Of a stretch of DNA of 64,000 nucleotides, positions 1-64,000 are shown in pieces. Position 1 is the first letter of the stretch. Every line of letters starts with the position of its first letter. The DNA lies in the NCBI GenBank assembly GCA_002239025.1, contig MPNM01000002.1:186001-250000 (forward strand), written 5' to 3'. The notes beneath the pieces were generated by a model that ran no database searches, was not told where the DNA came from, and was given only the letters and a program-made list of their open reading frames with translations. This DNA comes from Chloroflexi bacterium bin125 (GTDB lineage Bacteria > Chloroflexota > Dehalococcoidia > Bin125). Both the position numbers and the translations under genes were made by a program.

Positions 1-2160
1 GCTCCCAATCTGGCTCAGGGTCAGACGATCGCCTTCGCTCAGGTCGGCGCGCAACTGATTGATCCCGCCAGCCGCCAGCCGCGCAAACTGCGCAAGGGCA
101 AGATTCGTGGCGTGACGTCGCTTGGAATGGTCTGTTCAGAGCGCGAACTGGGACTCTCGGACGAGCACGAGGGCATCCTTGAGCTCTCGACCGACGCCGC
201 GCTGGGTACGCCGTTGTCCGACGTGCTTGGCGACGTGGTGCTCGACATAAAACCGACGCCGAATCGACCGGACCACTTCTCCATCCTCGGCATCGCCAGG
301 GAAGTCGCGGCACTGACAGGAGGCGCGGTGAACGAGCCTCCGGCGTCCTACCCGGAGTCGGACGTTGTTGCAGATGAACGCACGAGTGTGGAGATTGAAG
401 ACGCTGAGGGATGTCCCCGGTACACCGCGATCGTGATCGATGGCGTCACCGTCGGTCCTTCGCCGCAATGGATGCAGGACGCGCTGTCATCGGCGGGAAT
501 GCGCCCAATCAACAACATCGTCGACGTGACCAACTACGTGATGTTGGAGTGGGGCCAGCCGCTGCACGCCTTCGATCACCATATTCTCCGCGAAGGCAGA
601 ATCGTGGTGCGCCGCGCACGCGCCAGCGAACATTTGGAACTGTTGGACGGCTCTGAACTCAAGCTCCAGCCGGATGACCTCGTCATCGCCGATGCCGAGC
701 GCGCAGTCGCGCTTGCAGGCATTATGGGCGGCGCCGAGTCGGAAATCTCAGATTCGACGACCACGATCCTGCTCGAAACTGCGAACTTCCAGGAGGCGTC
801 GATCCGACGCAGCCGCGCGCGTCACACCGAAGGCGGCACCGAAGCCAGTCGGCGCTTTGAGAAATCACTCAATCCCGAGCTGGCTGAGCTTGCGGCCAGG
901 CGCGCAGCAGCGCTGATCATCGAAACCGCCGGCGGGACTGCACTGGCGGGCATCGTTGATACGTATCCGGGACAGGTGCATCCTCCCCAGGTGGTCGTCA
1001 CCCAGCGAAGAATCGAACAGATCCTTGGGGTCCAGCCCAGCGTCGAACGAGTTCGCGGCATTCTCTCCGGTCTGGGCATCTCCAATCGTTGGCTGCCGCC
1101 CGATCGTTACGCGGTGACCTGCCCGCCCTGGCGCTCCGACATCATGGTTCCCGATGACGTCGTGGAGGAGATCGGGCGCATTGAGGGCTACGACAACCTG
1201 CCCTCGGCGCCATTGCCCGGCGCTGTGCCCGATCCTGAGATTGACGCGGAGCGCGACCTCGGCGAGCGGATTCGTGATGTCCTCTCGGGGTTGGGTTTGC
1301 GCGAGATCATCACTTACGTCGCTGTAGGCCAGGACGAGCTCGAGGCAGCCGGCGACGACTCAGCGTCGGTGCAGTTGCAAAATCCCATGAATGCTGCCCG
1401 TGACCGAATGCGGACCAGCCTGCGTCCCTGGGGCATGCAGACGTTCGCGTCCAATCAACGCCAGGCGCGAGGTCCGCTCGGACTCTACGAGGTCGGCAAG
1501 ACCTTCAAGGCGAGACGCGGCCAACAGCCGACCGAGGAGCGCATGTTGCTGGCGTTGATCGGCGGCGAGTCCGAGACGTCTGTTCATGGGGATCACGGAC
1601 GCGTACTGGACTTCTACGACGTCAAGGGCGTCATGGAGCAGTTGGGCGCCGGCCTCGAGGTGGAGTTTGGGTTGACGCCGAATGCTGAAGACGCGGCGCT
1701 CGTCGCCGGCCAATCGGCCAACATCTCGGTTCGCGGACAGCAGGTCGGCGTGTTGGGAAGAGTGTCTGCGCTTCATGCGTCTCGACTTGGCGTCGAGGGT
1801 GATGTCTTCGCTCTTGAGCTGTCGATCACAGCGCTGACGCCATTGCTTCGCGAATCAGCAGACGTAACCTCACCGTCCGTCTACCCGGCCGCCGTTGAAG
1901 ATCTGGCGTTGATCGTTGATGCCTCAACTGTCTCCGGCGACCTGGCGTCGGCGATTGCCGGTAATGGCCTGGTCGAAGCGGTCGAACTGTTCGACATCTA
2001 CACCGGCGATCAGATTCCGGCCGGGTCAAAGTCACTAGCCTTCCGTGTCTACTACCGCTCGCCTGATCGGACCCTGACTGACCGCGATGTCGAGAAGGCG
2101 CGACGCGGCATTGTGCGGCGCCTGGAATCTCAGTTTGGCGCGACACTGCGCGATTCCTGA
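1..2160 (+). CDS. pheT: Phenylalanine--tRNA ligase beta subunit, 5'-truncated by window edge
   Basis: Beta chain of the heterotetrameric cytosolic phenylalanyl-tRNA synthetase; it binds tRNA-Phe and edits mischarged tRNA. The reading frame is open from base 1, so the true start lies upstream. The first visible residues belong to the N-terminal tRNA-binding (EMAP/OB) domain (GKIRGVTSLGMVCSERELGL). The B3/B4 editing domain follows, with residues such as RPINNIVDVTNYVMLEWGQP, then the B5 domain and a C-terminal ferredoxin-like anticodon-binding domain (YPAAVEDLALIVD to the end). pheS should lie just upstream. It ends with TGA and converges on the rplT-infC operon, with one small gene in between. 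Only the extreme N-terminus is missing. Confidence 0.97.
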   Translation, partial: APNLAQGQTIAFAQVGAQLIDPASRQPRKLRKGKIRGVTSLGMVCSERELGLSDEHEGILELSTDAALGTPLSDVLGDVVLDIKPTPNRPDHFSILGIAREVAALTGGAVNEPPASYPESDVVADERTSVEIEDAEGCPRYTAIVIDGVTVGPSPQWMQDALSSAGMRPINNIVDVTNYVMLEWGQPLHAFDHHILREGRIVVRRARASEHLELLDGSELKLQPDDLVIADAERAVALAGIMGGAESEISDSTTTILLETANFQEASIRRSRARHTEGGTEASRRFEKSLNPELAELAARRAAALIIETAGGTALAGIVDTYPGQVHPPQVVVTQRRIEQILGVQPSVERVRGILSGLGISNRWLPPDRYAVTCPPWRSDIMVPDDVVEEIGRIEGYDNLPSAPLPGAVPDPEIDAERDLGERIRDVLSGLGLREIITYVAVGQDELEAAGDDSASVQLQNPMNAARDRMRTSLRPWGMQTFASNQRQARGPLGLYEVGKTFKARRGQQPTEERMLLALIGGESETSVHGDHGRVLDFYDVKGVMEQLGAGLEVEFGLTPNAEDAALVAGQSANISVRGQQVGVLGRVSALHASRLGVEGDVFALELSITALTPLLRESADVTSPSVYPAAVEDLALIVDASTVSGDLASAIAGNGLVEAVELFDIYTGDQIPAGSKSLAFRVYYRSPDRTLTDRDVEKARRGIVRRLESQFGATLRDS

Positions 2161-2200
2161 GATCTTGGCCTATTCAGTTCCAGTAGTTCTGTTGCCTGCT

Positions 2201-2230
2201 TTGCCAACCCCGACGAGACGTTTGTAGTTT
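2201..2230 (+). promoter_or_regulatory. Candidate sigma-70-type promoter of the CIRCE-controlled gene
   Basis: TTGCCA (2201-2206), 18 nt, then TAGTTT (2225-2230). The predicted transcription start falls inside the CIRCE element just downstream, the usual arrangement for HrcA repression. The hexamers match the consensus only partly, so this is a moderate call. Confidence 0.4.
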
Positions 2231-2233
2231 CAT

Positions 2234-2260
2234 TTGGCACTCTCACTCTGAGAGTGCCAA
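2234..2260 (+). promoter_or_regulatory. CIRCE element (HrcA operator)
   Basis: Perfect inverted repeat TTGGCACTC - 9 nt - GAGTGCCAA. The CIRCE consensus is TTAGCACTC-N9-GAGTGCTAA; arm length, spacer length and sequence match except for one symmetric A-to-G/T-to-C change that preserves pairing. The outer bases T2233/A2261 also pair. It lies 39 nt upstream of the ATG at 2300 and downstream of a plausible promoter, where HrcA would block transcription. CIRCE normally controls groESL, dnaK or hrcA operons; here it precedes an unrecognised gene. Confidence 0.88.
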
Positions 2261-2299
2261 ACTTGAGTATGAACACCAAGGACGCGGAAGGAATCGATC

Positions 2300-2815
2300 A
2301 TGACCTACGTGCATCCGAACCTGTCCGAGAACTATGGGAGTGCCTTCGACCTGGGTGATCTCACGCATCGCCTTAACGATGCAGGCGATCACATCCAGCT
2401 GGCCGCCGCGCTGTACGACGCGACCGCGCTGCCTCCGATTGAGCTTCGCCGAGTGATGCGGGCACTGGCCCGACGTGAAGGCGCCGCGACGGTCGAGATG
2501 GCGCATGAGCTGTCGGCGAAGCGATTGCGAGCGCTCCTGCAACTGGATGTTGAAGAGGCGCGGATCGCCGCCCGCGCCTTCGTCGATGCCCACATCGACC
2601 TGCCGGCGGAGTGGCGCGAGCGCAATCGTGAGATTGAGTTCGACGTGATCAAGAACGCGCTGCACATGCGAGAGTTCTCGGCACTGACCGAGATTGTGCC
2701 CTGGCTGCGCGACCACGACGCGTCGGACTGGTTGCTGGAGCACCTGCCCGAGGGTGACGACGCAGAGCTCGCCGCCGAGGCCAGTGGGACCCCAGCACTG
2801 GCGTCAGGTTCCTAG
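2300..2815 (+). CDS. Unknown 171-aa helical protein under CIRCE control
   Basis: I do not recognise this family. The protein is 171 aa, acidic, predicted mostly helical, without Cys, signal peptide or membrane segment. An Ala/Ser/Gly-rich tail (about residues 150-171) looks disordered. The start is well supported: GGAAGGA at 2286-2292, 7 nt before the ATG. The gene stands alone between pheT (same strand, 139 bp upstream) and a strong hairpin that ends its unit. The perfect CIRCE upstream implies repression by HrcA and induction by heat or unfolded-protein stress, so a role in proteostasis is a reasonable inference. Nothing in the protein itself proves it, and no Hsp20, GroES, GrpE or J-domain motif is visible. 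Confidence 0.8.
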   Translation: MTYVHPNLSENYGSAFDLGDLTHRLNDAGDHIQLAAALYDATALPPIELRRVMRALARREGAATVEMAHELSAKRLRALLQLDVEEARIAARAFVDAHIDLPAEWRERNREIEFDVIKNALHMREFSALTEIVPWLRDHDASDWLLEHLPEGDDAELAAEASGTPALASGS

Positions 2816-2838
2816 CTCTCTCAACTCAGACACACAAC

Positions 2839-2881
2839 AAGACGCCCGGCTCGCTCCGTGTTGAGCGACGCCGGGCGTCTT
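2839..2881. terminator. Bidirectional terminator hairpin between convergent units
   Basis: AAGACGCCCGGC pairs with GCCGGGCGTCTT, and the stem continues (with one bulged base) through TCGCTC/GAGCGA, closing on a short loop. It is GC-rich, without a long T-run on either side, and sits between the stop at 2815 (+) and the rplT stop at 2903 (-). It can terminate both. Confidence 0.75.
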
Positions 2882-2902
2882 GGTGTCAGTCTGTTGTGGG
2901 AA

Positions 2903-3253
2903 TCAGGCTGGGTTTGCCTCTTCGACAACCGCAGTGAAGCCGGCAGGGTCGTGCAGTGCCATTTCGGCGAGGACTTTGCGGTCGATCTCAATCTCAGCCA
3001 GCTTCAACGCGTGCATCAGCCGGCTGTAGGTCGTGCCGTTCAGCCGCGCCGCTGCATTGATCCGTTGGATCCAGAGACGACGCATGTCGCCCTTGCGCTC
3101 GCGCCGGTGCGCGTAGGCGTATGAGAGTGCATGCAGACGCGACTCCGAGGCCCGGCGGTACAGGCGATTGCGTACACCGTGATGCCCCTTGGTCTGCTTA
3201 AGGACTTTCTTGTGTCGGCGTCGCTCGCGCGGGCCGCCCTTTACTCGTGGCAT
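2903..3253 (-). CDS. rplT: 50S ribosomal protein L20
   Basis: Primary 23S rRNA-binding protein of the large subunit, needed early in 50S assembly. It is 116 aa, the usual length, very basic, with the family hallmarks PRVKGGPRERRRHKKVLKQT at the N-terminus and RRLWIQRINAAARLNG in the middle. It is the last gene of the infC-rpmI-rplT block, 26 nt after rpmI. In many bacteria L20 represses this operon by binding the leader mRNA; I do not see a clear L20-binding pseudoknot here. Confidence 0.97.
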   Translation of the reverse strand: MPRVKGGPRERRRHKKVLKQTKGHHGVRNRLYRRASESRLHALSYAYAHRRERKGDMRRLWIQRINAAARLNGTTYSRLMHALKLAEIEIDRKVLAEMALHDPAGFTAVVEEANPA

Positions 3254-3279
3254 AGCTCTGTGTCCTGTTCAGATCCTGC

Positions 3280-3486
3280 TTAGGGAGAGCCGTACGGCAG
3301 CAGTCGCTTGACTCGCTTCTGGTCGCCCAAGCGCTTGACTTCGTGCATGCGGCCCTGGGCGCGCAGAGTGCGCTTGTGCTTCTTTTGCTTGTTGTGGCCG
3401 CGGTAGCCCTTCATTCGCATCACTTTGCCATTGCGAGTGATCCGAAATCGCTTCGCCGCGCCCTTGTGGGTCTTCATTTTCGGCAT
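3280..3486 (-). CDS. rpmI: 50S ribosomal protein L35
   Basis: Small basic large-subunit protein, 68 aa, beginning MPKMKTHKGAAKRFRITRNG, which is diagnostic for L35. GGAG lies 9-10 nt before the ATG. It is preceded by a 147-nt spacer after infC (3487-3633). That spacer contains a short CCGAC/GTCGG hairpin and no convincing separate promoter, so co-transcription with infC is likely. Longer overlapping frames here are shadows. Confidence 0.96.
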   Translation of the reverse strand: MPKMKTHKGAAKRFRITRNGKVMRMKGYRGHNKQKKHKRTLRAQGRMHEVKRLGDQKRVKRLLPYGSP

Positions 3487-3633
3487 TGTTGACTGTCTCC
3501 AACACAGCCGCGCATCAGCGACGACACACTGGCGCGTCCCCTCAGCTTAGGAGGAAATCGGGCACAGTCCAATCAGAATCGACACAGGCGAGGAGCGGCC
3601 GACTTGTCGGTCCGTGCACGCAGAATCAGCGCA

Positions 3634-4242
3634 CTAGCCGGCGGCCTCCGAAGCCTCGTTCGTTGCCTCGGCCGCCTTCGCGTCCGCCATTGCCTTGGCC
3701 TTGGCTTTGTCCTCGGCAACGATGATCGACATAAACCGGCCTTCGGTCGAGATCGGCTTCTCGATCACCGTGGGCACCTCGTTCTGATCGAGCGTCTCGA
3801 GCATTTCGTAGATGCGTTCCTGACCGATGTCGCGATGGGTGATTTCTCGACCCCGGAACATGATCGAGATCTTGACCTTGTCCCCGTTGCGCAGCAGCCG
3901 GGCCGCAGTGCGACCCTTGGCTTCCATGTCGTGTTTGCCAATGTTCGGTCGCATCTTGATCTGATGCAGGGAGGCGCCCTTCTGACGGCGCCGGCCTTCA
4001 CGCTCCCGCTTGGACTGCTCGTACTTGAAGCGTCCGTAGTCCATCATCTTGGCGACGGGCGGTCGCGCGTTGGGTGCGACCTCAACGAGGTCCAACCCTT
4101 GCGCCCGCGCAAGATCCAACGCCTGGATGGTGGGCATGACGCCAAGCTGTTCGCCCTCAGAACCGATTACCCGGACTTCCCGGATGCGAATCGCCTCGTT
4201 GACGCGCTGTTCTTTGTGTTCTCGTTGATCCTTGACGGCCAG
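3634..4242 (-). CDS. infC: Translation initiation factor IF-3, probable non-AUG start
   Basis: Binds the 30S subunit, prevents premature 50S joining and proofreads start-codon/initiator-tRNA pairing. Visible are the N-domain (RVNEAIRIREVRVIGSEGEQ, PPVAKMMDYGRFKYEQSK) and the C-domain (EITHRDIGQERI, EKPISTEGRFMSIIVA), then an Ala/Lys/Glu tail longer than usual. No ATG lies near the conserved N-terminus. The longest frame would begin at a TTG (4332-4330) that forms the 5' end of a predicted -35 box, so it cannot be translated from that promoter. AAAGGAG (4256-4250) is 7 nt before an in-frame CTG (4242-4240); an ATT (4248) is only 1 nt from it. I place the start at the CTG, giving 202 aa. infC is known to use rare starts for autoregulation. 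Confidence 0.9.
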   Translation of the reverse strand: MAVKDQREHKEQRVNEAIRIREVRVIGSEGEQLGVMPTIQALDLARAQGLDLVEVAPNARPPVAKMMDYGRFKYEQSKREREGRRRQKGASLHQIKMRPNIGKHDMEAKGRTAARLLRNGDKVKISIMFRGREITHRDIGQERIYEMLETLDQNEVPTVIEKPISTEGRFMSIIVAEDKAKAKAMADAKAAEATNEASEAAG

Positions 4243-4303
4243 AAGAATGCTCCTTTGCTGCGAGCCGGTGTCTACGCGAGTGCGTGTGGCTCTACTGACG
4301 CCG

Positions 4304-4332
4304 ATGGTAGGCGCGCACACACGCGGTTTCAA
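4304..4332 (-). promoter_or_regulatory. Candidate internal promoter for infC-rpmI-rplT
   Basis: On the minus strand TTGAAA (4332-4327), 17 nt, TACCAT (4309-4304). The predicted transcript would start near 4297, leaving about a 55-nt leader before the Shine-Dalgarno sequence at 4256-4250. It lies between the accB stop (4360) and infC, so the ribosomal genes can be expressed independently of thrS-accCB. Confidence 0.5.
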
Positions 4333-4359
4333 ACTTTTGCTGGGAGATTGCGGAAATCG

Positions 4360-4875
4360 CTATCCCGATTCAGTGTCGATCACGAGCATCAGATCGCCCT
4401 GATCGACGGAATCGCCTGCTCCAACAGCCACTTCGATGATCTGCCCGCTCGCCGGTGAGCGGATTTCGTTGTTCATTTTCATCGCAACAATGACCAGCAG
4501 AGGATCGCCTTCTTGAACCTGGTCACCCGAGCCGACGAGGACCTCTGTGACCTGTCCGGTCATTGGCGCGGTCATCCGCAGTTCGCCCTCGATCGCGGGA
4601 CCACTCTGGGTCAGCGCGCCGGCGCTGCGTTCGATCTCTGCGACGTACCGGTCCGGACCAATGAATAGGTCGAGGCTCATCCCCTCGCGTCTGATGGCTA
4701 ACGGCGTGCTTTCGCCGTCGATCCAAAGTCGGAACAGCGTGTTGTCGTCGAGCGACTCGAGCTCGAGCGAATACGTCTTGCCGCCGAACTCGGCCACGTA
4801 GCGGCCATCGCCGTTGTCGTCGATCGACACTTCCTCGAGCTGGTTGTGGACGATTAGCCGGTAGTTCTTCGCCAT
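4360..4875 (-). CDS. accB: Biotin carboxyl carrier protein of an acyl-CoA carboxylase
   Basis: Carries the biotin that shuttles carboxylate between biotin carboxylase and a carboxyltransferase. The 171-aa protein has an N-terminal beta-rich region of about 90 residues, like the linker of acyl-CoA carboxylase alpha chains. A C-terminal biotinyl domain follows, with the modification site VAMKMNNE (Lys in AMKM; the usual residue before AMKM is Glu, here Val) and a second half-motif GDSVDQGDLMLVID. The start is chosen at the ATG at 4875, with GGAG about 6 nt upstream; an upstream in-frame start at 4920 has no support. It overlaps the end of accC by 22 nt, so the two are translationally coupled. 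No carboxyltransferase gene is in the window. Confidence 0.9.
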   Translation of the reverse strand: MAKNYRLIVHNQLEEVSIDDNGDGRYVAEFGGKTYSLELESLDDNTLFRLWIDGESTPLAIRREGMSLDLFIGPDRYVAEIERSAGALTQSGPAIEGELRMTAPMTGQVTEVLVGSGDQVQEGDPLLVIVAMKMNNEIRSPASGQIIEVAVGAGDSVDQGDLMLVIDTESG

Positions 4876-6416
4876 CCCTGCTCCACTGGATATCGACGGC
4901 CCCGTGCAGAGGACGCCCAATGCCGACGCCTGGGTTGCGGTCCGCTGCGTTCCGGATCGGCCCGCTCGCCAAGCGTGTGAAAAAACATGGCGGCAGCGAG
5001 CGTTGCCTCGGCGCTGTGCTCGGGTCGTTCAGTTTTGTCGAGAATCTCATTCTCCTCGACATACAGCGTGTGAATCGCGCCCTCGCGAAAATTTTCGTCA
5101 TCCATGAGTGCCTGGTGGAAGGGAATCGACGTGCTGACGCCGATCACGAGATACTCGCCCAATGCCCGTTTCATGCGTCGGATGCACTGTTCGCGGGTCT
5201 CGCCCCAGGTGATGAGTTTGCTGATCAGTGAGTCGTAATGCGGGCTCACGCCGACACCGCGAGCAAGCATCGAGTCCAGCCGTACCCCAGGACCATCGGC
5301 CTCGCGATACCAGGCAATGGGTCCGACCGAGGGCGTGAAGTCGTGGTACGGGTCTTCGGCCGTAATCCGGCACTCCATCGCCCAGCCGCGAATCGGACGC
5401 TCCGCCGCGGTGTAGCCCAAGGGCAAGCCACCGGCGATCCTGAGCTGATCCTGCACGAGATCGACGCCGCGGACGAGTTCTGTCACGGGATGTTCGACCT
5501 GGAGCCGCGTATTCATTTCGAGAAATGCGAAGTTCTGTCCGTCGGGCGCGTTCGGATCGTCCCAGACCAGGAACTCGACCGTGCCTGTCGAGGTGTAGTC
5601 GCAAGCTCGGGCGGCGTTGGTCGCTGCTTCTTCCATGCGCGCGCGAAGCTGAGGAGACATGCCCGGCGCCGGCGATTCCTCAACCAGCTTCTGTCGCCGG
5701 CGCTGCGCCGAGCAGTCACGCTCACCCAGGCAAACGACATTTCCAAGAGCGTCGGCGACGACCTGAATCTCAATGTGTCGCGCCGGACGCAATAGCTTCT
5801 CGACGAACACGGAGCCGTCGCCGAACGCCGTGATTGCTTCTTCCTGCGCCTGCTGGACCGCCCGTTCAATCTCGCTGGCCTGTTCAACGACACGAATTCC
5901 CCGGCCTCCACCACCGGCCGCGGCCTTGATCACGACTGGGTAACCAATCTCATCAGCCGTTTGTTGCGCTTCGACTGGATCGGTGAGTGGATCAATCGCG
6001 CCTGGGATAATCGGCACGCCTGCTTGCTTCATCGTGCGGCGTGACTCGATCTTGTCACCCATCAGCTCAATCGCTTCAGGCGAAGGACCGACGAAGATGA
6101 TGCCGCGTTCTCGGCAGGCTCGGGCGAAGCTCGCATTTTCGGACAGGAAGCCGTAGCCGGGATGGATGGCGTCAGCGCCCGTGCTCTCGGCTGCTGCCAG
6201 GACGGCGTCAGCCGAGAGGTAACTGTCGGCAGGCGCCGGGCCACCGATTCGGACGGCTTCATCGGCCATCCTCACGTGTCGAGCGCTGCGATCGGCGTCC
6301 GAAAACACCGCAACAGTTTTGATGCCCAGATCGCGCGCGCCGCGAATCACGCGTACGGCAATCTCGCCTCGATTGGCGATCAGGAGAGTGTCGAATGGAC
6401 GCTGGGGGTCAGTCAT
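4854..6416 (-). CDS. accC: Biotin carboxylase (acetyl/propionyl-CoA carboxylase alpha type)
   Basis: ATP-dependent carboxylation of protein-bound biotin. At 520 aa it is longer than E. coli AccC (about 450) because of a Pro/Arg-rich tail. Domains in order: N-terminal Rossmann-like (FDTLLIANRGEIAVRVIRGA), ATP-grasp with glycine loop KAAAGGGGRGIRVV, catalytic segment EMNTRLQVEHPVTE, and the C-terminal carboxylase domain (VRLDSMLARGVGVSPHYDSL). It lies between thrS and accB, both on the same strand. The 127-nt gap to thrS has no obvious terminator, so one long transcript is possible. Confidence 0.95.
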   Translation of the reverse strand: MTDPQRPFDTLLIANRGEIAVRVIRGARDLGIKTVAVFSDADRSARHVRMADEAVRIGGPAPADSYLSADAVLAAAESTGADAIHPGYGFLSENASFARACRERGIIFVGPSPEAIELMGDKIESRRTMKQAGVPIIPGAIDPLTDPVEAQQTADEIGYPVVIKAAAGGGGRGIRVVEQASEIERAVQQAQEEAITAFGDGSVFVEKLLRPARHIEIQVVADALGNVVCLGERDCSAQRRRQKLVEESPAPGMSPQLRARMEEAATNAARACDYTSTGTVEFLVWDDPNAPDGQNFAFLEMNTRLQVEHPVTELVRGVDLVQDQLRIAGGLPLGYTAAERPIRGWAMECRITAEDPYHDFTPSVGPIAWYREADGPGVRLDSMLARGVGVSPHYDSLISKLITWGETREQCIRRMKRALGEYLVIGVSTSIPFHQALMDDENFREGAIHTLYVEENEILDKTERPEHSAEATLAAAMFFHTLGERADPERSGPQPRRRHWASSARGRRYPVEQGWRRTTG

Positions 6417-6543
6417 CCGCCACTTTCGTTGTGTTGGAGTTCGGCAAATGAACTTGTTTGGTTGTCTCGACCACCGTTCGTTCGGCGGCCGTATGAATCA
6501 TACCTGCCAAGATGTCTGGAGAGTATCGAATCAGGCACGCGGC

Positions 6544-8412
6544 TCAAGCGGGCTGAATGGCACGTGAGCGCTTCAGCTCGGTCAGCATCTCTCGAATCTC
6601 ATCGAGCGGCATTGCCCCGAGGTCCTCGCCATTGCGGACCCTGACCGCGGCTGCGCCGGCTTCGACTTCCCGGTCGCCGATAACGAGGAGGTAGGGAATC
6701 TTGCGTCGCTGCCCATTGCGAATCTTCGCTTGCATCCGCTCATTACCGTCGTCGACATCGACGCGCAGCCCTGCCGCTCGCAGGTCAGCGGCAATCTCAT
6801 GCGCCCAGTCCAGATGGCGGTCTGCGATAGGAACGCAGCGTGCCTGGATCGGCGCCAGCCATAGGGGGAAGGCGCCGGCGTAGTGTTCAATCAGGATGCC
6901 GAGGAACCGTTCGAACGAGCCGTGAATGGCTCGGTGAATGACCACTGGCGTGCGTCGCTCGCCGTCGTCGGCGACGTACACGCAGCCCAGGCGGGCGGGC
7001 TGGATCAGATCTAGTTGGATGGTCGAGAGCTGCCATTCACGCCCCATCGCATCCGAGACGAACAGGTCTGCCTTCGGTCCGTAGAAGGCGGCTTCGCCTT
7101 CCTGCTCGACATAATCAATGCCGGCGTCGTCGAGCGCGTTACGCAGCGCCGAGACCGCCGTTGACCAGGCCTCCGGATTGTCGACGTACTTGCCGCCTTC
7201 ACCGGGCAGCGACAGGTCGTATCGGAAGTTAGGCATGCCGTAGGTCTGGAACAGCGTCTGCACCAGCTCCAGCACATTCGACACTTCCTCGGAGATTTGT
7301 TCGGGAGTGATGAAGATGTGGCAGTCGTCCTGGGTCAGGGATCGCACTCGGGTGAGGCCCGAAAGCTGCCCCGATTTCTCGTATCGGTAGAGCGTTGTGT
7401 ATTCGGCGTAACGCAACGGCAACTCGCGGTACGAATGGAGCGAGTTGTTGTACAGCGTCATGTGGACTGGGCAGTTCATCGGCTTGAGGAAATAGGCCTC
7501 GCTGTCGTTCTCGTCAGCCGAGTCGCTGTGTTCGTGTCCAGATTCCCGCCCAGATTCCCGCATGGCCGGAAACATGACATCGCCGTAGTTGTCGAGGTGA
7601 CCCGACCGGCGAAAGAGTTCGCCGCGGGCGACATGGCCGGTCCAGACCTCGCTGTATCCACGAGCGTCCTGCAACTCGCGAATCAGGCGTTCCATTTCCT
7701 GGCGGATGACCGCGCCGTCCGGCAACAAGAGGGGGACCCCGGCGCCAACCAGTTCAGAGAATGTGAACAGCTCGAGGTCGCGTCCTAAACGCCGATGATC
7801 GCGACGCTGAGCCTCTTCGATCCGGGCAAAGTGCGCGTCCAACTCTTCGCGAGTGGCGAACAGCGCGCCATAGACACGCTGAAGCTGCGGCCGATTCTCG
7901 TTGCCGCGCCAATAGGCGCCCGCAACGTTGGTCAGGCGGAACGGCCCAATCTGTTTGGTCGACTCGACATGACCACCGCGGCAGAGATCAGTGAACTCCG
8001 CGTGGGTGCAAATGCCCAGAGTGTCCGAATCGCCCGAAAACTGGTCGATCAACTCCTGTTTGAAGGGTTGGTCGGCAAACCGTTCTCGCGCTTCGTCGAC
8101 AGGAATCTCATCCCAGATGAAGCGGTGATTACGGCGCATTTCCTTGCGCATCCGCTTCTGGATGTCTGACAGGTCTTCAGGCGTCAAGGGCCTGGGCAGG
8201 TCGAAGTCGTAGTAGAAGCCGGTGTCAATCGGCGGGCCGATGGCGATCTTGCCTTCGGGGAACATCTGCAGCACGACCTGGGCCAAGACGTGCGCCGCTG
8301 AGTGGCGCATCCGTCGCAGCCATTCCGCTTCATCGACCTCGTCACGCGAGGCGACGCCGGCGGCGTCCCCATCATCGGTCGCAACTCCGGCGTCGTACGG
8401 GTCGTCCGCCAT
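6544..8412 (-). CDS. thrS: Threonine--tRNA ligase lacking the N-terminal TGS domain
   Basis: Charges tRNA-Thr and hydrolyses Ser-tRNA-Thr. The editing domain is intact: HSAAH (His-x3-His) near residue 37 and CRGGH. The class II catalytic core follows with the zinc-site Cys in MNCPVHM, motif 2 (YRYEKSGQLSGLTRVRSLTQ), HRAIHGSFERFLGILIEHYA, and an HGTP anticodon-binding domain at the end. In E. coli ThrRS the first editing His is residue 73, after a TGS domain; here only about 35 acidic residues precede it, so TGS is absent. An acidic Ser/Glu/His insertion precedes YFLKPMNCPVH. tRNA-Val lies 71 nt upstream on the same strand. No T-box leader is visible in that gap. Confidence 0.95.
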   Translation of the reverse strand: MADDPYDAGVATDDGDAAGVASRDEVDEAEWLRRMRHSAAHVLAQVVLQMFPEGKIAIGPPIDTGFYYDFDLPRPLTPEDLSDIQKRMRKEMRRNHRFIWDEIPVDEARERFADQPFKQELIDQFSGDSDTLGICTHAEFTDLCRGGHVESTKQIGPFRLTNVAGAYWRGNENRPQLQRVYGALFATREELDAHFARIEEAQRRDHRRLGRDLELFTFSELVGAGVPLLLPDGAVIRQEMERLIRELQDARGYSEVWTGHVARGELFRRSGHLDNYGDVMFPAMRESGRESGHEHSDSADENDSEAYFLKPMNCPVHMTLYNNSLHSYRELPLRYAEYTTLYRYEKSGQLSGLTRVRSLTQDDCHIFITPEQISEEVSNVLELVQTLFQTYGMPNFRYDLSLPGEGGKYVDNPEAWSTAVSALRNALDDAGIDYVEQEGEAAFYGPKADLFVSDAMGREWQLSTIQLDLIQPARLGCVYVADDGERRTPVVIHRAIHGSFERFLGILIEHYAGAFPLWLAPIQARCVPIADRHLDWAHEIAADLRAAGLRVDVDDGNERMQAKIRNGQRRKIPYLLVIGDREVEAGAAAVRVRNGEDLGAMPLDEIREMLTELKRSRAIQPA

Positions 8413-8483
8413 CCGCCTGCTATCTGCGCTCTGCCCACGGCATCATCTGACGAGTCATACCAAGACAGGTTTGGTCGAAGGAG

Positions 8484-8560
8484 TGGTGGGCGATACTGGA
8501 CTTGAACCAGTGACCTCTGCGATGTCAACGCAGCGCTCTAGCCGACTGAGCTAACCGCCC
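8484..8560 (-). tRNA. tRNA-Val (GAC), CCA encoded
   Basis: The reverse strand folds into a canonical cloverleaf: acceptor GGGCGGT/ATCGCCC (one G-U pair), D-arm GCTC/GAGC, anticodon stem CTGCG/CGCAG with loop TTGACAT (anticodon GAC), and T-arm ACTGG-TTCAAGT-CCAGT. The discriminator is A at 8487 and CCA is encoded at 8486-8484. It immediately precedes thrS and is probably co-transcribed with it. Confidence 0.96.
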
Positions 8561-8605
8561 TCGCCCGACTGCCTCGCTCAAGATGGAGACATCAGGACTC
8601 GATTC

Positions 8606-8635
8606 ATCGTATTCCTCGCCCGTTGGCTTGGTCAA
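8606..8635 (-). promoter_or_regulatory. Candidate promoter for tRNA-Val-thrS unit
   Basis: Minus strand TTGACC (8635-8630), 18-nt spacer, TACGAT (8611-8606). Transcription would start near 8599, about 40 nt before the mature tRNA. The best -35/-10 pair I find upstream of this unit. Confidence 0.5.
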
Positions 8636-8691
8636 CGAACGGGTAGGCAGAGGAGCCCGGAACCTCACGCGTTGGAGCGGGTAGAATCAGT

Positions 8692-8705
8692 GTCAACTCG
8701 TTGAC
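8692..8705. other. Palindrome GTCAA-CTCG-TTGAC in the intergenic region
   Basis: Perfect 5-bp inverted repeat with a 4-nt loop. It provides a TTGAC half on each strand (TTGACG on plus at 8701, TTGACA on minus at 8696). It could be overlapping divergent -35 boxes or an operator. The rest of 8636-8925 shows no convincing gene; long open frames there run through tRNA genes and are rejected. Confidence 0.3.
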
Positions 8706-8925
8706 GTTCCGCGTTGGGTTGGCTAGCTTGCACGCCAAGCCGCTTTTGGCCCGATTCCCAACTGATGTGGAACAACGGATTAGCAGCCAGGTTAGGGAGC
8801 AACCATTGAGCAGTGAGGCCGCAAGCCGCGCGGAGCGCCCAGGTCGAATGAGCATCCTGGATGAGCGACGTGTAAGATTGTGGGACGCCTCGACGCAACC
8901 GGCGTCGGGAGCCATCCATGCGCGG

Positions 8926-9001
<76 letters not shown>

Positions 9002-9084
9002 GCTACATCAGCACGAGCGGTCTGCCTCAGATTCCGCGCCTCTCGCGCGAGGACACCGGTTCGCCGGCCTTCTTGTCCTCCTCG

Positions 9085-9169
9085 GGGGAAGTGTCGGAAT
9101 TGGCAGACGAGCATGATTTAGGATCATGTGCCGCAAGGCGTAGGAGTTCGAGTCTCCTCTTCCCCACCA
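9085..9169 (+). tRNA. tRNA-Leu (TAG), CCA encoded
   Basis: Class II tRNA with a long variable arm (GCCGCAAGGCG region). Acceptor GGGGAAG/CTTCCCC, anticodon stem CATGA/TCATG with loop TTTAGGA (anticodon TAG), T-arm GGAG-TTCGAGT-CTCC, discriminator A 9166, CCA 9167-9169. Confidence 0.95.
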
Positions 9170-9244
9170 ATGCTCGCCCGACCGAAAACCGCTCGGGCGT
9201 GTTGCGAACCCTGGAATCACAGGCGCCGCTGAAGGAGTGTTCTT

Positions 9245-10291
9245 ATGGCTGACCCGCTATTGAGTGTCCAGAACCTCTCTACGAGTTTCTTCACGTCTGA
9301 AGGAGTCGTCCAGGCGGTCAACGATGTCTCGTACGACGTCATGCCCGGCCAGACGCTGGGATTGGTCGGAGAATCGGGCTCGGGCAAGAGCGTGTCCGCG
9401 CTCTCGTTGCTGCGTCTGATTCCTAACCCGCCTGGCAAGATCGTCAACGGCGAAGTCTGGTTCGACGGCGAAGAGTTGATGAGCGTTGACGACTCGCGGA
9501 TGCGCGAAATCCGCGGCAACGACATTGCTATGGTCTTCCAGGAGCCGATGACCTCGCTCAACCCGGTGCTGACCATCGGTCGACAGTTGACCGAGGCAAT
9601 CGAGCTGCACATGGGTCTGAACCGTACGCAGGCCAACGAGCGCGCCGTTGAGCTGCTCAACATGGTCGGTATTCCGGCCGCAGAGCAGCGCCTGTTCGAC
9701 TTCCCTCACCAGTTCTCAGGCGGCATGCGCCAACGCGTGATGATCGCGATGGCGCTGTCTTGCGACCCGAAGCTGTTGCTTGCTGACGAGCCAACCACCG
9801 CGCTTGACGTGACCATTCAGGCCCAGGTGCTTGAAGTCATGGCTCGCCTGAGCCGCGAACTTGGCACCGCCGTGATCGTCATTACACACAATCTCGGCGT
9901 GGTCGCGCGTTATGCCGACCGCGTCAACGTCATGTACGGCGGACGCATTGTTGAGAGCGGAGATGCCGGAGAGATCTACGCTCGCCCCAAGCATGCGTAC
10001 ACCCTCGGACTGCTTGAGTCGGTCCCACGACTTGACGCCCGAACCGGCCGCTTGATCCCGATTGAAGGCACGCCGCCAGACTTGACCAACATGCCCGAGG
10101 GCTGTTCTTTCGCACCTCGTTGCCGATTCGCCACCGATCAATGCACCACCGAACGTCCGGTGCTCCAGGAGTTCGCTCCCGGTCACCTGGTCGCATGTTG
10201 GAACTCCGATGCTGTCGCCCTCGAGGCCGACACCATCCTCGCGAGCGCGCACACCGCCGAAATGTTGGAAGAGGAGACTGCCAATGTCTGA
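9245..10291 (+). CDS. Peptide ABC transporter ATP-binding protein (OppD/DppD type)
   Basis: Cytoplasmic ATPase of an oligopeptide/dipeptide/nickel-type importer. The 348-aa protein has Walker [17 protein letters not shown], signature [15 protein letters not shown], Walker [14 protein letters not shown], a His-switch in VITHNLG, and the Opp C-terminal cluster [13 protein letters not shown] (zinc/FeS-like Cys motif typical of OppD). GAAGGAG sits 7 nt before the ATG. The partner ATPase overlaps the 3' end. No permease or solute-binding gene is nearby, so the transporter core must be encoded elsewhere. Substrate cannot be assigned. Confidence 0.93.
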
Positions 10292-11507
10292 GAACGAACA
10301 ACCAGAAGTCGTTGAGGAGGAGCAGTCACAGGATGAGGCCGGCGTCGGGTCGATGACCCCAGAGAGCATGCGGGCCGCCGCGGCCGCTTCGGTTGGTGCG
10401 GCGACTGCCGCGATCGCAGATCTCATTGGCACCGGTCGCACCGAGCCGCATGAGAACACGCTGCTTGAGGTCCAGGATCTGAAGATGTACTTCCCGGTCA
10501 CAGCCGGGTTGCTGCTCAAGCGCAAGGTGGCGGACATCAAGGCCGTCGATGGATTGACGTTCTCCGTCCGTGAGGGCGAGACACTCGGTCTGGTCGGCGA
10601 GTCGGGCTGTGGCAAGTCAACCACGGGCCGCGCAATCCTTCAGCTCTACCGGCCGACAGCCGGCAACGTCTTCATGTCGCCCCCGCAGTACACATCGCAC
10701 ATCGGCGCAGATGACGATGGTGGCGCTGAATCAGTTTCGCTCCCAGGCGCTGACTCGAATGGCGGCCCGGTCGATCTGACCACGCTGGCCGGACGCAACC
10801 TGCGGGCCTACCGACGCCAGATGCAGATGATTTTCCAGGACCCGTATGCGTCCTTGAATCCTCGTATGAGCGTCGGCAGCATCGTCTCCGAGCCCATGGT
10901 GATTCACGGCTTGCAGAAGGGCCGGCGCAAGGAGCGCGTCCGTGAGCTGCTGGAGACTGTAGGTCTCAACCCCTATTTCGCCAGCCGCTATCCGCACGAG
11001 TTCTCCGGTGGACAGCGACAGCGCATCGGCATCGCCCGCGCGCTCGCGGTTGAGCCAGCGTTCATCGTCTGCGACGAGCCGGTCTCGGCGCTTGACGTGT
11101 CGATTCAGGCGCAGATCATCAACCTGCTTGAGGACCTTCAGGCCGACTTCGGTCTGACCTACCTCTTCATTGCTCACGACCTCTCCGTGGTGCGTCACAT
11201 CTCGCACCGCATCGCGGTCATGTACCTGGGCAAGATTGTCGAGCTGGCCCAAGCCGACCAGCTCTATGACAACCCGCTGCACCCCTACACACAGGCGTTG
11301 ATTTCCGCTGTGCCGATTCCCGACCCGGCATTGGAGCGGCGACGTGAGCGCTTGATCCTGACCGGCGACGTGCCCAACCCGATCGCGCCGCCACCAGGAT
11401 GCAACTTCCACACACGTTGTCCGATTGCAATCGACATCTGTCGCGAGGAAGACCCGGAGTGGCGCGAGATCGTGGACGACCACTTCGTCCGCTGCCATCG
11501 CGTCTAG
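10284..11507 (+). CDS. Peptide ABC transporter ATP-binding protein (OppF/DppF type)
   Basis: Second ATPase of the pair. The start is set at the ATG at 10284 (GAGGAG about 7 nt upstream), overlapping the OppD-like stop by 8 nt; a longer frame from 10209 lies inside the previous gene. The 407-aa protein has an acidic/Ala-rich N-terminal extension of about 55 residues not needed for an ATPase. Then come Walker [18 protein letters not shown], signature [15 protein letters not shown], Walker [14 protein letters not shown] and the C-terminal [14 protein letters not shown] motif. About 40 extra residues (Gly/Asp/Ser-rich) are inserted between Walker A and the Q-loop ([17 protein letters not shown]). 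Followed by a strong terminator hairpin. Confidence 0.93.
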
Positions 11508-11530
11508 TCTGTTGCCGCACGACTTACATC

Positions 11531-11556
11531 AGAACGGGGCCGAGAGGCCCCGTTCT
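11531..11556 (+). terminator. Terminator-like hairpin after the OppDF-type pair
   Basis: Perfect 11-bp stem AGAACGGGGCC/GGCCCCGTTCT with a GAGA tetraloop, 24 nt after the stop. No T-run follows, so efficiency is uncertain. Confidence 0.7.
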
Positions 11557-11592
11557 GCGTATCCGGCACACAGCGATACCGTCGCTGACTGA

Positions 11593-11598
11593 TACGAT
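11593..11598 (+). promoter_or_regulatory. -10-like box for a leaderless lepA transcript
   Basis: TACGAT ends 8 nt before the lepA ATG. There is no Shine-Dalgarno in the gap, and no good -35. Confidence 0.35.
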
Positions 11599-11606
11599 CT
11601 GCCCAC

Positions 11607-13457
11607 ATGGATCCATCGCGCATCCGCAACTTTTGCATCGTCGCCCACATCGATCACGGCAAATCGACCCTGTCTGACCGCCTCATGGAGGCGACCGCGA
11701 CGGTCGATCGACGCGACATGTCCGACCAACTGCTCGACTCCATGGATCTCGAGCGAGAGAAGGGCATCACGATCAAGGCGCGAGCCGTGCGAATGGACTA
11801 CCAGTCGCCCGAAGGCGATGAGTACCGATTACACCTGATTGACACGCCAGGGCACGTGGACTTTTCCTACGAGGTTTCTCGCAGCCTGGCAGCCGCCGAG
11901 GGTGCGCTGCTGGTTGTCGACGCCGTCGAGGGCATCCAGGCTCAAACGTTGGCCAACGTATATCTGGCCATGGAGCAAGACCTCACCTTGATTCCGGTGA
12001 TCAACAAAATCGACCTTGATGTCGCGAGACCCGAAGCGATTGCGGCCGAATTGGTCGATGTGATCGGGTTCGCTCGTGATGAGATTCTGTACGTCTCGGC
12101 CAAAACCGGTCAGGGCATTAATGAGCTGCTGGAGGCGATCGTCGAGCGTGTTCCAGCGCCCGACGGCAGCGGCGACGCCCAACTGCGCGCGTTGATCTTT
12201 GACTCCGAGTACGACCCGTACAAGGGCGTCATTGCCCACGTTCGGGTCGTAGACGGCGAAGTGAAGGGCCAATCCCCGCTTCGTCTGTCTGCAACCAATC
12301 GCCGCTTTGAGGCCATGGAAGTGGGCAGTTTTGCCCCCGACCTACGCAAGCTCCAGTCATTGTCAGCGGGAGACGTCGGCTACGTCGCAACCGGGCTCAA
12401 GGATGTCGGCGATGTCCGTGTTGGTGACACCATGACCAGCGGCGGACGCCATCAGCCCGAACCGCTGCCCGGCTACCGCGAACCGAAGGCCATGGTTTTC
12501 GCGGGGCTCTATCCGGCGAACTCCGCCGATTACCAGGAACTCTCGGACGCGCTCGACAAACTGAGACTCTCCGACAGCTCGATTCTGTATCAGCCAGAGT
12601 CATCAGCGGCATTGGGATTTGGTTATCGGATGGGATTCCTCGGACTCCTGCACATGGAGATCGTGCAAGAGCGACTCGAGCGCGAGTACGGACTGGAGCT
12701 CGTCTTTACTGCGCCGTCAGTTGAATACGAAGTTGAAGGTGTCGACGGGCAAGTGAGATTGATCGAGAATCCATCCGAACTGCCGGCGCCAAACCACGTG
12801 GCGGAAATCCGCGAACCCTGGGTCAGGATCTCGGTGATCGCGCCACATGAGCACGTCGGTGCGGTGATGGAGACAGTCACAGGTCGCCGCGGCGTCTTCG
12901 ATCGTATGGAGTATCTACAGCGGACGAGCCAGACGAACGGCGCCAACGGCTCAGGGCCGTCGACCGGTGAAATTCGAGTGCTGCTCGAGTATGAGCTTCC
13001 GCTGTCGGAAATCCTCACCGACTTCTACGACGACCTGAAATCGAAAACGCATGGATATGCCAGCCTCGACTACACCCTGATCGGTTACCGGCCTGCCAAG
13101 CTGGTCAAATTGGACCTGCTGATCAATGGCGAGCCGGTCGATGCACTCTCTGCAATCGTGCATTCCGACGCAGCGGCCACGCAGGGTCGAGAGTTGGCCG
13201 ATAGGCTGCGCAAACTGATTCCGAGGCAACTATTCGACGTGCCGATCCAGGCGGCCGTAGGCGGCCGGATCGTGGCTCGCGAGACGGTGCGGGCATTGCG
13301 CAAGAACGTCACCGCCAAGTGCTATGGCGGCGACATCACGAGAAAGCGCAAACTGCTCGCTCGGCAGGCCGAAGGAAAGAAGCGGCTCAAGCGAGTCGGC
13401 AACGTCGAGATTCCGCAAGAGGCGTTCCTGGCCGTCCTGCAGTTGGGCAAGAACTAG
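11607..13457 (+). CDS. lepA: Elongation factor 4 (back-translocating GTPase)
   Basis: Ribosome-associated GTPase acting on stalled or mistranslocated ribosomes. The 616-aa protein has G1 AHIDHGKST, switch II DTPGHVDFSYEVSRSLAAAE, NKID and SAK-like (VSAKTGQGI) motifs. Then come EF-G-like domains II, III and V and the LepA-specific C-terminal domain rich in Lys/Arg (KNVTAKCYGGDITRKRKLLA). The full length is present. The start follows a TACGAT box by 8 nt with no Shine-Dalgarno, suggesting a leaderless mRNA. The unit is isolated by the upstream hairpin and by a repeat element downstream. Confidence 0.97.
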   Translation: MDPSRIRNFCIVAHIDHGKSTLSDRLMEATATVDRRDMSDQLLDSMDLEREKGITIKARAVRMDYQSPEGDEYRLHLIDTPGHVDFSYEVSRSLAAAEGALLVVDAVEGIQAQTLANVYLAMEQDLTLIPVINKIDLDVARPEAIAAELVDVIGFARDEILYVSAKTGQGINELLEAIVERVPAPDGSGDAQLRALIFDSEYDPYKGVIAHVRVVDGEVKGQSPLRLSATNRRFEAMEVGSFAPDLRKLQSLSAGDVGYVATGLKDVGDVRVGDTMTSGGRHQPEPLPGYREPKAMVFAGLYPANSADYQELSDALDKLRLSDSSILYQPESSAALGFGYRMGFLGLLHMEIVQERLEREYGLELVFTAPSVEYEVEGVDGQVRLIENPSELPAPNHVAEIREPWVRISVIAPHEHVGAVMETVTGRRGVFDRMEYLQRTSQTNGANGSGPSTGEIRVLLEYELPLSEILTDFYDDLKSKTHGYASLDYTLIGYRPAKLVKLDLLINGEPVDALSAIVHSDAAATQGRELADRLRKLIPRQLFDVPIQAAVGGRIVARETVRALRKNVTAKCYGGDITRKRKLLARQAEGKKRLKRVGNVEIPQEAFLAVLQLGKN

Positions 13458-13492
13458 GTTCTGTTTCCCACTGTTCATTTCTTGACTCATTG

Positions 13493-13594
13493 TCCCGTCA
13501 TATCCGCGCTTGTCGCGGCAGTCTCGCCGTGTTGTGTAGGGACAGTGGCGTCAAGTGCGGCGAGATACCCGCGACAATCGCGAGTATGACGGGA
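13493..13594. repeat. Intergenic element with 37-bp imperfect terminal inverted repeats
   Basis: The left arm 13493-13529 and the reverse complement of 13558-13594 match at 31 of 37 positions without gaps. Both begin TCCCGTCATA and end with CTCGCCG. The 28-nt centre is unpaired. It fills the lepA/13629-gene spacer between convergent genes. A related, more degenerate copy lies at about 31183-31261. No coding capacity. It resembles a MITE or palindromic repeat and could also act as a terminator. Confidence 0.7.
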
Positions 13595-13628
13595 ATTCAT
13601 GGACTGAGGGGCCCCATGTGAACGCGCG

Positions 13629-15020
13629 TTAGCTGGCCGGGTTGGCTTCCGCTGGAGCCGCAACGGCGCCGTTCTCGGCTGGCGGCGCCGAAGCTTCCGC
13701 CTCCTCCTCTTCCTCCTCCAGCGCAATCTCCAGGACGCCAGCGGTCTCAGCGACCGACCGGCGAATGTCCTCAAGCACTTCAGGCTCGTCCGCCGCTTCT
13801 CCTGCGAAGCTGACCAGTTCGAATAGCGCTTCAACCGGAATCAGGGCATAGCCGTACGTCTCGCAGGCGTTGATCAGCGTCTTGGGGAACGGTTCTCGGC
13901 GAATCCTGGGGTCGGTTTGCCGATGGCCGTTGGCGACAATGATGCCCTTGGGCCGACTCTTCCGTCGCAGGTATTGCTCTTCGATTCGGCTCTGCAGAGT
14001 CAAGTACACACGGTCGCTGACCGCATTGTTCGCCGAAGTCAGTTCGACCAATGACGTTTCGGATCCGTCGCGGATTTCCAAGTGGTCATCGGTCATCGAA
14101 ACTGTGTAGCCCAGTACGCGGAAGGCATCTGCGACAGTGTCGCGGAAGGCCAGATTCTGGCTCTGCCAGAGCATGCCCTGGAACCGTGTCGTATCGGCCA
14201 GCAGAGACTCCGCTTCGGTGACCCGGCGCTGCGCCTGCTTCAGATCGTTCTGGGCACTCGTCAACTCGTCACGGGCGGCGGTCGCTTCAGGAGAGTCGTA
14301 TCGGCGAACCCAGACCGGAGCGGCGCTCGAATCTGGTTCCTGAGCGAGCCGCTCGATCATCTCCAACAGCGAAGCAGAGAACACCTTGCGCTGAGAAGAT
14401 GCCAGGTTGTCGGGCGGCGGCAGCACCACGATGCGACCGGGACCGCTGCGGAACTCGACGGCGACCGCTGCTCCGCCTATCGAACGTCCGACGATCTGCG
14501 CGCCATCGGATGCGTTGAGGTCGAACAATGCCCGATAACGAAGCCGTCCGGCCAGGTCGTCGAGAAAGCCGCTGACCGGGTGTTGCGGGACCGTCGGACG
14601 GACATCCTTGCCGTCGGCGGGACGAAGCGTGGGCCAGCGGAACGGATCTCCCTCAGGCCCGGGAATCAGGGAGTATCGATTCAGTCCGGGGAACGATGCA
14701 ATGTTTGGGTGACGCACGTTTGGATATGCGAAGACCACGAGCACACCGCCGTTGTCAAGCATCTGCTGAAACTCAAGCTGGCGCTGCTGCAACAACTCTC
14801 CCAGGCCGAAATGAAAAGCGCCCGACTCTCCTATGCCAATGGCGCGTCCGTCTGGTGCTTTCACATCGAGAGTGGTCGCTGCGATTCCCTCGATCTGCTC
14901 GGACACTGATTGGAGATCGACGATGCAAGCGTCGTAATCGAAGATCGACGAGGCATTGGCGATCGAGTGGTTGTCGACGCTGGGGCTGGGTATCGGGCAG
15001 CCAATGGAGATGATTCGCAC
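13629..15020 (-). CDS. Unknown protein: Rossmann-like N-part, coiled coil, restriction-endonuclease-like C-part, acidic tail
   Basis: A 463-aa protein I cannot name. Residues 1-200 look like an alpha/beta fold (ACIVDLQSV, GGVLVVFAYPNVRHP, GGAAVAVEFRSGPGRIVVLP). About 235-275 is a predicted coiled coil. About 280-400 (FRDTVADAFRVLGYTVS, LEIRDGSETSLVELTSANNA, KGIIVANGHRQTDP) has the order of strands and acidic residues of PD-(D/E)xK-like folds, but I cannot confirm catalytic residues. The tail is a Glu run followed by Ala/Pro. The start is a GTG (15020) with AAGGA 7 nt upstream. It is divergent from the SRP RNA. A role in DNA or RNA handling is only a fold-based guess. Confidence 0.8.
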   Translation of the reverse strand: MRIISIGCPIPSPSVDNHSIANASSIFDYDACIVDLQSVSEQIEGIAATTLDVKAPDGRAIGIGESGAFHFGLGELLQQRQLEFQQMLDNGGVLVVFAYPNVRHPNIASFPGLNRYSLIPGPEGDPFRWPTLRPADGKDVRPTVPQHPVSGFLDDLAGRLRYRALFDLNASDGAQIVGRSIGGAAVAVEFRSGPGRIVVLPPPDNLASSQRKVFSASLLEMIERLAQEPDSSAAPVWVRRYDSPEATAARDELTSAQNDLKQAQRRVTEAESLLADTTRFQGMLWQSQNLAFRDTVADAFRVLGYTVSMTDDHLEIRDGSETSLVELTSANNAVSDRVYLTLQSRIEEQYLRRKSRPKGIIVANGHRQTDPRIRREPFPKTLINACETYGYALIPVEALFELVSFAGEAADEPEVLEDIRRSVAETAGVLEIALEEEEEEAEASAPPAENGAVAAPAEANPAS

Positions 15021-15101
15021 GGGCTGTTCCTTCGCTCATGTTGTTGCCCGCGGTTGGGCCATTCTCATGAGTTTACTCCGACGTATCGCTGCCGCCGCTG
15101 G

Positions 15102-15110
15102 TGGTAGGAT
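15102..15110 (+). promoter_or_regulatory. Extended -10 promoter of the SRP RNA
   Basis: TGGTAGGAT: a TG-n-TAGGAT extended -10 whose predicted start point (15117) coincides with the 5' end deduced from the RNA's terminal helix. No good -35. Confidence 0.6.
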
Positions 15111-15116
15111 TGCAGT

Positions 15117-15386
15117 TGGTCGTGCTAGATGGGGAGCTAGCGGTGCCCTGTACCCGCAATCCGCTCTAGCGGGGTTGAATTCCTGGGTTGAGGGCGGCGA
15201 CATGAGAACTACCGACGCCAAGCAGTGATGAAGTTTGGGTCCCGCGCGGCGGCCCGCCGTGAACCCCGTCAGGTCCGAGAGGAAGCAGCGGTAAGCGGTT
15301 GTCGGTCGGGTGACGCGGGAGTGCCTGGGCAGAGCCGGCTAGCGAAGGCAAGCTGATGAAGTCGTTCGATCTCAGGTGCACGGCCA
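15117..15386 (+). ncRNA. ffs: Signal recognition particle RNA, large type with Alu domain
   Basis: About 270 nt. The conserved S-domain core is present at 15269-15290 (GTCAGGTCCGAGAGGAAGCA), the binding site for the Ffh M-domain. Upstream, GGTGCCCTGTACCCGCAATC and the CTAGC elements form the Alu domain, as in Bacillus scRNA. The ends pair: GGTCGTGC (15118-15125) with GCACGGCC (15378-15385). With Ffh and FtsY (encoded at 29034) it targets membrane proteins co-translationally. It is located between a divergent gene and rsmA. Ends are inferred from pairing and the promoter, and accurate to a few nt. Confidence 0.93.
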
Positions 15387-15429
15387 CACCTTTGCTTCGT
15401 CATGACATTCCATCGTTCCGAGTAACCAG

Positions 15430-16272
15430 ATGAGCGGACGCCGCAGGCGCGCGCGATTGGGGCAGCACTTCCTGCGCGACGAGCGGGTGCTCGAACGAAT
15501 CGTCGATGCCGTTCCCGATGCGCCGGAAGCGATCATTGAGGTTGGCGCTGGTGATGGCGTACTGACCGAGCGGTTAGCCGAGCTGGATCGTCCCCTCGTC
15601 TCCGTCGAACTCGACGAAGGGATGGCCTACCGAGCACGCAGGCGGCTGACTCGAGCCGGACTCGATCTGAACGCCGTCGTGATCGAGCACGATGTGTTGG
15701 ACATCAACCCTGAGGAGACCCTGGCAGCGGTCGCGGCTCATCCGCCCTACGGACTCGTCGGCAATCTGCCATACGCGATCACAGCCCCAATCTTCCGCAA
15801 GTTTCTTGAGGAAGAGTCTGCGCGACCGGACTGGATGCTGGTTATGATCCAGCACGAAGTCGCACAACGGGTGACGGCCATGCCGGGCAAGTTGTCGCTC
15901 ATGGGCGTCTCGGTGCAGTTTTACGCCGACGCAGAACTGCTCTTCACTGTCGAACGCGAGGCATTCGACCCCCCGCCGCAAGTGCGCTCGGCAGTGGTGC
16001 GGCTACAGGTCCGAGAGCAACCCGCTGTCAACGTGCCTAGCGTTGAGCGATTCTTTGAAGTCGTGCGCGGCGGTTTTCGCAGTCCGAGAAAGCAATTGCA
16101 TAACGCGTTGGCACAGGGAGTCTGGCTACCGTCAGAGGGCGCCGGAGAATGGCTCGAGGCTTGCCAGATCGATCCGGCACGCAGGCCAGGGAATCTGACG
16201 CTCGAGGAGTGGGCTCGGCTCGCCTGGTGGCGAGAGAAGCACGCCGAGAATCACATGGACTCGCTGCAATGA
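15430..16272 (+). CDS. rsmA: 16S rRNA dimethyladenosine transferase
   Basis: SAM-dependent dimethylation of the two adjacent adenosines in the 3'-terminal 16S hairpin. The 280-aa protein has GQHFLRDERVLERIV at the N-terminus, SAM-binding IIEVGAGDGVLTERLAE, the catalytic NLPYAIT (N-L-P-Y), and EVAQRVTAMPGKLSLMGV. Directly downstream of SRP RNA, and its ATG has no clear Shine-Dalgarno. The stop overlaps the ispE start (ATGA), the common rsmA-ispE pairing. Confidence 0.97.
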   Translation: MSGRRRRARLGQHFLRDERVLERIVDAVPDAPEAIIEVGAGDGVLTERLAELDRPLVSVELDEGMAYRARRRLTRAGLDLNAVVIEHDVLDINPEETLAAVAAHPPYGLVGNLPYAITAPIFRKFLEEESARPDWMLVMIQHEVAQRVTAMPGKLSLMGVSVQFYADAELLFTVEREAFDPPPQVRSAVVRLQVREQPAVNVPSVERFFEVVRGGFRSPRKQLHNALAQGVWLPSEGAGEWLEACQIDPARRPGNLTLEEWARLAWWREKHAENHMDSLQ

Positions 16273-17231
16273 CCTCTCTGAGCACGATCGCCGCAGCCAA
16301 GCTCAACCTGACACTCGAGGTCCTGGGCAAGCGTGTGGATGGGTTCCACGACCTCTCCTCAGTCGCCATCTCGCTGGATCTTGCCGATGACGTTCGTCTC
16401 ACGCCCGATGACGTTCGGCTGACGCCTGGTGGCGACAGGCGCACAATCGCCTACCAGGACCCCGATGGGCGCCCATTCTCGATTCAGACAAACGACGACA
16501 TCATCGCTCGGGTCTGGTCTGCCCTGGAGGCGCACTGTGATCTGCAGATGAACGGCCGCGTTGACGTGGTGAAACGTATCCCGATCACCAGCGGGCTTGG
16601 GGGTGGTTCCACCAACGCTGCTGCGTTCCTGCGCCTGGCGAACGAAGCGTGGACGCTCGGCCTGTCCGACGACGATCTCTGCCGGATCGGCTCGCAAGTC
16701 GGTTCCGACGTCGCAGCCTGTGTGATTGGTGGTCCGGTGATGATGGCCGGCCGCGGCGAGCGAGTCGAGTCGATTGAAGCCCCATCGGCATCGCTTAGCG
16801 GTTGGGCTGTCCTGCTATATCGCCCCGAGATTCCGGTTCCAGAGGACAAGACCGCGACAATGTATCGCTCGCTACGATCATCAGATTTCCGTGACGGCGC
16901 TTATTCGTCTGCGCTCGAGGAGCGGTTGCTCGCGGGAAGAAGCCCAACGCAAGACGATTGCATCAACTCATTCGACGCATCAGCTCGAGAGGTGATGCAG
17001 GGCTTGACGCCTGCCTGGCGTCGCATGGGGGCAGCCATTGCTCGCGCCGCCGTCGATACCGATGCTCAGCCGGTCACACCTCTGTTGGCCGGAGCAGGAC
17101 CGACAATGTTCGCGATCCTGGCGCCTGAAACGGCACACGCGGCTGCCACCGAGCTCCAGGGTGCGCCCGGACTCACTCGTGTCGTTCTGCCGATCGCTCG
17201 GGCCGAGGCCACCATCGTTTGTATTGATTGA
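16269..17231 (+). CDS. ispE: 4-diphosphocytidyl-2-C-methyl-D-erythritol kinase
   Basis: ATP-dependent kinase of the non-mevalonate isoprenoid pathway. The start is the ATG at 16269, overlapping the rsmA stop; a longer frame from 16149 would lie within rsmA. The 320-aa protein has N-terminal AAAKLNLTLEVLGKRVDGFH, GHMP-kinase loop PITSGLGGGSTNAAAFLR and C-terminal GAGPTMFAI. A direct repeat of seven codons (DDVRLTP twice, with silent differences) sits after the first 45 residues. The organism therefore probably makes isoprenoids by the MEP route. Confidence 0.96.
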   Translation: MTSLSTIAAAKLNLTLEVLGKRVDGFHDLSSVAISLDLADDVRLTPDDVRLTPGGDRRTIAYQDPDGRPFSIQTNDDIIARVWSALEAHCDLQMNGRVDVVKRIPITSGLGGGSTNAAAFLRLANEAWTLGLSDDDLCRIGSQVGSDVAACVIGGPVMMAGRGERVESIEAPSASLSGWAVLLYRPEIPVPEDKTATMYRSLRSSDFRDGAYSSALEERLLAGRSPTQDDCINSFDASAREVMQGLTPAWRRMGAAIARAAVDTDAQPVTPLLAGAGPTMFAILAPETAHAAATELQGAPGLTRVVLPIARAEATIVCID

Positions 17232-17233
17232 GC

Positions 17234-17653
17234 ATGGAAACCGTCGCTGCATTGTTCTCCGGATTCGTGGCCGGCGCAGCCGTGGGTGTGCTGGGCCTTG
17301 GCGTGTTCGGCTCGCTCCTGGTGACCGTGCCAACGACAAACTGGCTGCGACAGCAGTTTCCCGATCCCTCGAACTGGGTCATGGTCAGCCTTGGAGCCGC
17401 TCTGGTCGCCCAGGCGGGCTGCGCTGTGCTGGGCATGTTGCTCGGCGTGTTGTTCCTCAGCGTGGCCGACGGCGGATCGACTGGACTCGGCAGCCCATCT
17501 TGGCAATTCACGTCCGGAATCGTCATCTGCGTTGGCTTGCTTGCTGTAGGAGCGATCGTGTGGCAACGCGCGCTGTGGCGACGATTCGTCGCTATCTCAC
17601 TGCTCGCTGCCGGTTGCTTCGGCTGGATGCTGCCGCATCTCGCTTCTGGATGA
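17234..17653 (+). CDS. Small membrane protein, four predicted transmembrane segments
   Basis: A 139-aa hydrophobic protein, family not recognised. The ATG at 17234 is chosen over a TTG two codons upstream. Hydrophobic segments at about residues 3-30, 48-75, 92-112 and 116-133 give four helices with short loops; WQRALWRR forms a positive turn. No catalytic motif. It follows ispE by 2 nt, so it is co-transcribed and probably translationally coupled with rsmA-ispE. Confidence 0.75.
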   Translation: METVAALFSGFVAGAAVGVLGLGVFGSLLVTVPTTNWLRQQFPDPSNWVMVSLGAALVAQAGCAVLGMLLGVLFLSVADGGSTGLGSPSWQFTSGIVICVGLLAVGAIVWQRALWRRFVAISLLAAGCFGWMLPHLASG

Positions 17654-17738
17654 GTGCGTCAGAATCGCATCGGGATTCACCCAGACGGTGCGTATACTCA
17701 GTTGAGTTACCACATTCGCCCCTGGAGCTGGAGAACTA

Positions 17739-18470
17739 GTGGATCCTCAGTCGATGCCCGGCACGATCCTCGACGCACACATTCATACCGTTCGCGGCGC
17801 GGCAGATTCAGCGCTGCAACCCGACGACCTCTTGGCGGAAGCCAATCGAATCGGCCTCACCGGAGTCAACCTGACCGAGCATGATCGGGTCTGGGAGCGG
17901 TACGACTGGAACAACTACGCCAATGAAATGAGCGAGGCGGGAGTCTATCTGAATCAGGGGATGGAAGTCTCCACCGATCTCGGACACATCATCGTCTTCG
18001 GTATCGACCAGTACTACTCGGGCATCCGCTCGGCCGAGCGGTTGCGCGAAGTCTGCGATGAGATCGGCGCGTTCATGTCGGTTGCGCACCCCTTCCGGCA
18101 CTTCTTCGACCCGGTCACATTCCGCCGCAAGGGTGAGGAACCCTTCTCGATGACTCCCGACGAAGCAGCGGAGCGCATGCACGTGTTCCAGGTCGTGCAT
18201 GGCATCGAGGTCGGCAACGGGGGCAATACCAGGCGCGAGAATCTCTTCGCACTGGAAGTGGCGCGCATTCTGAACAAGCCGGTCACCGGAGGCTCGGATG
18301 CGCACTCAACCTCAGGCATCGGCAGCTATGTCACCGTGTTCCCTGAGCCATTGACCAACCGCGAGCAAACAGTGCAACTGCTGCACGACGGAGCAACCGT
18401 TTGCTACGAGGGTCTCAACATCGGCGAGTTCCGTCCGTTTGGTCCATGTGCCGAGGATGAGGCGCCATAG
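17739..18470 (+). CDS. PHP-domain metal-dependent phosphoesterase
   Basis: A 243-aa member of the polymerase-and-histidinol-phosphatase superfamily. Metal-binding motifs in order: DAHIHT (His-x-His), NLTEHD, GMEVST (Glu), VAHPFRH, GSDAHS. The substrate is unknown; relatives hydrolyse nucleotide or sugar phosphates. The start is a GTG with GGAG motifs 6-15 nt upstream; an in-frame ATG five codons later is an alternative. A TATACT box at 17693-17698 may be its promoter. The protein is of near-standard length and complete. Confidence 0.88.
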   Translation: MDPQSMPGTILDAHIHTVRGAADSALQPDDLLAEANRIGLTGVNLTEHDRVWERYDWNNYANEMSEAGVYLNQGMEVSTDLGHIIVFGIDQYYSGIRSAERLREVCDEIGAFMSVAHPFRHFFDPVTFRRKGEEPFSMTPDEAAERMHVFQVVHGIEVGNGGNTRRENLFALEVARILNKPVTGGSDAHSTSGIGSYVTVFPEPLTNREQTVQLLHDGATVCYEGLNIGEFRPFGPCAEDEAP

Positions 18471-18499
18471 CTTCCGGTAACACAGAATCGGTCCGGGGC

Positions 18500-21280
18500 G
18501 TGTCAGAGCGCATCTACGCCGCCATTGATCTGGAAATGACGGGTCTAAAGCCCGGGCTCGATGAGATCATCGAAGTCGGCGTCGTTCGCTGTACGCCCGA
18601 GCAGGTGCTTGAACGCTGGAGCACGCTGGTCCAACCGCTCGAGTTACCGCCGCTGCGCGTCCAGCGCATGACCGGCATCACGCCCGAAATGTTGGCTGAG
18701 GCACCCGCGTGGAGCGAGGTGGAGGACAAGCTGCGCAGCCTGCTCGACGGCTGCACGTTGCTGGGCCACAATGTTGGCTTCGACGAGTCGTTTCTCGAGG
18801 TCGTCGGAATCAAGTCGGCAACGCCATCGATTGACACGCTGCCGCTGGCGCAGATCATCGAGCCCGGAGCCTCATCGCACCGGCTTGGCGAGTTATGTGA
18901 TCGCTTCAACATCGAACTGACCGATGCCCATCGCGCACTCGCCGACGCCGAGGCTGCGCGCCTGTTGTTTCTGCGACTCAAGGATCGCTACGCCCGGCTT
19001 CCCCAGGATGCCAGGAACTCGCTGAGCGAACTGGCAGCCGGAGCGAACATCTTCTGGGGACCAGGCCGAGTACTGCGCGATTGGTCGCTTGAAGTCCCGC
19101 GAACGCCAGCGCCCGTTTCGTCCGGAGCGCGAACTGCGGAGCCGCAACGTCCCCTGGAGCCCGTCGACCTGCCCCGCGGCACCCTCGCCGAACTGACGGC
19201 CCAGGCCTTCGCATCTGTTGATGAAGACGACTTCGAGCAGCGCCCTGAACAGCTTGACATGGCTCGGGATGTAGCCGAGTCGCTGCAGTTCGGAGGAACG
19301 CTCATCGTCGAGGCGGGAACTGGAACCGGCAAATCACTTGCGTACCTCGTGCCGGCCGCGCTCTGGGCACTCAAGACCGGCAGCACGGTGATCGTCAGCA
19401 CACACACGATCAACCTCCAGCAACAGCTCGAAAGCAAGGATGTCGAGTTCGCCCGCAAACTGATTGCTGGAGTTTCAGCAGAGGCCTCGGAGGCGCTCAC
19501 ATCGACCGCTGTCAAGGGACGCGACAACTATCTCTGCCAGCAGAAGCTGGATCGAGAACTGGGCCGGGTCGTCGATTGGGAAGATCCTCTCGTACTGGCG
19601 AGAGCCGCAGTTTGGCGATCAGCGACCGCGCGAGGAGATCGTGCAGAGCTCCGTCTGCCGGTGCCAATGCTCCGATCTTGGGAGAAGCTTTCAGCCCGCG
19701 GCACCGGCTGCCTGTCCGACCGGACCTGCGAGTACGCCATGAACGGCACCTGCTTCCTGCTGCGCGTGCAGCGACAGGCGGCCTCCTCTCACATCGTCAT
19801 CGCAAATCATGCGCTGCTGGTCAGAGCGATGGCGAGCGGCGCAATCACAATGCCTGACGCGCCGGTCGTCATTGTTGATGAGTCCCACGCGCTCGAAGAC
19901 GTCGCGACCGATCAGTTGTCGTTGGAAATGAGCGAGTCGTGGATGTTCGAGACTCTCCGACGCTGCGCCGAAGGCAGCGACGCGCTGACGCGATTTGCCG
20001 AAGATGTCGGGCTACGAGAGGAAGCGGACCGGCTAGAACAGCACACAGCACTGGCCACGAGCGCGGTTGAGACATTGTTCGACGGGATTGGTTCATTCGT
20101 CTCGGAGTACTCAGAGGACCGGCGCGGCAGTGAGGATCGAGTCACCTTGAGCCAGGGGGCTCGAGGCAGCAAGGACTGGTCGGACCTTGAGCTGCAGTGG
20201 GAAGAAACCCAGGATGCAATCGCTGATGTCAGCCTTGCCATCGAGGGGATCGCTGAGACGTGCGATGTGCAAGCCAGGGAGGCCGGCGGCGAGGAACGTC
20301 AACGGTTTCACTCCGTCACCACAGAAGCGCAGGGCGTGTTGGCCGAGCTATCGGAGCGACGCTCGTTGCTTGGCCGAGCTATCTCCGAATACTCAAGCGA
20401 GGAAATCGCCTGGGCTGCCAGGGAGAATCGCAAGACTGGAGCTTCAAGCGTCCATGCCGCGCCGCTCAGTGTCGCCGCTCACCTGCAGCCGCTGTGGCAG
20501 GAACGCCACGCCACCGTCCTGACCGGCGCGACGCTAGCCACCAGCACCGAAGACGATGCCGCATTCGACTTCCTGCGCGAGCGTCTGGGAATTGAGGATG
20601 CGGCCGAAGCCCAATACGGATCGCCGTTCGATTACGAGCGTCGCTGTCGCATCTACCTGCCAACTGACATGATCGACGCCACCGACAACGAACATCACGA
20701 CTCAGTTGCGGCCGCTGTGCGATCGCTCGCCGTGGCAGCCGGTGGACGCACGATGGTCCTGTTTCGCTCTTACGGCGCAATGAACCAGGTCACCCGAAGA
20801 GTTCAATCCGATCTTGAACAAGCGGGGCTCGTGCTGGTCAGACAAGGCCGCGATGGATCGGCTGCCAACATCGTCGAGCTGCTGCGCAAGGATCCCAACA
20901 CCGTTGCATTCGGTGTGGCAGCCCTGTGGACTGGAGTCGACATTCCTGGCGACGCGCTTTCGCTGCTGATCATGACGCGGCTGCCGTTCGTGCCGCCAAA
21001 CGATCCGGTGCTTAAGGCCAGGGGCGAACAGTACGACAACGAATTCATGGAGTTTTCCCTGCCAGCGGCCATCCTGCAGTTCCGGCAAGGGATTGGACGG
21101 CTAATCAGGACGCAGTCGGACCTCGGAGCTGCGGTGATCCTGGATGGCCGAATCGTCTCACGCAGGTACGGCAAGCGATTCCTCGATGCGTTGCCTCCCG
21201 CGCCGGTGATCAGGAAGGAGACCAGCGAGATTGCACGAGAGTTGCAGACCTTCCTTCCGTCGAATCGTGACTCCGAATGA
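18500..21280 (+). CDS. dinG: DnaQ-like 3'-5' exonuclease fused to DinG-family helicase
   Basis: A 926-aa bifunctional protein. Residues about 1-170 are a DEDDh exonuclease (AAIDLEMTGL, HNVGFDESF, HRALADAEA). Residues about 240-920 are an XPD/DinG superfamily 2 helicase: Walker A EAGTGTGKSLAYLVPA, an Fe-S-type cluster of four cysteines (YLC, then GCLSDRTCEYAMNGTC), DESH box VIVDESHALED, and motif VI QGIGRLIRTQSD. Probably acts on R-loops, D-loops or damaged DNA. The fusion is common in Firmicutes and Chloroflexota. The start is a GTG at 18500. The stop overlaps the following ATG (ATGA). Confidence 0.94.
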   Translation: MSERIYAAIDLEMTGLKPGLDEIIEVGVVRCTPEQVLERWSTLVQPLELPPLRVQRMTGITPEMLAEAPAWSEVEDKLRSLLDGCTLLGHNVGFDESFLEVVGIKSATPSIDTLPLAQIIEPGASSHRLGELCDRFNIELTDAHRALADAEAARLLFLRLKDRYARLPQDARNSLSELAAGANIFWGPGRVLRDWSLEVPRTPAPVSSGARTAEPQRPLEPVDLPRGTLAELTAQAFASVDEDDFEQRPEQLDMARDVAESLQFGGTLIVEAGTGTGKSLAYLVPAALWALKTGSTVIVSTHTINLQQQLESKDVEFARKLIAGVSAEASEALTSTAVKGRDNYLCQQKLDRELGRVVDWEDPLVLARAAVWRSATARGDRAELRLPVPMLRSWEKLSARGTGCLSDRTCEYAMNGTCFLLRVQRQAASSHIVIANHALLVRAMASGAITMPDAPVVIVDESHALEDVATDQLSLEMSESWMFETLRRCAEGSDALTRFAEDVGLREEADRLEQHTALATSAVETLFDGIGSFVSEYSEDRRGSEDRVTLSQGARGSKDWSDLELQWEETQDAIADVSLAIEGIAETCDVQAREAGGEERQRFHSVTTEAQGVLAELSERRSLLGRAISEYSSEEIAWAARENRKTGASSVHAAPLSVAAHLQPLWQERHATVLTGATLATSTEDDAAFDFLRERLGIEDAAEAQYGSPFDYERRCRIYLPTDMIDATDNEHHDSVAAAVRSLAVAAGGRTMVLFRSYGAMNQVTRRVQSDLEQAGLVLVRQGRDGSAANIVELLRKDPNTVAFGVAALWTGVDIPGDALSLLIMTRLPFVPPNDPVLKARGEQYDNEFMEFSLPAAILQFRQGIGRLIRTQSDLGAAVILDGRIVSRRYGKRFLDALPPAPVIRKETSEIARELQTFLPSNRDSE

Positions 21281-21828
21281 CAATCAGTGCGGATTGGCCC
21301 ATGACCGTCGAGGGTCAACGCGCCAGCATTGTGAGATTCCGAGGAGAGGTCATCGAAGCGGACTGGCTCGATGAAGCCGCACAGGCCATTGCCGGACGCG
21401 CCGCGCCTTGCGCTCTGCAAGCTCGACTAGACGACGGCGATCTCGGCTGGTGGATCCTCGGTGATGGTGCAATCGTGGGCGCACTCTGCGGCAAGGTCGT
21501 GAGACTCCCCGATTCGGTGGCCTCGAGCGCCTTGATTTGGACCTGGCTCGCCATCGACGCGAAGTGGCGGGCCTACGGCTTCGGCGGCGCGTCGGTGCCG
21601 TTGCTGGAGGGTGCGGCACGACAGGCCGGCGCGACCATCGCGCTGACGCCACTGCCTCCCGACAATGGAGTCGCGCTCTACTTCTGGTTACGCTTAGGCT
21701 ACACGCCGGTGCGCAGTGTCGATGTCGCTCCAGACGACATACCGACCGGCGTGGCGGCGGACGCGCTCTGGATGCAGCGTCCACTCAGTGGAACCATTCC
21801 ACTCCATACCCAACACTCCGAGGAGTAG
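21277..21828 (+). CDS. GNAT-family N-acetyltransferase-like protein
   Basis: A 183-aa protein with a GNAT core: LIWTWLAIDAKWRAYGFGGA (beta4/acetyl-CoA loop; R/Q-x-x-G-x-G/A equivalent WRAYGFGG) and YFWLRLGYTPVRS (beta5/alpha4). The N-terminal 50 residues are less typical. The acceptor is unknown. Overlaps the dinG stop by 4 nt, so it is translationally coupled. Confidence 0.75.
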   Translation: MTISADWPMTVEGQRASIVRFRGEVIEADWLDEAAQAIAGRAAPCALQARLDDGDLGWWILGDGAIVGALCGKVVRLPDSVASSALIWTWLAIDAKWRAYGFGGASVPLLEGAARQAGATIALTPLPPDNGVALYFWLRLGYTPVRSVDVAPDDIPTGVAADALWMQRPLSGTIPLHTQHSEE

Positions 21829-21831
21829 CTC

Positions 21832-22251
21832 ATGTCGCTTGTTCTGCCTGATGAAATTCACGCTCGGGTCAACGGTGCGCTGGACGAGGGATTTCCCATG
21901 TGCATGGTCGCAGTAGGCGATGATGCGCAGCCGGTGGTCAGCTTCCGCGGCAGCACGCAAACCTTCGGCGATGACGCTCTGGCGCTCTGGGTTCGTGGCG
22001 AGTCGTCATCGACTCTCAACGCAATCGCGAAGAACCCAAGCGTGGCCTTGATGTATACCAATATGCCCGCCCGGAAGTTCTTCATCTTTAGGGGGCAAGC
22101 TGCTGTCACTACTGACCCCGGTGAACGTGACCAGGTCTGGGAGGGTCAGCACGCCCTGGAGAAAGCGCGGGACACGGAGCGAACCGGCACGGCCGTCGTC
22201 GTTCGACTGGATTCAGTCCAGGGCAGTGGAATCGACCTCAAGCGCGATTAA
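21832..22251 (+). CDS. Pyridoxamine 5'-phosphate oxidase-like flavin/F420-binding protein
   Basis: A 139-aa split beta-barrel protein. FPMCMVAVGDDAQPVVSFRG, LALWVRGESSSTLNAIAKNP and VALMYTNMPARKFFIFRGQA follow the strand order of the PNPOx-like family. These bind FMN, F420 or heme; the cofactor cannot be read from the sequence. It starts 3 nt after the upstream gene and ends convergently, overlapping the stop of the next gene by 4 nt. Confidence 0.8.
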   Translation: MSLVLPDEIHARVNGALDEGFPMCMVAVGDDAQPVVSFRGSTQTFGDDALALWVRGESSSTLNAIAKNPSVALMYTNMPARKFFIFRGQAAVTTDPGERDQVWEGQHALEKARDTERTGTAVVVRLDSVQGSGIDLKRD

Positions 22252-22565
22252 CGGCCTCTCTTGGAACCATTGCGTCTGTCTCGGCGGGCCTGAAACGATC
22301 GCCGGAAGAGGCGCCCGCCCCCGAGTCCGGCCATCAGCACACCGACCCACAGCGCAATGTCCTCGGCGACACCGCCGGCGATCGTAAACGTCCAACCGAG
22401 CCAGATACCGAGACCCGTCGCGGTCACTACGCCGGCCGTCGGCAGCCACGTTCGACGGGGTGGCTGCTCAATGCGTTCGATCTGAGCATGCTCAACCGCA
22501 GGTGCCGTCGGTGTGGAGCTGGATGACGTGCGGCGCCTGCGCCTCCTTGGACGTTGACGAGGCAT
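22248..22565 (-). CDS. Small membrane protein with basic N-terminus
   Basis: A 105-aa protein: an Arg-rich N-terminus (about residues 1-14), a short polar stretch, then two hydrophobic segments (VVTATGLGIWLGWTFTIAGG and IALWVGVLMAGLGGGRLF) and a basic C-terminus. Family unknown. The start is set at the ATG at 22565, 1 nt after the stop of the upstream zinc-finger gene; a frame from 22724 would run through that gene. Confidence 0.65.
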   Translation of the reverse strand: MPRQRPRRRRRRTSSSSTPTAPAVEHAQIERIEQPPRRTWLPTAGVVTATGLGIWLGWTFTIAGGVAEDIALWVGVLMAGLGGGRLFRRSFQARRDRRNGSKRGR

Positions 22566-22566
22566 A

Positions 22567-22911
22567 TCAGCGTCGCCGCCGAGCGAGGTCGCGAGCCGAA
22601 GTGCCGCCCGTCGCGCGTCGGGCGCGTGGCAGCGCTGGCTCCGACGGCTCCTCTGGCGGGGGCGGTTCCTGACCTGGGGGCGCTGTTTCGCCGGCCTGCT
22701 CGGCCAGGCAGTTGCGACAGGCAAATTGGAGCGCCATCACTTCATCGTCGAGCCAGACGTCTCCACAGTCTGGTCCGGTCGCCGTAGTCGTCAGCCGCAG
22801 ATGGAAGTACTCGCCGCAGCGGTAGCAGTCGGAGCGTGCATCCGGACCGGCCAGCTCCCCACAGACCGAGCAGGGCCACGTGTCCTCGGTGACTGAAGGT
22901 TCAGTAGTCAT
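22567..22911 (-). CDS. Small zinc-finger-like protein
   Basis: A 114-aa protein. The N-terminal half has three CxxC-type pairs (CSVCGE, CYRCGEYFH, CRNCL) with a GxDCGD segment between them, suggesting one or two zinc sites of the RING/zinc-ribbon type. The C-terminal half is Pro/Glu/Arg-rich and likely disordered. It starts within the stop of cca (4-nt overlap), so the order is cca - zinc-finger protein - membrane protein in one operon. Function unknown. Confidence 0.75.
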   Translation of the reverse strand: MTTEPSVTEDTWPCSVCGELAGPDARSDCYRCGEYFHLRLTTTATGPDCGDVWLDDEVMALQFACRNCLAEQAGETAPPGQEPPPPEEPSEPALPRARRATGGTSARDLARRRR

Positions 22912-24182
22912 TGCGACAATCGTATCCGCTGTTCCGTTCGGGCAACAGACGATTTGTCTTCCGGGTCGAGCTCAGAGTCCCAGACTTCGGCTTCCAAGCG
23001 TTTCAGCCACTGCCCAAGTTCCCGCCCTGGCTCGATGCCTAACTGAATCAGCCGACGGGCGGCTATCGGCGAATGAACCACGCCGCGTCGCTCCAGATAT
23101 GTGCCAACTGCACGCCCTGATGCGCCATCCCAAACGTCTGCGGCAGCCTCAACCACGGCGTTCGGTATCCCCCTCAGTCGCTCGGCAACGCGAGATGGTC
23201 GCCGCATGTTGCCGATGCTTCGCCGGTCGCGACCCAACGTTGCGCCGCCAGAGAGAGCGGCACGTTCCCCACGATTCATTCCGACTGATTGTGGCAGCCA
23301 CGCTTCGATGTCGTCCTGTGCGGAAAGCAGACCTGTGGCCGCCCAGAAGTGTTCGGCAGACTGCGCGGCCGGCAGGGCGGCAAGCGGGATTGTCCATCTC
23401 TGATCGCGTGACTGTGTGAGTTTGAGCCTTCGAGCAAATCGAAGCGCTGCTGTAGGGTCGCGTTCACCTAACAACAGGCGCCAGGCATCGCCGAAGCGAT
23501 GGGCAGTCAACGCAGCCAGATGAGCACGATCTCGCCTGGCATTGGCCAGTGTTTTGCGCTCCAGCGACCCGGAAATCCGCGAGGCATAGCGCGCGGCGCG
23601 AATCAGCCTCGTCGGGTCATCGCGAAACGAGTCTGCGTGCAGCGTTCGAACCCGCCGATGCTCCAGGTCGGAAACACCCCGGTACGGATCAAGCACCTTG
23701 CCAGCACCCGGACCAGCGAGCTCGAGCGCGACTGCGTTGACCGTGAAGTCGCGGCGGCCGAGATCAATGCCAATGGGTGCCGGAGTCACGATTGGCAGGG
23801 CTCCGGAAGCGGGATACCGCTCTGCACGAGTTCGCGCCAAATCGATTGATGTTCCGTCAGGCAGTGTCGCGTTGGCGGTCCCAAAGCGCTCGTGAGTCGT
23901 CAGACTCCCGCTCGCGGCCATAGCCATCGCCTCGTGAAACGGGATGGGGTTCCCGTCCACGGCCAGATCGAGATCCAGTTGGTCCGGCGGCGGCTCCGCA
24001 AGCAGCGTGTCTCGGATCACGCCACCGACGACGTAGAGGGAGCTCCCACGTTCCGATGCCAAATGACATAACGTATCAAGCAGGGCACTTGTTGCTTCGG
24101 AGCAGGCACGAACACGGCGCAACACTTGCTCCGCGAGATCAGTCCCCCGGACAGGAATCGGAGTCAGTCTCTCGCTCCCCAT
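22908..24182 (-). CDS. cca: CCA-adding enzyme / tRNA nucleotidyltransferase family
   Basis: A class II nucleotidyltransferase that adds or repairs the 3' CCA of tRNAs (or acts as poly(A) polymerase; the families are hard to separate). Motifs: YVVGGVIRDTLL, catalytic LDLDLAVDG (D-x-D), GRRDFTVNAVAL, and DPTRLIRAARYASRI. The three tRNAs in this window already encode CCA, so repair or polyadenylation may be its main task. The ATG at 24182 is preferred (TACGGT box 7 nt upstream); an in-frame GTG lies three codons earlier. 424 aa. Confidence 0.9.
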   Translation of the reverse strand: MGSERLTPIPVRGTDLAEQVLRRVRACSEATSALLDTLCHLASERGSSLYVVGGVIRDTLLAEPPPDQLDLDLAVDGNPIPFHEAMAMAASGSLTTHERFGTANATLPDGTSIDLARTRAERYPASGALPIVTPAPIGIDLGRRDFTVNAVALELAGPGAGKVLDPYRGVSDLEHRRVRTLHADSFRDDPTRLIRAARYASRISGSLERKTLANARRDRAHLAALTAHRFGDAWRLLLGERDPTAALRFARRLKLTQSRDQRWTIPLAALPAAQSAEHFWAATGLLSAQDDIEAWLPQSVGMNRGERAALSGGATLGRDRRSIGNMRRPSRVAERLRGIPNAVVEAAADVWDGASGRAVGTYLERRGVVHSPIAARRLIQLGIEPGRELGQWLKRLEAEVWDSELDPEDKSSVARTEQRIRLSQ

Positions 24183-24189
24183 TGCTGAC

Positions 24190-24195
24190 ACCGTA
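24190..24195 (-). promoter_or_regulatory. -10-like box for leaderless cca transcript
   Basis: TACGGT on the minus strand, 7 nt before the ATG at 24182; no Shine-Dalgarno in the gap. Confidence 0.3.
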
Positions 24196-24256
24196 AGCCT
24201 TCATCACTGCGCCTAGCATCCAACTGAGCGGAAACTGATCACCTGAGTACACTGAG

Positions 24257-24976
24257 ATGGTTATGTGCTCGAACATGAACAGCAAGCTAGAGCGACTTCA
24301 GCAGCGGCTCGAGTACCGATTCTCCGACGTGGCGTTGCTTCGACAGGCAATGGTCCATCGCTCGTATCTCAACGAAGCCAGCGATCCTGATCTCGAGTCG
24401 AACGAACGGCTGGAGTTCCTCGGAGACGCCATTCTTGGCGCAATCGTCGCACACCATCTCTACACAAAATTTATCGACATGGGTGAAGGATGGATGACCG
24501 TCGCCCGATCGCAGCTCGTGCGCAACGAGACGCTGGGACGTATCGGTCGAGAGCTTGGCCTCGGTGAGTGCCTGCTGATGGGTGCGGGTGTTGCCAACGA
24601 CGGCGCTCGCGAGCGATTGTCGGTGCTCAGCCGAGCGCTTGAAGCGACCTTCGGAGCCGTTTGGCTCGACGGCGGAGAACGCGCCGCGCGAGCAGTCATT
24701 CTTGGACTGCTTGAGGACGGCATCAACGCCTTGAACACCGATGTCGTGCAAACCGACGCAAAGTCTCTACTCCAGCTTTTGACTCAGTCGCGAGATGGTT
24801 CGAATCCGACTTATCTGATCATCGGCGAGTCCGGCCCGCCACATGATCGATCGTTCCGCGCCTCGGTGGAAGTAGAAGGTGAGCCGCTGGCCGAAGGCTG
24901 CGGCAGAAGCAAGCAGTCGGCCGAGATGGACGCGGCGCGAAAGGCATTGGCCGTGCTGGAGGAGCCCGGAGCATGA
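24257..24976 (+). CDS. rnc: Ribonuclease III
   Basis: Double-strand-specific endoribonuclease for rRNA maturation and mRNA decay. The 239-aa protein has the signature NERLEFLGDAILG, a second acidic site in ALEATFGAVWLDGG, and a C-terminal dsRNA-binding domain (DAKSLLQLLTQ, CGRSKQSAEMDAARKAL). Two in-frame ATGs (24257, 24263) follow a GAGTACACTGAG box closely, so the exact start is uncertain and the mRNA may be nearly leaderless. The stop overlaps smc by 4 nt; rnc-smc-ftsY is a conserved order. Confidence 0.95.
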   Translation: MVMCSNMNSKLERLQQRLEYRFSDVALLRQAMVHRSYLNEASDPDLESNERLEFLGDAILGAIVAHHLYTKFIDMGEGWMTVARSQLVRNETLGRIGRELGLGECLLMGAGVANDGARERLSVLSRALEATFGAVWLDGGERAARAVILGLLEDGINALNTDVVQTDAKSLLQLLTQSRDGSNPTYLIIGESGPPHDRSFRASVEVEGEPLAEGCGRSKQSAEMDAARKALAVLEEPGA

Positions 24977-27900
24977 TGCGCCTGCGCTCGATCGATCTGC
25001 ACGGCTACAAGTCGTTCGCGACGCGCACGGCGTTGCAGTTCGACGAGCCCGTGACCGCGATTGTCGGGCCCAACGGTTCCGGCAAGTCCAATGTCATGGA
25101 CGCGTTGCGCTGGGTGATAGGCGCCGGAGCGGGACGAGTCCTTCGCACTAAGCGGGCCGAAGACGTGGTGTTCTCCGGCGGACGCGATCGCGCCCCAAGC
25201 GGGTTCGCTGAAGTGCGGCTTCGACTGGACAACAGTGATCAATGGCTCAATCTCGACGCCGCGGAAGTGGAAATCGTGCGTCGCGTCCATCGCGATGGAC
25301 AATCCGAGGTCAGAGTCAACGGCCGGGCCGCTCGTCTGCGCGACGTACAGGGACTCTTCCGCAGCAGTGGTCTCGGCGCTGGCGGGTTCGCGCTCATGAG
25401 CCAGGGGCTCGTCGACGAGATGCTGCGCCTCAGGCCGCACGAACGCCGACAGGCGATCGAAGAAGTCGGCGGCGTACGCCAACACCGCCACGAGATGGAG
25501 GAATCCCGTCGTCGCCGGCAACGTGCTCAGGATCATCTTGATCGCGCGAGACTGCTTCGGGACGAACTGGCGCCTCGGTTGAAGAGCCTGGAGCGCTCCG
25601 CGCGCCGAGCGAAGCGGCAAGCTGACCTCCAACAGCAATTGGAGCAGGCGCAACAACGATACTTCCGCGCCGCAGCAGCCGAACTGGAACACGAGCTCCT
25701 GGCTCGCCACGAATCCGCAACAGCCGCAGCCGCTGCTCGTTCGGCAGCGGAGCAGCGTCGAGAGTCGGCCACGAATGCGCTGGCAGCGGTCGAACGCGAA
25801 ACGGCCATCGCGCGGCGAGCCGTGGAAAGCGCAGCGGAGAAGATCCGTGCAGCTCGTTCGGAGTTGCGAACGCTTGAACATCAACAGGAACTGGACCAGC
25901 AACAGCGATCCTGGCTCAGCCGAGAAGTGTCCGACCTCTCCGCGCGACTCCCGCGAGAGCGCCTCGATCCTGCGACCTCCGACCTCGACGCAGCCAAAGA
26001 GGCACTTGCCGCCGTCAGCACCAGACTGAATGCCGCGCGAAGCGAACGCGACAGCCGCGAGCGCAGCCGGTCAGCGGCGACGACCCAGCACGAACGCGCT
26101 CTCGCTGATATCGAATCTTTCCGGTCACAGGCGCAACGATTGAATCGTCGCTGGAGAGCCAATGCGGCAGCGATTCTGGAGGCGACAGCGAAGGTCGTCG
26201 TCGCACAGCAACAGCACGAAACTGCACAAGATCGCTTGCGAGAAGCCGAGTCGCGATCGCGCCAACTGGAGCGAGAAGACGATGCAGCTCGTCAAGCCCT
26301 GGAACGCCAACGGGCCGTGCAGAAGACGTTGACTCGACGATTAGAGGAGATTGATCGCCAGATCTCCTCCCTTGAAGCTACCGATGAACATGAGCAAACG
26401 CTACGATTCCTGGTTTCAGATCGAGTCGCCGATCCGATTCAGGCGGATGCACTGTTCGGAGAACTGATGGACGCGACGTTGCATGAGCACTTCGATGACG
26501 CCGTTGCATCCGTTCAACACATCGTCGACGCCGACGTTGGTCGAGCCTCGGCAATGGTCAGCGATCGAGCCTCGAGGTTGATCGACTCCATCCTGGCATC
26601 CGTCGAGTTTGTCGAAGATGTCGACACCGCGAAACGGCTGGCCGACACCGGCAAAACAGCCGTCACATCGTCAGGGATCGTCGTTCGACCAGACGGGGTC
26701 GTTCAGGCAGGCGGCTCAATGCCTGGCGCCAGGCGACGGTTGCAACAGTTGGCGGAGCTCAAGTCTGAGCGAAGCGATCTCAGAGAGAGGCTGAGCGTAG
26801 TCACCCGCACGCAGGAGCTGAGTCGAAACTTGGACGAACTAGTGAGCGTCCGGCATCGAGCCGACACCAATCGAGTTGCCGCCCGACAAGCAGCGTCTGA
26901 ATCGGCGATGGCGGTCGATGACACTCGACGCCGACACGCAGCGAAGTTGGTAGAAAGGCGCTCCGATCTCGCGGACATCGGCCGTGTGCGTTCCAGCCTG
27001 CAGAACTCGAGGCAAGCCGAACAAGCGGCGGCGAGACAACTCGCCACGATGCCAAAGGCCCAGTTCGAGGACCTGTCAACACTTGAAGCGGAACGCGACC
27101 GTTGCGCTGCAGTACTCGCCGACGCCAGAGCCCACGCTGCAGCACTTGAGCGGGCCCGTGCCGATCGGGCGCGATTGTCCTCGCTGAGGCGGGAACTGGC
27201 CGACGTCGAGACGGCCATCTTGGAAAGGGAGCCGCTGCTGGAACGTGCGGCATCCATCGCTGCCGATGCCGCAGCACATGATCTGGCTAAGGAACATCTC
27301 GACACGCTCGAAAGCCAACGCGCGCAAGCAAGCTGGGAACTAGAGCAGGCGCAGCAGGCTCGGGTAGTCGCCGAGCGTCGTGAAGTTGAAGCGTCCTCGG
27401 CGTTACGAGAGACCGAATCCTCGCGAGCTCGCCTCGCGGCCGAAGCCGCCTCCGAGGGCATCGAATTCAGTCCCGCCCAATCAGTCGCCGAACCCGTTCT
27501 CGACCTGGTCGAAGTCAACGGAGTACACGGAAACGGACGTCATGCCGCAAATGGCCTGGGCAACGGAACACATCGACCGACACGCACTGCCGTCGCTGTC
27601 GCCGAGGCCGGCGTTGCGGAACTAAAGCAAAGCGTCCAGGCGTTGCAAGCCAAGCTCCACCGGCTGGGTCCCGTTGACCCCGGAGCGGCGCACGAGTTTG
27701 CCTCCGAACAGACCCGCTGGCAGGACATGGAGTCGCAGATCGTCGATCTCGAACAGACCGAATCCTCGCTGCGTATTGCCGAGCGTGACCTTGAGCAGTT
27801 GATCGAGCGCAAGTTCCGAGAAGCTTGCAGGCAAGTCGATGAGGCCTTCCAACGCTACTTCCAGCTCATGTTTCGCGGTGGCAAGGCCGAGCTGGTGTTG

Positions 27901-28311
27901 ACCGAAGATCGGGCTAACACCGACGACGATTCTGAGGAGTTTGAACAGCCCTCGAGGCTCGGAGTCGATATCCGCGCCCAGCCTCCGGGCAAGCGAGTCT
28001 CGACGCTCGGACTACTCTCCGGCGGTGAACGCGCGTTGACAGCCATCGCCCTGCTGTTTGCCCTGCTAGAGGTCAGACCTGCGCCATTCTGCATCCTCGA
28101 CGAAGTTGATGCCGCACTCGACGAAGCCAACGTTGAACGCTTCGTCGCTGCGCTTAAGGAGCGGGCGCAGCACACGCAATTCGTGGTAATCACTCACAAT
28201 CGACGCACAATCGAACAGGCCGACAGCATCTACGGGGTCACGATGGGCGCAGCCGGAGTCAGCCGCCTGCTGTCGGTCAGGGTCGATCAACTGCCTCAGG
28301 CCGATTCGTAA
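24973..28311 (+). CDS. smc: Chromosome segregation protein SMC
   Basis: Structural-maintenance-of-chromosomes ATPase that loops DNA with ScpA/ScpB (not in the window). Walker A GPNGSGKSNVMDALRWVIG lies at residues 32-50. Long coiled coils flank a hinge at about residues 460-600 that is divergent but keeps VVRPDGVVQAGGSMPGAR. The signature LSGGERALTAIALLFALLEV and Walker B FCILDEVDAALDEAN are near the end. At 1112 aa it is slightly shorter than usual (about 1170). A Gly/Asn/His-rich linker (NGVHGNGRHAANGLGNG) interrupts the C-terminal arm before the region leading to the head. Confidence 0.95.
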   Translation: MMRLRSIDLHGYKSFATRTALQFDEPVTAIVGPNGSGKSNVMDALRWVIGAGAGRVLRTKRAEDVVFSGGRDRAPSGFAEVRLRLDNSDQWLNLDAAEVEIVRRVHRDGQSEVRVNGRAARLRDVQGLFRSSGLGAGGFALMSQGLVDEMLRLRPHERRQAIEEVGGVRQHRHEMEESRRRRQRAQDHLDRARLLRDELAPRLKSLERSARRAKRQADLQQQLEQAQQRYFRAAAAELEHELLARHESATAAAAARSAAEQRRESATNALAAVERETAIARRAVESAAEKIRAARSELRTLEHQQELDQQQRSWLSREVSDLSARLPRERLDPATSDLDAAKEALAAVSTRLNAARSERDSRERSRSAATTQHERALADIESFRSQAQRLNRRWRANAAAILEATAKVVVAQQQHETAQDRLREAESRSRQLEREDDAARQALERQRAVQKTLTRRLEEIDRQISSLEATDEHEQTLRFLVSDRVADPIQADALFGELMDATLHEHFDDAVASVQHIVDADVGRASAMVSDRASRLIDSILASVEFVEDVDTAKRLADTGKTAVTSSGIVVRPDGVVQAGGSMPGARRRLQQLAELKSERSDLRERLSVVTRTQELSRNLDELVSVRHRADTNRVAARQAASESAMAVDDTRRRHAAKLVERRSDLADIGRVRSSLQNSRQAEQAAARQLATMPKAQFEDLSTLEAERDRCAAVLADARAHAAALERARADRARLSSLRRELADVETAILEREPLLERAASIAADAAAHDLAKEHLDTLESQRAQASWELEQAQQARVVAERREVEASSALRETESSRARLAAEAASEGIEFSPAQSVAEPVLDLVEVNGVHGNGRHAANGLGNGTHRPTRTAVAVAEAGVAELKQSVQALQAKLHRLGPVDPGAAHEFASEQTRWQDMESQIVDLEQTESSLRIAERDLEQLIERKFREACRQVDEAFQRYFQLMFRGGKAELVLTEDRANTDDDSEEFEQPSRLGVDIRAQPPGKRVSTLGLLSGGERALTAIALLFALLEVRPAPFCILDEVDAALDEANVERFVAALKERAQHTQFVVITHNRRTIEQADSIYGVTMGAAGVSRLLSVRVDQLPQADS

Positions 28312-28355
28312 CGGGCCGATGACTTTGGTCACACATCTGGCAGGATGCTCTGCCC

Positions 28356-28361
28356 TAACCT
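28356..28361 (+). promoter_or_regulatory. -10-like box for leaderless esterase transcript
   Basis: TAACCT, 7 nt before the ATG at 28369. Confidence 0.3.
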
Positions 28362-28368
28362 GATCGCC

Positions 28369-29034
28369 ATGGATTTCATACACGCCGTCTGGACACCTGC
28401 CGGTCCGGGCCCTCACCCCACGCTGATCGCGTTGCACGGGCATGGCGCGCATTGTCAGGACCTGGCACCGCTCGCGCCAATGCTGGCCGACGGACAACTG
28501 CAGGTCATCTGCCCGCAGGCCGAGTTCGCATTGGAAGGCGCGCCGTACTCCTACGCGCCGATGTACACCTGGATGCGCCGCGGGGCAAACGATCGTCCCA
28601 TTGACGGCGAGTTGGACCGCGTCGCCGGAGCCCTCTCCTCCTTCATCGGCACCGTCTGCGAGCGCTACAACGTGGACACGGATCGATTGGCGCTGATGGG
28701 CTTCTCGCAAGGCGGGTTCCTTGCCTATCGACTGGCGCTCAGCGAGCCACATCGTTGGCAAGGGGCCGCGATGCTTTCAACCTGGCTTTCGGATGAGGCG
28801 GCCGATGATGTCCATGAAGACGCGGCCGACTTGCCCCTGCTCGTTCAGCACGGGACGAATGACCCACTAGTCGGGATCGACAAGGGCAGGACCTCTCGCG
28901 ATCAACTGCAGGCGATGCGGATGAACCTTGACTATCGCGAGTATCCGATGCAGCACGAAATCGGCCGGCAGAGCATCCACGATCTCTCAGCCTGGCTCAC
29001 CGAGCGGCTGCTGAGTGGACGGTCTGTCGACTGA
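28369..29034 (+). CDS. Carboxylesterase/phospholipase-like alpha/beta hydrolase
   Basis: A 221-aa hydrolase of the YpfH/acyl-protein-thioesterase type. Oxyanion-side LIALHGHGAH, nucleophile elbow LMGFSQGGFL (Ser), aspartate in HGTNDPLVG and a histidine in MQHEIGRQSIHD complete a plausible triad. The ATG at 28369 is preferred to an upstream one at 28345 because the conserved beta-strand starts immediately after it. Its stop overlaps ftsY (TGATG). The substrate is unknown. Confidence 0.85.
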   Translation: MDFIHAVWTPAGPGPHPTLIALHGHGAHCQDLAPLAPMLADGQLQVICPQAEFALEGAPYSYAPMYTWMRRGANDRPIDGELDRVAGALSSFIGTVCERYNVDTDRLALMGFSQGGFLAYRLALSEPHRWQGAAMLSTWLSDEAADDVHEDAADLPLLVQHGTNDPLVGIDKGRTSRDQLQAMRMNLDYREYPMQHEIGRQSIHDLSAWLTERLLSGRSVD

Positions 29035-30035
29035 TGGTCAGACTGTTTCGACGCTTTCGCCGAGGCCGCGATGAGCATCCGGACGAATCGGACGCCCAGG
29101 AAGCGGAGGATGTGCGCGAGGAATACCAACGCACGGTCGCCAATACCCGTCGCGGTCAGCTCGGCGCATTGCGCAAGATTTTCTCCCGTACGCGCGTCGA
29201 CGAGGACTTCTGGGAGGATTTGGAAGAGACGCTGATTCTCGGCGACGTTGGCGGTGCCACGTCGGCGCGTTGGGTGGAAGAACTGCGGGATGAATCGCGA
29301 GGCAAGGATGCGCCGGCGATTCGCAATCTCTTACGAAATCGCATGATCGCCGGACTTGAGCGGCCGAGTGCCGATGGATCGCTTTGGAGTGGTCAGAACG
29401 GACTCGAGGCGCAGCCGACCCCGCATGTGGTGTTGGTCGTTGGCGTAAACGGCGCTGGCAAGACGACATCGATCGCCAAGCTCGCGCACGCGTATCAAGA
29501 AGATGGCAAATCGGTCATTCTCGCCGCCGGAGACACGTTCCGCGCCGCCGCGATTGAACAATTGCAGACCTGGGGAGAGCGAATAGACGCTCCGGTGATC
29601 GCGCATCAGCAAGGTTCAGATCCTGGCGCAGTCGCCTATGACGCAGTCGAAGCGGGAATCTCACGCGGAGCGGATGTCGTGCTCATCGACACGGCGGGTC
29701 GTCTGCAAACCCAACGCAATCTGATGGCAGAGTTGGGCAAGGTGAGACGCGTCGTCGAAACCAAGCATCCCGGATCGCCCCATGAAGTGCTTTTGGTGAT
29801 CGATGCCACTAGCGGCCAAAACGCGCTGAGTCAGGCGAGGCAGTTCTCGCAGGCGACCGGTGTCACATCCGTTTGCCTGGCCAAGCTTGACGGCACGAGC
29901 AAGGGTGGCATCGTCTTTGCGATTTCCGAGGAACTCGGCATTCCGGTCCGCTTCGCCGGCACGGGCGAGCGTCTGGGCGATATCGCACCGTTCGATGCGG
30001 CCGCTTTCGTCGATGCGCTGCTTTCCGACGATTGA
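29034..30035 (+). CDS. ftsY: Signal recognition particle receptor FtsY
   Basis: SRP GTPase that docks ribosome-SRP complexes to the translocon, partner of the SRP RNA at 15117. The 333-aa protein has a short charged N-terminus instead of the long acidic A-domain of E. coli. Motifs: [19 protein letters not shown] (G1), [45 protein letters not shown]-equivalent [10 protein letters not shown], and [16 protein letters not shown] at the C-terminus. Translationally coupled to the esterase upstream. Confidence 0.96.
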
Positions 30036-30067
30036 TTGACATAAGGCATGATCTCTAGGAGGCGCAC

Positions 30068-31144
30068 ATGTTGAGTCAACTCATGAGCCTCAGTCCTCGG
30101 CGACTCGTCGCCACGGGCCTCATCGTCGCTGGCGTGCTGGTCGGTGTCCTGCTGATCATCCTCTGGCAGGTCGGCCTGTTCGATAGCGCACCGCCCCCGG
30201 TGTCGCTGCAGTCGGCAGTAGAGTCGGTCCGTCAGGACGAGGAACAGCAAGCTCAGGCACAACCCGCCCAAACGCAGCAGGACGATTCCCAATCTCAGGC
30301 AACGGCTCAGGCTGCACAGGACCGACCTGAGCCGGCGCAGCAACAACAGGACTCCGACTCGACCGAGGACTCGCAAGAACAATCAGCCGAGTCGACAGAC
30401 GCCCAGGACGAGGCTGAGTCGGGCAGTGCCCAATCAGCTCAACAGCAGTCCGCTGAGTCCACTCAGAGCCAGCAGACTTCCGCCCAACAGCAGGACGCGC
30501 AGGCCACGTCCGAGCAACAGGACGGGCAACAAGCCGCTCAGCAGGCGCAGGCGACCCAGCAGGAGACGTCCCAGACGCAAACCAGCAGCGAGCCGCCAAT
30601 GCTTGCCGAGCTCGCCGGCACCTGGACACTGTCGGGGCAGGGAACGTCATTCGTCGGCTACCGCATTGGCGAGGAACTGGCCAACATCGGAACGACGACA
30701 GCCGTCGGGCGCACCAGCGACATTGAAGCGACGCTGGAGTTCGACGGCGTCATGATCACCTCGGTGACCATCGTGGCCGATCTGCGCACGCTCACGAGCG
30801 ATCAGTCCTTCCGTGACGGCGCACTGCGCACGCGCGGGATCGAGTCCGATACCTATCCATTTGCCACATTCGTCCTCGTCCAACCCATCCCAATCGCAAC
30901 ATTGCCCGCGGGCGAGGAGACGCTCAGCGTCACAGTCGACGGCACCCTCGACCTCCACGGAGTCACGAATCCCGTGAGCATCGATCTGCAAGGTCAATTC
31001 GTCGACAGTCTCGTCGTCGTCGTTGGATCAACCGAAATCGCCCTGGCCGACTACGACATCGAGCCGCCGACCGGCTTCAGGGTCCTCTCCATCGATGACG
31101 TTGGCATCATGGAGTTCCAGATCGTCCTCGAGCGTGCTCCCTGA
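30068..31144 (+). CDS. Membrane-anchored YceI-domain protein with long Gln/Ser linker
   Basis: A 358-aa protein: N-terminal transmembrane anchor (about residues 14-37, [20 protein letters not shown]), then about 130 residues of Gln/Ala/Ser/Asp/Glu low-complexity linker, then a YceI-like lipocalin domain from about residue 180 ([31 protein letters not shown]-type strand, [20 protein letters not shown]). YceI proteins bind isoprenoid-type lipids; here the domain would be outside the membrane. AGGAGG lies 6 nt before the ATG. Last gene of the rnc-smc-ftsY unit. Confidence 0.85.
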
Positions 31145-31182
31145 CGACTGCCGTCTTGCGTACCAACAGCTCCGTTGTACCT

Positions 31183-31261
31183 CCGCTTGTCGCGGGTATC
31201 TCGCTGTTTGAGGCTCTAACGTCTGTCCCGAGTGCTGCGAGATTGCCGGGCGGGAGCGCGG
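31183..31261. repeat. Degenerate copy of the inverted-repeat element
   Basis: Contains CCGCTTGTCGCGGGTATCTC and, downstream and inverted, GCGAGATTGCCGGGCGGG followed by GCGGCAATGACG. The arms match those of 13493-13594 and each other imperfectly. It sits between convergent genes (31144 and 31389). The remaining gap carries a separate 7-bp inverted repeat GTTATGT...ACATAAC at about 31340-31374, and I see no gene. Confidence 0.5.
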
Positions 31262-31388
31262 CAATGACGTGGGCAAGCTCCTGAAAGAAAAACCGCTGTC
31301 CGGATGCCCATGGCGCCTGGTTCGAGCTGTGATTCCTCTGTTATGTCGCTCCCGGAGCCCTCGTCCCTACATAACCTGCATAGTGCGA

Positions 31389-31715
31389 TCATGAAGTCCG
31401 ATCCGATCGCCCGCGCAGCGTGGCCAGGTCGAACTTGAGATTGCCGAACGAATCCTGCTCCACGTTCGTGATCTCGCCCTCCGCATCGAGATGACCGATG
31501 ATCTGAAACAGATCCAGGCGGCGCAGGTCTTCCTTCGAGTACTCCATCAGCATCGTCATTGAGATTCGATCACGCCGCCCCAAACGCTGCGACTCCGCCA
31601 CCAGCGCTCTGCGCACCGTATCGACGTCGGCCATCGTCGCTGCTTTAGCCTCGGTTGCTTCGCGCACGTCATTGAGTGCTGACAACCGCCGCTTCAGTCC
31701 GTCAAACAGACCCAT
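31389..31715 (-). CDS. Unknown 108-aa protein
   Basis: Not recognised. A soluble, charged 108-aa protein; the N-terminus MGLFDGLKRRLSAL is amphipathic. LRRLDLFQIIGHLDAEGEI could be a helix-turn-helix-like stretch, but this is weak. It begins inside the end of the upstream gene (14-nt overlap), so the two form an operon, divergent from dinB. Confidence 0.65.
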   Translation of the reverse strand: MGLFDGLKRRLSALNDVREATEAKAATMADVDTVRRALVAESQRLGRRDRISMTMLMEYSKEDLRRLDLFQIIGHLDAEGEITNVEQDSFGNLKFDLATLRGRSDRTS

Positions 31716-32301
31716 GATCAGCCTCCGAATCGATCGTCATACCGCGGTTCAGCGATCGCTCAATGACTTCAAGTCCGTCCGGGTGGGCGCCGTTCAGTGA
31801 CTGCACTCGTGTCTCGACCAGTCCGCAGAGCCTCCAGAGCGTAGTCAACAGCGTCGCCGCAGTTTCCCAATCGTCGTCCGATGCAGGGATGTCGTCCAGG
31901 GGAGCGAATCCACGCGCCAGGATCCCGGCTCGGCGTCCGTCGGCTGCGTCGGCTTCGGCGCCAAACTCCTCAATCACCGCCTCGAATTCATGGTCGGAGT
32001 ACTCGAGCTCATTCCGCGCCAGTCGCACCGTGCCGTGCACAATCCGAGAATCAACATCATACGGACGCGCATCTGCCGCCTCATACGCCAGATTCTGTGC
32101 ATGATCCACGTCACCAAGAAACAAAGCCTGCCACGCTCGACCAACGTTGTCTGAGGGGTCTGCCAGCTCCGCAAGACTGCGGATATGCGCTACCGACCCG
32201 CCCCTCCTTAGCAGTCGCTCAGCTTCTGAGAGCGCATGCTGAGAACCCGGAGGCAAGGCGCCTGACGACAATCGGGTTCGCAGACGACTGATCAAGCTCA
32301 T
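31702..32301 (-). CDS. Unknown TPR-like helical protein
   Basis: A 199-aa protein, family unknown. Alternating helices with Ala/Leu spacing (WQALFLGDVDHAQNLAYEAA, ARNELEYSDHEFEAVIEEFG) resemble tetratricopeptide repeats. No signal peptide. A good Shine-Dalgarno GGAGGT precedes the ATG. Divergent from dinB with a 34-bp shared region. Function cannot be stated. Confidence 0.7.
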   Translation of the reverse strand: MSLISRLRTRLSSGALPPGSQHALSEAERLLRRGGSVAHIRSLAELADPSDNVGRAWQALFLGDVDHAQNLAYEAADARPYDVDSRIVHGTVRLARNELEYSDHEFEAVIEEFGAEADAADGRRAGILARGFAPLDDIPASDDDWETAATLLTTLWRLCGLVETRVQSLNGAHPDGLEVIERSLNRGMTIDSEADHGSV

Positions 32302-32323
32302 CGGTGAACCTCCGCCGAATTGA

Positions 32324-32329
32324 TAGCGT
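32324..32329 (+). promoter_or_regulatory. Extended -10 box for leaderless dinB transcript
   Basis: TG-A-TAGCGT, 6 nt before the GTG start at 32336; no Shine-Dalgarno lies in the gap. Confidence 0.45.
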
Positions 32330-32335
32330 AATGGC

Positions 32336-33577
32336 GTGACAACGAAGTCTGAGCAGCCTCAGCAACGGCACATCATTCATGCCGACATGGACGCGTTCTT
32401 CGCGTCGGTCGAGCAGCGCGACAATCCCGAACTGCGTGGCAAACCTGTACTGGTCGGTGGCTCGCCCAAGGGCCGTGGCGTCGTCGCAGCAGCCTCCTAC
32501 GAATCCCGGGTCTTCGGTTGTAGATCGGCGATGCCGATGCGCACTGCGGTCCGTCTGTGTCCTCACGCCGAGATAGTCAGACCACGCTTCTCGCGCTACC
32601 GCGAAGTTTCATCGCAAGTTATGTCAATCTTCCGAGACGTCTCACCGCTGGTCGAGCCACTCTCGGTAGACGAAGCCTTCATTGACGTGAGCCATCGCGT
32701 GCGCGAAGGCGCGATGCCTGCTGAGCTGGGTCAGTGGATCCGCGAGCGAGTCACACGAGAGACCGAACTCACCGTGTCCTGCGGCGTGGCGACCAGCAAA
32801 TCGGTCGCAAAGATTGCTTCGGATCAGGACAAGCCGGATGGTCTCACGGTCGTCGCGCCTGGTACCGAAGCCGCATTCCTGGCGCCGTTGTCGATCTCCG
32901 ATCTGTGGGGAGTCGGCCCAAAGACCGCGGAACGTCTGCGCGGAGCCGGAATCGAGACCGTTGGAGATCTCTCTGAACGTCCGCTGACCTGGTTGATCGA
33001 CCGCTTTGGTTCCCGCGGAGAGTGGTTCTGGAAACTGGCGCGCGGCCTGGACGATCGCGACGTCTCCGTCGAGCGCGAGACCAAGTCGATTTCATCCGAA
33101 ACAACGTTCGCTGAGGATGTCGGCAGCGAATCCCGGCTCAGCGCCGTCGCTGCAGAGCAAGCAGGTAGCGTCGCCAAGCGTCTCGTCGAGCAGGGTTTCC
33201 GAGCTCGCACCGTGCAGATCAAACTCAGACTCTCGGACTTCACCACGTTCACCCGTCAACGAACGCTCTCCAGCCCAACCAGCGACGCCGCAACCATCGA
33301 GCGAACGGCGCTGTCGCTGCTGCGCGAGCAGCTGTCCCCGGTTCGCAAGTTTCGCCTCATCGGCGTTGGCGTGTTGGGGCTGGAGCAGCGGCCGGTGGCT
33401 TCACAGCTCTCGATGTTCGATGAGTCCGGCGCTCCGGCGGTGGAGCCTCCGCAGTCCACGGCGCGTCGCGAACGGCAACGAGTCGTTGACGATGCGGTGC
33501 GTGAGCTGAACGAGAAGTTCGGGGGCGATATCGTCCACTTTGGCGCTGATGCCAGCTCGCCCAGGGAGTCTCCATGA
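32336..33577 (+). CDS. dinB: DNA polymerase IV (Y-family)
   Basis: Error-prone translesion polymerase. The 413-aa protein has IIHADMDAFFASVEQRDN (catalytic Asp), YESRVFGCRSAMPMRTA, LSVDEAFIDVS (catalytic Asp-Glu), a helix-hairpin-helix thumb (ISDLWGVGPKTAERLRGAGI), the little-finger domain, and a C-terminal beta-clamp motif QLSMF. The start is a GTG 6 nt after TAGCGT, suggesting leaderless translation. No LexA box is obvious. The stop overlaps the HAD gene by 4 nt. Confidence 0.96.
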   Translation: MTTKSEQPQQRHIIHADMDAFFASVEQRDNPELRGKPVLVGGSPKGRGVVAAASYESRVFGCRSAMPMRTAVRLCPHAEIVRPRFSRYREVSSQVMSIFRDVSPLVEPLSVDEAFIDVSHRVREGAMPAELGQWIRERVTRETELTVSCGVATSKSVAKIASDQDKPDGLTVVAPGTEAAFLAPLSISDLWGVGPKTAERLRGAGIETVGDLSERPLTWLIDRFGSRGEWFWKLARGLDDRDVSVERETKSISSETTFAEDVGSESRLSAVAAEQAGSVAKRLVEQGFRARTVQIKLRLSDFTTFTRQRTLSSPTSDAATIERTALSLLREQLSPVRKFRLIGVGVLGLEQRPVASQLSMFDESGAPAVEPPQSTARRERQRVVDDAVRELNEKFGGDIVHFGADASSPRESP

Positions 33578-34260
33578 TCCATCCACGCGACGCGGCCGTG
33601 ATTTCCTTCGACTGCTACGGCACGTTGATCGATTGGCAGTTGGGAGCCAGAGCCGCTGTGGAGGCGATCCCGGAACTCTCCGAGGTCGATACCAACGCGT
33701 TAATCGCGCGGCGACTAGAGGTCGAATTGGAAGTCGAGCACGAGTACTACCGGCCGTATGACCAGGTATTGGCAATTTCGGTTCAGCGAACCGCTGCGGA
33801 ATTCGGCGTCGAGCTTGACGAGGCGACAGCACGCTCCTTCTCCGACTCCATTGCCAACTGGCCGCCCTTCCCGGACGCCGGCGGCTTCCTCAAGCGACTG
33901 GCCACTGTCGGCACGCCGTTAACCATTCTCTCCAACGTGACTCGAGCCAGCCTGGCAGTCAGCGTCCAGAAACTGGGAGGAACCTTCGATCAGCTAGTGA
34001 CCGCCGAGGATGTGCGTAGCTACAAACCCGACCATGATCACTGGCAAGCGCTCTACAAGTCCCGTGACATCCGGCCGGACCAACAACTTCATATCGCCGG
34101 TTCAATCGCTCACGACATTCGTGCCGCGACAGAACTCGGTGCGAATACCGTCTGGGTCCGACGCTTTCATGAACCGATTCCAGACGATGTGCAGCCTGAC
34201 TTGATCGTGCAATCGCTGGCCGAGTTGGGCGATTACTGGCGGCTCCACTACTCGCGCTAG
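33574..34260 (+). CDS. HAD-superfamily hydrolase, haloacid-dehalogenase type II-like
   Basis: A 228-aa HAD protein. Motif I ISFDCYGTLIDWQLG carries the nucleophile Asp in the F-D-x-Y-G-T-L form typical of L-2-haloacid dehalogenases. Motif II LTILSNVT, motif III Lys in VRSYKPDHDHW. Motif IV (HIAGSIAHDIRAATELGANT) has Ser-Ile-Ala-His-Asp where dehalogenases usually show S-x-x-x-D. Dehalogenase or phosphatase activity cannot be distinguished here. Coupled to dinB by ATGA overlap. Confidence 0.85.
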   Translation: MIHPRDAAVISFDCYGTLIDWQLGARAAVEAIPELSEVDTNALIARRLEVELEVEHEYYRPYDQVLAISVQRTAAEFGVELDEATARSFSDSIANWPPFPDAGGFLKRLATVGTPLTILSNVTRASLAVSVQKLGGTFDQLVTAEDVRSYKPDHDHWQALYKSRDIRPDQQLHIAGSIAHDIRAATELGANTVWVRRFHEPIPDDVQPDLIVQSLAELGDYWRLHYSR

Positions 34261-34281
34261 CATCAGCGCAGGAGGCTGGCC

Positions 34282-34668
34282 ATGAGATTGACGCGGATGT
34301 ACCTGGGCGACGATGGAACTTCGCAGTTCGAAGACATCGAGATCGGACTCAAGGAATTCGACGTCGGCGCGTTCACGCGCAATCTTCGTCCCGACCACAT
34401 GTCCTTCCGAATCTCTGAGCCTGGTCTGGTCAACGACTGGCACAACGCCTCGGCCAAGACCATGATCGTCGTGATCCAGGGATCGGTGCAGACAGAGGTC
34501 TCCAGTGGCGAAACACGCAGCTTTGGCCCAGGAGAGATCTGCTACGCCGAAGACGTTGAAGGACCAGGCCACCTGACCACCGATCTGGAAGGCCCGCGTC
34601 TCAGTCTGATGGTCTTCCTGCCCGACGACTTCGACGTCCACCGCTGGGCCCGTTCGTTCGACGACTGA
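34282..34668 (+). CDS. Cupin-fold protein, copy 1
   Basis: A 128-aa protein with a single cupin-like barrel (DWHNASAKTMIVVIQGSVQT, FGPGEICYAEDVEGPGHLT). The metal-binding His/Glu set of classical cupins is only partly kept (His in DWHN and in GHLT). Homologous to the next gene, so a local tandem duplication. The GGAGG before the ATG supports the start. Function unknown. Confidence 0.75.
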   Translation: MRLTRMYLGDDGTSQFEDIEIGLKEFDVGAFTRNLRPDHMSFRISEPGLVNDWHNASAKTMIVVIQGSVQTEVSSGETRSFGPGEICYAEDVEGPGHLTTDLEGPRLSLMVFLPDDFDVHRWARSFDD

Positions 34669-34690
34669 TCAATCGATTGGAACAGATCTG

Positions 34691-35065
34691 ATGCAAATCA
34701 CACGTGTCTACACCGGCGACGACGGCGAATCCCATTTCGAGACCATTGACGTCTCAATGTCCGAGAGCCGCTACGGCAGCCTCTCGGAGTTGTTCGAGGC
34801 CGAAGGCGTAATGTTTCGCACCACGCCAATCGGCGGAGAACTGGACTTCCACAATGCGCCTCGGCGGCAGTTCGTCGTGAACCTCAGCGGGACCGTCGAG
34901 ATTGAAGTGGGCGACGGCACCAAACTGCAGTTGCACGGTGGTGACATCCTGCTGGCCGACGACGTCACCGGACGCGGACACATCACCAGGGACGTCGAAG
35001 GCCCACGCCACAGCCTGTTCATTCCCCTACCCGAGGACTTCGACGTCGACGCGCTGCGCAGCTAA
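34691..35065 (+). CDS. Cupin-fold protein, copy 2
   Basis: A 124-aa paralog of 34282-34668. The same architecture: start MQITRVYTGDDGESHFETID versus MRLTRMYLGDDGTSQFEDIE, then DFHNAPRRQFVVNLSGTVEI, HGGDILLADDVTGRGHITRD and LPEDFDVD. Some 40% identity by eye. It ends the dinB-HAD-cupin-cupin run; the following 210 bp is repeat-rich. Confidence 0.75.
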   Translation: MQITRVYTGDDGESHFETIDVSMSESRYGSLSELFEAEGVMFRTTPIGGELDFHNAPRRQFVVNLSGTVEIEVGDGTKLQLHGGDILLADDVTGRGHITRDVEGPRHSLFIPLPEDFDVDALRS

Positions 35066-35136
35066 CTCCCTCCTATCCCTTCTCCCTCTGGAGACGAGCG
35101 CAAAATCCTACTCCCAGTCGTTCTGAGTTCCTGTAG

Positions 35137-35157
35137 GGGCGACCCTTGTGGTCGCCC
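35137..35157. repeat. Palindromic repeat GGGCGACC/GGTCGCCC
   Basis: Perfect 8-bp stem with a CTTGT loop, embedded in GTAGGGGCGACCCTTGTGGT. Repeats of this type recur in intergenic DNA of many GC-rich bacteria (from memory). May act as a terminator between convergent genes. Confidence 0.5.
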
Positions 35158-35241
35158 GCGTTGCCGATAGCAAGACTGACCAGATGGGAGCTACAGGGCG
35201 GTACAACCCGGTCAAGAGCGCGCCAAGCGATTTACGCGCAG

Positions 35242-35272
35242 GTCTCCTCTGGGAGAGGATGATGGTGAGAGC
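35242..35272. repeat. Decayed copy of the CTCTGGGAGAGG...GGTGAG repeat
   Basis: TCTCCTCTGGGAGAGGATGA followed by TGGTGAGAGCC matches the repeat at 60565-60625 with a shortened first stem. A partial match, CTTCTCCCTCTGGAG, also occurs near 35080. The rest of 35066-35275 holds no gene. Confidence 0.45.
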
Positions 35273-35275
35273 CAG

Positions 35276-35884
35276 CTACGGCGAACGATGGTCGGAGACC
35301 TGATCGCTCCAGCGCCAGTAGTGATCGAACGCCGCGATGGTCAGCGCGTGCGTGATCAGTTTGTCGTTCAGCAGTCCGGGAATCTCGTCCAACGGCACCT
35401 TGGTCACTTCGATCGCTTCGCTCGACGTCCCCACGACATGATCATCGTCAACGACGAGTTCCACGTTCTGAGCCAGGTAGGACCAGCAGCGATTCTCCTG
35501 CAGCGCCGGATTCGGATGCACCCAGCCCAGCTCGATCGCTTCAGGCGCGTAGTAGCCGGACTCTTCAAACATCTCGCGCAACCCGGCCTCCCTGGCCGAT
35601 TCACCCGGATCGACGATGCCGCCGGGAATCTCCAGGGTCAGCTCGCGAGTGCCATGGCGGAACTGATTGACGAATACCACCTCACCCTCAGGCGTGAGCG
35701 GCATGATGTTGACCCAGTCGGGAAACTCGAAGATGAAGAAACGGTGTTCACGACCCGAGGTGGGGTGGCGTGAGATGTCCTTGCGGAGCTTGAAGAAGCG
35801 GAAGTCCTCAATGATCTCGGAACTCAGTCGTCGCCAGTCATCGATCTTGGCGCTCCTACTGGAGTCATTGGAGTTGCTAGTCAT
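35276..35884 (-). CDS. NUDIX hydrolase (ADP-ribose pyrophosphatase-like)
   Basis: A 202-aa protein with a full Nudix box, GIVDPGESAREAGLREMFEE then SGY (G-x5-E-x7-REUxEExGU). Upstream VVFVNQFRHGTRELTLEIPG is typical of ADP-ribose/NADH-type pyrophosphatases. The N-terminus is predicted to form a dimerisation strand pair. The start overlaps the stop of the ferritin-like gene by 4 nt, so the two are co-translated. Confidence 0.9.
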   Translation of the reverse strand: MTSNSNDSSRSAKIDDWRRLSSEIIEDFRFFKLRKDISRHPTSGREHRFFIFEFPDWVNIMPLTPEGEVVFVNQFRHGTRELTLEIPGGIVDPGESAREAGLREMFEESGYYAPEAIELGWVHPNPALQENRCWSYLAQNVELVVDDDHVVGTSSEAIEVTKVPLDEIPGLLNDKLITHALTIAAFDHYWRWSDQVSDHRSP

Positions 35885-36708
35885 GTTGCGGCGTTAATCA
35901 CTTTCGCGTAAGTATCGATCCGCAAGAAGGAATCGAGGCCGGCATCCTTGAACTGCACGCCAAGATTCTCGAGCAAAGTCGCCTTGTACGCGTCGACGTC
36001 GATGCCCAACGCCGCGACATCGCCCTTGATTCGCCGCAGGCCAAGCGCCATGGCGCCGGCCAACAGCAACTGGCTCTGCCAGACGTAGATGCGCCCCGTC
36101 GCCGGCAACCGCTCGATCAACTCAGGCAGGATCGTGTGCAGGAAGTTCACGTGCCGCACTTCGTCGCGCAGAATCAGCCGGAAAATCTGTTTCGCCAGCG
36201 GGTCCACATCCTCAAGGTCGAGCGCTTGCTGAAGGAACAGCGCCGCGAAGTTCTCGCTGAACAAGGTCGAGGTGAGCCAATTCTCGACGCGATAGAAACC
36301 CCACGAGGACATACCGCTGAACCGCTCGATCAGGAACTTCTCGGGTTTCGAGATAAACCCATGACCGTCGACTTCGGTCAGGTATCGGTCGAGCACATAC
36401 ACATGCCTGGCTTCATCCTGGCACTGGGCGGCGAGATACAGGTTGAGCGCAGGATCGCGAACCTGGTGCGTCGCCTGGCTCATCATCACCTGGATGGTTT
36501 CCAGTCCCATCACCTCGAGCCCATGAAACACGTTCATCATCCGCAGCCAGGCGGCGCGCCGCTCGTCGGGTATCTGCGAACCACCAGCCCAGTCGACATC
36601 TCGGTCGGCATTCCAGAGGCGGTCGCTCTGCTGCCGGAACAGGGTTCGAAACGCGTCCGCCTGGTCGGCAGATCGGTGAGGACGCACAGCATTTGGAGAT
36701 CGACGCAT
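35881..36708 (-). CDS. Ferritin-like di-iron protein (R2/oxygenase-like)
   Basis: A 275-aa four-helix-bundle protein with two E-x-x-H motifs: DEARH (Glu99, His102) and DEVRH (Glu183, His186). Additional Glu candidates are Glu70 (GLETI) and Glu152 (SENFA), giving the ligand order of carboxylate-bridged di-iron proteins such as ribonucleotide reductase R2-like oxidases and AurF-type N-oxygenases. Reaction unknown. No Tyr can be assigned as a radical site by eye. Coupled to the NUDIX gene; divergent from 36795. Confidence 0.8.
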   Translation of the reverse strand: MRRSPNAVRPHRSADQADAFRTLFRQQSDRLWNADRDVDWAGGSQIPDERRAAWLRMMNVFHGLEVMGLETIQVMMSQATHQVRDPALNLYLAAQCQDEARHVYVLDRYLTEVDGHGFISKPEKFLIERFSGMSSWGFYRVENWLTSTLFSENFAALFLQQALDLEDVDPLAKQIFRLILRDEVRHVNFLHTILPELIERLPATGRIYVWQSQLLLAGAMALGLRRIKGDVAALGIDVDAYKATLLENLGVQFKDAGLDSFLRIDTYAKVINAAT

Positions 36709-36782
36709 AGGAACGAGGGCCTTTGCCGAAGCATACTCATCGAATCACCGGGCCGGGTGCGGCATCAGATGCGGGCTGATCG

Positions 36783-36788
36783 TATACT
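36783..36788 (+). promoter_or_regulatory. -10 box for leaderless transcript of the 36795 gene
   Basis: TATACT, exactly 6 nt before the ATG, so transcription would begin at or next to the start codon. Confidence 0.5.
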
Positions 36789-36794
36789 GGCGCC

Positions 36795-37226
36795 ATGGCT
36801 GATGAAGGTTTTGATCTCGAAGAGACGCTACGCGCGCTGCGCGAGGCTGACGTTGTCGTGATCGGATTCGGCTGGTTGCAGGAACGCCTCCTGGTTGACG
36901 GCCGCCGCAACGACTCCGAAGGTCCCTATGTCCGAGTAGTGGAGCCAGTCAGATCGCCTCAGGACCGAATCAAGGAGTTGCGCAGACTCCGGCCAAGCTT
37001 CGATGACCCTGAGTCATTTGTCTTCTTCCCCTGGGCGGGACGGGTCGACTCGTTTGTCGAGGCCGAACTCTTCGACCGGATCCTCGAGCGTTGCGCCGGC
37101 GATCCCACGGCAGAGGACGACGCCAGAGCTGCTCTCGGTCGCCTCTACGAGTTGGATCGCGAGGACATCCGCCAGGCGATCTCGGGTGGCGACAAGTACC
37201 ACACGCTCTATGAGCGAACCTCCTGA
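36795..37226 (+). CDS. Unknown 143-aa acidic protein
   Basis: Not recognised. A soluble acidic protein with a short alpha/beta N-terminus (ADVVVIGFGWLQERLLVDG) and a helical C-terminus (LFDRILERCAGDPTAEDDAR). No metal or catalytic motif stands out. It has its own TATACT promoter and no Shine-Dalgarno. A monocistronic unit between the ferritin-like gene and a small zinc-ribbon gene. Confidence 0.75.
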   Translation: MADEGFDLEETLRALREADVVVIGFGWLQERLLVDGRRNDSEGPYVRVVEPVRSPQDRIKELRRLRPSFDDPESFVFFPWAGRVDSFVEAELFDRILERCAGDPTAEDDARAALGRLYELDREDIRQAISGGDKYHTLYERTS

Positions 37227-37262
37227 AGTCTCGCTCCTTCACACGTCCGTTACGTCCGTGCG

Positions 37263-37291
37263 TTGTAAGTGTTAGTTGGTTGTCATAGACT
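37263..37291 (+). promoter_or_regulatory. Promoter of the small zinc-ribbon gene
   Basis: TTGTAA (37263-37268), 17 nt, TAGACT (37286-37291). One of the better -35/-10 pairs in the window; transcript start near 37298. Confidence 0.55.
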
Positions 37292-37329
37292 GGGCTAACG
37301 AATGCGCACTTTTGGACAAGGCGGTACTA

Positions 37330-37551
37330 GTGGTCGAGCGAAGAACGAAGGCTCACCGTCGCGCTGACACGGTCAAGCAACCGGCTGTCGGCGCGGCACT
37401 TGAGGCTGAGGGATGTTCGCATTCCTGGGAAATTGACCGCCCGAATCAACAGGTCTCGCACGGCCACTGCACCAAGTGCGGCGCCGAAAAGGACTTCCTC
37501 AACTACGGCGAAGAACTGCGGATGCCGTTCGGGCGGCGTCGACGCTCCTGA
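37330..37551 (+). CDS. Small zinc-ribbon-like protein
   Basis: A 73-aa protein with CSHSW and GHCTKCGAEKDF: Cys/His ligands of a single zinc site. Start chosen at the GTG at 37330 (AAGG 8 nt upstream, and downstream of the predicted transcript start). The frame stays open to 37276, but that lies before the start point. A 21-codon ATG frame at 37302 overlaps in another frame. Ends convergently 18 nt from the next gene. Function unknown. Confidence 0.65.
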   Translation: MVERRTKAHRRADTVKQPAVGAALEAEGCSHSWEIDRPNQQVSHGHCTKCGAEKDFLNYGEELRMPFGRRRRS

Positions 37552-37569
37552 TTCCACCACCAAACCCAC

Positions 37570-38478
37570 CTACGGCGGAGCCGCCGTCACTTCAACTCGC
37601 ACCGCGATGATTCGCTCCGTGCCGTAGATCGCAATCTGGTCAAACGCTGCCGGACTTAGTTGCAGATCCGTGTTGGAAGATTCTGTGCCCCGAACCACAA
37701 CCAGCGTTTCGGTGCCGACCACTTGCTCCTGCTCCTCATCGGTCAGCAGCGTCGCGCCCGGAAGTCGCACCAGGCGAAGCGTCGTCCCTACCGGCCAACG
37801 CGCAGTAAAGACTGTCGCAGGCTCCGTCGGGTCGTAGGCTGCGCCGTCGGCCAGCGTTCGCGGGATCCCCGACGGGATCGGTTCGGCTGTGACTCGCTCA
37901 GCGCTAGTCTCCGCTCCGCCGAGCTGAGCCGGTGTGACTACCTGATCTGAAACACTCGGCTCGATCGACGATACGGACACAGGCGGCGCGTCAGATGCGC
38001 TGGATTCTTGCTCGGCATCATCGGAGGTTGCCTGCTCAGCTTGCGCTTGTTCAGCCGTACCCGCTTCGGAAGTCTCTGTTTCGCTTGTCGTCGCCTCTGC
38101 CTCTGCCTCTGTCGAGTCGGACTCCTCAACGCTCGTCGCTACCTGCTCCGGTTCCGACTCCGATTCCTGCAGCGCCTGCTGCTCGGATGCAGCGGACTGA
38201 TCTTCAGCAGTCACTTCTGCCACCTCGGTAGTCGCAGGCTCGTCATCTGCAATAAGTTGGGTCACGCCATAGTAAACAGCGACCCCGATGCCGCCAACTA
38301 CCGCCAGGGTGAGCACGGCTCCAAGGAGTTGCTTGAATCTCGGGCCAAGAGGCGGCCGTTCATTGGGTAGCCGCAGTCGCTGGTTTGAGTAATGCCGAAA
38401 GTCACTCGCGCCACGAACGCGAATCTGCGGGCTCGAAAAGTCATGGGCGCCACGAGGCTCGCGGGAGTGATGGCTCAT
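37570..38478 (-). CDS. Membrane-anchored protein with acidic linker and divergent RlpA-like double-psi barrel
   Basis: A 302-aa protein. Cytoplasmic N-terminus of about 45 residues, transmembrane helix (LLGAVLTLAVVGGIGVAVYY), about 110 residues of Ser/Glu/Thr/Ala low-complexity linker, then a C-terminal domain: ATVFTARWPVGTTLRLVRLP, ETLVVVRGTESSNTDLQLSP, AAFDQIAIYGTERIIAVRVE. The order matches RlpA-type double-psi beta barrels (PFGTxVRVTN, VVVRINDRGP, DLSxAAxxxIG, VRxEV), with the catalytic-type Asp region altered. Start at the ATG at 38478, 6 nt after TACTCT. A cell-wall role is inferred. Confidence 0.7.
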   Translation of the reverse strand: MSHHSREPRGAHDFSSPQIRVRGASDFRHYSNQRLRLPNERPPLGPRFKQLLGAVLTLAVVGGIGVAVYYGVTQLIADDEPATTEVAEVTAEDQSAASEQQALQESESEPEQVATSVEESDSTEAEAEATTSETETSEAGTAEQAQAEQATSDDAEQESSASDAPPVSVSSIEPSVSDQVVTPAQLGGAETSAERVTAEPIPSGIPRTLADGAAYDPTEPATVFTARWPVGTTLRLVRLPGATLLTDEEQEQVVGTETLVVVRGTESSNTDLQLSPAAFDQIAIYGTERIIAVRVEVTAAPP

Positions 38479-38484
38479 ATCCGC

Positions 38485-38490
38485 AGAGTA
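38485..38490 (-). promoter_or_regulatory. -10-like box for leaderless transcript of the 38478 gene
   Basis: TACTCT on the minus strand, 6 nt before the ATG at 38478. Confidence 0.4.
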
Positions 38491-38556
38491 TGCGATCACC
38501 TCAACAGTGAGGTAAACGCCGAAATTCTCGATAAGGGTTCGGCGTCCGATCCTCGG

Positions 38557-38562
38557 TAGCAT
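38557..38562 (+). promoter_or_regulatory. -10-like box for leaderless transcript of the 38569 gene
   Basis: TAGCAT, 6 nt before the ATG at 38569. No Shine-Dalgarno. Confidence 0.4.
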
Positions 38563-38568
38563 GGACGT

Positions 38569-38943
38569 ATGGCCAACCCCATCGAGACTAAGCACATACG
38601 TTGCCCAAACTGTTCAAAGCCTCTCGATGTGGGCGTACCCCCTGAGACAGGCACGACACGGCGCGTGGTCACCATGTGCGCCAACTGCAACCACGATCTC
38701 GTCGTCTCTCGCGCGCAGAAAGACGATGAGCCGATGCGGATCAGGGCTTGCATGCGTTGGGATGTCACCTGTCCCTACTGCAAAGAACCGAGCGTGGCGC
38801 GGGTACCACCGAAGGGCCTGCTGCGGCGTAAGGAAACCACTCCTTGCCATCAATGTCGGAAGCCGCTGATCGTTGAACGGCGCGAAGAGGGACAACTTGT
38901 CCTCCGCGCCCACCGCGGAATCCTTGAAGGAACGCTGCTCTAG
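38569..38943 (+). CDS. Protein with two zinc-ribbon modules
   Basis: A 124-aa basic protein with four CxxC knuckles: CPNC, CANC, CPYC, CHQC, that is, two four-cysteine zinc ribbons in tandem, each followed by a short beta hairpin. No enzymatic domain. Such proteins bind nucleic acid or act as adaptors; the target is unknown. Divergent from the RlpA-like gene. Confidence 0.75.
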   Translation: MANPIETKHIRCPNCSKPLDVGVPPETGTTRRVVTMCANCNHDLVVSRAQKDDEPMRIRACMRWDVTCPYCKEPSVARVPPKGLLRRKETTPCHQCRKPLIVERREEGQLVLRAHRGILEGTLL

Positions 38944-39128
38944 CACTGCCCCAGCGCTCGGTTTGAGTCCTACAACTTCATCAGATGTAATCGTTGCTAC
39001 GCAACACGTGCCCTGTCTGCGCTACCCGTGTTCGACTAGTGACCGACTCGGCTCTCACTACTACAGTGCAGGAATACCAATTCCCGGCCCTCAGTGAGAC
39101 CATCAGGGCCCCCAGAAAGAGCGGGAAC

Positions 39129-40286
39129 ATGAGCGACTACGACCAGCGCGCCATCGAGATGCATCGTGAATGGGGCGGCAAGGTCGACTATGCCTCCAAG
39201 GTCACCGTCGAGAATCACGACGACCTGTCCGTGGTCTACACCCCAGGCGTCGCGGCGCCCTGCCTCGAGATCGCCCGCGACCCGTCCCTGGCTCGCGTGA
39301 TGACCGGGGTCGGCAACCTCGTCGCGGTGATCACAGACGGTTCCGCCGTCCTCGGTCTCGGTGACATCGGTCCTCAGGCCGCACTGCCGGTTATGGAAGG
39401 CAAGTGCGTGCTCTTCCGCTCGTTCGCGGGCGTTGACGCGATTCCCATTGCGCTTTCGGTTCGCTCGGTCGAAGACATCGTCTCCGCGATTGAGGCAATC
39501 GCGCCGTCGTTGGGCGGCATCAACCTCGAGGACATCTCCGCTCCGCGCTGCTTCGAAATCGAGCGCCGGCTACACGAGTCGCTCGATATTCCGGTCATGC
39601 ACGACGATCAGCACGGTACCGCCGTCGTCGCCCTCGCTGGCGTGATCAACGCGCTGCGACTGACCAACCGCGACTTCAAGGACATCCGCACGGTCGTCCT
39701 GGGAGCGGGCGCCAGTGGTATCGCCTGCTCGGCCATCCTGCGAGAGATGGGCTGCGAAGACATCTCCCTGATCGACTCCAAGGGGCTGCTCACGGTCGAT
39801 CGCGAAGACCTGAACCCCTGGAAGCGTGAAGCCGCGGAGTGGTGCGTTCACCACAACAACGCCGACGGCAGCATTCCCCAGACTTCACAAGTCATGGAAG
39901 GCGCTGACCTTTTCCTCGGTCTCGCCGGACCGGGACTCGTCACGGTCTCTGATGTTGCCTCGATGAACGATAACTCGATGGTCTTCGCGATGGCGAACCC
40001 CACACCCGAGATCATGCCCGACGAGGCCGCTGAAGCCGGCGCCGCCATCATCGCCACCGGCCGCTCCGACTTCCCCAACCAGATCAACAATGCGCTCGGC
40101 TTCCCCGGCATGTTCCGCGGCCTGCTCGATGGCGGCATCCCCAAGATCGAAGATGTGCACAAGATCGCGGCGGCCCAGGCGATCGCCGACTTCGTCACCG
40201 ATCCCACCCCCGACCGAATCGTGCCAAGCATCTTCGAAGAAGGTCTGGCCCAGAAGGTCGCGGACGCCGTCCAGGCAGCCGGCTAG
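39129..40286 (+). CDS. NAD(P)-dependent malic enzyme (short form)
   Basis: Oxidative decarboxylation of malate to pyruvate, feeding the pyruvate dehydrogenase encoded at 49631. 385 aa when started at the ATG at 39129; a longer frame from 38994 has no homology or Shine-Dalgarno. Motifs: SVVYTPGVAAPC, ITDGSAVLGLGDIGPQAALP, KCVLFRSFAGVDAIPI, EDISAPRCFEIE, MHDDQHGTAVVALAG, nucleotide loop VLGAGASGIACSAI, MANPTPEI. It has the length of the bacterial short NAD-malic enzymes without a phosphotransacetylase domain. GAGCGGGAAC precedes the ATG. Confidence 0.95.
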   Translation: MSDYDQRAIEMHREWGGKVDYASKVTVENHDDLSVVYTPGVAAPCLEIARDPSLARVMTGVGNLVAVITDGSAVLGLGDIGPQAALPVMEGKCVLFRSFAGVDAIPIALSVRSVEDIVSAIEAIAPSLGGINLEDISAPRCFEIERRLHESLDIPVMHDDQHGTAVVALAGVINALRLTNRDFKDIRTVVLGAGASGIACSAILREMGCEDISLIDSKGLLTVDREDLNPWKREAAEWCVHHNNADGSIPQTSQVMEGADLFLGLAGPGLVTVSDVASMNDNSMVFAMANPTPEIMPDEAAEAGAAIIATGRSDFPNQINNALGFPGMFRGLLDGGIPKIEDVHKIAAAQAIADFVTDPTPDRIVPSIFEEGLAQKVADAVQAAG

Positions 40287-40302
40287 CCAGGCAGCCGGCT
40301 AA
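40271..40302. repeat. 16-bp tandem duplication spanning the malic-enzyme stop
   Basis: CCAGGCAGCCGGCTAG at 40271-40286 is repeated at 40287-40302 with the last base A. Copy 1 contains the TAG of the malic enzyme gene; copy 2 contains, on the minus strand, the TAG of the convergent SDR gene. Confidence 0.85.
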
Positions 40303-41243
40303 TCTGCCTCTGCATTGGCAGAGTTGACCTCAGGCCCTCGTCCGTAGACGTCCAGGGCCTGGGCGAGCGCTGCCCGTACGCCGAGCACCGGCGTGTAGCC
40401 AAGCGTGACCCTCGCTCTCGAATCGTCAATCAAGTGCGGCCGACCTGTTAGCGAGATGTATGCGTCTACGCCCTCCGGTTCGGGCAACACCCAGCCCGAT
40501 AGCCTGAGCGCGTCCAGCGCCCGCGCCAGCGGATACGGCGCATTCCAGAAGCGCTCCTCGACTCCACGCAGTTGACAGGCTTCGACCGCGAGTTCTCGCC
40601 AGGTCGTATGTGCCGACGCCACGTGAAACACCTGATCAACCGACTCCTCCGGCTGGCTCACCATGGCCCACGCCGCGCGGCCCAGGTCGGCGCCGGCAAG
40701 GATCGACAGCGGCGCTTCACCTCTGGCAACGAGCGCGGCCCTCGGGCGACTGATGAAGTGACGGATCACTCTCATGAGCGTTCCATCACCTTCGGCGATC
40801 ACCGGCGCAGGACGAAGGATCGAGAGCGGAACGCGCCGCCGATAGGTTCTCGCCACCCGCTCTGCCGCCACCCGACTCTGCAGCACCGGCCCCAGCGGTC
40901 TCGGCACCCAGCTCTCCGTCACCGGCCAGGGCGGTAAGCGCCGGCCATAGGTCTCCGTTGTCGAGACCACGATCACCTGCTCAAGCTCCTCCTGTCGGCA
41001 AGCATCCAGCAAGGCCGTGGTCTTGTGCACATTTGCCGCCGTGTAGTCGGCAGCCGGAAGACCGAGTTCAACCAATGCCGCCGCGTGTACCACGTGGGTT
41101 GCGCCGCGGATCTGGGAGTCGAAATCATCCGAAGATTCCAGCTCTACGAGTCGGAGCTCTGCCTGGTGCCGTTGGAGTTCGTTGAAGATCGCCAGACCGA
41201 CAGGCTGGTCTGCGCCTGTCAGTACGATGCGCGGCGTTGACAT
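40299..41243 (-). CDS. NAD-dependent epimerase/dehydratase (extended SDR)
   Basis: A 314-aa Rossmann-fold protein. The N-terminal nucleotide motif is degenerate (IVLTGADQPVGLAIF instead of TGxxGxxG). ATHVVHAAALVELG, a Tyr in VSTTETYGRRLP, and PLSILRPAPVI follow SDR order, but the Y-x3-K catalytic pair is not clear. Start at the ATG at 41243 with GGGGGAG upstream. Sugar or flavonoid-type substrate unknown. Stands alone between the malic enzyme and a hydrolase. Confidence 0.8.
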   Translation of the reverse strand: MSTPRIVLTGADQPVGLAIFNELQRHQAELRLVELESSDDFDSQIRGATHVVHAAALVELGLPAADYTAANVHKTTALLDACRQEELEQVIVVSTTETYGRRLPPWPVTESWVPRPLGPVLQSRVAAERVARTYRRRVPLSILRPAPVIAEGDGTLMRVIRHFISRPRAALVARGEAPLSILAGADLGRAAWAMVSQPEESVDQVFHVASAHTTWRELAVEACQLRGVEERFWNAPYPLARALDALRLSGWVLPEPEGVDAYISLTGRPHLIDDSRARVTLGYTPVLGVRAALAQALDVYGRGPEVNSANAEAD

Positions 41244-41324
41244 CCGCTTCAACTCCCCCGCGTCGGCAACTGGTAGTCTCGCCTCTGCATCAGAAGCGTA
41301 CGCGTTGTTGATTCGGAGGGTTCG

Positions 41325-42107
41325 ATGCCAGCACTTAAGCGACCCAATTGCGACATCTACTACGAGGAGTCAGGCAACGGCCCGGCCATCATCTTCGCCC
41401 ACGGTGCGGGCGGGAATCACCTCTCATGGTGGCAACAGGTGCCATTGTTTGCCAAGAACTACCGATGCGTTGCTTTCGACCACCGAGGTTGGGGACGCAG
41501 CATCCCCACGGGAGGACCCGGGCCGGCCGCGTTCGTCGATGATCTCATTGCCTTGATGGACGAGCTGAGAATCGACCAGGCGGCGCTTGTCGCGCAGTCC
41601 ATGGGCGGCTGGAGCTGTCTCGGTGCAGCGTTGCAAGCCCCGGAGCGAGTTGCGGCGCTGGTCATGGCCGACACCATCGGTGGACTCATGACAGATGCCA
41701 TTCGGGGCCCCTGGGAGGCCACACGCGCCAGGCTGCGCGAGCAGGGCCTAGCGACCCTCGCTTACGACCAGAGCCTGAAACAGCGAGATCCAGAGCTCGC
41801 CTTCCTGTACGAAGAAATCATGGCCCTGAATCCGCCGCGAGATCCCGCACTGATGGGTACCCTCAGTGATTTAGCGCCCGACCCCGATGCCGTCGCCAGC
41901 CTGCAGATACCAATCCTCTGGGTCGTAGGAGGCAATGATCCGCTGATCACGCCAGCCGCAATGCGCGCCGCACACGAACACGTGCCGGGGTCGCAGTACT
42001 ACGAGATTCCCGCCACGGGACATAGCGTCTATTTCGAGAGGGCTGAGGAATTCAACGGCCAACTCAGCCGATTCCTCAGAGACGCAGGATGGGGCAACGG
42101 AATCTAG
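41325..42107 (+). CDS. Alpha/beta-fold hydrolase
   Basis: A 260-aa hydrolase. Oxyanion region AHGAGGNHLSWWQQ, nucleophile elbow ALVAQSMGGWSCLG (Ser), Asp in WVVGGNDPLIT and His in ATGHSVYFE give a complete Ser-Asp-His triad. Similar in layout to esterases, haloperoxidase-like and 3-oxoadipate enol-lactonase-type enzymes; activity not assignable. GGAGGG lies about 5 nt before the ATG. Confidence 0.9.
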   Translation: MPALKRPNCDIYYEESGNGPAIIFAHGAGGNHLSWWQQVPLFAKNYRCVAFDHRGWGRSIPTGGPGPAAFVDDLIALMDELRIDQAALVAQSMGGWSCLGAALQAPERVAALVMADTIGGLMTDAIRGPWEATRARLREQGLATLAYDQSLKQRDPELAFLYEEIMALNPPRDPALMGTLSDLAPDPDAVASLQIPILWVVGGNDPLITPAAMRAAHEHVPGSQYYEIPATGHSVYFERAEEFNGQLSRFLRDAGWGNGI

Positions 42108-42144
42108 CGTGCAGTCACATTGCCAAGCGCCAGCACACATCTAT

Positions 42145-42175
42145 CGTCTTACCCGCGTTTACCGCGGGAAAGACG
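42145..42175. terminator. Palindrome between convergent genes, likely bidirectional terminator
   Basis: CGTCTT-A-CCCGCG pairs with CGCGGG-A-AAGACG around a TTTAC loop: 12 bp with one A/A mismatch. It lies between stops at 42107 (+) and 42205 (-). Its GTC/CCGCG-type sequence resembles the arms of the 13493 element. Confidence 0.55.
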
Positions 42176-42204
42176 GAAACAGTGCCTAATGTGAGCACTT
42201 GACG

Positions 42205-43599
42205 TTAGCCGAACGGCGACCAGGTCAGGCTGAGCGCCTGTTCGAGCGCCCCACGCTCGTACTGCAGCGACGGATCCCAGAGCATGAAGCCGATCCCGCC
42301 CGCTGTTGCCGTCGCCTCGATCTGGGCATGCACTTCCTCGGAGTAGTAACCAAGTCCGCGTGCCTGGTAGTCATGGAAGTCCTGGAGCCACGGTCGAACC
42401 AGCGCTGATCCGTGTTCACCGATGCGCTCAACGGTCGCTTCGACGTTCATCCGCACTACTGGACCAGGATGCTCAGGCGGATACGCGAAGCCAAAGGAAC
42501 CAGGTGACCAGCCGCTTGGGTAGACCATCGGCGAGACGTAGTCGAGATAGGGCGCCACACCTTCAACCGACTGGCCAATCCCCTGATCGTTGCCGGCTGT
42601 CGAGACGACGCCAAAGGTGTCGAACGAAACCGCCAGTCCGGCCAGGTGCAGCGCCTCGCTCGCCTCGCGGGCGAAGCTGTTGATTGCTGCCACGCGATCA
42701 GCCTCGGAGTATTGTCCGCGTTCGCGCAGATTGCGCTCATAGGGCAGCCGAACGTAGTCGTATTGAATCTCTTCAAAATAGCCCGCAGCAGCCACGCCGA
42801 TTTCGACGTTGTACTGGCGTGCTTCAGGCGAATACGCCGATGACCAGGCACTGCCCATGTCATCAATGAACAATCCGCCGCTGACGTCGTGCAGGGCGTT
42901 GCCTGGGAACCATCGTGCATACCAGCGATCAAGGAACGTCACGACCCGACCGATCCGGTACACGCCCTTGTTCTCGAGCGACTCCAGGAACGGAGTCACC
43001 GCTTCGCTGTTGTAGGCGGCTCCGATCTGGCGGACGGTCGGTGTGGCAGCCAGCGAGAACACCTGTCCCGACTCATCCTTCAAATCAATCACCACGGCGT
43101 TGATCAGATCGGCGTCAACCAACTCATGAACGTAGTCCTGGACCGACTCGTTCAACACCTGGGCAAAGGGAATGTAGACGGCCCGAACAACGAGATTGCG
43201 CAACACAACGACCGTCTGGTCGTAGTAGATCGGACGCCTGACCGTGTCGTATCCGGGTTGGATGATCGCAAGAGAACCGCTGCGTTGGTCCGGTGCGAAC
43301 TCAAATCGCCCGCTGCTGTCCGTTCGAACGACGGCACTCCCGGTCGAGACGCGAGCCTGCGACGCGGGTCGCAGCCTTCCCTGGTCCCAAACGTAGACCC
43401 GACCGCTGAGATTCTTCGTGAAGCTGGCTGCCGAGGTGATGGCAGTCGATTCTTCGCCTGGGAGATCTTCTGAGAGTTCAGGATCCTCGGCGGCGACAAT
43501 GTTCAGCGCGGCGCCAGCGACAAACGCCGCCAGCACGACGGAAGTGACGAGCATGAACCTGAGGAGACGATTGGTCCGCAAGCCATCTTGAGAAAACAC
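42205..43599 (-). CDS. Putative glycoside hydrolase with TIM-barrel domain (DUF4015-like), membrane-anchored
   Basis: A 464-aa protein: N-terminal signal anchor (residues about 12-34), a carboxypeptidase-regulatory-like beta domain (GRVYVWDQGRLRPAS, VRTDSSGRFEF), then a (beta/alpha)8-like region: ADLINAVVIDLKDESGQVFS, RVVTFLDRWYARWFPGNAL, YFEEIQYDYVRLPYE, LAVSFDTFGVVS, YLDYVSPMVYPSGWSP, RPWLQDFHDY. The acidic residues in IQYDYVRLP and the VSPMVYPSGW strand are hallmarks of this putative glycosidase family. Acts outside the membrane, presumably on polysaccharide or wall material; substrate unknown. Confidence 0.85.
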   Translation of the reverse strand: MFSQDGLRTNRLLRFMLVTSVVLAAFVAGAALNIVAAEDPELSEDLPGEESTAITSAASFTKNLSGRVYVWDQGRLRPASQARVSTGSAVVRTDSSGRFEFAPDQRSGSLAIIQPGYDTVRRPIYYDQTVVVLRNLVVRAVYIPFAQVLNESVQDYVHELVDADLINAVVIDLKDESGQVFSLAATPTVRQIGAAYNSEAVTPFLESLENKGVYRIGRVVTFLDRWYARWFPGNALHDVSGGLFIDDMGSAWSSAYSPEARQYNVEIGVAAAGYFEEIQYDYVRLPYERNLRERGQYSEADRVAAINSFAREASEALHLAGLAVSFDTFGVVSTAGNDQGIGQSVEGVAPYLDYVSPMVYPSGWSPGSFGFAYPPEHPGPVVRMNVEATVERIGEHGSALVRPWLQDFHDYQARGLGYYSEEVHAQIEATATAGGIGFMLWDPSLQYERGALEQALSLTWSPFG

Positions 43600-43646
43600 C
43601 TTATGTGCCTTAATTCAATCAAGGATCACCCCAGCCGCTATCAACA

Positions 43647-43702
43647 TTGTACACATAACTGGTTGACCACATTATTCACACTGTCCACAGATTGTGGAAT
43701 CT
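43647..43702. promoter_or_regulatory. Cluster of DnaA-box-like 9-mers
   Basis: TTGTACACA (43647-43655), then three abutting 9-mers in the same orientation: TTGACCACA (43663), TTATTCACA (43672, perfect TTATNCACA) and CTGTCCACA (43681). An inverted weaker match follows at 43694-43702. The 144-bp gap is AT-richer than its surroundings. No dnaA or dnaN is near. It could be a DnaA-binding regulatory site or titration site. Confidence 0.4.
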
Positions 43703-43743
43703 CATGAGCCAAACGAAGAAGTGACGAACTGAGACTGTTAGCC

Positions 43744-44094
43744 TCACGCTCCTTCTTTTTCCTCGGCGGCTGCCTTGAGATTCAGCAAACCTTGCGCTGA
43801 AGCGGCTTCGAGAGGGCGTCTTCCGCGCCCAAACAGGAACACATTGCTCAGGCGCCAGCGCCAACCGATCGGCCGAATCTTGTCGCTGATCGCACACCGC
43901 TCGCCGCGTCGCTCGATCCGGTACGCATGCTGCACCTGAAATCCGATGCCCATATGCACTTCCAGCAGCAGGTCGCGCTCGCGCACCTCAGAGAGCACCA
44001 CGGCTTGTCCTGCCTCGACACCGGTATGCGCCTCTGAGGCCAACAAGCTCCACACCCGCTCGGCAGGCGCCGATATCTCGAGCGGTTCAGTCAT
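43744..44094 (-). CDS. SRPBCC/START-like domain protein
   Basis: A 116-aa protein. The start EPLEISAPAERVWSLLASE is typical of the polyketide-cyclase/START helix-grip fold, followed by VQHAYRIERRGERCAISDKI. Likely binds a hydrophobic ligand; which one is unknown. The ATG overlaps the stop of the upstream HAD gene by 8 nt. It is the last gene of the SPT-like - SDR - HAD run. Confidence 0.7.
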   Translation of the reverse strand: MTEPLEISAPAERVWSLLASEAHTGVEAGQAVVLSEVRERDLLLEVHMGIGFQVQHAYRIERRGERCAISDKIRPIGWRWRLSNVFLFGRGRRPLEAASAQGLLNLKAAAEEKEGA

Positions 44095-44665
44095 TGGATA
44101 CCAGGCCTTCGATCAGTTGGCAGACTTCATTCATGTCTGCACAACGCTCTACGCCGGGCGGATAGGCCAGGTCGCGATTGCGCGGCCACGTCACCAGAGC
44201 GGATCTGATCTCGTTGCGAGCCAACAGCGCAGCCGTCGCCGCGTCGTCATCGACGTGCAGGGCGACATCGCGATCCCGGAGAAATGCTTCCTTGTAGCGA
44301 GCCGACTTGAGGTTGGAGCTGTTCATGACCAACTCGTCAATGAGATCCGAGAAGCCATGAGCCTCCAGCCACGCCCACGTTTGTCGCCGACCACGCTCAT
44401 GACGGCCGGTGAGGACAATCACGTTGCCGTTTCCGGCAGCGAGTTGCACTGCCTCAAGTGCATCCGGGCGGGGCGGTCGCAGGACGTATCGGAATCGATA
44501 CCAGGTGACGCTGAGGAAAACATTGAGGGCGCGATTAGGGCGCGATTCTGGCAGGACCGGGTCCAATGCGGGTGTGAGTTTCACGTCTCGATTGATCGCT
44601 GGATTCCATCCGAACGGCGGCTCTGCCAGTACGCCGTCCAGATCGAATGACCACAACCTCGACAT
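44087..44665 (-). CDS. HAD-like phosphatase with LNS2/Swiss Army Knife RNA repair-like fold
   Basis: A 192-aa HAD protein. Motif I WSFDLDGVLAEPPFG (D-x-D), motif II NVIVLTGRHERGRRQTWAWL (T-G-R type, as in LNS2/SAK-HAD proteins), a Lys in SARYKEAFL and acidic HVDDDAATA. The TGR form of motif II separates it from metabolite phosphatases of the COF type. Substrate unknown. 13 nt after the SDR gene. Confidence 0.75.
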   Translation of the reverse strand: MSRLWSFDLDGVLAEPPFGWNPAINRDVKLTPALDPVLPESRPNRALNVFLSVTWYRFRYVLRPPRPDALEAVQLAAGNGNVIVLTGRHERGRRQTWAWLEAHGFSDLIDELVMNSSNLKSARYKEAFLRDRDVALHVDDDAATAALLARNEIRSALVTWPRNRDLAYPPGVERCADMNEVCQLIEGLVSND

Positions 44666-44678
44666 TAAAATCCTGTGC

Positions 44679-45656
44679 TCAGGCCCAGCCGTGTTCCTGG
44701 TACCAGGCCATGGTTTGCTGCATCCCCTCCAACAGCGTGGTGTCGGCGTGCCAACCCGTGTCTCGCGTCAGCGACGAAGGGTCGCAGATCCACGCCGGCT
44801 GCCGCATCTCTACGACCCGCGTCCGATCCAGCGTCGGCTCCGACCGCGTCAACATCGCCCAGGCTTCCGAGCAACGGGCAAAGCCATGAAACACGCTGGG
44901 CGCCAGCGTCGGAATCCACAGTTTGTTGCCCGAGACGATTTCAAGGTTGGAGAGCAGGTCGTTCCAGGTAAACGGACCGTCGTTGTTGGATGCGTGGTAC
45001 TTAGCCAGTTCTTGCGGCGGCGCATCCAGGATCGCTCGCATCGCCTGTGCCAGGTCCGGACCATAGATCGCGTCGACAAGGTTCTTGCCATCGCCTAATC
45101 GAGCTGAGATACGTCGTCGCGCGAGCCAGAAGAACATCTGCAGGCCGGTGTCGCCCGGGCCATAGACCATCGGCGGACGCACGATCGCAATCTGCATATG
45201 ACCCAGATGCTTGAGCAACTCGTCTTCGCCGGCGGCCTTCGATCGACCGTATGCCGTCACCGGGTGCAGTTTCGTTTCCGGCGGCTCCGGAGTGGCGCTC
45301 GGTGCCGGACCCTGGGCAGCGATCGAGGAGATGTACACGAATCGTTCTACGCCGGCGCTCGCTGCCGCTGACGCCAGATTCCCGGTGCCCTCCCGATTGG
45401 CGCGCATGAAATCGCCCTGATGAACCGCTCGCAGCACGGCCGCCGCATGAACGACTACCTCCATGCCTTCGCAGGCGGCAGCAAGTGTGTCGGGCTGGCG
45501 TAGATCTCCGACGACCCGCTCAAAGTCAACGTCACTTACGAGCGCGGTATCGCTGGTGGGTCTCACCAACAGGCGAAGATCGTGACCCGCATTTGCCAAT
45601 GCGCGGGCGATATGCCCTCCAATGAAACCGCTGCCGCCGGTCAACAGCACCCGCAC
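44679..45656 (-). CDS. NAD-dependent epimerase/reductase (extended SDR), candidate ceramide/ketosphinganine reductase
   Basis: A 325-aa Rossmann protein with an intact nucleotide motif TGGSGFIGGHIARAL, VVVHAAAVLRA, a Ser in FVYISSIAAQGP, the catalytic Tyr/Lys in VTAYGRSKAAGEDELLKHLG and IVRPPMVYGPGDTG. It resembles dihydroflavonol-reductase/HpnA-type SDRs. The 3'-adjacent partner in transcription is an SPT-like alpha-oxoamine synthase 6 nt upstream. In Caulobacter an enzyme of this SDR group (CerR) reduces the sphingoid keto group, so that role is a context-based inference, not shown by sequence alone. Confidence 0.88.
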   Translation of the reverse strand: MRVLLTGGSGFIGGHIARALANAGHDLRLLVRPTSDTALVSDVDFERVVGDLRQPDTLAAACEGMEVVVHAAAVLRAVHQGDFMRANREGTGNLASAAASAGVERFVYISSIAAQGPAPSATPEPPETKLHPVTAYGRSKAAGEDELLKHLGHMQIAIVRPPMVYGPGDTGLQMFFWLARRRISARLGDGKNLVDAIYGPDLAQAMRAILDAPPQELAKYHASNNDGPFTWNDLLSNLEIVSGNKLWIPTLAPSVFHGFARCSEAWAMLTRSEPTLDRTRVVEMRQPAWICDPSSLTRDTGWHADTTLLEGMQQTMAWYQEHGWA

Positions 45657-45662
45657 GATCAG

Positions 45663-46949
45663 TCAGCCGATCACGCTGTGTCGACGCCCGGCTTCGGCGA
45701 AGATCTGCAATGCCTGCTCGAGTTGTTCGTCGGTATGGGTCGCGATGTAGGACGTGCGCAGAATCGCCTGGCCGCGAGGGACCGCGGGTGCAATCACCGC
45801 ATTGGTGTAGACGCCATTGTCGAGCAGGTCGCGCCAGAAGGCAGCCGTCCGGACTTCGTCTCCAACCCGGATCGGAATGATCGGCGTTGCGGAATTGGCG
45901 ACGTCGAAGCCCAGGTCGGAGAGTCCCTGGCGCATGCGCTCACCAATCTCCTGGACTCGCTGGACGCGCCAGTTCTCTTCATCGATCAAACGCAGCGCCG
46001 CAAGCGCCGCCGCGGCGGAGGCTGGAGGCAGCGCGGCCGTGAACAGCATCGGCCGTGCAAAGTGGCGGATGTACTCAAGCACATTCCGCGGCCCCGCACA
46101 GAAGCCGCCGACTGAGGCCAGGGTCTTGCTGAACGTGCCGATGGTCAGATCGTCCGGCTCTTCCAGACCAAAGTGCGATCTTGTGCCGCGCCCTGTCGGA
46201 CCGACCGTGCCGATGGCGTGAGCGTCGTCCACCAACATGCGTGTCTGGTGTTTGCGACAGACTTCTCGCAATTCCGGCAACGGGGCAAGGTCGCCGCCCA
46301 TCGAGTAGGCGCCGTCAATCAGCACCAATCGAGCCTGGTCGGCCGGCAGGTTGGAGAGCACACGGTCGAGATGGGCAGGGTCGTTATGTTGAAATCGGGT
46401 GTATTTGCCCAGCGCAAGCCCGGCCGCGTCGTAGATCGAGGCGTGTACATCCCGATCAAGAACAGACACGCCGTGCCGATCAACCATTGCCGAGACCGCT
46501 CCCAGGTTGGCCAGATATCCGGTCGAGAAGACAATCGCAGTTTCAGCGCCCAGGAAGTCGGCCAGCGCCTCTTCAAGTTCAAGATGAACCGGACTCGTGC
46601 CGTTCAAGAGGCGCGATCCCGTCATCGACGGTCCGTAGCGGTCGAGTGCTTCGTGCGCTGCCTCAATGACCTTCGGATGACGCGTCATGCCCAGGTAGTT
46701 GTTCGATCCCAGCATGATCACGCGTTTGCCGTCGACAATGGCCTCGGGTCCGTCGTTGACCTCGATCGGCTGGAAAAACGGGTACAAACCCGCAGCGCGC
46801 GCCTGGTCAGCGAGTTGGAAATGCGAGATGCGTTCAAAGATGTCGGGCGTGCCGACCTCGCGTTGGTGCCCGTCCATTTCTTCCATGTGCAGGCCGGCGG
46901 CCTTCGCTAACTCATTCAGCGACGGCGTCTCTGACTGCGTTTGCGACAT
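45663..46949 (-). CDS. Alpha-oxoamine synthase, serine palmitoyltransferase-like
   Basis: A PLP-dependent enzyme condensing an amino acid with an acyl-CoA/ACP. The 428-aa protein has SNNYLGMTRHPKVI, GSRLLNGTSPVHLELEEAL, IVFSTGYLANLGAVSA, DRDVHASIYDAAGLA, DGAYSMGGDLAPLPEL, DDAHAIGTVGPTGRG, PLP lysine in GTFSKTLASVGGF, and MLFTAALPP. The GTFSK-x5-GGF and FTAxLPP forms match bacterial serine palmitoyltransferases better than BioF (8-amino-7-oxononanoate synthase) or KBL. GGGAG lies about 9 nt before the ATG. First gene of an operon with SDR, HAD and SRPBCC genes. BioF or a polyketide-type AOS remain possible. Confidence 0.9.
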   Translation of the reverse strand: MSQTQSETPSLNELAKAAGLHMEEMDGHQREVGTPDIFERISHFQLADQARAAGLYPFFQPIEVNDGPEAIVDGKRVIMLGSNNYLGMTRHPKVIEAAHEALDRYGPSMTGSRLLNGTSPVHLELEEALADFLGAETAIVFSTGYLANLGAVSAMVDRHGVSVLDRDVHASIYDAAGLALGKYTRFQHNDPAHLDRVLSNLPADQARLVLIDGAYSMGGDLAPLPELREVCRKHQTRMLVDDAHAIGTVGPTGRGTRSHFGLEEPDDLTIGTFSKTLASVGGFCAGPRNVLEYIRHFARPMLFTAALPPASAAAALAALRLIDEENWRVQRVQEIGERMRQGLSDLGFDVANSATPIIPIRVGDEVRTAAFWRDLLDNGVYTNAVIAPAVPRGQAILRTSYIATHTDEQLEQALQIFAEAGRRHSVIG

Positions 46950-47114
46950 CGGGTGGCACTCCCATCACGCTGGCCCTCCGCACATCGGGAAGCGCGTGAT
47001 CCTGCTTGTTTCCCGCGAGTGTACGCGACCTGAGCAGTCAGCCCCATGCTCGCACGATGCACTCGTCGGCTAGAGTGAATCCGTCAGTGCTTCGGCGGCG
47101 AGGCCACGACCGTT

Positions 47115-47942
47115 ATGCGAGTCAATCTCAAACCGGCTGCCGCATCCGCTGCCGCCGTCTTTCTGCTGCTCCTCGTTTTCAGCCTGACCTGGCCGGGACA
47201 TGGTCTCTGGCAACTCGGCGTCGGCCTGCTGCTAGGACTGATCGCTGCCTATCTATGGTGGCAACAACGATTCCTACCCGACAACGATCCCTACAGACCA
47301 ACACCGTCGTCTCCGTTCACGAACGTCGGCGCCTATGGATTGGCGGGCTCGCAAATCGAGTCGACCCAACAGCAAACTTCTGGTGTTCCGCTCGCCGGCG
47401 TTCTGGCCCCAATCTCTGCACTGGCGATTCTGTTGTTCATCGGTGGCGCCATAGGCTCTGCTGAGACGACGGTCGAACAGGCGAGAACACCGCTCGACCA
47501 GAGCGTGACGGTCATCGACCGCAGCGGTGATGGCGAGCCGGTCACGCCGAACGTCGATCCACCGACGGCGAGTCTGCCCCAACAGACACAAACGTCCACG
47601 ACGGTGACCTCTGTGCGACCAACTGAACAATCAGACCCAACCGCCGCGGCGGCATCCGAATCCCAACAGTCATCCGGACCGGTTAAGCCAATCGTCGTCG
47701 CGGCGCCTACTGCTGCGTCGCCAGCCGACGATGAAGGCGAGCAGCTGGACCTCACACCCGAAGTGGCCAACACCTTCGAGTACATCGTCGAAGAGGGCGA
47801 CACGCTTTACGACATCGCCGAACGATATGACTCGACGGTTGAAGCGATCATGAACCTCAACCAACTTGACAGCACGAGTTTCATACACCCAGGCGATGTG
47901 TTGCTGGTGCCAATCAGCGAAGATGAAGGCGAAGAGTCCTAG
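47115..47942 (+). CDS. Membrane protein with C-terminal LysM domain
   Basis: A 275-aa protein: two N-terminal hydrophobic segments (about residues 9-30 and 34-54), a third at about 95-115 (GVLAPISALAILLFIGGAIG), a Thr/Gln/Ser/Pro-rich linker, and a C-terminal LysM module (FEYIVEEGDTLYDIAERYDS, AIMNLNQL, IHPGDVLLVP). LysM binds peptidoglycan or chitin-like sugars, so it probably anchors at the wall. Its stop overlaps the lipA stop by 4 nt (convergent). Confidence 0.85.
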   Translation: MRVNLKPAAASAAAVFLLLLVFSLTWPGHGLWQLGVGLLLGLIAAYLWWQQRFLPDNDPYRPTPSSPFTNVGAYGLAGSQIESTQQQTSGVPLAGVLAPISALAILLFIGGAIGSAETTVEQARTPLDQSVTVIDRSGDGEPVTPNVDPPTASLPQQTQTSTTVTSVRPTEQSDPTAAAASESQQSSGPVKPIVVAAPTAASPADDEGEQLDLTPEVANTFEYIVEEGDTLYDIAERYDSTVEAIMNLNQLDSTSFIHPGDVLLVPISEDEGEES

Positions 47943-48829
47943 CGGTGCAACTGCACGTCGACCAGTCGGGCGGCTCGCGCTTGCTCGTCGGCGTGATACG
48001 AGCTTCGCACCATGGGCCCTGACTCCACGTGTCGGAAGCCGAGGTCGAGCGCCTCTTCCTTGATCGATTGAAACTCCTCCGGCGGCACATATCTGACGAC
48101 CGGCAAATGCTTCGCCGATGGTCTCAGGTATTGACCAACCGTCAGCAGCTCGACCTCGGCTGCTCGCAGGTCTTCCAGGAGCTCTGAAACCTCGCCGCGC
48201 TCTTCACCCAGCCCCAGCATGAATCCTGTCTTGGTTGGAACATGGGGAGTCCACTCAGACGCACGCTTCAACAGTTCCAGTGAACGCTCGTAGCGAGCCT
48301 GGAACCGGACTCGTGAATACAGCCGTCGCACGGTTTCAACATTGTGGTTCAAGACCGTCGGGCGGGCAGATAGCACGGTCGTCAACGCATCCCAGTTGCC
48401 TTCAAAGTCTGGAATCAGCACCTCGACCTCGGTCTCGGGCCGTTGCCGCCGAATCAGCTCGATGCAGGAAGCAAAGATCTGTGCCCCGCCGTCTGGAGCG
48501 TCGTCTCGGTTCACCGATGTAATCACGACGTAGGCCAGATTTAGTCGCTCCACCGCTTCAGCCAGGCGTTGCGGCTCCGACCAGTCAATCGGCGACGGAC
48601 GCCCTGAGGTCACGGCGCAGAACCCGCAGGCGCGAGTGCATGTGTCGCCCAGGATCATGAACGTCGCTGTGCCGCGATTGAAACACTCGCCGATGTTCGG
48701 GCAGCGCGCCTCCTGGCAGACGGTGTTCAACGTCTCCTCACGCAGCAGTTGGACGATCTCGCCGTAGCGTGCGCCTCCGGGAAACTGGGCCCGGATCCAT
48801 GATGGTTTTCGCTCTCGCAGGCTGGTCAT
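47939..48829 (-). CDS. lipA: Lipoyl synthase
   Basis: Radical-SAM enzyme inserting two sulfurs into protein-bound octanoyl groups. The 296-aa protein has the auxiliary cluster motif CQEARCPNIGEC, the radical-SAM CTRACGFC (C-x3-C-x2-C) and C-terminal RSSYHADE (the Ser ligand of the auxiliary cluster). Overlaps lipB by 4 nt. Supplies lipoate for the E2 component at 52336. Confidence 0.97.
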   Translation of the reverse strand: MTSLRERKPSWIRAQFPGGARYGEIVQLLREETLNTVCQEARCPNIGECFNRGTATFMILGDTCTRACGFCAVTSGRPSPIDWSEPQRLAEAVERLNLAYVVITSVNRDDAPDGGAQIFASCIELIRRQRPETEVEVLIPDFEGNWDALTTVLSARPTVLNHNVETVRRLYSRVRFQARYERSLELLKRASEWTPHVPTKTGFMLGLGEERGEVSELLEDLRAAEVELLTVGQYLRPSAKHLPVVRYVPPEEFQSIKEEALDLGFRHVESGPMVRSSYHADEQARAARLVDVQLHR

Positions 48830-49536
48830 CTGGGCATCCTTAAGTCGGAAACCGGCGACAATCGCAGTCCAAACACATCGCCGAAACAGCGCTCGATCTC
48901 AGCCGTGGCGACGTCAATGCCAATCTGTTTGCCGGTCTCTTTGGAAAGTGAAGTAGCCCTGCTGTCAGCGATCCCGCAGGCGCGGATGTCGTCAAACCAG
49001 GTCAGATCGACATCGCAGTTGAGAGCCAGACCATGCCTGCTGACTCCCGATTGCACGCGGACGCCGACGCTAGCCAGTTTGCGATTGCCGATCCATACTC
49101 CTGGGCGTCCCCTGACGCGTCCGGCCTCAATGCCGAAGACTCGGGACGCCTGAATCACCGATTCTTCGAGTCCGCGGATGTAACGGGCAATCCCGATCCC
49201 CCGTTCTCTCAGACGCAAGAGCGGCCAGATCACCAACTGTCCCGGACCGTGAAACGTCACATCACCGCCACGGTCGGTGTCGATGATCGGCGCGTCCAGC
49301 GGGCGCAACACATGCTCCCGACCACCGCGTCGCCCCTGTGTGTAGACCGGTGTGTGTTCCAGGAACACGATGATTTCCGGCTTGGATCCCGCGGCAACTG
49401 CCTGTGCGCGGCTCGCTTGCCAGGTAGCGGCCTGCTCGTATGGCACTGTGCCAGTGTGCGACGACTGCACGATCTGAGACCGCTCCAGGCCTCGGACTGT
49501 TTGCTTCTGCGCCACATCAACCGCCGATATTGACAT
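48826..49536 (-). CDS. lipB: Octanoyl-[ACP]:protein N-octanoyltransferase
   Basis: Transfers octanoate from ACP to lipoyl domains, the step before LipA. The 236-aa protein has RGGDVTFHGPGQLVIWPLL, catalytic-site Lys in GNRKLASVGVRVQSGVSRHG, ALNCDVDLTWFD and the active Cys in RACGIADSRATSL. Together with lipA this gives de novo lipoylation, immediately divergent from the pyruvate dehydrogenase genes that need it (94-bp shared intergenic region). The ATG at 49536 is followed by about 22 extra residues before homology begins. Confidence 0.96.
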   Translation of the reverse strand: MSISAVDVAQKQTVRGLERSQIVQSSHTGTVPYEQAATWQASRAQAVAAGSKPEIIVFLEHTPVYTQGRRGGREHVLRPLDAPIIDTDRGGDVTFHGPGQLVIWPLLRLRERGIGIARYIRGLEESVIQASRVFGIEAGRVRGRPGVWIGNRKLASVGVRVQSGVSRHGLALNCDVDLTWFDDIRACGIADSRATSLSKETGKQIGIDVATAEIERCFGDVFGLRLSPVSDLRMPR

Positions 49537-49630
49537 ACCGTTCTCGCCGCCAATTCTGTTTGTTTAACTCTATCTATCGTTTGCCTGCGCGACCGGAGGG
49601 GTGCGTCAGGTTGAGTAGACTGAGATTACG

Positions 49631-52327
49631 ATGACCACCTCCGAATCTCCCTGGCAATCTGCGCTAGAACGCGTTCGAGACACTGCTGGGGCCGACGATT
49701 GGTTGGAAACCAACGACTGGATCGACTCGCTCCGCGATGTCGCGCGACGTCGCGGACCCGAGCGAGTGTCCCGCTTGTTGCAAACGCTGCAGATCGAGGC
49801 TCAACGCTCAGGCATACGTCTGCCGGTCACTTCGCAGACGCCGTACGTCAACTCGATCCCGATCGAGAAACAGCCGCCTTATCCGGGCGACCTCAACATC
49901 GAGCGGCGGATCAAGTCGATCATTCGCTGGAATGCGATGGCGATGGTCGTCGAGGCGAATCAGAACAACCACGGCATCGGCGGCCATATCTCGACCTACG
50001 CGTCGGCCGCGACTCTGTACGAAGTCGGGTTCAATCACTTTTTCCGTGGCCAGGATCATCCCTCCGGCGGCGACCTGATCTACTTCCAGGGTCACTCCGC
50101 CCCGGGTATCTATGCCCGTGGTTATGTCGAGGGCCGTCTCGCGCCCGAACAATTGCACAAGTTCCGCCGGGAACTCTCCGGCGGCTTGCCCTCATATCCG
50201 CACCCGTGGCTGATGGACGACTACTGGCAGTTCCCCACGGTCTCGATGGGGCTCGGACCGCTGCAGGCCATCTACCAGGCGCGCTTCATTCGCTATCTCG
50301 AAAACCGAGATCTGCTGCCAGTGACCGACCGCAAGGTCTGGTGCTTCCTCGGCGACGGTGAGACCGATGAGCCGGAGTCCCTTGGCTCGATTGCGCTGGC
50401 ATCGCGGGAAGAGCTCGACAATCTCATCTTCGTCGTCAACTGCAATCTGCAACGCCTCGACGGTCCCGTCCGGGGCAACGGACAGATCATCCAGGAACTG
50501 GAAGCAGTATTCCGCGGCGTCGGTTGGAACGTGATCAAGGTCGTCTGGGGTTCCGAGTGGGACCAGTTGCTGGCGCGCGACGAGCACGGACTGCTCATCC
50601 AGCGCATGGGCGAAGTTGTCGACGGCGAATACCAGAAATACACAGTCGCGGGCGGCAGCTACATCCGCAAGCACTTCTGGGGCGTGGATCCTCGACTGCT
50701 GCGGATGGTGGACGACATCTCCGACGACGAACTGTGGCGAATGCGGCTGGGCGGTCACGACCCGCTCAAAGTGCACGCTGCCTACGACGCAGCCACCAAG
50801 CACCGCGGCGCACCGACTGTCATCCTCGCCCGGACGATCAAGGGCTACGGCCTCGGCGAGGCTGGCGAGGGCCGCAACATTACGCACCAGCAGAAAGAGC
50901 TGAACGAGCGCGAGCTGATGCAGTTCCGCGACCGGTTCGCCATTCCCTTGTCGGACGACGAAGTGGTCGGAGCGCCGCTCTATCGACCGTCGCGAGATAG
51001 CCGCGAGGCCAACTACATTTCCACTCGCAAGGCGGCCCTCGGCGGGCATGTCCCTGAACGCCGTTCGCCAAAATCGCACCTAACGTCACCGCCGGACGAA
51101 ACATTCTCCGAGTTCCACGAAGGCACCGGCGATCGCGAAGCATCGACCACCATGGGCTTCGTGCGGATGCTCAGCCGGCTGATGCGCGACCGCGAACTGG
51201 GCGAGCACATCGTGCCCATCGTTCCCGACGAGTCGCGCACCTTCGGCATGGAAGGTATGTTCCGCGAGTTCGGTATCTACGCCTCCACCGGCCAACTCTA
51301 CGAGCCGGTCGACTCCGATCGCTTGCTCTACTACAAGGAATCGCGCGACGGGCAGATTCTCGAGGAAGGCATCACCGAGGCAGGCGCGATGTCATCGTTC
51401 ATCGCCGGCGGCATGGCCTACTCGTCCCTCAACGTGCCGATGATCCCGTTCTTCATCTTCTATTCAATGTTCGGACTCCAGCGAGTCGGCGACCTCGCAT
51501 TTGCAGCAGGCGATGCCAGGGCCAGGGGCTTCTTGATCGGCGCTACTGCCGGCCGGACCACGCTCAACGGCGAAGGTCTGCAACACCAAGACGGCCACAG
51601 CCACATCCTCGCTTCGACGATCCCGAACCTCGTCGCCTACGACCCTGCGTATGCCTACGAAATCGCCGTCATCGTGCAGGAGGGAATCCGCCGCATGCAC
51701 GACGAGGACGAGAGCATCTTCTACTACGTCACGGTCGAGAACGAGTCCTACATCCAGCCGCCGATGCCGGAATCGGAGATCGTGCGCGAGGGAATTTTGC
51801 GCGGCATCTACCCGCTGTCTCCGTGTGAAGCGCCGCAGGTGCGACTCTTCGGCAGCGGGCCCATCCTCAATGAAGTGCGACGAGCGCAACAGATCCTCCG
51901 CGATGACTACGATGTCCGCGCCGACGTCTGGTCGGTGACCTCGTACACCGAGCTTCGGCGGGAAGCGCTACAGATTGATCGCTGGAACCGGCTGCATCCA
52001 TTCGAAGAGCCGCGTGAGTCGTGGCTCCAAACATCACTCGGATCATGCGACGCACCAATCGTCGCCGCGACTGACTACACCGCATCGCTGCCCGACCTGG
52101 TCGCACGCTGGCTACCGAGTTCCATGACTGCACTCGGCACCGACGGATACGGTCGGTCCGACACGAGAGAATCACTGCGCGACTTCTTCGAGGTCGATGC
52201 AAACCACGTGGCCTGGTCGGCGCTCAGCGCTCTCAGCCGCCGAGATGAAATCGACGGCGGCCTGGTGCTCAAAGCCCGCGACCAACTGGGCATCGACCCG
52301 ACCCGCACTGATCCTATGTTGCGATAG
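49631..52327 (+). CDS. aceE: Pyruvate dehydrogenase E1 component, homodimeric type
   Basis: Thiamine-diphosphate-dependent decarboxylation of pyruvate and acetylation of E2. At 898 aa it is the single-chain E. coli/actinobacterial type, not the alpha2beta2 type. N-terminus ERRIKSIIRWNAMAMVVEAN and GGHISTYASAATLYEVGFNH; ThDP motif GDGETDEPESLGSIALASRE ending NCN; HQQKELNERELMQFRDRFAI; C-terminal DEETRTFG-like VPDESRTFGMEGMFREFGIY. A TAGACT box lies 9 nt before the ATG without a Shine-Dalgarno. Followed by aceF and lpd in one operon. Confidence 0.97.
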   Translation: MTTSESPWQSALERVRDTAGADDWLETNDWIDSLRDVARRRGPERVSRLLQTLQIEAQRSGIRLPVTSQTPYVNSIPIEKQPPYPGDLNIERRIKSIIRWNAMAMVVEANQNNHGIGGHISTYASAATLYEVGFNHFFRGQDHPSGGDLIYFQGHSAPGIYARGYVEGRLAPEQLHKFRRELSGGLPSYPHPWLMDDYWQFPTVSMGLGPLQAIYQARFIRYLENRDLLPVTDRKVWCFLGDGETDEPESLGSIALASREELDNLIFVVNCNLQRLDGPVRGNGQIIQELEAVFRGVGWNVIKVVWGSEWDQLLARDEHGLLIQRMGEVVDGEYQKYTVAGGSYIRKHFWGVDPRLLRMVDDISDDELWRMRLGGHDPLKVHAAYDAATKHRGAPTVILARTIKGYGLGEAGEGRNITHQQKELNERELMQFRDRFAIPLSDDEVVGAPLYRPSRDSREANYISTRKAALGGHVPERRSPKSHLTSPPDETFSEFHEGTGDREASTTMGFVRMLSRLMRDRELGEHIVPIVPDESRTFGMEGMFREFGIYASTGQLYEPVDSDRLLYYKESRDGQILEEGITEAGAMSSFIAGGMAYSSLNVPMIPFFIFYSMFGLQRVGDLAFAAGDARARGFLIGATAGRTTLNGEGLQHQDGHSHILASTIPNLVAYDPAYAYEIAVIVQEGIRRMHDEDESIFYYVTVENESYIQPPMPESEIVREGILRGIYPLSPCEAPQVRLFGSGPILNEVRRAQQILRDDYDVRADVWSVTSYTELRREALQIDRWNRLHPFEEPRESWLQTSLGSCDAPIVAATDYTASLPDLVARWLPSSMTALGTDGYGRSDTRESLRDFFEVDANHVAWSALSALSRRDEIDGGLVLKARDQLGIDPTRTDPMLR

Positions 52328-52335
52328 GAAATCAG

Positions 52336-53754
52336 ATGACCACCACCACATCCAGTCCCGGCCTGGCACTCCTACCCGATCTCGGTGAAGACATCGAAGA
52401 AGCCGATGTTCTGCAGATCTACGTAGCCGTCGGAGATCTGATCGCGCTCGAACAGCCGATCGTTGAGATCGAGACGGAAAAGGCCACGCTCGATCTGCCC
52501 TCCTCGGTTGCCGGCAGTGTCACTGAGATCCATGTCCGAGTCGGGGACACCATCCGACCAGGAGACCCGGTGCTCAGTGTCGACGCAGCCATAAGCTCGG
52601 CGACAAACTCAACCTCGAACACTGCCGCTGACAGCCCAACTCCGGCCGCCCCAACTCCGGTCGCCCCAATTGAGTCGCCGCCTTCGCCGCCTCGACTGAC
52701 ACCAGTCGAGGCGGTTGACTCCGACCAGGGCATGCCGCTCTCGCCGGATCCGCCGCCGCCTTCGGCCGAGGAAGATCATCCCGCTCCAATCCTGCACGTC
52801 TCGCCCGCCGCTCCTGCGCCGCTCGTCGAAGGCGACCTCGAATCACGTCCGGTGTTCGCCTCACCCTCCGTGCGGCGCTTTGCACGAGAGATTGGCGTCG
52901 ATATCCGCGGCGTCCGAGGCAGCGGACCGGGAGGCCGGATTGACCAGAACGACATCAAGCGGCACTCGCGCGAGACGCCTGTGCAGGCGCCGAGCCTCGG
53001 TCATACGGCACTCTCTGCCGGTCCATTGCCTGATTTCTCAGAGTTCGGCACGGTCGAGCGAGTGCCAATGAGCCGGCTGCGCCGCACGATCAAGCGCAAC
53101 ATGGCGGTTTCCTGGCACGAAGTGCCTCACGTCACGTTGTTCCACACCGCCGACGTCACAGAACTCGAGCAAGTCCGACGAGATTATCGAGACCGCGCCG
53201 AACAGGAAGGTGGCCGCCTCACCATCACTGCCATACTGCTCAAAATCATCGCCGCAGCGCTCAAGGCGCATCCACACGTCAATAGTTCAATCGACGCCGA
53301 GAACGACGAACTCGTGCTCAAGCACTACGTACATCTCGGCGTCGCCGTCGATACGCCACGCGGACTCGTCGTCCCGGTCATTCGCGATGTCGACGAAAAG
53401 AACATCATCCAGATCTCAGTCGAGTTGACCGACATCTCCGAGCGCGCCCGTTCAGGAGATCTCGGCTTGCAGGACTTCCGCGGCAGCAGCTTCACGGTGA
53501 CCAATCTCGGCGGCATGGGCACCGCCCACTTCACGCCGATCATTCACCATCCCAACACCGCCATCCTCGGCATCGGCCGAGCCGAACGCCGCCCTGTTTG
53601 GTCGGAGGCATTCGACAACTGGGAGCCGCGCAGCATCCTTCCGCTTTCCTTCACGTTCGATCACCGAGCCATGGACGGCGCGGACGGCGCGCGATTCATG
53701 ACCTGGATCGCCGACGTGATCCGCCAGCCGCTTGTGCTGGCGCTCGGGAGCTGA
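52336..53754 (+). CDS. aceF: Dihydrolipoamide acetyltransferase, E2 of pyruvate dehydrogenase
   Basis: Core of the complex; moves the acetyl group from lipoyl-Lys to CoA. The 472-aa protein has one lipoyl domain (lysine in EIETEKATLDLPSS), a Pro/Ser/Ala-rich flexible linker, the E1/E3-binding domain (ASPSVRRFAREIGVDIRGVR) and the catalytic domain ending FTFDHRAMDGADGARFM with the His-x3-Asp-Gly active site. The single lipoyl domain and length are normal for Gram-positive-type E2. 8 nt after aceE. Confidence 0.96.
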   Translation: MTTTTSSPGLALLPDLGEDIEEADVLQIYVAVGDLIALEQPIVEIETEKATLDLPSSVAGSVTEIHVRVGDTIRPGDPVLSVDAAISSATNSTSNTAADSPTPAAPTPVAPIESPPSPPRLTPVEAVDSDQGMPLSPDPPPPSAEEDHPAPILHVSPAAPAPLVEGDLESRPVFASPSVRRFAREIGVDIRGVRGSGPGGRIDQNDIKRHSRETPVQAPSLGHTALSAGPLPDFSEFGTVERVPMSRLRRTIKRNMAVSWHEVPHVTLFHTADVTELEQVRRDYRDRAEQEGGRLTITAILLKIIAAALKAHPHVNSSIDAENDELVLKHYVHLGVAVDTPRGLVVPVIRDVDEKNIIQISVELTDISERARSGDLGLQDFRGSSFTVTNLGGMGTAHFTPIIHHPNTAILGIGRAERRPVWSEAFDNWEPRSILPLSFTFDHRAMDGADGARFMTWIADVIRQPLVLALGS

Positions 53755-53757
53755 CGC

Positions 53758-55191
53758 GTGGTCAGTTCAGACAACTCTGGGGGCGACAACTTCCGCCTGG
53801 CGGTGCTGGGCGCTGGACCTGGCGGATACCCAGCGGCATTCCACGCCGCCGAGCGTGGCCTCGACGTCACGCTCGTGGATGCCAGAGCGCAACCCGGAGG
53901 CGTCTGCCTTTACGAGGGCTGTATCCCTTCAAAGGCCTTCCTGCACGTCGCCAAGTTGATTAGGGAAGCCCGTCACGCATCCGATTGGGGTGTCACATTC
54001 GGCGACCCGACGATCGATGTCGATGCGCTCCGCGACTGGAAGGACGGCGTCGTTCGCAAGATGACGAATGGGTTGGGACTACTTCGTCGACAACACAGCG
54101 TGCAGTATCAACAGGGCTACGGACGAATCCGGGACGCAGGCCAACTCAACATCGAAAGCAACGGCGAAGTCCTGCCGCTGGACTTCGATGCATTGATTGT
54201 GGCGACCGGCTCAACGCCAGCCGTTCCGCGCTCTCTACAGGTAGAGTCGGACCGCGTCATGGATTCGACGGATGCACTTGAACTGCGAGACATTCCGCAA
54301 TCACTGTTGGTGATCGGCGGTGGCTACATCGGCCTGGAGCTGGGAACCGTCTACGCCGAGCTTGGCACCGAAGTGACCGTGGTCGAGGCCCTCCCCGAGA
54401 TTCTCAGCGGAGTCGAACGCGACCTGGTGCGCATCCTCGAGCGCAGCTTGCGCACCAGACTGAGCGCAACGCACGTGAACACTTCAGTTGCCTCACTCGA
54501 AGAAGTGGAGGGCGGCATCGCCGCCGTCATCGTCGACAAAGATGGTGTCGAACGTACAGAGGTCTATGAGCGAGTGTTGATCGCTACAGGCAGGCGTCCC
54601 AACAGCGCCGGACTCGGATTGGAACGCACTAGCGCACACATTGACGAGCGCGGATTCATCGTCACGGACCAGCAGCGGCGGACTGCGGAGCCGTCCATCT
54701 TCGCAATCGGAGACGTCGCTGGAGACCCGATGCTCGCGCACAAGGCGACAGCCGAGGCCAGCGTCGCCGTGGAGGCGATCCTTGGAGAGCCGTCAGCCTT
54801 CCGCCCGCTCGCCGTACCGGCCGTAATCTTCACTGACCCCGAGATCGCCTGGTGCGGACTGACTCAGTCGGACGCCAGCGCGCTTGACATTGAGGCCACC
54901 ACGGTGAGCTTCCCCTGGGCTGCACTGGGTCGTGCAACCGCCTCGGGCCGCAACGATGGCCTGACGCGGCTTGTGATCGAAGAAGGCTCTGAACGTGTGC
55001 TGGGTATGCAAGTAGTGGGACCCGGTGCAGGCGAACTAATCGGCGAAGGCGTACTGGCAGTCGAGTTGGGCGCTCGAGTCGCGGATCTCGCTGAGTCGAT
55101 TCACGCACACCCGACATTGAACGAATCGATCATGGAATCGGCACAGGTCTTCTACGGCCGCAGTCCGCATTACCTCACACGTCGGCGCTAA
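53758..55191 (+). CDS. lpd: Dihydrolipoyl dehydrogenase, E3
   Basis: FAD-dependent reoxidation of dihydrolipoamide with NAD+. The 477-aa protein has FAD motif LAVLGAGPGGYPAAFHAAER, redox disulfide GGVCLYEGCIPSKAF (C-x4-C), NAD motif LVIGGGYIGLELGTVYAELG, FAIGDVAG, and the C-terminal His-Glu pair in HAHPTLNES. The start is a GTG at 53758 with GGGAG 8 nt upstream. 3 nt after aceF. Confidence 0.96.
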   Translation: MVSSDNSGGDNFRLAVLGAGPGGYPAAFHAAERGLDVTLVDARAQPGGVCLYEGCIPSKAFLHVAKLIREARHASDWGVTFGDPTIDVDALRDWKDGVVRKMTNGLGLLRRQHSVQYQQGYGRIRDAGQLNIESNGEVLPLDFDALIVATGSTPAVPRSLQVESDRVMDSTDALELRDIPQSLLVIGGGYIGLELGTVYAELGTEVTVVEALPEILSGVERDLVRILERSLRTRLSATHVNTSVASLEEVEGGIAAVIVDKDGVERTEVYERVLIATGRRPNSAGLGLERTSAHIDERGFIVTDQQRRTAEPSIFAIGDVAGDPMLAHKATAEASVAVEAILGEPSAFRPLAVPAVIFTDPEIAWCGLTQSDASALDIEATTVSFPWAALGRATASGRNDGLTRLVIEEGSERVLGMQVVGPGAGELIGEGVLAVELGARVADLAESIHAHPTLNESIMESAQVFYGRSPHYLTRRR

Positions 55192-55201
55192 GGCGACAAC
55201 G

Positions 55202-56065
55202 ATGCTGATCGAATTGGGCGGGCAAACGCTCGACGCCACTGACCGCTGCCACGTGATGGGCATCCTCAACGTCGCCACCGACTCCCCCGTCGCTGATTCG
55301 ATCGTCGTTGTCGGAGATGCACCGCGCCGCGCCGAGGCGCTCCGCAGCGCAGGCGCCTCGATCATTGATGTCGGTGCTCAGTCAACAAGAACCGGCGCAG
55401 CAGAGATCTCCGTTGACGAGGAGATCGCTCGTGTTGCGCCGGTCGTCGAATCGCTGGTCAGTGAGGGTCACCTGATTTCGGTTGACACTTGGACCTCAGG
55501 AGTTGCTCGGGCAGCCGTTGCTGCTGGCGCTCATCTGATCAACGACATCACCGGCGCCGACCCGGAAACCGTCGCCGTGGCCGTCGAGACGAAGACGCCA
55601 ATCGCCGTGATGCACATGCGAGGCCGACCGCAGCGGCACCGCGAAGTTGCGCACGAATACGACGATGTCGCTGCAGAAGTCCGTGCCTACCTTGACCGGA
55701 GAGCGCAAGAAATCAAGCAAGCGGGCGCGCCCGATGTGTGGGTCGATCCCGGATTCCAGTTTGGCCGCGGCCTGGACGACAATCTTCGACTCCTGCTCGA
55801 CCTACCCAATCTCTCCCGGCTCGGTCACCCGGTGCTGATTTCGGCGTCTCGAAAAGGCTTCCTGGCCGAGCTGCTGGGACATGGCGAGCTCCGCTCGCAT
55901 GACGCCCAGGGCAAGCCGGGGATGTTGGAGGCGACGGTTGCATTCAACGTGTTAGCCGCCTGGCTGGGAGCTCACGTGGTCCGCGTCCACGACGTCCAGG
56001 AGGTCGCATGGGCGTTGAGTGTTTCGACCGCCGCCAGAGCAATCCGGCGCAATAGATCACCCTGA
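55202..56065 (+). CDS. folP: Dihydropteroate synthase-like protein with atypical substrate loops
   Basis: Condenses p-aminobenzoate with pterin pyrophosphate if it is a true DHPS. The 287-aa TIM barrel keeps MGILNV, DVGAQSTRTGA, ISVDTW, LINDITG, VDPGFQFGRG, ISASRKGFL and VVRVHD, that is, the catalytic Asn, Asp, Lys, Arg and His positions. But loop 1, normally T-P-D-S-F-S-D-G, reads ATDSPVADS, lacking the conserved Phe and Gly, and loop 2 G-E-S-T-R-P-G reads AQSTRTG. It may be a DHPS with altered pABA pocket or a related pterin enzyme. Coupled to lpd (10-nt gap) rather than to folate genes. Confidence 0.82.
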   Translation: MLIELGGQTLDATDRCHVMGILNVATDSPVADSIVVVGDAPRRAEALRSAGASIIDVGAQSTRTGAAEISVDEEIARVAPVVESLVSEGHLISVDTWTSGVARAAVAAGAHLINDITGADPETVAVAVETKTPIAVMHMRGRPQRHREVAHEYDDVAAEVRAYLDRRAQEIKQAGAPDVWVDPGFQFGRGLDDNLRLLLDLPNLSRLGHPVLISASRKGFLAELLGHGELRSHDAQGKPGMLEATVAFNVLAAWLGAHVVRVHDVQEVAWALSVSTAARAIRRNRSP

Positions 56066-56142
56066 TCGACTTAGCGATAAACTCGCTGCAACAGGCAAGC
56101 GCCAACAGACCAACAACACTGTGCGTGCCGGAGAGTGACGAC

Positions 56143-56343
56143 ATGCCCGTCTACACCTATCGCTGCGAAGAATGCAGCGAGAACTTCGAACGAATCCAGC
56201 CCATGTCCCGAGCCTCGGAGCCGCAACCTTGCCCGACGTGCGAGCACGAATCCGACCGCGTCATGGCCGCTATCTTCGAGAACAACTCGACCAAGAATCG
56301 ATCCGCCAACTTCCCCAAGCGCAAGCGCTACACCAACTGGTAG
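56143..56343 (+). CDS. FmdB-type small zinc-ribbon protein
   Basis: A 66-aa protein beginning MPVYTYRCEECSENFERIQP, with a second knuckle CPTCEHESDRV: the classical FmdB_1 (CxxC...CxxC) ribbon. The C-terminus is basic. The start is the ATG at 56143 (GGAG upstream); an in-frame GTG six codons earlier is less likely. Function in the family is not established. Precedes the thioredoxin-TPR gene by 47 nt. Confidence 0.88.
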   Translation: MPVYTYRCEECSENFERIQPMSRASEPQPCPTCEHESDRVMAAIFENNSTKNRSANFPKRKRYTNW

Positions 56344-56390
56344 ATCAACCTGGCTGAACAGGCTCACTTGTCAGCTCACCGGAGACCCGC

Positions 56391-57500
56391 ATGACGCAGC
56401 GACCGCCCGACCCGATCCCGTTCCCGCGTGACCGAGTGCAACGCGGCGCACCACAGCCTCCTCGTCAGCAGCAGCCCCCTCAGCCTTCCGGGCCGGTCAT
56501 CTACTCGGCCTCGGGACAACCGATACGCAGCGTTCAGCAGCAGCCAGCCGCCCCTCCGCCGCCACCTCCCGTCCCGATCCGCGAGACGCCTCCGCCCTCA
56601 CAGAGATCTGAGCCAGGAGAAGTGCCTGATGGCGCCCAGCCGCAAGGGCTGCATGGCCATGTCGCGGCCGTGATCGATTCCACCGACGCGACATTCCAGC
56701 AGGACGTGCTGGAGCGCTCCCATGAGCTGCCGGTCATCGTCGATTGCTGGGCGCCCTGGTGCGGACCCTGCCGCGTGCTCGGCCCGATCCTGGAGAAGCT
56801 CGCATACGAACGCGACGGCCAGGTGCAACTGGTCAAGGTCAACACCGATGAGAACCCGCAAGTCGCCCAGGCGCTGCAGGTCGAGGGCATTCCGGCAGTA
56901 TTCGCGTTCGTTGGCGGACAGTTGGTCAACAAGTTCGTCGGCGCATTGCCCGAGGAACAGGTCCGAACCTTCTTCGATTCCCTGATCCCCTCCGAAGCGG
57001 ACATGAAAGCGGCCGAAGGCTATCGGATGATGCAGGAAAATCAGATTCCAATAGCCCGATTGCACTTCGAGTCGGCGCTGGAAGAAGATCCCAACCACGA
57101 GCCGGCAGGAGTCGGACTCGCTGCCATCCTCTCGAGGGTGGGCGAGACTGACCGAGCAGTCGAGCTAGCTCGTCGCTGGCCCAATCACCCAATGAGCAAG
57201 AGCGTTCTCACATCATTGGAACTAATGGCAGCGCTCGAAGGCTACGAGCCGGACGAGATCAGGCAGACAGTTTCCAGCAATCCCGGCGACGCACTCGCCC
57301 ACTTCCGCCACGGTTGCCTGCTGGCAATCGAGGGTCAGTGGATGGAAGCGCTCGACGAGTTGCTCGAGTCGGTGAAAATCGACAAATCCGCCGGCGACGA
57401 AGCCGCGCGCAAGACCCTCCTGGGAATCTTCGCAATGCTCGGCGAAAACCAGCCAGTCGTCGCTGATTACCGACGTCGCTTGGGCCAGTTGCTGTTCTAG
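56391..57500 (+). CDS. Thioredoxin-TPR protein (CnoX/YbbN-type co-chaperone)
   Basis: A 369-aa protein: about 80 residues of Pro/Gln-rich N-terminus, a thioredoxin domain with an intact WAPWCGPCRVL active site and cis-Pro in EGIPAVFAFVGGQ, then about 170 residues of TPR-like helices (EGYRMMQENQIPIARLHFES, DALAHFRHGCLLAIEGQWME). This is the layout of CnoX (YbbN), a chaperedoxin protecting proteins from oxidation and working with GroEL/DnaK. E. coli YbbN lacks one active-site Cys; this one keeps both, like the oxidoreductase-active versions. Confidence 0.92.
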   Translation: MTQRPPDPIPFPRDRVQRGAPQPPRQQQPPQPSGPVIYSASGQPIRSVQQQPAAPPPPPPVPIRETPPPSQRSEPGEVPDGAQPQGLHGHVAAVIDSTDATFQQDVLERSHELPVIVDCWAPWCGPCRVLGPILEKLAYERDGQVQLVKVNTDENPQVAQALQVEGIPAVFAFVGGQLVNKFVGALPEEQVRTFFDSLIPSEADMKAAEGYRMMQENQIPIARLHFESALEEDPNHEPAGVGLAAILSRVGETDRAVELARRWPNHPMSKSVLTSLELMAALEGYEPDEIRQTVSSNPGDALAHFRHGCLLAIEGQWMEALDELLESVKIDKSAGDEAARKTLLGIFAMLGENQPVVADYRRRLGQLLF

Positions 57501-57515
57501 GGCAGGTCGCAGCAG

Positions 57516-57703
57516 TTCCCCTCTCCCCCCCTTGCGGGGGGAGATGTCACGGAGTGACAGAGGGGGGGTCGGCTGACAATGACCAGATAGGACTCTCTAA
57601 CAGTGGACCCCCCTATGCCTTCGGCATCTCCCCCGCAAGGGGGGAGAAGGGGAGTCTCTTAAAGGTCTCTTGCAGGGGGAGCTGCCGAAGGCTGAGGGGG
57701 TCT
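57516..57703. repeat. Cluster of three copies of a two-hairpin palindromic repeat
   Basis: Copy 1 (57516-57570, plus): CTCCCCCC-TTGC-GGGGGGAG hairpin, then TGTCAC-GGA-GTGACA, then AGAGGGGGGGTC. Copy 2 (about 57606-57654, inverted): first hairpin CTCCCCCC-TTGC-GGGGG, second ATGCC-GAA-GGCAT. Copy 3 (57672-57703, plus, 5'-truncated): GGGGGAG, CTGCC-GAA-GGCTG, AGGGGGTC. The second stem differs in sequence but is conserved in structure. No gene is seen in 57501-57788. Confidence 0.8.
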
Positions 57704-57788
57704 CGCTCCCCGGTAGCAGGCCGCCGAGAACCTTGCCCGTCGCTCGCTCCCCTAAGTAAGGACCTTTGGGCTTGGACTCCAACCTGAA

Positions 57789-58118
57789 CTACGCCTCGTC
57801 CTCTTCGGTGCCCCGTGTGTACCACTGACGCGTCCGCCACCAGGGCATCGGAATCTCGTCGTCCTCGCGTCGCGCCCGGCTGCGGATCGCCCAGACGAAT
57901 ACCGCCAACGTCGCACCGACAAAGCAGAATGGGATGAACAGCGAAGTCGCCAGCGACTCATCCGAAACGTGAATGCTGTCCTCTTCGTCGCCGCCCGCCT
58001 CAACCACTTGCGCCGGCTCTTCGATGGCGTACTCGCCTGCTGCTGCGACCCCGAGCGTCAACGTGCCCAACCCACCAATCACCACAAGCGCCAGCAGCAA
58101 GCGTCGAAGCTGGGACAT
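57789..58118 (-). CDS. Small two-helix membrane protein
   Basis: A 109-aa protein with an N-terminal hydrophobic segment (LLLALVVIGGLGTLTLGVAA, signal peptide or helix), an acidic external loop (residues about 30-55), a second helix (LFIPFCFVGATLAVFVWAI) and an Arg-rich plus acidic cytoplasmic tail. Family unknown. Start at the ATG at 58118 (GAGGGG 9 nt upstream); a longer frame upstream overlaps the divergent gene. Divergent from the selenoprotein cluster with a 102-bp shared region. Confidence 0.7.
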   Translation of the reverse strand: MSQLRRLLLALVVIGGLGTLTLGVAAAGEYAIEEPAQVVEAGGDEEDSIHVSDESLATSLFIPFCFVGATLAVFVWAIRSRARREDDEIPMPWWRTRQWYTRGTEEDEA

Positions 58119-58192
58119 TGGATCACACCCCTCAACCGTTACGGCTATCGTGTCTTGGCATAGTGTCGCGCTAACGCGCGACAGGGTCAATC

Positions 58193-58214
58193 TGACGAAC
58201 GTCAACGCTAAACT
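58193..58214 (+). promoter_or_regulatory. Operator-like palindrome and -10 box of the selenoprotein cluster
   Basis: TGACG-AA-CGTCA (58193-58204) is a perfect 5-bp inverted repeat just upstream of TAAACT (58209-58214). TAAACT is 6 nt before the ATG at 58221, predicting a leaderless mRNA. The palindrome would overlap the spacer, so a repressor or activator site is plausible. Confidence 0.45.
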
Positions 58215-58220
58215 ACTGCC

Positions 58221-59900
58221 ATGCATCCACCTACCAAATTCTCCCTCCAAGACGCCAACGGTCAGGAAATGCAGTTCCCGCCGCAGGGCCCCGTCCTGCT
58301 GGCGCTGGTCAAAGAAGACTGCGATACCTGCAACCTCACCCTGCCGCTGCTCGAAGCGGTTCACCGAGCCACTGACGACGGACTTGATGTCTGGGTCGCC
58401 GTACAGAAGACCGAGGACATCCCCGTCCTCAAGGACCGTCACGATCTGACCATGCCGTTGCTGGACGACGACGCGCTCGATCTGTCCTATGAGACTGATA
58501 TCGATACTGTGCCGACGCTATTCCTGTACGACCAGGAACAGAACTGCACATTGCAGACATTCGGCTTCGACAGGCACGAGTGGCGTGAAATCGCGAAGGA
58601 GTCAATGGCGCTCGCCGGCCGACCCGATGGCAATACCGACATCGATTGGGACGCTCTGCCCGTCCAGCGACCCGGATGCGGCGCACGCAACTACGAGCCT
58701 GGCGTTTATGAGCGGCTGCAAGCGATCAAGAGCGGCGATCTGCTCTCGCGCCTCGTTGACCTTGCGTCGAGCGACGACATTCACGACTTCATGTACGAGC
58801 AGGGTTACACCGACGGCTTCCCCGTTGTGCCGCCGACGCGCGAGCGGGTCTGGAAAATGCTTCAAGGGACGGACCGCGATCCTCAGGACGAGGTAGCCAT
58901 TGTGCCGCCCAACCTGGCGCCGATCACGGTCGAGAAGATTGCGATCAATGCGGTCATGGCCGGAGCCAAGCCTGAATACATGCCCTCAATCATTGCGCTC
59001 GTAGAGATTGCCTGTACTGACAGCTTCAACATCCACGGCGTGCTCGCGACCACAATGGGCGCTACCCCGGTCGGCATCTTCAACGGACCGATTCGAGACC
59101 GAATCGGGATGAACTACCTCCACGGAGCGTTGGGGTCCGGCAACCGAGCCAACGCAGCCATTGGCAGGGCTCTGCGACTGTGTGTGCGTAATGTCGGAGG
59201 CAGTGTCCCCGGCGGCACTGATCGGGCAACGCAGGGCGGCCCGCATCGTCTGACGATGAACTTCGCCGAGAACGAAGACGCCAGCCCCTGGGAGTCGCTT
59301 GCCGTTGAGTACGGGTTCGAACCCGCCGACGACGTCGCCACACTCATGGCGATGTCTGGCGGCCCAGCCACGATCGCGGATGAGCGCTCGCGCGAAGCCC
59401 GTGGTATGGCTGGCACGCTCGCGATGTCGATGAGCTGCATGCAAGACCCGAAGTCTCCGATGGTCGACACGCTCGTCGTGCTCTCGCCCGACCATGCCGG
59501 CATCTTTGGCCGCTCTGGCTGGTCCAAGGACGATGTGCGCGAATGCATCATGGAAGAAACGGCCATCCCGCTGAAACACCGGCTGCGTTCCGATGACGCC
59601 GGCTGTGGACTCCCGCAAAGCGTCGTGGAGCGGTTCGGCGGCGAGGCAGCGCTCGATCTCCCCGTGCCCAAGTTCCGGGAGAAGTCCAACATCATCCTCG
59701 TCGTCGCCGGATCGTCCGCGGCCAAGTTCTCCACCATCCTCGGAGGCTGGGCTGGTGGCGCCTACTCCGTACCGACGAGCGCCACGATCGGACCGACCGG
59801 GGCATTGGAAGTCCGCGGCTCGAGAGGGTCCGACATGGACAAGCGCAGTTCAGGCGGACGAGAGCTCGGAGCGTTTGAGCCGAGCGTTCGCCCAGACTGA
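58221..59900 (+). CDS. Thioredoxin-like domain fused to an uncharacterised domain (paralog A of the cluster)
   Basis: A 559-aa soluble protein. Residues 1-135 form a thioredoxin-like fold with redox motif CDTC (Cys34, Cys37) and cis-Pro in TVPTLFLYD (Pro98). A linker has RPGCGARNYEPG (Cys153). From about residue 183 comes a roughly 350-residue domain I cannot assign, shared with 60645 and 61751: YTDGFPVVPPTRERV, VEKIAINAVMAG, NGPIRDRIGMN, GSGNRANAAIGRALRL, SPDHAGIFGRSGWSKDDVRE. The Asn/Gly-rich motifs suggest a ligand-binding or catalytic site. First gene of the cluster, 90 nt before the UGSC selenoprotein. A redox partner role for the selenoprotein is inferred from context. Confidence 0.9.
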   Translation: MHPPTKFSLQDANGQEMQFPPQGPVLLALVKEDCDTCNLTLPLLEAVHRATDDGLDVWVAVQKTEDIPVLKDRHDLTMPLLDDDALDLSYETDIDTVPTLFLYDQEQNCTLQTFGFDRHEWREIAKESMALAGRPDGNTDIDWDALPVQRPGCGARNYEPGVYERLQAIKSGDLLSRLVDLASSDDIHDFMYEQGYTDGFPVVPPTRERVWKMLQGTDRDPQDEVAIVPPNLAPITVEKIAINAVMAGAKPEYMPSIIALVEIACTDSFNIHGVLATTMGATPVGIFNGPIRDRIGMNYLHGALGSGNRANAAIGRALRLCVRNVGGSVPGGTDRATQGGPHRLTMNFAENEDASPWESLAVEYGFEPADDVATLMAMSGGPATIADERSREARGMAGTLAMSMSCMQDPKSPMVDTLVVLSPDHAGIFGRSGWSKDDVRECIMEETAIPLKHRLRSDDAGCGLPQSVVERFGGEAALDLPVPKFREKSNIILVVAGSSAAKFSTILGGWAGGAYSVPTSATIGPTGALEVRGSRGSDMDKRSSGGRELGAFEPSVRPD

Positions 59901-59925
59901 GACGGAACCCGGCGATCGGGAAGAG

Positions 59926-59931
59926 TAGACT
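59926..59931 (+). promoter_or_regulatory. -10-like box upstream of the selenoprotein gene
   Basis: GAG-TAGACT-G, the same sequence as upstream of aceE, 59 nt before the ATG. Possible internal promoter. Confidence 0.3.
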
Positions 59932-59990
59932 GCCTGTCAGACACACGGCGCGCCGCGACCCTGCAGTCGGCGCGTTGATGGAGAGGTCCA

Positions 59991-60521
59991 ATGGTTACCC
60001 AGATCCTTGATCCAACCGATGAACGAGTGCCGATCAAGCGCTCTCTCACGCCGCGCCCGGAAGCGCTGCATGGGAGGATCGCCCTGCTCGACATCTCCAA
60101 GCCACGTGGAGACGTCTTCCTCGACCGACTTGAGGAACTTCTGCACGAGCGCGCACCCGGTGTAGAGACGCGCCGCTTCATGAAGCCGACCGTCGCCAAG
60201 CCGGCCCCGCAACCGATCAAAGATGCAATTCTGGAGGAGTGCGACTTCGTTATCGAAGCGCTCGCTGATTGAGGATCCTGCACGACGTGCAGTGTGCACG
60301 ACACCGTTTTCTTCGAACTGCAGGGCAAGCCCAGCGTCTTCGTCGCGACTTCCGAGTTCATCAAGGCCGCCAGCCATCAGGCTGAACGTCTCGGACTCGA
60401 GGAAGTGCGTCGCGTCTTCATCCCGCATCCGATGCAGGACCGCACCGATGCCGAGATGCACGATCACGCCGAACGGTTTGTCGACGAAATCCTCGACACC
60501 TTGATGGCGCCCGTCGAATAG
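59991..60521 (+). CDS. UGSC-family selenoprotein, Sec encoded by in-frame TGA
   Basis: One continuous frame of 176 aa interrupted only by TGA at 60270-60272 (residue 94). Before it: RIALLDISKPRGDVFLDRLE and ECDFVIEALAD. After it: GSCTTCSVHDTVFFELQGKP, FVATSEF, VFIPHPMQ. The resulting AD-Sec-GSCTTCSVHD is the defining motif of the UGSC (Sec-Gly-Ser-Cys) selenoprotein family described from marine metagenomes, in which the residues after the motif are also conserved. Both halves match the family, so truncation is unlikely. Sec and Cys three residues later form a redox-type U-x-x-C pair. AGAGG precedes the ATG. Needs selA/selB/selC/selD, none of which are in the window. Reaction unknown. Confidence 0.92.
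60286..60300 (+). promoter_or_regulatory. Candidate bacterial SECIS hairpin
   Basis: CGTGCA-GTG-TGCACG: perfect 6-bp stem and a GTG loop. The loop begins 20 nt after the TGA, inside the usual 16-37 nt window, with G in the apical loop as expected for SelB recognition. It lies within the coding sequence, as bacterial SECIS elements do. A competing stem CTGCAC-GAC-GTGCAG (60278-60292) lies closer to the TGA. Confidence 0.65.
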
Positions 60522-60564
60522 CTCTCAGACCGCCTCTGCTGAGAGCGCCCGAAGCTATCCAATC

Positions 60565-60625
60565 CCCTCTCCCTCTGGGAGAGGGTTAAGGTGAGGGCTT
60601 TCCCCTGAACAGAGGGGCTCTCACC
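60565..60625. repeat. Two-hairpin intergenic repeat
   Basis: CCCTCTCCC-TCT-GGGAGAGGG (60565-60585), then GGTGAG...CTCACC (60590-60625) enclosing CCCCT-GAACAG-AGGGG. It separates the selenoprotein gene from the next paralog. CCCTCTCCCTCTGGGAGAGG-type repeats are widespread in intergenic DNA of bacteria (from memory). May attenuate or terminate, or protect mRNA ends. Confidence 0.7.
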
Positions 60626-60644
60626 AACTGGACAAGGCCTAACC

Positions 60645-61754
60645 GTGCCCGGCGAAACCGACTTCTACTCTCGAATCATCGAAATCGCCGAGCATGACGA
60701 TGTCTACGAGTTCATGTTCGCCCAGGGAATCACCGACGGCCTGCCTGTCATCCCGCCCACCCGCGAGCGTGTCGACCGAATGCTCGGCTGCGCTCCAGAG
60801 CACTGGAGCGATCCCCAGAAGATCGTCGCGACGCTACCTCCCAACAATGCGCCGATGAGCGTCGAGAAGGCAGCCATCAACGCAGTCATGGCTGGCTGCA
60901 GTCCCGAGTTCTTCCCCACGGTCCTGGCTTCCGTCGAAGCCGCCGCCGGAGGGCAGTTTCCCCTGCACGGGTCAATCGCCACGACGGCCGGACTCGCGCC
61001 GATGATGTTGGTCAACGGACCAGTCCGTGAACAGATCGGCATGAACTGGGGACTCAACGCCCTTGGTCAGGGCAATCGAGCAAACTCGACCCTCGGACGC
61101 GCCCTCCGGCTGATGCTGCGCAACATCGGCGGAGCCGTGCCCGGCGAGATCGAACAGGCCATCCAGGGCGGCGGCCACAAGTGGACACTCAGTTATGCGG
61201 AGGACGAGGACTACTCGCCCTGGGAACCATTCCACGTCGAGCATGGCTACGAACCCGACGACAGCGTCGTCTCCTTAGTCCCGATCACTGGCGGTCCGAG
61301 AGTCTGCATCGATCAGACCAGCCGCAACGGGCGAGCGCTGACCGGCTCAATCGCGATGGCTTTCCAGCAAGTGCTCAAGCCGCGAGGTCAGGTCTCCCCC
61401 ACGATGTTCGTGATCAGTCCCGAACACGCCGATGTCTATCGGGCCGACGGCTGGTCAAAGGACAACATCCGCGAGGCGATCATGGAGTTTACCGCGCTCC
61501 CGCTCCGTGAGCGTCTGGCCACGCCAAGCATGGGCGGCGGCATCAACGAGTACCTGCCCGAACAGCACGGTCTGACCGAACAGCAGCTCGACATGCCCAT
61601 GTCGAAGGTGGCTGATCCCTCGTTCATTCAGATCACCGTCGCCGGCAGCCACGCCGGCAAGTGGACCAGCATCTATCAGGGCATCTTCGGCGACGGCAAT
61701 CCTGCAGCGCCTCCACCTACGTTTGTTCCCCCGTCCGCTCTCGTTCGTTCATGA
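60645..61754 (+). CDS. Uncharacterised paralog B of the selenoprotein cluster
   Basis: A 369-aa protein made of the same domain as the C-terminal part of 58221, without the thioredoxin part. Shared motifs: ITDGLPVIPPTRERV (residues 29-43), PPNNAPMSVEKAAINAVMAG, VNGPVREQIGMNWGLNALGQ, GNRANSTLGRALRL, EDYSPWEPFHVEHG, GGPRVCID, SPEHADVYRADGWSKDN. No signal peptide. The start is a GTG at 60645 with AAGG 7 nt upstream. No invariant Cys is shared by all three paralogs, so they may bind a substrate acted on by the selenoprotein rather than do thiol chemistry themselves (inference). Confidence 0.85.
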   Translation: MPGETDFYSRIIEIAEHDDVYEFMFAQGITDGLPVIPPTRERVDRMLGCAPEHWSDPQKIVATLPPNNAPMSVEKAAINAVMAGCSPEFFPTVLASVEAAAGGQFPLHGSIATTAGLAPMMLVNGPVREQIGMNWGLNALGQGNRANSTLGRALRLMLRNIGGAVPGEIEQAIQGGGHKWTLSYAEDEDYSPWEPFHVEHGYEPDDSVVSLVPITGGPRVCIDQTSRNGRALTGSIAMAFQQVLKPRGQVSPTMFVISPEHADVYRADGWSKDNIREAIMEFTALPLRERLATPSMGGGINEYLPEQHGLTEQQLDMPMSKVADPSFIQITVAGSHAGKWTSIYQGIFGDGNPAAPPPTFVPPSALVRS

Positions 61755-62842
61755 TCAACTTTGGCTCGCGCACCATTGATGTCACCGACCACGACGACAT
61801 CTACGAATTCCTCTTCGACCAACGCGTGACCGACGGCCTGCCGGTCGTCCCTCCAACCCGCCAGCGCGTGGAGCGGATGTTGGCTGCCACTGTTCGCTCG
61901 CCTGAGCAGGTGATCGGCAAGATCCCGCCAAACTACGCGCCCGCCACGGTCGAGAAGATCGCCATCAACGCCGTCATGGCCGGAGCATCGCCAATGTTCT
62001 TGCCGCTCATCATTGCTGCTGTCGGCGCCGCAGCCGGCGGACAGTTTCCTCTGCACGGGACGATTGCCAGCACCGACGGCATTTCCCCCATGGTCATTGT
62101 CAATGGACCAGTTCGCGAGCAGATAGGGATGAACTGGGGTCTCAACGCGCTGGGACAGGGCAATCGTGCCAACATGACCATCGGCCGTGCTCTGCGGCTG
62201 GTCTTGCGCAACATCGGCGGCGCTCGAGAGGGCGAGATCGACCAGACCGTCCAGGGCGGCGCCCACAAGTTCACGCTGACCTTTGCCGAGCACGAGGATG
62301 CCTCGCCCTGGCAACCGCTGCACGTTGAGCACGGATACCAGCCCGACGAGAGCGTCGTCACGTTGTTGCCCGTGATCGGCGGACCTCGAGTCTGCGTCGA
62401 CGAGTACAGCCGTACAGCAAGAGCGCTCGTCGGCTCCCTGGCGATGGGATTTGACTGCATCTTCAGCCCCAATGGGCAGATCGGCCCGTCCATGCTCGTG
62501 ATCAGTCCCGAGCATGCCGGTGTCTTTCGCCAAGACGGTTGGTCCAAAGCCAATGTCCGCGAATCGATAGTGGAACTCACAGCGCGACCTATCCGCGATC
62601 GTCTCGCCACCGACCGAGTCGGTGGAGGCATCACCCAAGCCACACTCGAGCGAGAAGGCATCACCGAAGCGGACCTCGATCGCCCGATGTCGAAGGTCGC
62701 CCATCCGTCCCACATCCAGATAGCCGTCGCCGGATCGACCGCCGGAAAGCGCACCGGAATCTACCCGGGAATCGTCCGCAGGATGGACCCTGAGCACATG
62801 GACGACTTCACTCCAGTTTCCGCACGAATCGATCCGTTGTGA
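61751..62842 (+). CDS. Uncharacterised paralog C of the selenoprotein cluster
   Basis: A 363-aa protein, closest by eye to paralog B: VTDGLPVVPPTRQRVERMLA, PPNYAPATVEKIAINAVMAG, VNGPVREQIGMNWGLNALGQ, GNRANMTIGRALRLVLRNIG, EDASPWQPLHVEHGYQPDES, GGPRVCVDEYSR, SPEHAGVFRQDGWSKANVRE, and the PMSKVAHPSHIQIAVAGS segment near the end. The ATG at 61751 overlaps the stop of B (ATGA), so B and C are translationally coupled and probably made in equal amounts, perhaps as a heteromer. A longer frame from 61661 lies inside B. Confidence 0.87.
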   Translation: MINFGSRTIDVTDHDDIYEFLFDQRVTDGLPVVPPTRQRVERMLAATVRSPEQVIGKIPPNYAPATVEKIAINAVMAGASPMFLPLIIAAVGAAAGGQFPLHGTIASTDGISPMVIVNGPVREQIGMNWGLNALGQGNRANMTIGRALRLVLRNIGGAREGEIDQTVQGGAHKFTLTFAEHEDASPWQPLHVEHGYQPDESVVTLLPVIGGPRVCVDEYSRTARALVGSLAMGFDCIFSPNGQIGPSMLVISPEHAGVFRQDGWSKANVRESIVELTARPIRDRLATDRVGGGITQATLEREGITEADLDRPMSKVAHPSHIQIAVAGSTAGKRTGIYPGIVRRMDPEHMDDFTPVSARIDPL

Positions 62843-63474
62843 CCTTGCCCCGTGTCGAACCCGCCCGGCTCGACAACCTGCGGGAACATCTCGCAACACA
62901 GCCTCGCGTGACCATCGAGATCGGTGAGCGGCAGCTCGAATTCATGACCCGGCACGGACTATTTTCCGCCCGAGCGCTCGATGAGGGCACCGCTCTACTG
63001 CTCCGAGAACTCGAGCAGCTTTCGCCGTTGCCACGAATCCTCGACCTTGGTTGCGGTTACGGTGCAATAGGACTGACCCTGGCCGCTCGATGGCCAGAAT
63101 CGAAGATCGAAATGGTCGACACAGACATCCGCGCCGTTGAGGCCGCAAACGACAACGCGGCTCGAAACCGTCTGGACAACGCCACGGCGACGCTCAGCGA
63201 CGGCATTCGCGACCTACCTCGCCAGGCGATCGGAACGTACGAACTCGTAGTCTCCAACCTGCCCGCACAGGCCGGGAACGACGCCCTCGATCAGCTATTG
63301 CTCGAGGCACACGATGCCCTCAGTGACGGCGGCTCGCTAGTCGTCGTCGCAGTCAACGGACTGCGCCGTTACCTGCAACGACGCCTGACACTGATCTTCG
63401 GAGCCGGTCGGGTCGCCAAAGTTCATCAGGGACCGCGACACACAGTACTCGAAGCGGCGAAACTATCCACATGA
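62839..63474 (+). CDS. RsmC-like class I SAM methyltransferase
   Basis: A 211-aa protein with FMTRHGLFSARALDEGTALL (as in RsmC/MTS proteins), SAM motif ILDLGCGYGAIGLTLAARWP, acidic MVDTDIRAVEAAN, and motif IV VVSNLPAQAGND (N-L-P-A instead of the N-P-P-[FY] of amino-group methylases). The changed motif IV makes target assignment (16S rRNA guanine N2 or other) uncertain. A GTG start overlaps the stop of paralog C by 4 nt, and its own stop overlaps the MFS gene. Confidence 0.85.
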   Translation: MTLPRVEPARLDNLREHLATQPRVTIEIGERQLEFMTRHGLFSARALDEGTALLLRELEQLSPLPRILDLGCGYGAIGLTLAARWPESKIEMVDTDIRAVEAANDNAARNRLDNATATLSDGIRDLPRQAIGTYELVVSNLPAQAGNDALDQLLLEAHDALSDGGSLVVVAVNGLRRYLQRRLTLIFGAGRVAKVHQGPRHTVLEAAKLST

Positions 63475-64000
63475 GCGCACAGTCGCCACCAACGCGACCC
63501 GGCATGACGGAACCGCTGAGAATACGAGAGTTTCGACTGCTCTTGACCGGCTTCATCGTCGGTCAGTCGATGATGCCGCTGCAGTTCGTCGCGTCAATCG
63601 CCTGGATTCAGTTCGTCGCCGACGACAGCGTCGAGATCATCATGGTCGGCGCAATCGGCACGATTCGCGGCATAGGGATGATCGGCTTCGGTCTGTTCGG
63701 CGGAGCGCTCGCCGACCGTTTCGACCGCCGCCGGCTGCTGATGGTCACTCAGGCGATTGCATTTGTCTCCAACATTCTCATTGCAGTCGTCATGTGGACT
63801 GGTTCAGGCACCTCCACGGACATCATCCTCTTCTTTGCGCTGACCATCATCGCCTCATCGGCCCATGCAATCGACGGACCCACAAGAAACGCAATCACCC
63901 CAGAAATCCTGGGACCGCGACTGACCCCGGCGGGCATCGCTCTGAACTCGGCCGCGATGCAATTCGCCATGCCGATTGCGATCTTCGCCTCCGGCCTGAT
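63471..64000 (+). CDS. MFS transporter, 3'-truncated by window edge
   Basis: The first 176 residues of a major-facilitator protein, running off the window. Transmembrane helices: about 24-48 (LLLTGFIVGQSMMPLQFVAS), 57-80 (IIMVGAIGTIRGIGMIGFGL), then the MFS motif A loop GGALADRFDRRRLLMVTQ, 98-118 (AIAFVSNILIAVVMW) and 122-140. A conserved-type SSAHAIDGPTRNAITPEIL loop resembles MFS_3/enterobactin-exporter-like carriers. The ATG overlaps the methyltransferase stop. Exporter substrate unknown; linkage to the selenoprotein operon is by overlap only. Confidence 0.88.
   Translation, partial: MSAQSPPTRPGMTEPLRIREFRLLLTGFIVGQSMMPLQFVASIAWIQFVADDSVEIIMVGAIGTIRGIGMIGFGLFGGALADRFDRRRLLMVTQAIAFVSNILIAVVMWTGSGTSTDIILFFALTIIASSAHAIDGPTRNAITPEILGPRLTPAGIALNSAAMQFAMPIAIFASGL

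Follow-up and report, generated by a model that had tools for sequence, protein, structure and literature searches.

A UGSC-family gene with a predicted selenocysteine codon and its thioredoxin-bearing partner family in a Dehalococcoidia genome

In the window analysed here, the whole 64,000-nt stretch of contig MPNM01000002.1 from Chloroflexi bacterium bin125, a UGSC-family gene with one in-frame TGA lies in a same-strand cluster with three genes that are paralogues of one another and form what we refer to as the partner family (Table 1). The UGSC frame runs from its ATG through the TGA to the stop codon at 60519-60521, is open on both sides of the TGA, and its read-through translation is MVTQILDPTDERVP...ECDFVIEALAD-U-GSCTTCSVHDTVFFELQGKPSVFVATSEF...RRVFIPHPMQD. 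The motif stretch of the product reads EALAD-U-GSCTTCSVHD...FIPHPM, so that the Gly-Ser-Cys-Thr-Thr-Cys-Ser-Val-His-Asp continuation and the downstream IPHPM reported in an earlier note on this DNA are both present, and the full length of 176 aa given there was obtained in our analysis as well. That note also stated that standard gene callers would split the gene into pieces of 93 and 76 aa: the ORF upstream of the TGA is indeed 93 aa long, whereas the downstream ORF, starting from GTG 60294, has 75 aa. Two further elements were observed around the cluster. Between the UGSC gene and the next gene, positions 60573-60597 hold the repeat-element-like sequence CTCTGGGAGAGGGTTAAGGTGAGGG, which occurs as a single copy in the window, and positions 57611-57698 hold a pair of GGAGATGCCGAAGGCAGAGGG-like elements in inverted arrangement, with similar translated text near the C29 UGSC locus.

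Table 1. Features of the UGSC locus, in window positions.
Feature	Position	Strand	Remarks
559-aa protein: N-terminal thioredoxin domain and UGSC partner domain	58221..59900	+	CDTC, cis-Pro98
Probable Shine-Dalgarno GGAGAGG	59980..59986	+	ahead of ATG 59991; read from sequence
UGSC-family selenoprotein gene (predicted)	59991..60521	+	176 aa, one TGA read through
Sec94 codon TGA (predicted)	60270..60272	+	within the UGSC motif; likely resolving residue Cys97
SECIS-like hairpin	60286..60300	+	stem 60286-60291/60295-60300, loop GTG 60292-60294
Stand-alone partner-family member	60645..61754	+	369 aa
Second stand-alone partner-family member	61751..62842	+	ATG overlaps the preceding gene's stop (ATGA)

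The read-through product was matched by two family models, by PF24696 with an E-value of 9.5e-44 and coverage of positions 1-171 in a profile of 172, and by the NCBIfam model NF041046 (UGSC_fam) with 153.5 bits at a cut-off of 125. In-frame TGAs with a cysteine two to three codons away are many in the window and arise by chance, but the matches to both models indicate that the context of this TGA is not of that kind. Inspection by eye of the remaining in-frame TGAs in the window showed no second selenoprotein site of a known type, and by the same inspection a chance UxxC context was rejected, as those other TGAs resemble no known selenoprotein site. The earlier note had named relatives that end at the TGA as evidence against recoding; the three nearest relatives (L037-L039) all retain the TGA.

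Downstream of the TGA, at bases 17-31 counted from its T, 104 distinct UGSC genes share a hairpin with a six-pair stem and a three-base loop. Each stem pair is kept in 94 to 104 of these genes, with a swap from C-G to G-C at one pair in several of them; because the sequences, from Chloroflexota, Proteobacteria, Acidobacteria and others, are related and hence not independent, no p-value is attached to this conservation. As the protein motif dictates part of the stem, codon choice is the better test of the hairpin, and it is strongly skewed. The Ser codon is AGT in 97 of 97 cases, a codon with a share of 7% in the rest of these genes; the Thr or Ser codon preceding the Cys ends in G (ACG or TCG) in ~97%, compared with backgrounds of 36% and 25%; the Val codon is GTG in 44 of 44 (39% in the background); and the Leu codon is TTG in 78% (12% in the background). 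The folding energy of the single sequence is unremarkable (z of about -0.9). Frozen synonymous sites combined with a preserved stem are the mark of a bacterial SECIS, and the comparison of sequences supports the reading of this hairpin as the element that would direct recoding of the TGA.

The host genome is a draft MAG of 66 contigs and 3.68 Mb that is 96.7% complete, and the named genomes nearest to it are Dehalococcoidia MAGs. It encodes SelA (516 bits), SelB (328 bits, above the cut-off) and SelD (351 bits), as well as a tRNA-Sec found both with Rfam (66 bits) and with ARAGORN (anticodon TCA). The Sec set is complete, which bears out the view of the earlier note that the organism uses selenocysteine. 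Its selD is a selenoprotein gene as well, with an in-frame TGA in GGUGSK (L015:1531-1533). The genome has three additional UGSC copies, at 31-33% identity. One in-frame TGA is present in each of them, so that all four copies carry the codon. Beside one of them, an AhpD-like gene (CMD, PF02627; L031:8788-9159) has a TGA in NQCSVULDTR (CxxU) and is likely, judging from its sequence, to encode another selenoprotein.

These results leave scarcely any probability to a reading in which translation really ends at the TGA, or in which the TGA is due to a sequencing error or marks a pseudogene, with a 93-aa product. This reading could draw on the split by a standard caller and on the draft state of the genome but is rejected on account of the TGA standing at the same codon in ~100 homologues with a readable site and by the frozen synonymous sites 3' of it, and which is also opposed by the conserved protein sequence past the TGA and by the Sec machinery. 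As the earlier note proposed, the TGA almost certainly encodes selenocysteine, and the gene belongs to the UGSC family. When this identity is taken jointly with a redox role of the product, cleavage chemistry being excluded, we still consider the combined reading probable.

Selenocysteine use was described in the earlier note as uncommon in the presumed phylum of the host, which our survey contradicts: of the 400 Chloroflexota genomes that were sampled, 307 had a SelB match above the curated cut-off. UGSC was present in 42 of these 400 genomes. Exactly one TGA occurs in 87 of the 92 UGSC matches listed and none in the remaining five; three of those five were examined, and L171 has a Cys at the Sec position, a U-to-Cys alignment that the earlier note had named as a check, whereas L172 and L174 have lost the motif. 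A comparison of lists by hand found selB at an E-value of 1e-60 or better in 38 of the 42 UGSC-bearing genomes, the exceptions being G217, G259, G329 and G344. Many UGSC members have an additional Cys three residues past Cys97, forming a CxxC. In 2008 the family, with 255 sequences, ranked among the most frequent selenoproteins in the ocean and fresh-water metagenomes of the GOS study (PMC2398784), and its function is still unassigned in the list of a 2026 review (PMC13188914).

The partner family, which together with its thioredoxin domain is absent from the account in the earlier note, accompanies UGSC closely. A partner gene adjoins each of the four UGSC copies in the host genome. With the partner as query, UGSC was found in the flank of 76 of 79 loci from other genomes (within 300 nt in 73), always on the same strand as the partner, in a sample that was drawn from the best 80 matches and is therefore biased to near relatives. 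With UGSC as query, the partner was found in 25 of 29 loci within a flank of only 1.5 kb. In addition, natural fusions of the two, in which the Sec-site TGA is the only one, occur at L143/L175 (one locus), L144, L173 and L176; fusion of UGSC with a second domain (Unknown_1) has been known since 2008 (PMC2398784). Among the genomes with such fusions, G344 (L143) is 98% complete and has no selB at an E-value of 1e-60, and G178 has two adjacent UGSC-partner fusions, L173 with the Sec codon and L172 with the motif lost. This module of UGSC and a partner with thioredoxin did not turn up in the literature that was searched.

The partner itself is large, and numerous residues other than Cys are invariant in it. 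Against Pfam and NCBIfam, the only credible match in the partner family was to the N-terminal thioredoxin-type domain of some members, and a PDB sequence search with the UGSC and partner profiles gave no credible match. A thioredoxin domain is present at 75 of the 79 partner-query loci, with CxxC in 77 of 80 sequences and the cis-proline in all 80. In the structural model of the partner this domain matches the ResA/StoA type with Z up to 17.8, and since such matches are filled by the thioredoxin domain they say nothing on the fold of the partner domain proper.

In the model of the UGSC product (pLDDT 93), strand and helix alternate five times and Sec94 begins a helix; the model matched CheY, lumazine synthase and flavodoxin-like chains. 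Thioredoxins are absent among the matches listed, which is no proof; the predicted fold appears to be flavodoxin/CheY-like rather than thioredoxin-like.

Profile comparison pointed to a distant relationship with GrdB, the selenoprotein B of glycine reductase. By hhalign, UGSC 84-176 aligned to GrdB 337-425 with U on U at 95.7% probability, over only ~86 columns and with part of the score supplied by the motif itself. When eight motif columns were masked the register was unchanged at 73%, and 20 column-shuffled controls reached at most 0.7%; smaller GrdB/PrdB-like proteins matched UGSC more weakly, at 63%. Matches to the Pfam GRDB model (PF07355) end directly before the Sec codon (L145-L164), so that the Sec domain seems to lie outside the model, and for the profile comparison the GrdB genes were translated onward through this codon. 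Five such matches occur in the host genome, and the one followed past its end, L161:1501-1890 (minus strand), has an in-frame TGA directly after LTPV (UPFC), as a predicted GrdB/PrdB-like selenoprotein. A search of the host genome for GrdE, the pyruvoyl subunit family (PF09338), returned no match, and profile comparison of the partner with GrdE and with GrdB gave 0.1%, no detectable similarity, and the partner was therefore rejected as a relative of either. Since GrdE is missing from the genome and the partner is unlike it, UGSC is best described as distantly related in sequence to the Sec domain of GrdB and not as a glycine reductase, and it is not filed as GrdB. In the literature searched, no such connection was found in papers that mention UGSC as well as glycine reductase.

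From these observations we propose that UGSC may be the subunit that contributes Sec to a two-component reductase, of which the partner would be the substrate-binding part. The selenolate of Sec94, which the flavodoxin/CheY-like model places at a helix N-terminus, would attack a substrate bound to the partner; Cys97 would resolve the product as a selenenyl-sulfide, and the thioredoxin domain of the partner would then reduce that bond. The chemistry might resemble that of GrdB, whose Sec region UGSC resembles. We regard a thioredoxin-driven redox pair of UGSC and partner as somewhat favoured over its alternatives, while GrdB-like cleavage of a C-X bond, argued by analogy, is a tentative proposal with less than an even chance. 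As the partner is unlike GrdE and GrdB, no pyruvoyl substrate subunit is evident, and the broader idea that UGSC, partner and fused thioredoxin constitute a widespread, undescribed selenium-dependent reductase of several phyla, with GrdB-type Sec chemistry without a pyruvoyl subunit and with the partner's own thioredoxin domain as the source of electrons, is likewise speculative and probably not correct in full. Neighbours of the other UGSC copies include genes for an acyl-CoA dehydrogenase, a luciferase-like monooxygenase, an SDR, a CoA-transferase and the AhpD-like selenoprotein. They suggest catabolism without pointing to a particular substrate, and neighbours other than the partner vary from locus to locus.

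Two other functions were weighed. That UGSC carries or chaperones selenium or a metal, the partner being the client, would agree with its small size and with the CxxC of many members, but the neighbours tested at the other three UGSC loci include neither a selenium gene nor a metal-uptake gene and the fused thioredoxin indicates redox turnover, making this reading improbable. A better contender, though one we still judge unlikely, is that UGSC and its partner serve general thiol or peroxide defence or repair, as a peroxidase-like protein or disulfide reductase, instead of a GrdB-like cleaver. Thiol oxidoreductases are common among selenoproteins and the partner carries a ResA/StoA-type thioredoxin domain; against this, the UGSC model does not appear thioredoxin-folded, its sequence aligns with GrdB, catabolic genes lie beside the other UGSC copies, and a large partner with invariant non-Cys residues is more suggestive of a substrate-binding enzyme than of an electron carrier. 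For the two-component reductase, the constant partner with its built-in thioredoxin, the natural fusions and the GrdB link together provide a concrete and testable hypothesis of UGSC function. Our analyses also illustrate how a Sec codon breaks gene calls, as a standard caller would split the UGSC gene, and correct the idea that selenocysteine use is rare in Chloroflexota.

Compared with known systems, the N-terminal domain of the 559-aa partner protein shares the CxxC and cis-Pro of ResA/StoA, and its model superposes on them with Z of about 17 over 131 residues at 2.0-2.2 Å, but unlike them it shares one protein with the UGSC partner domain, and its gene lies next to UGSC. The UGSC gene is a further member of the already known UGSC family (PF24696, NF041046), from which nothing excludes it: its product matches the profile at full length and above the curated cut-off, the Sec predicted at its TGA lies in Sec-Gly-Ser-Cys with the Cys at +3 invariant, a SECIS-like element 3' of the TGA is recognised by conservation, and the host has SelA, SelB, tRNA-Sec and SelD. 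The one difference is in the fold, modelled here as flavodoxin/CheY-like, whereas a thioredoxin-like fold was thought likely in 2008 (PMC2398784) and the 2026 review places the family beside thioredoxin-fold selenoproteins (PMC13188914). Finally, UGSC does not have the N-terminal region of GrdB, but GrdB (PF07355) and PrdB of D-proline reductase have U-G-x-C-x-x-C in register with UGSC and similar segments past the Sec site (GxP, HP).
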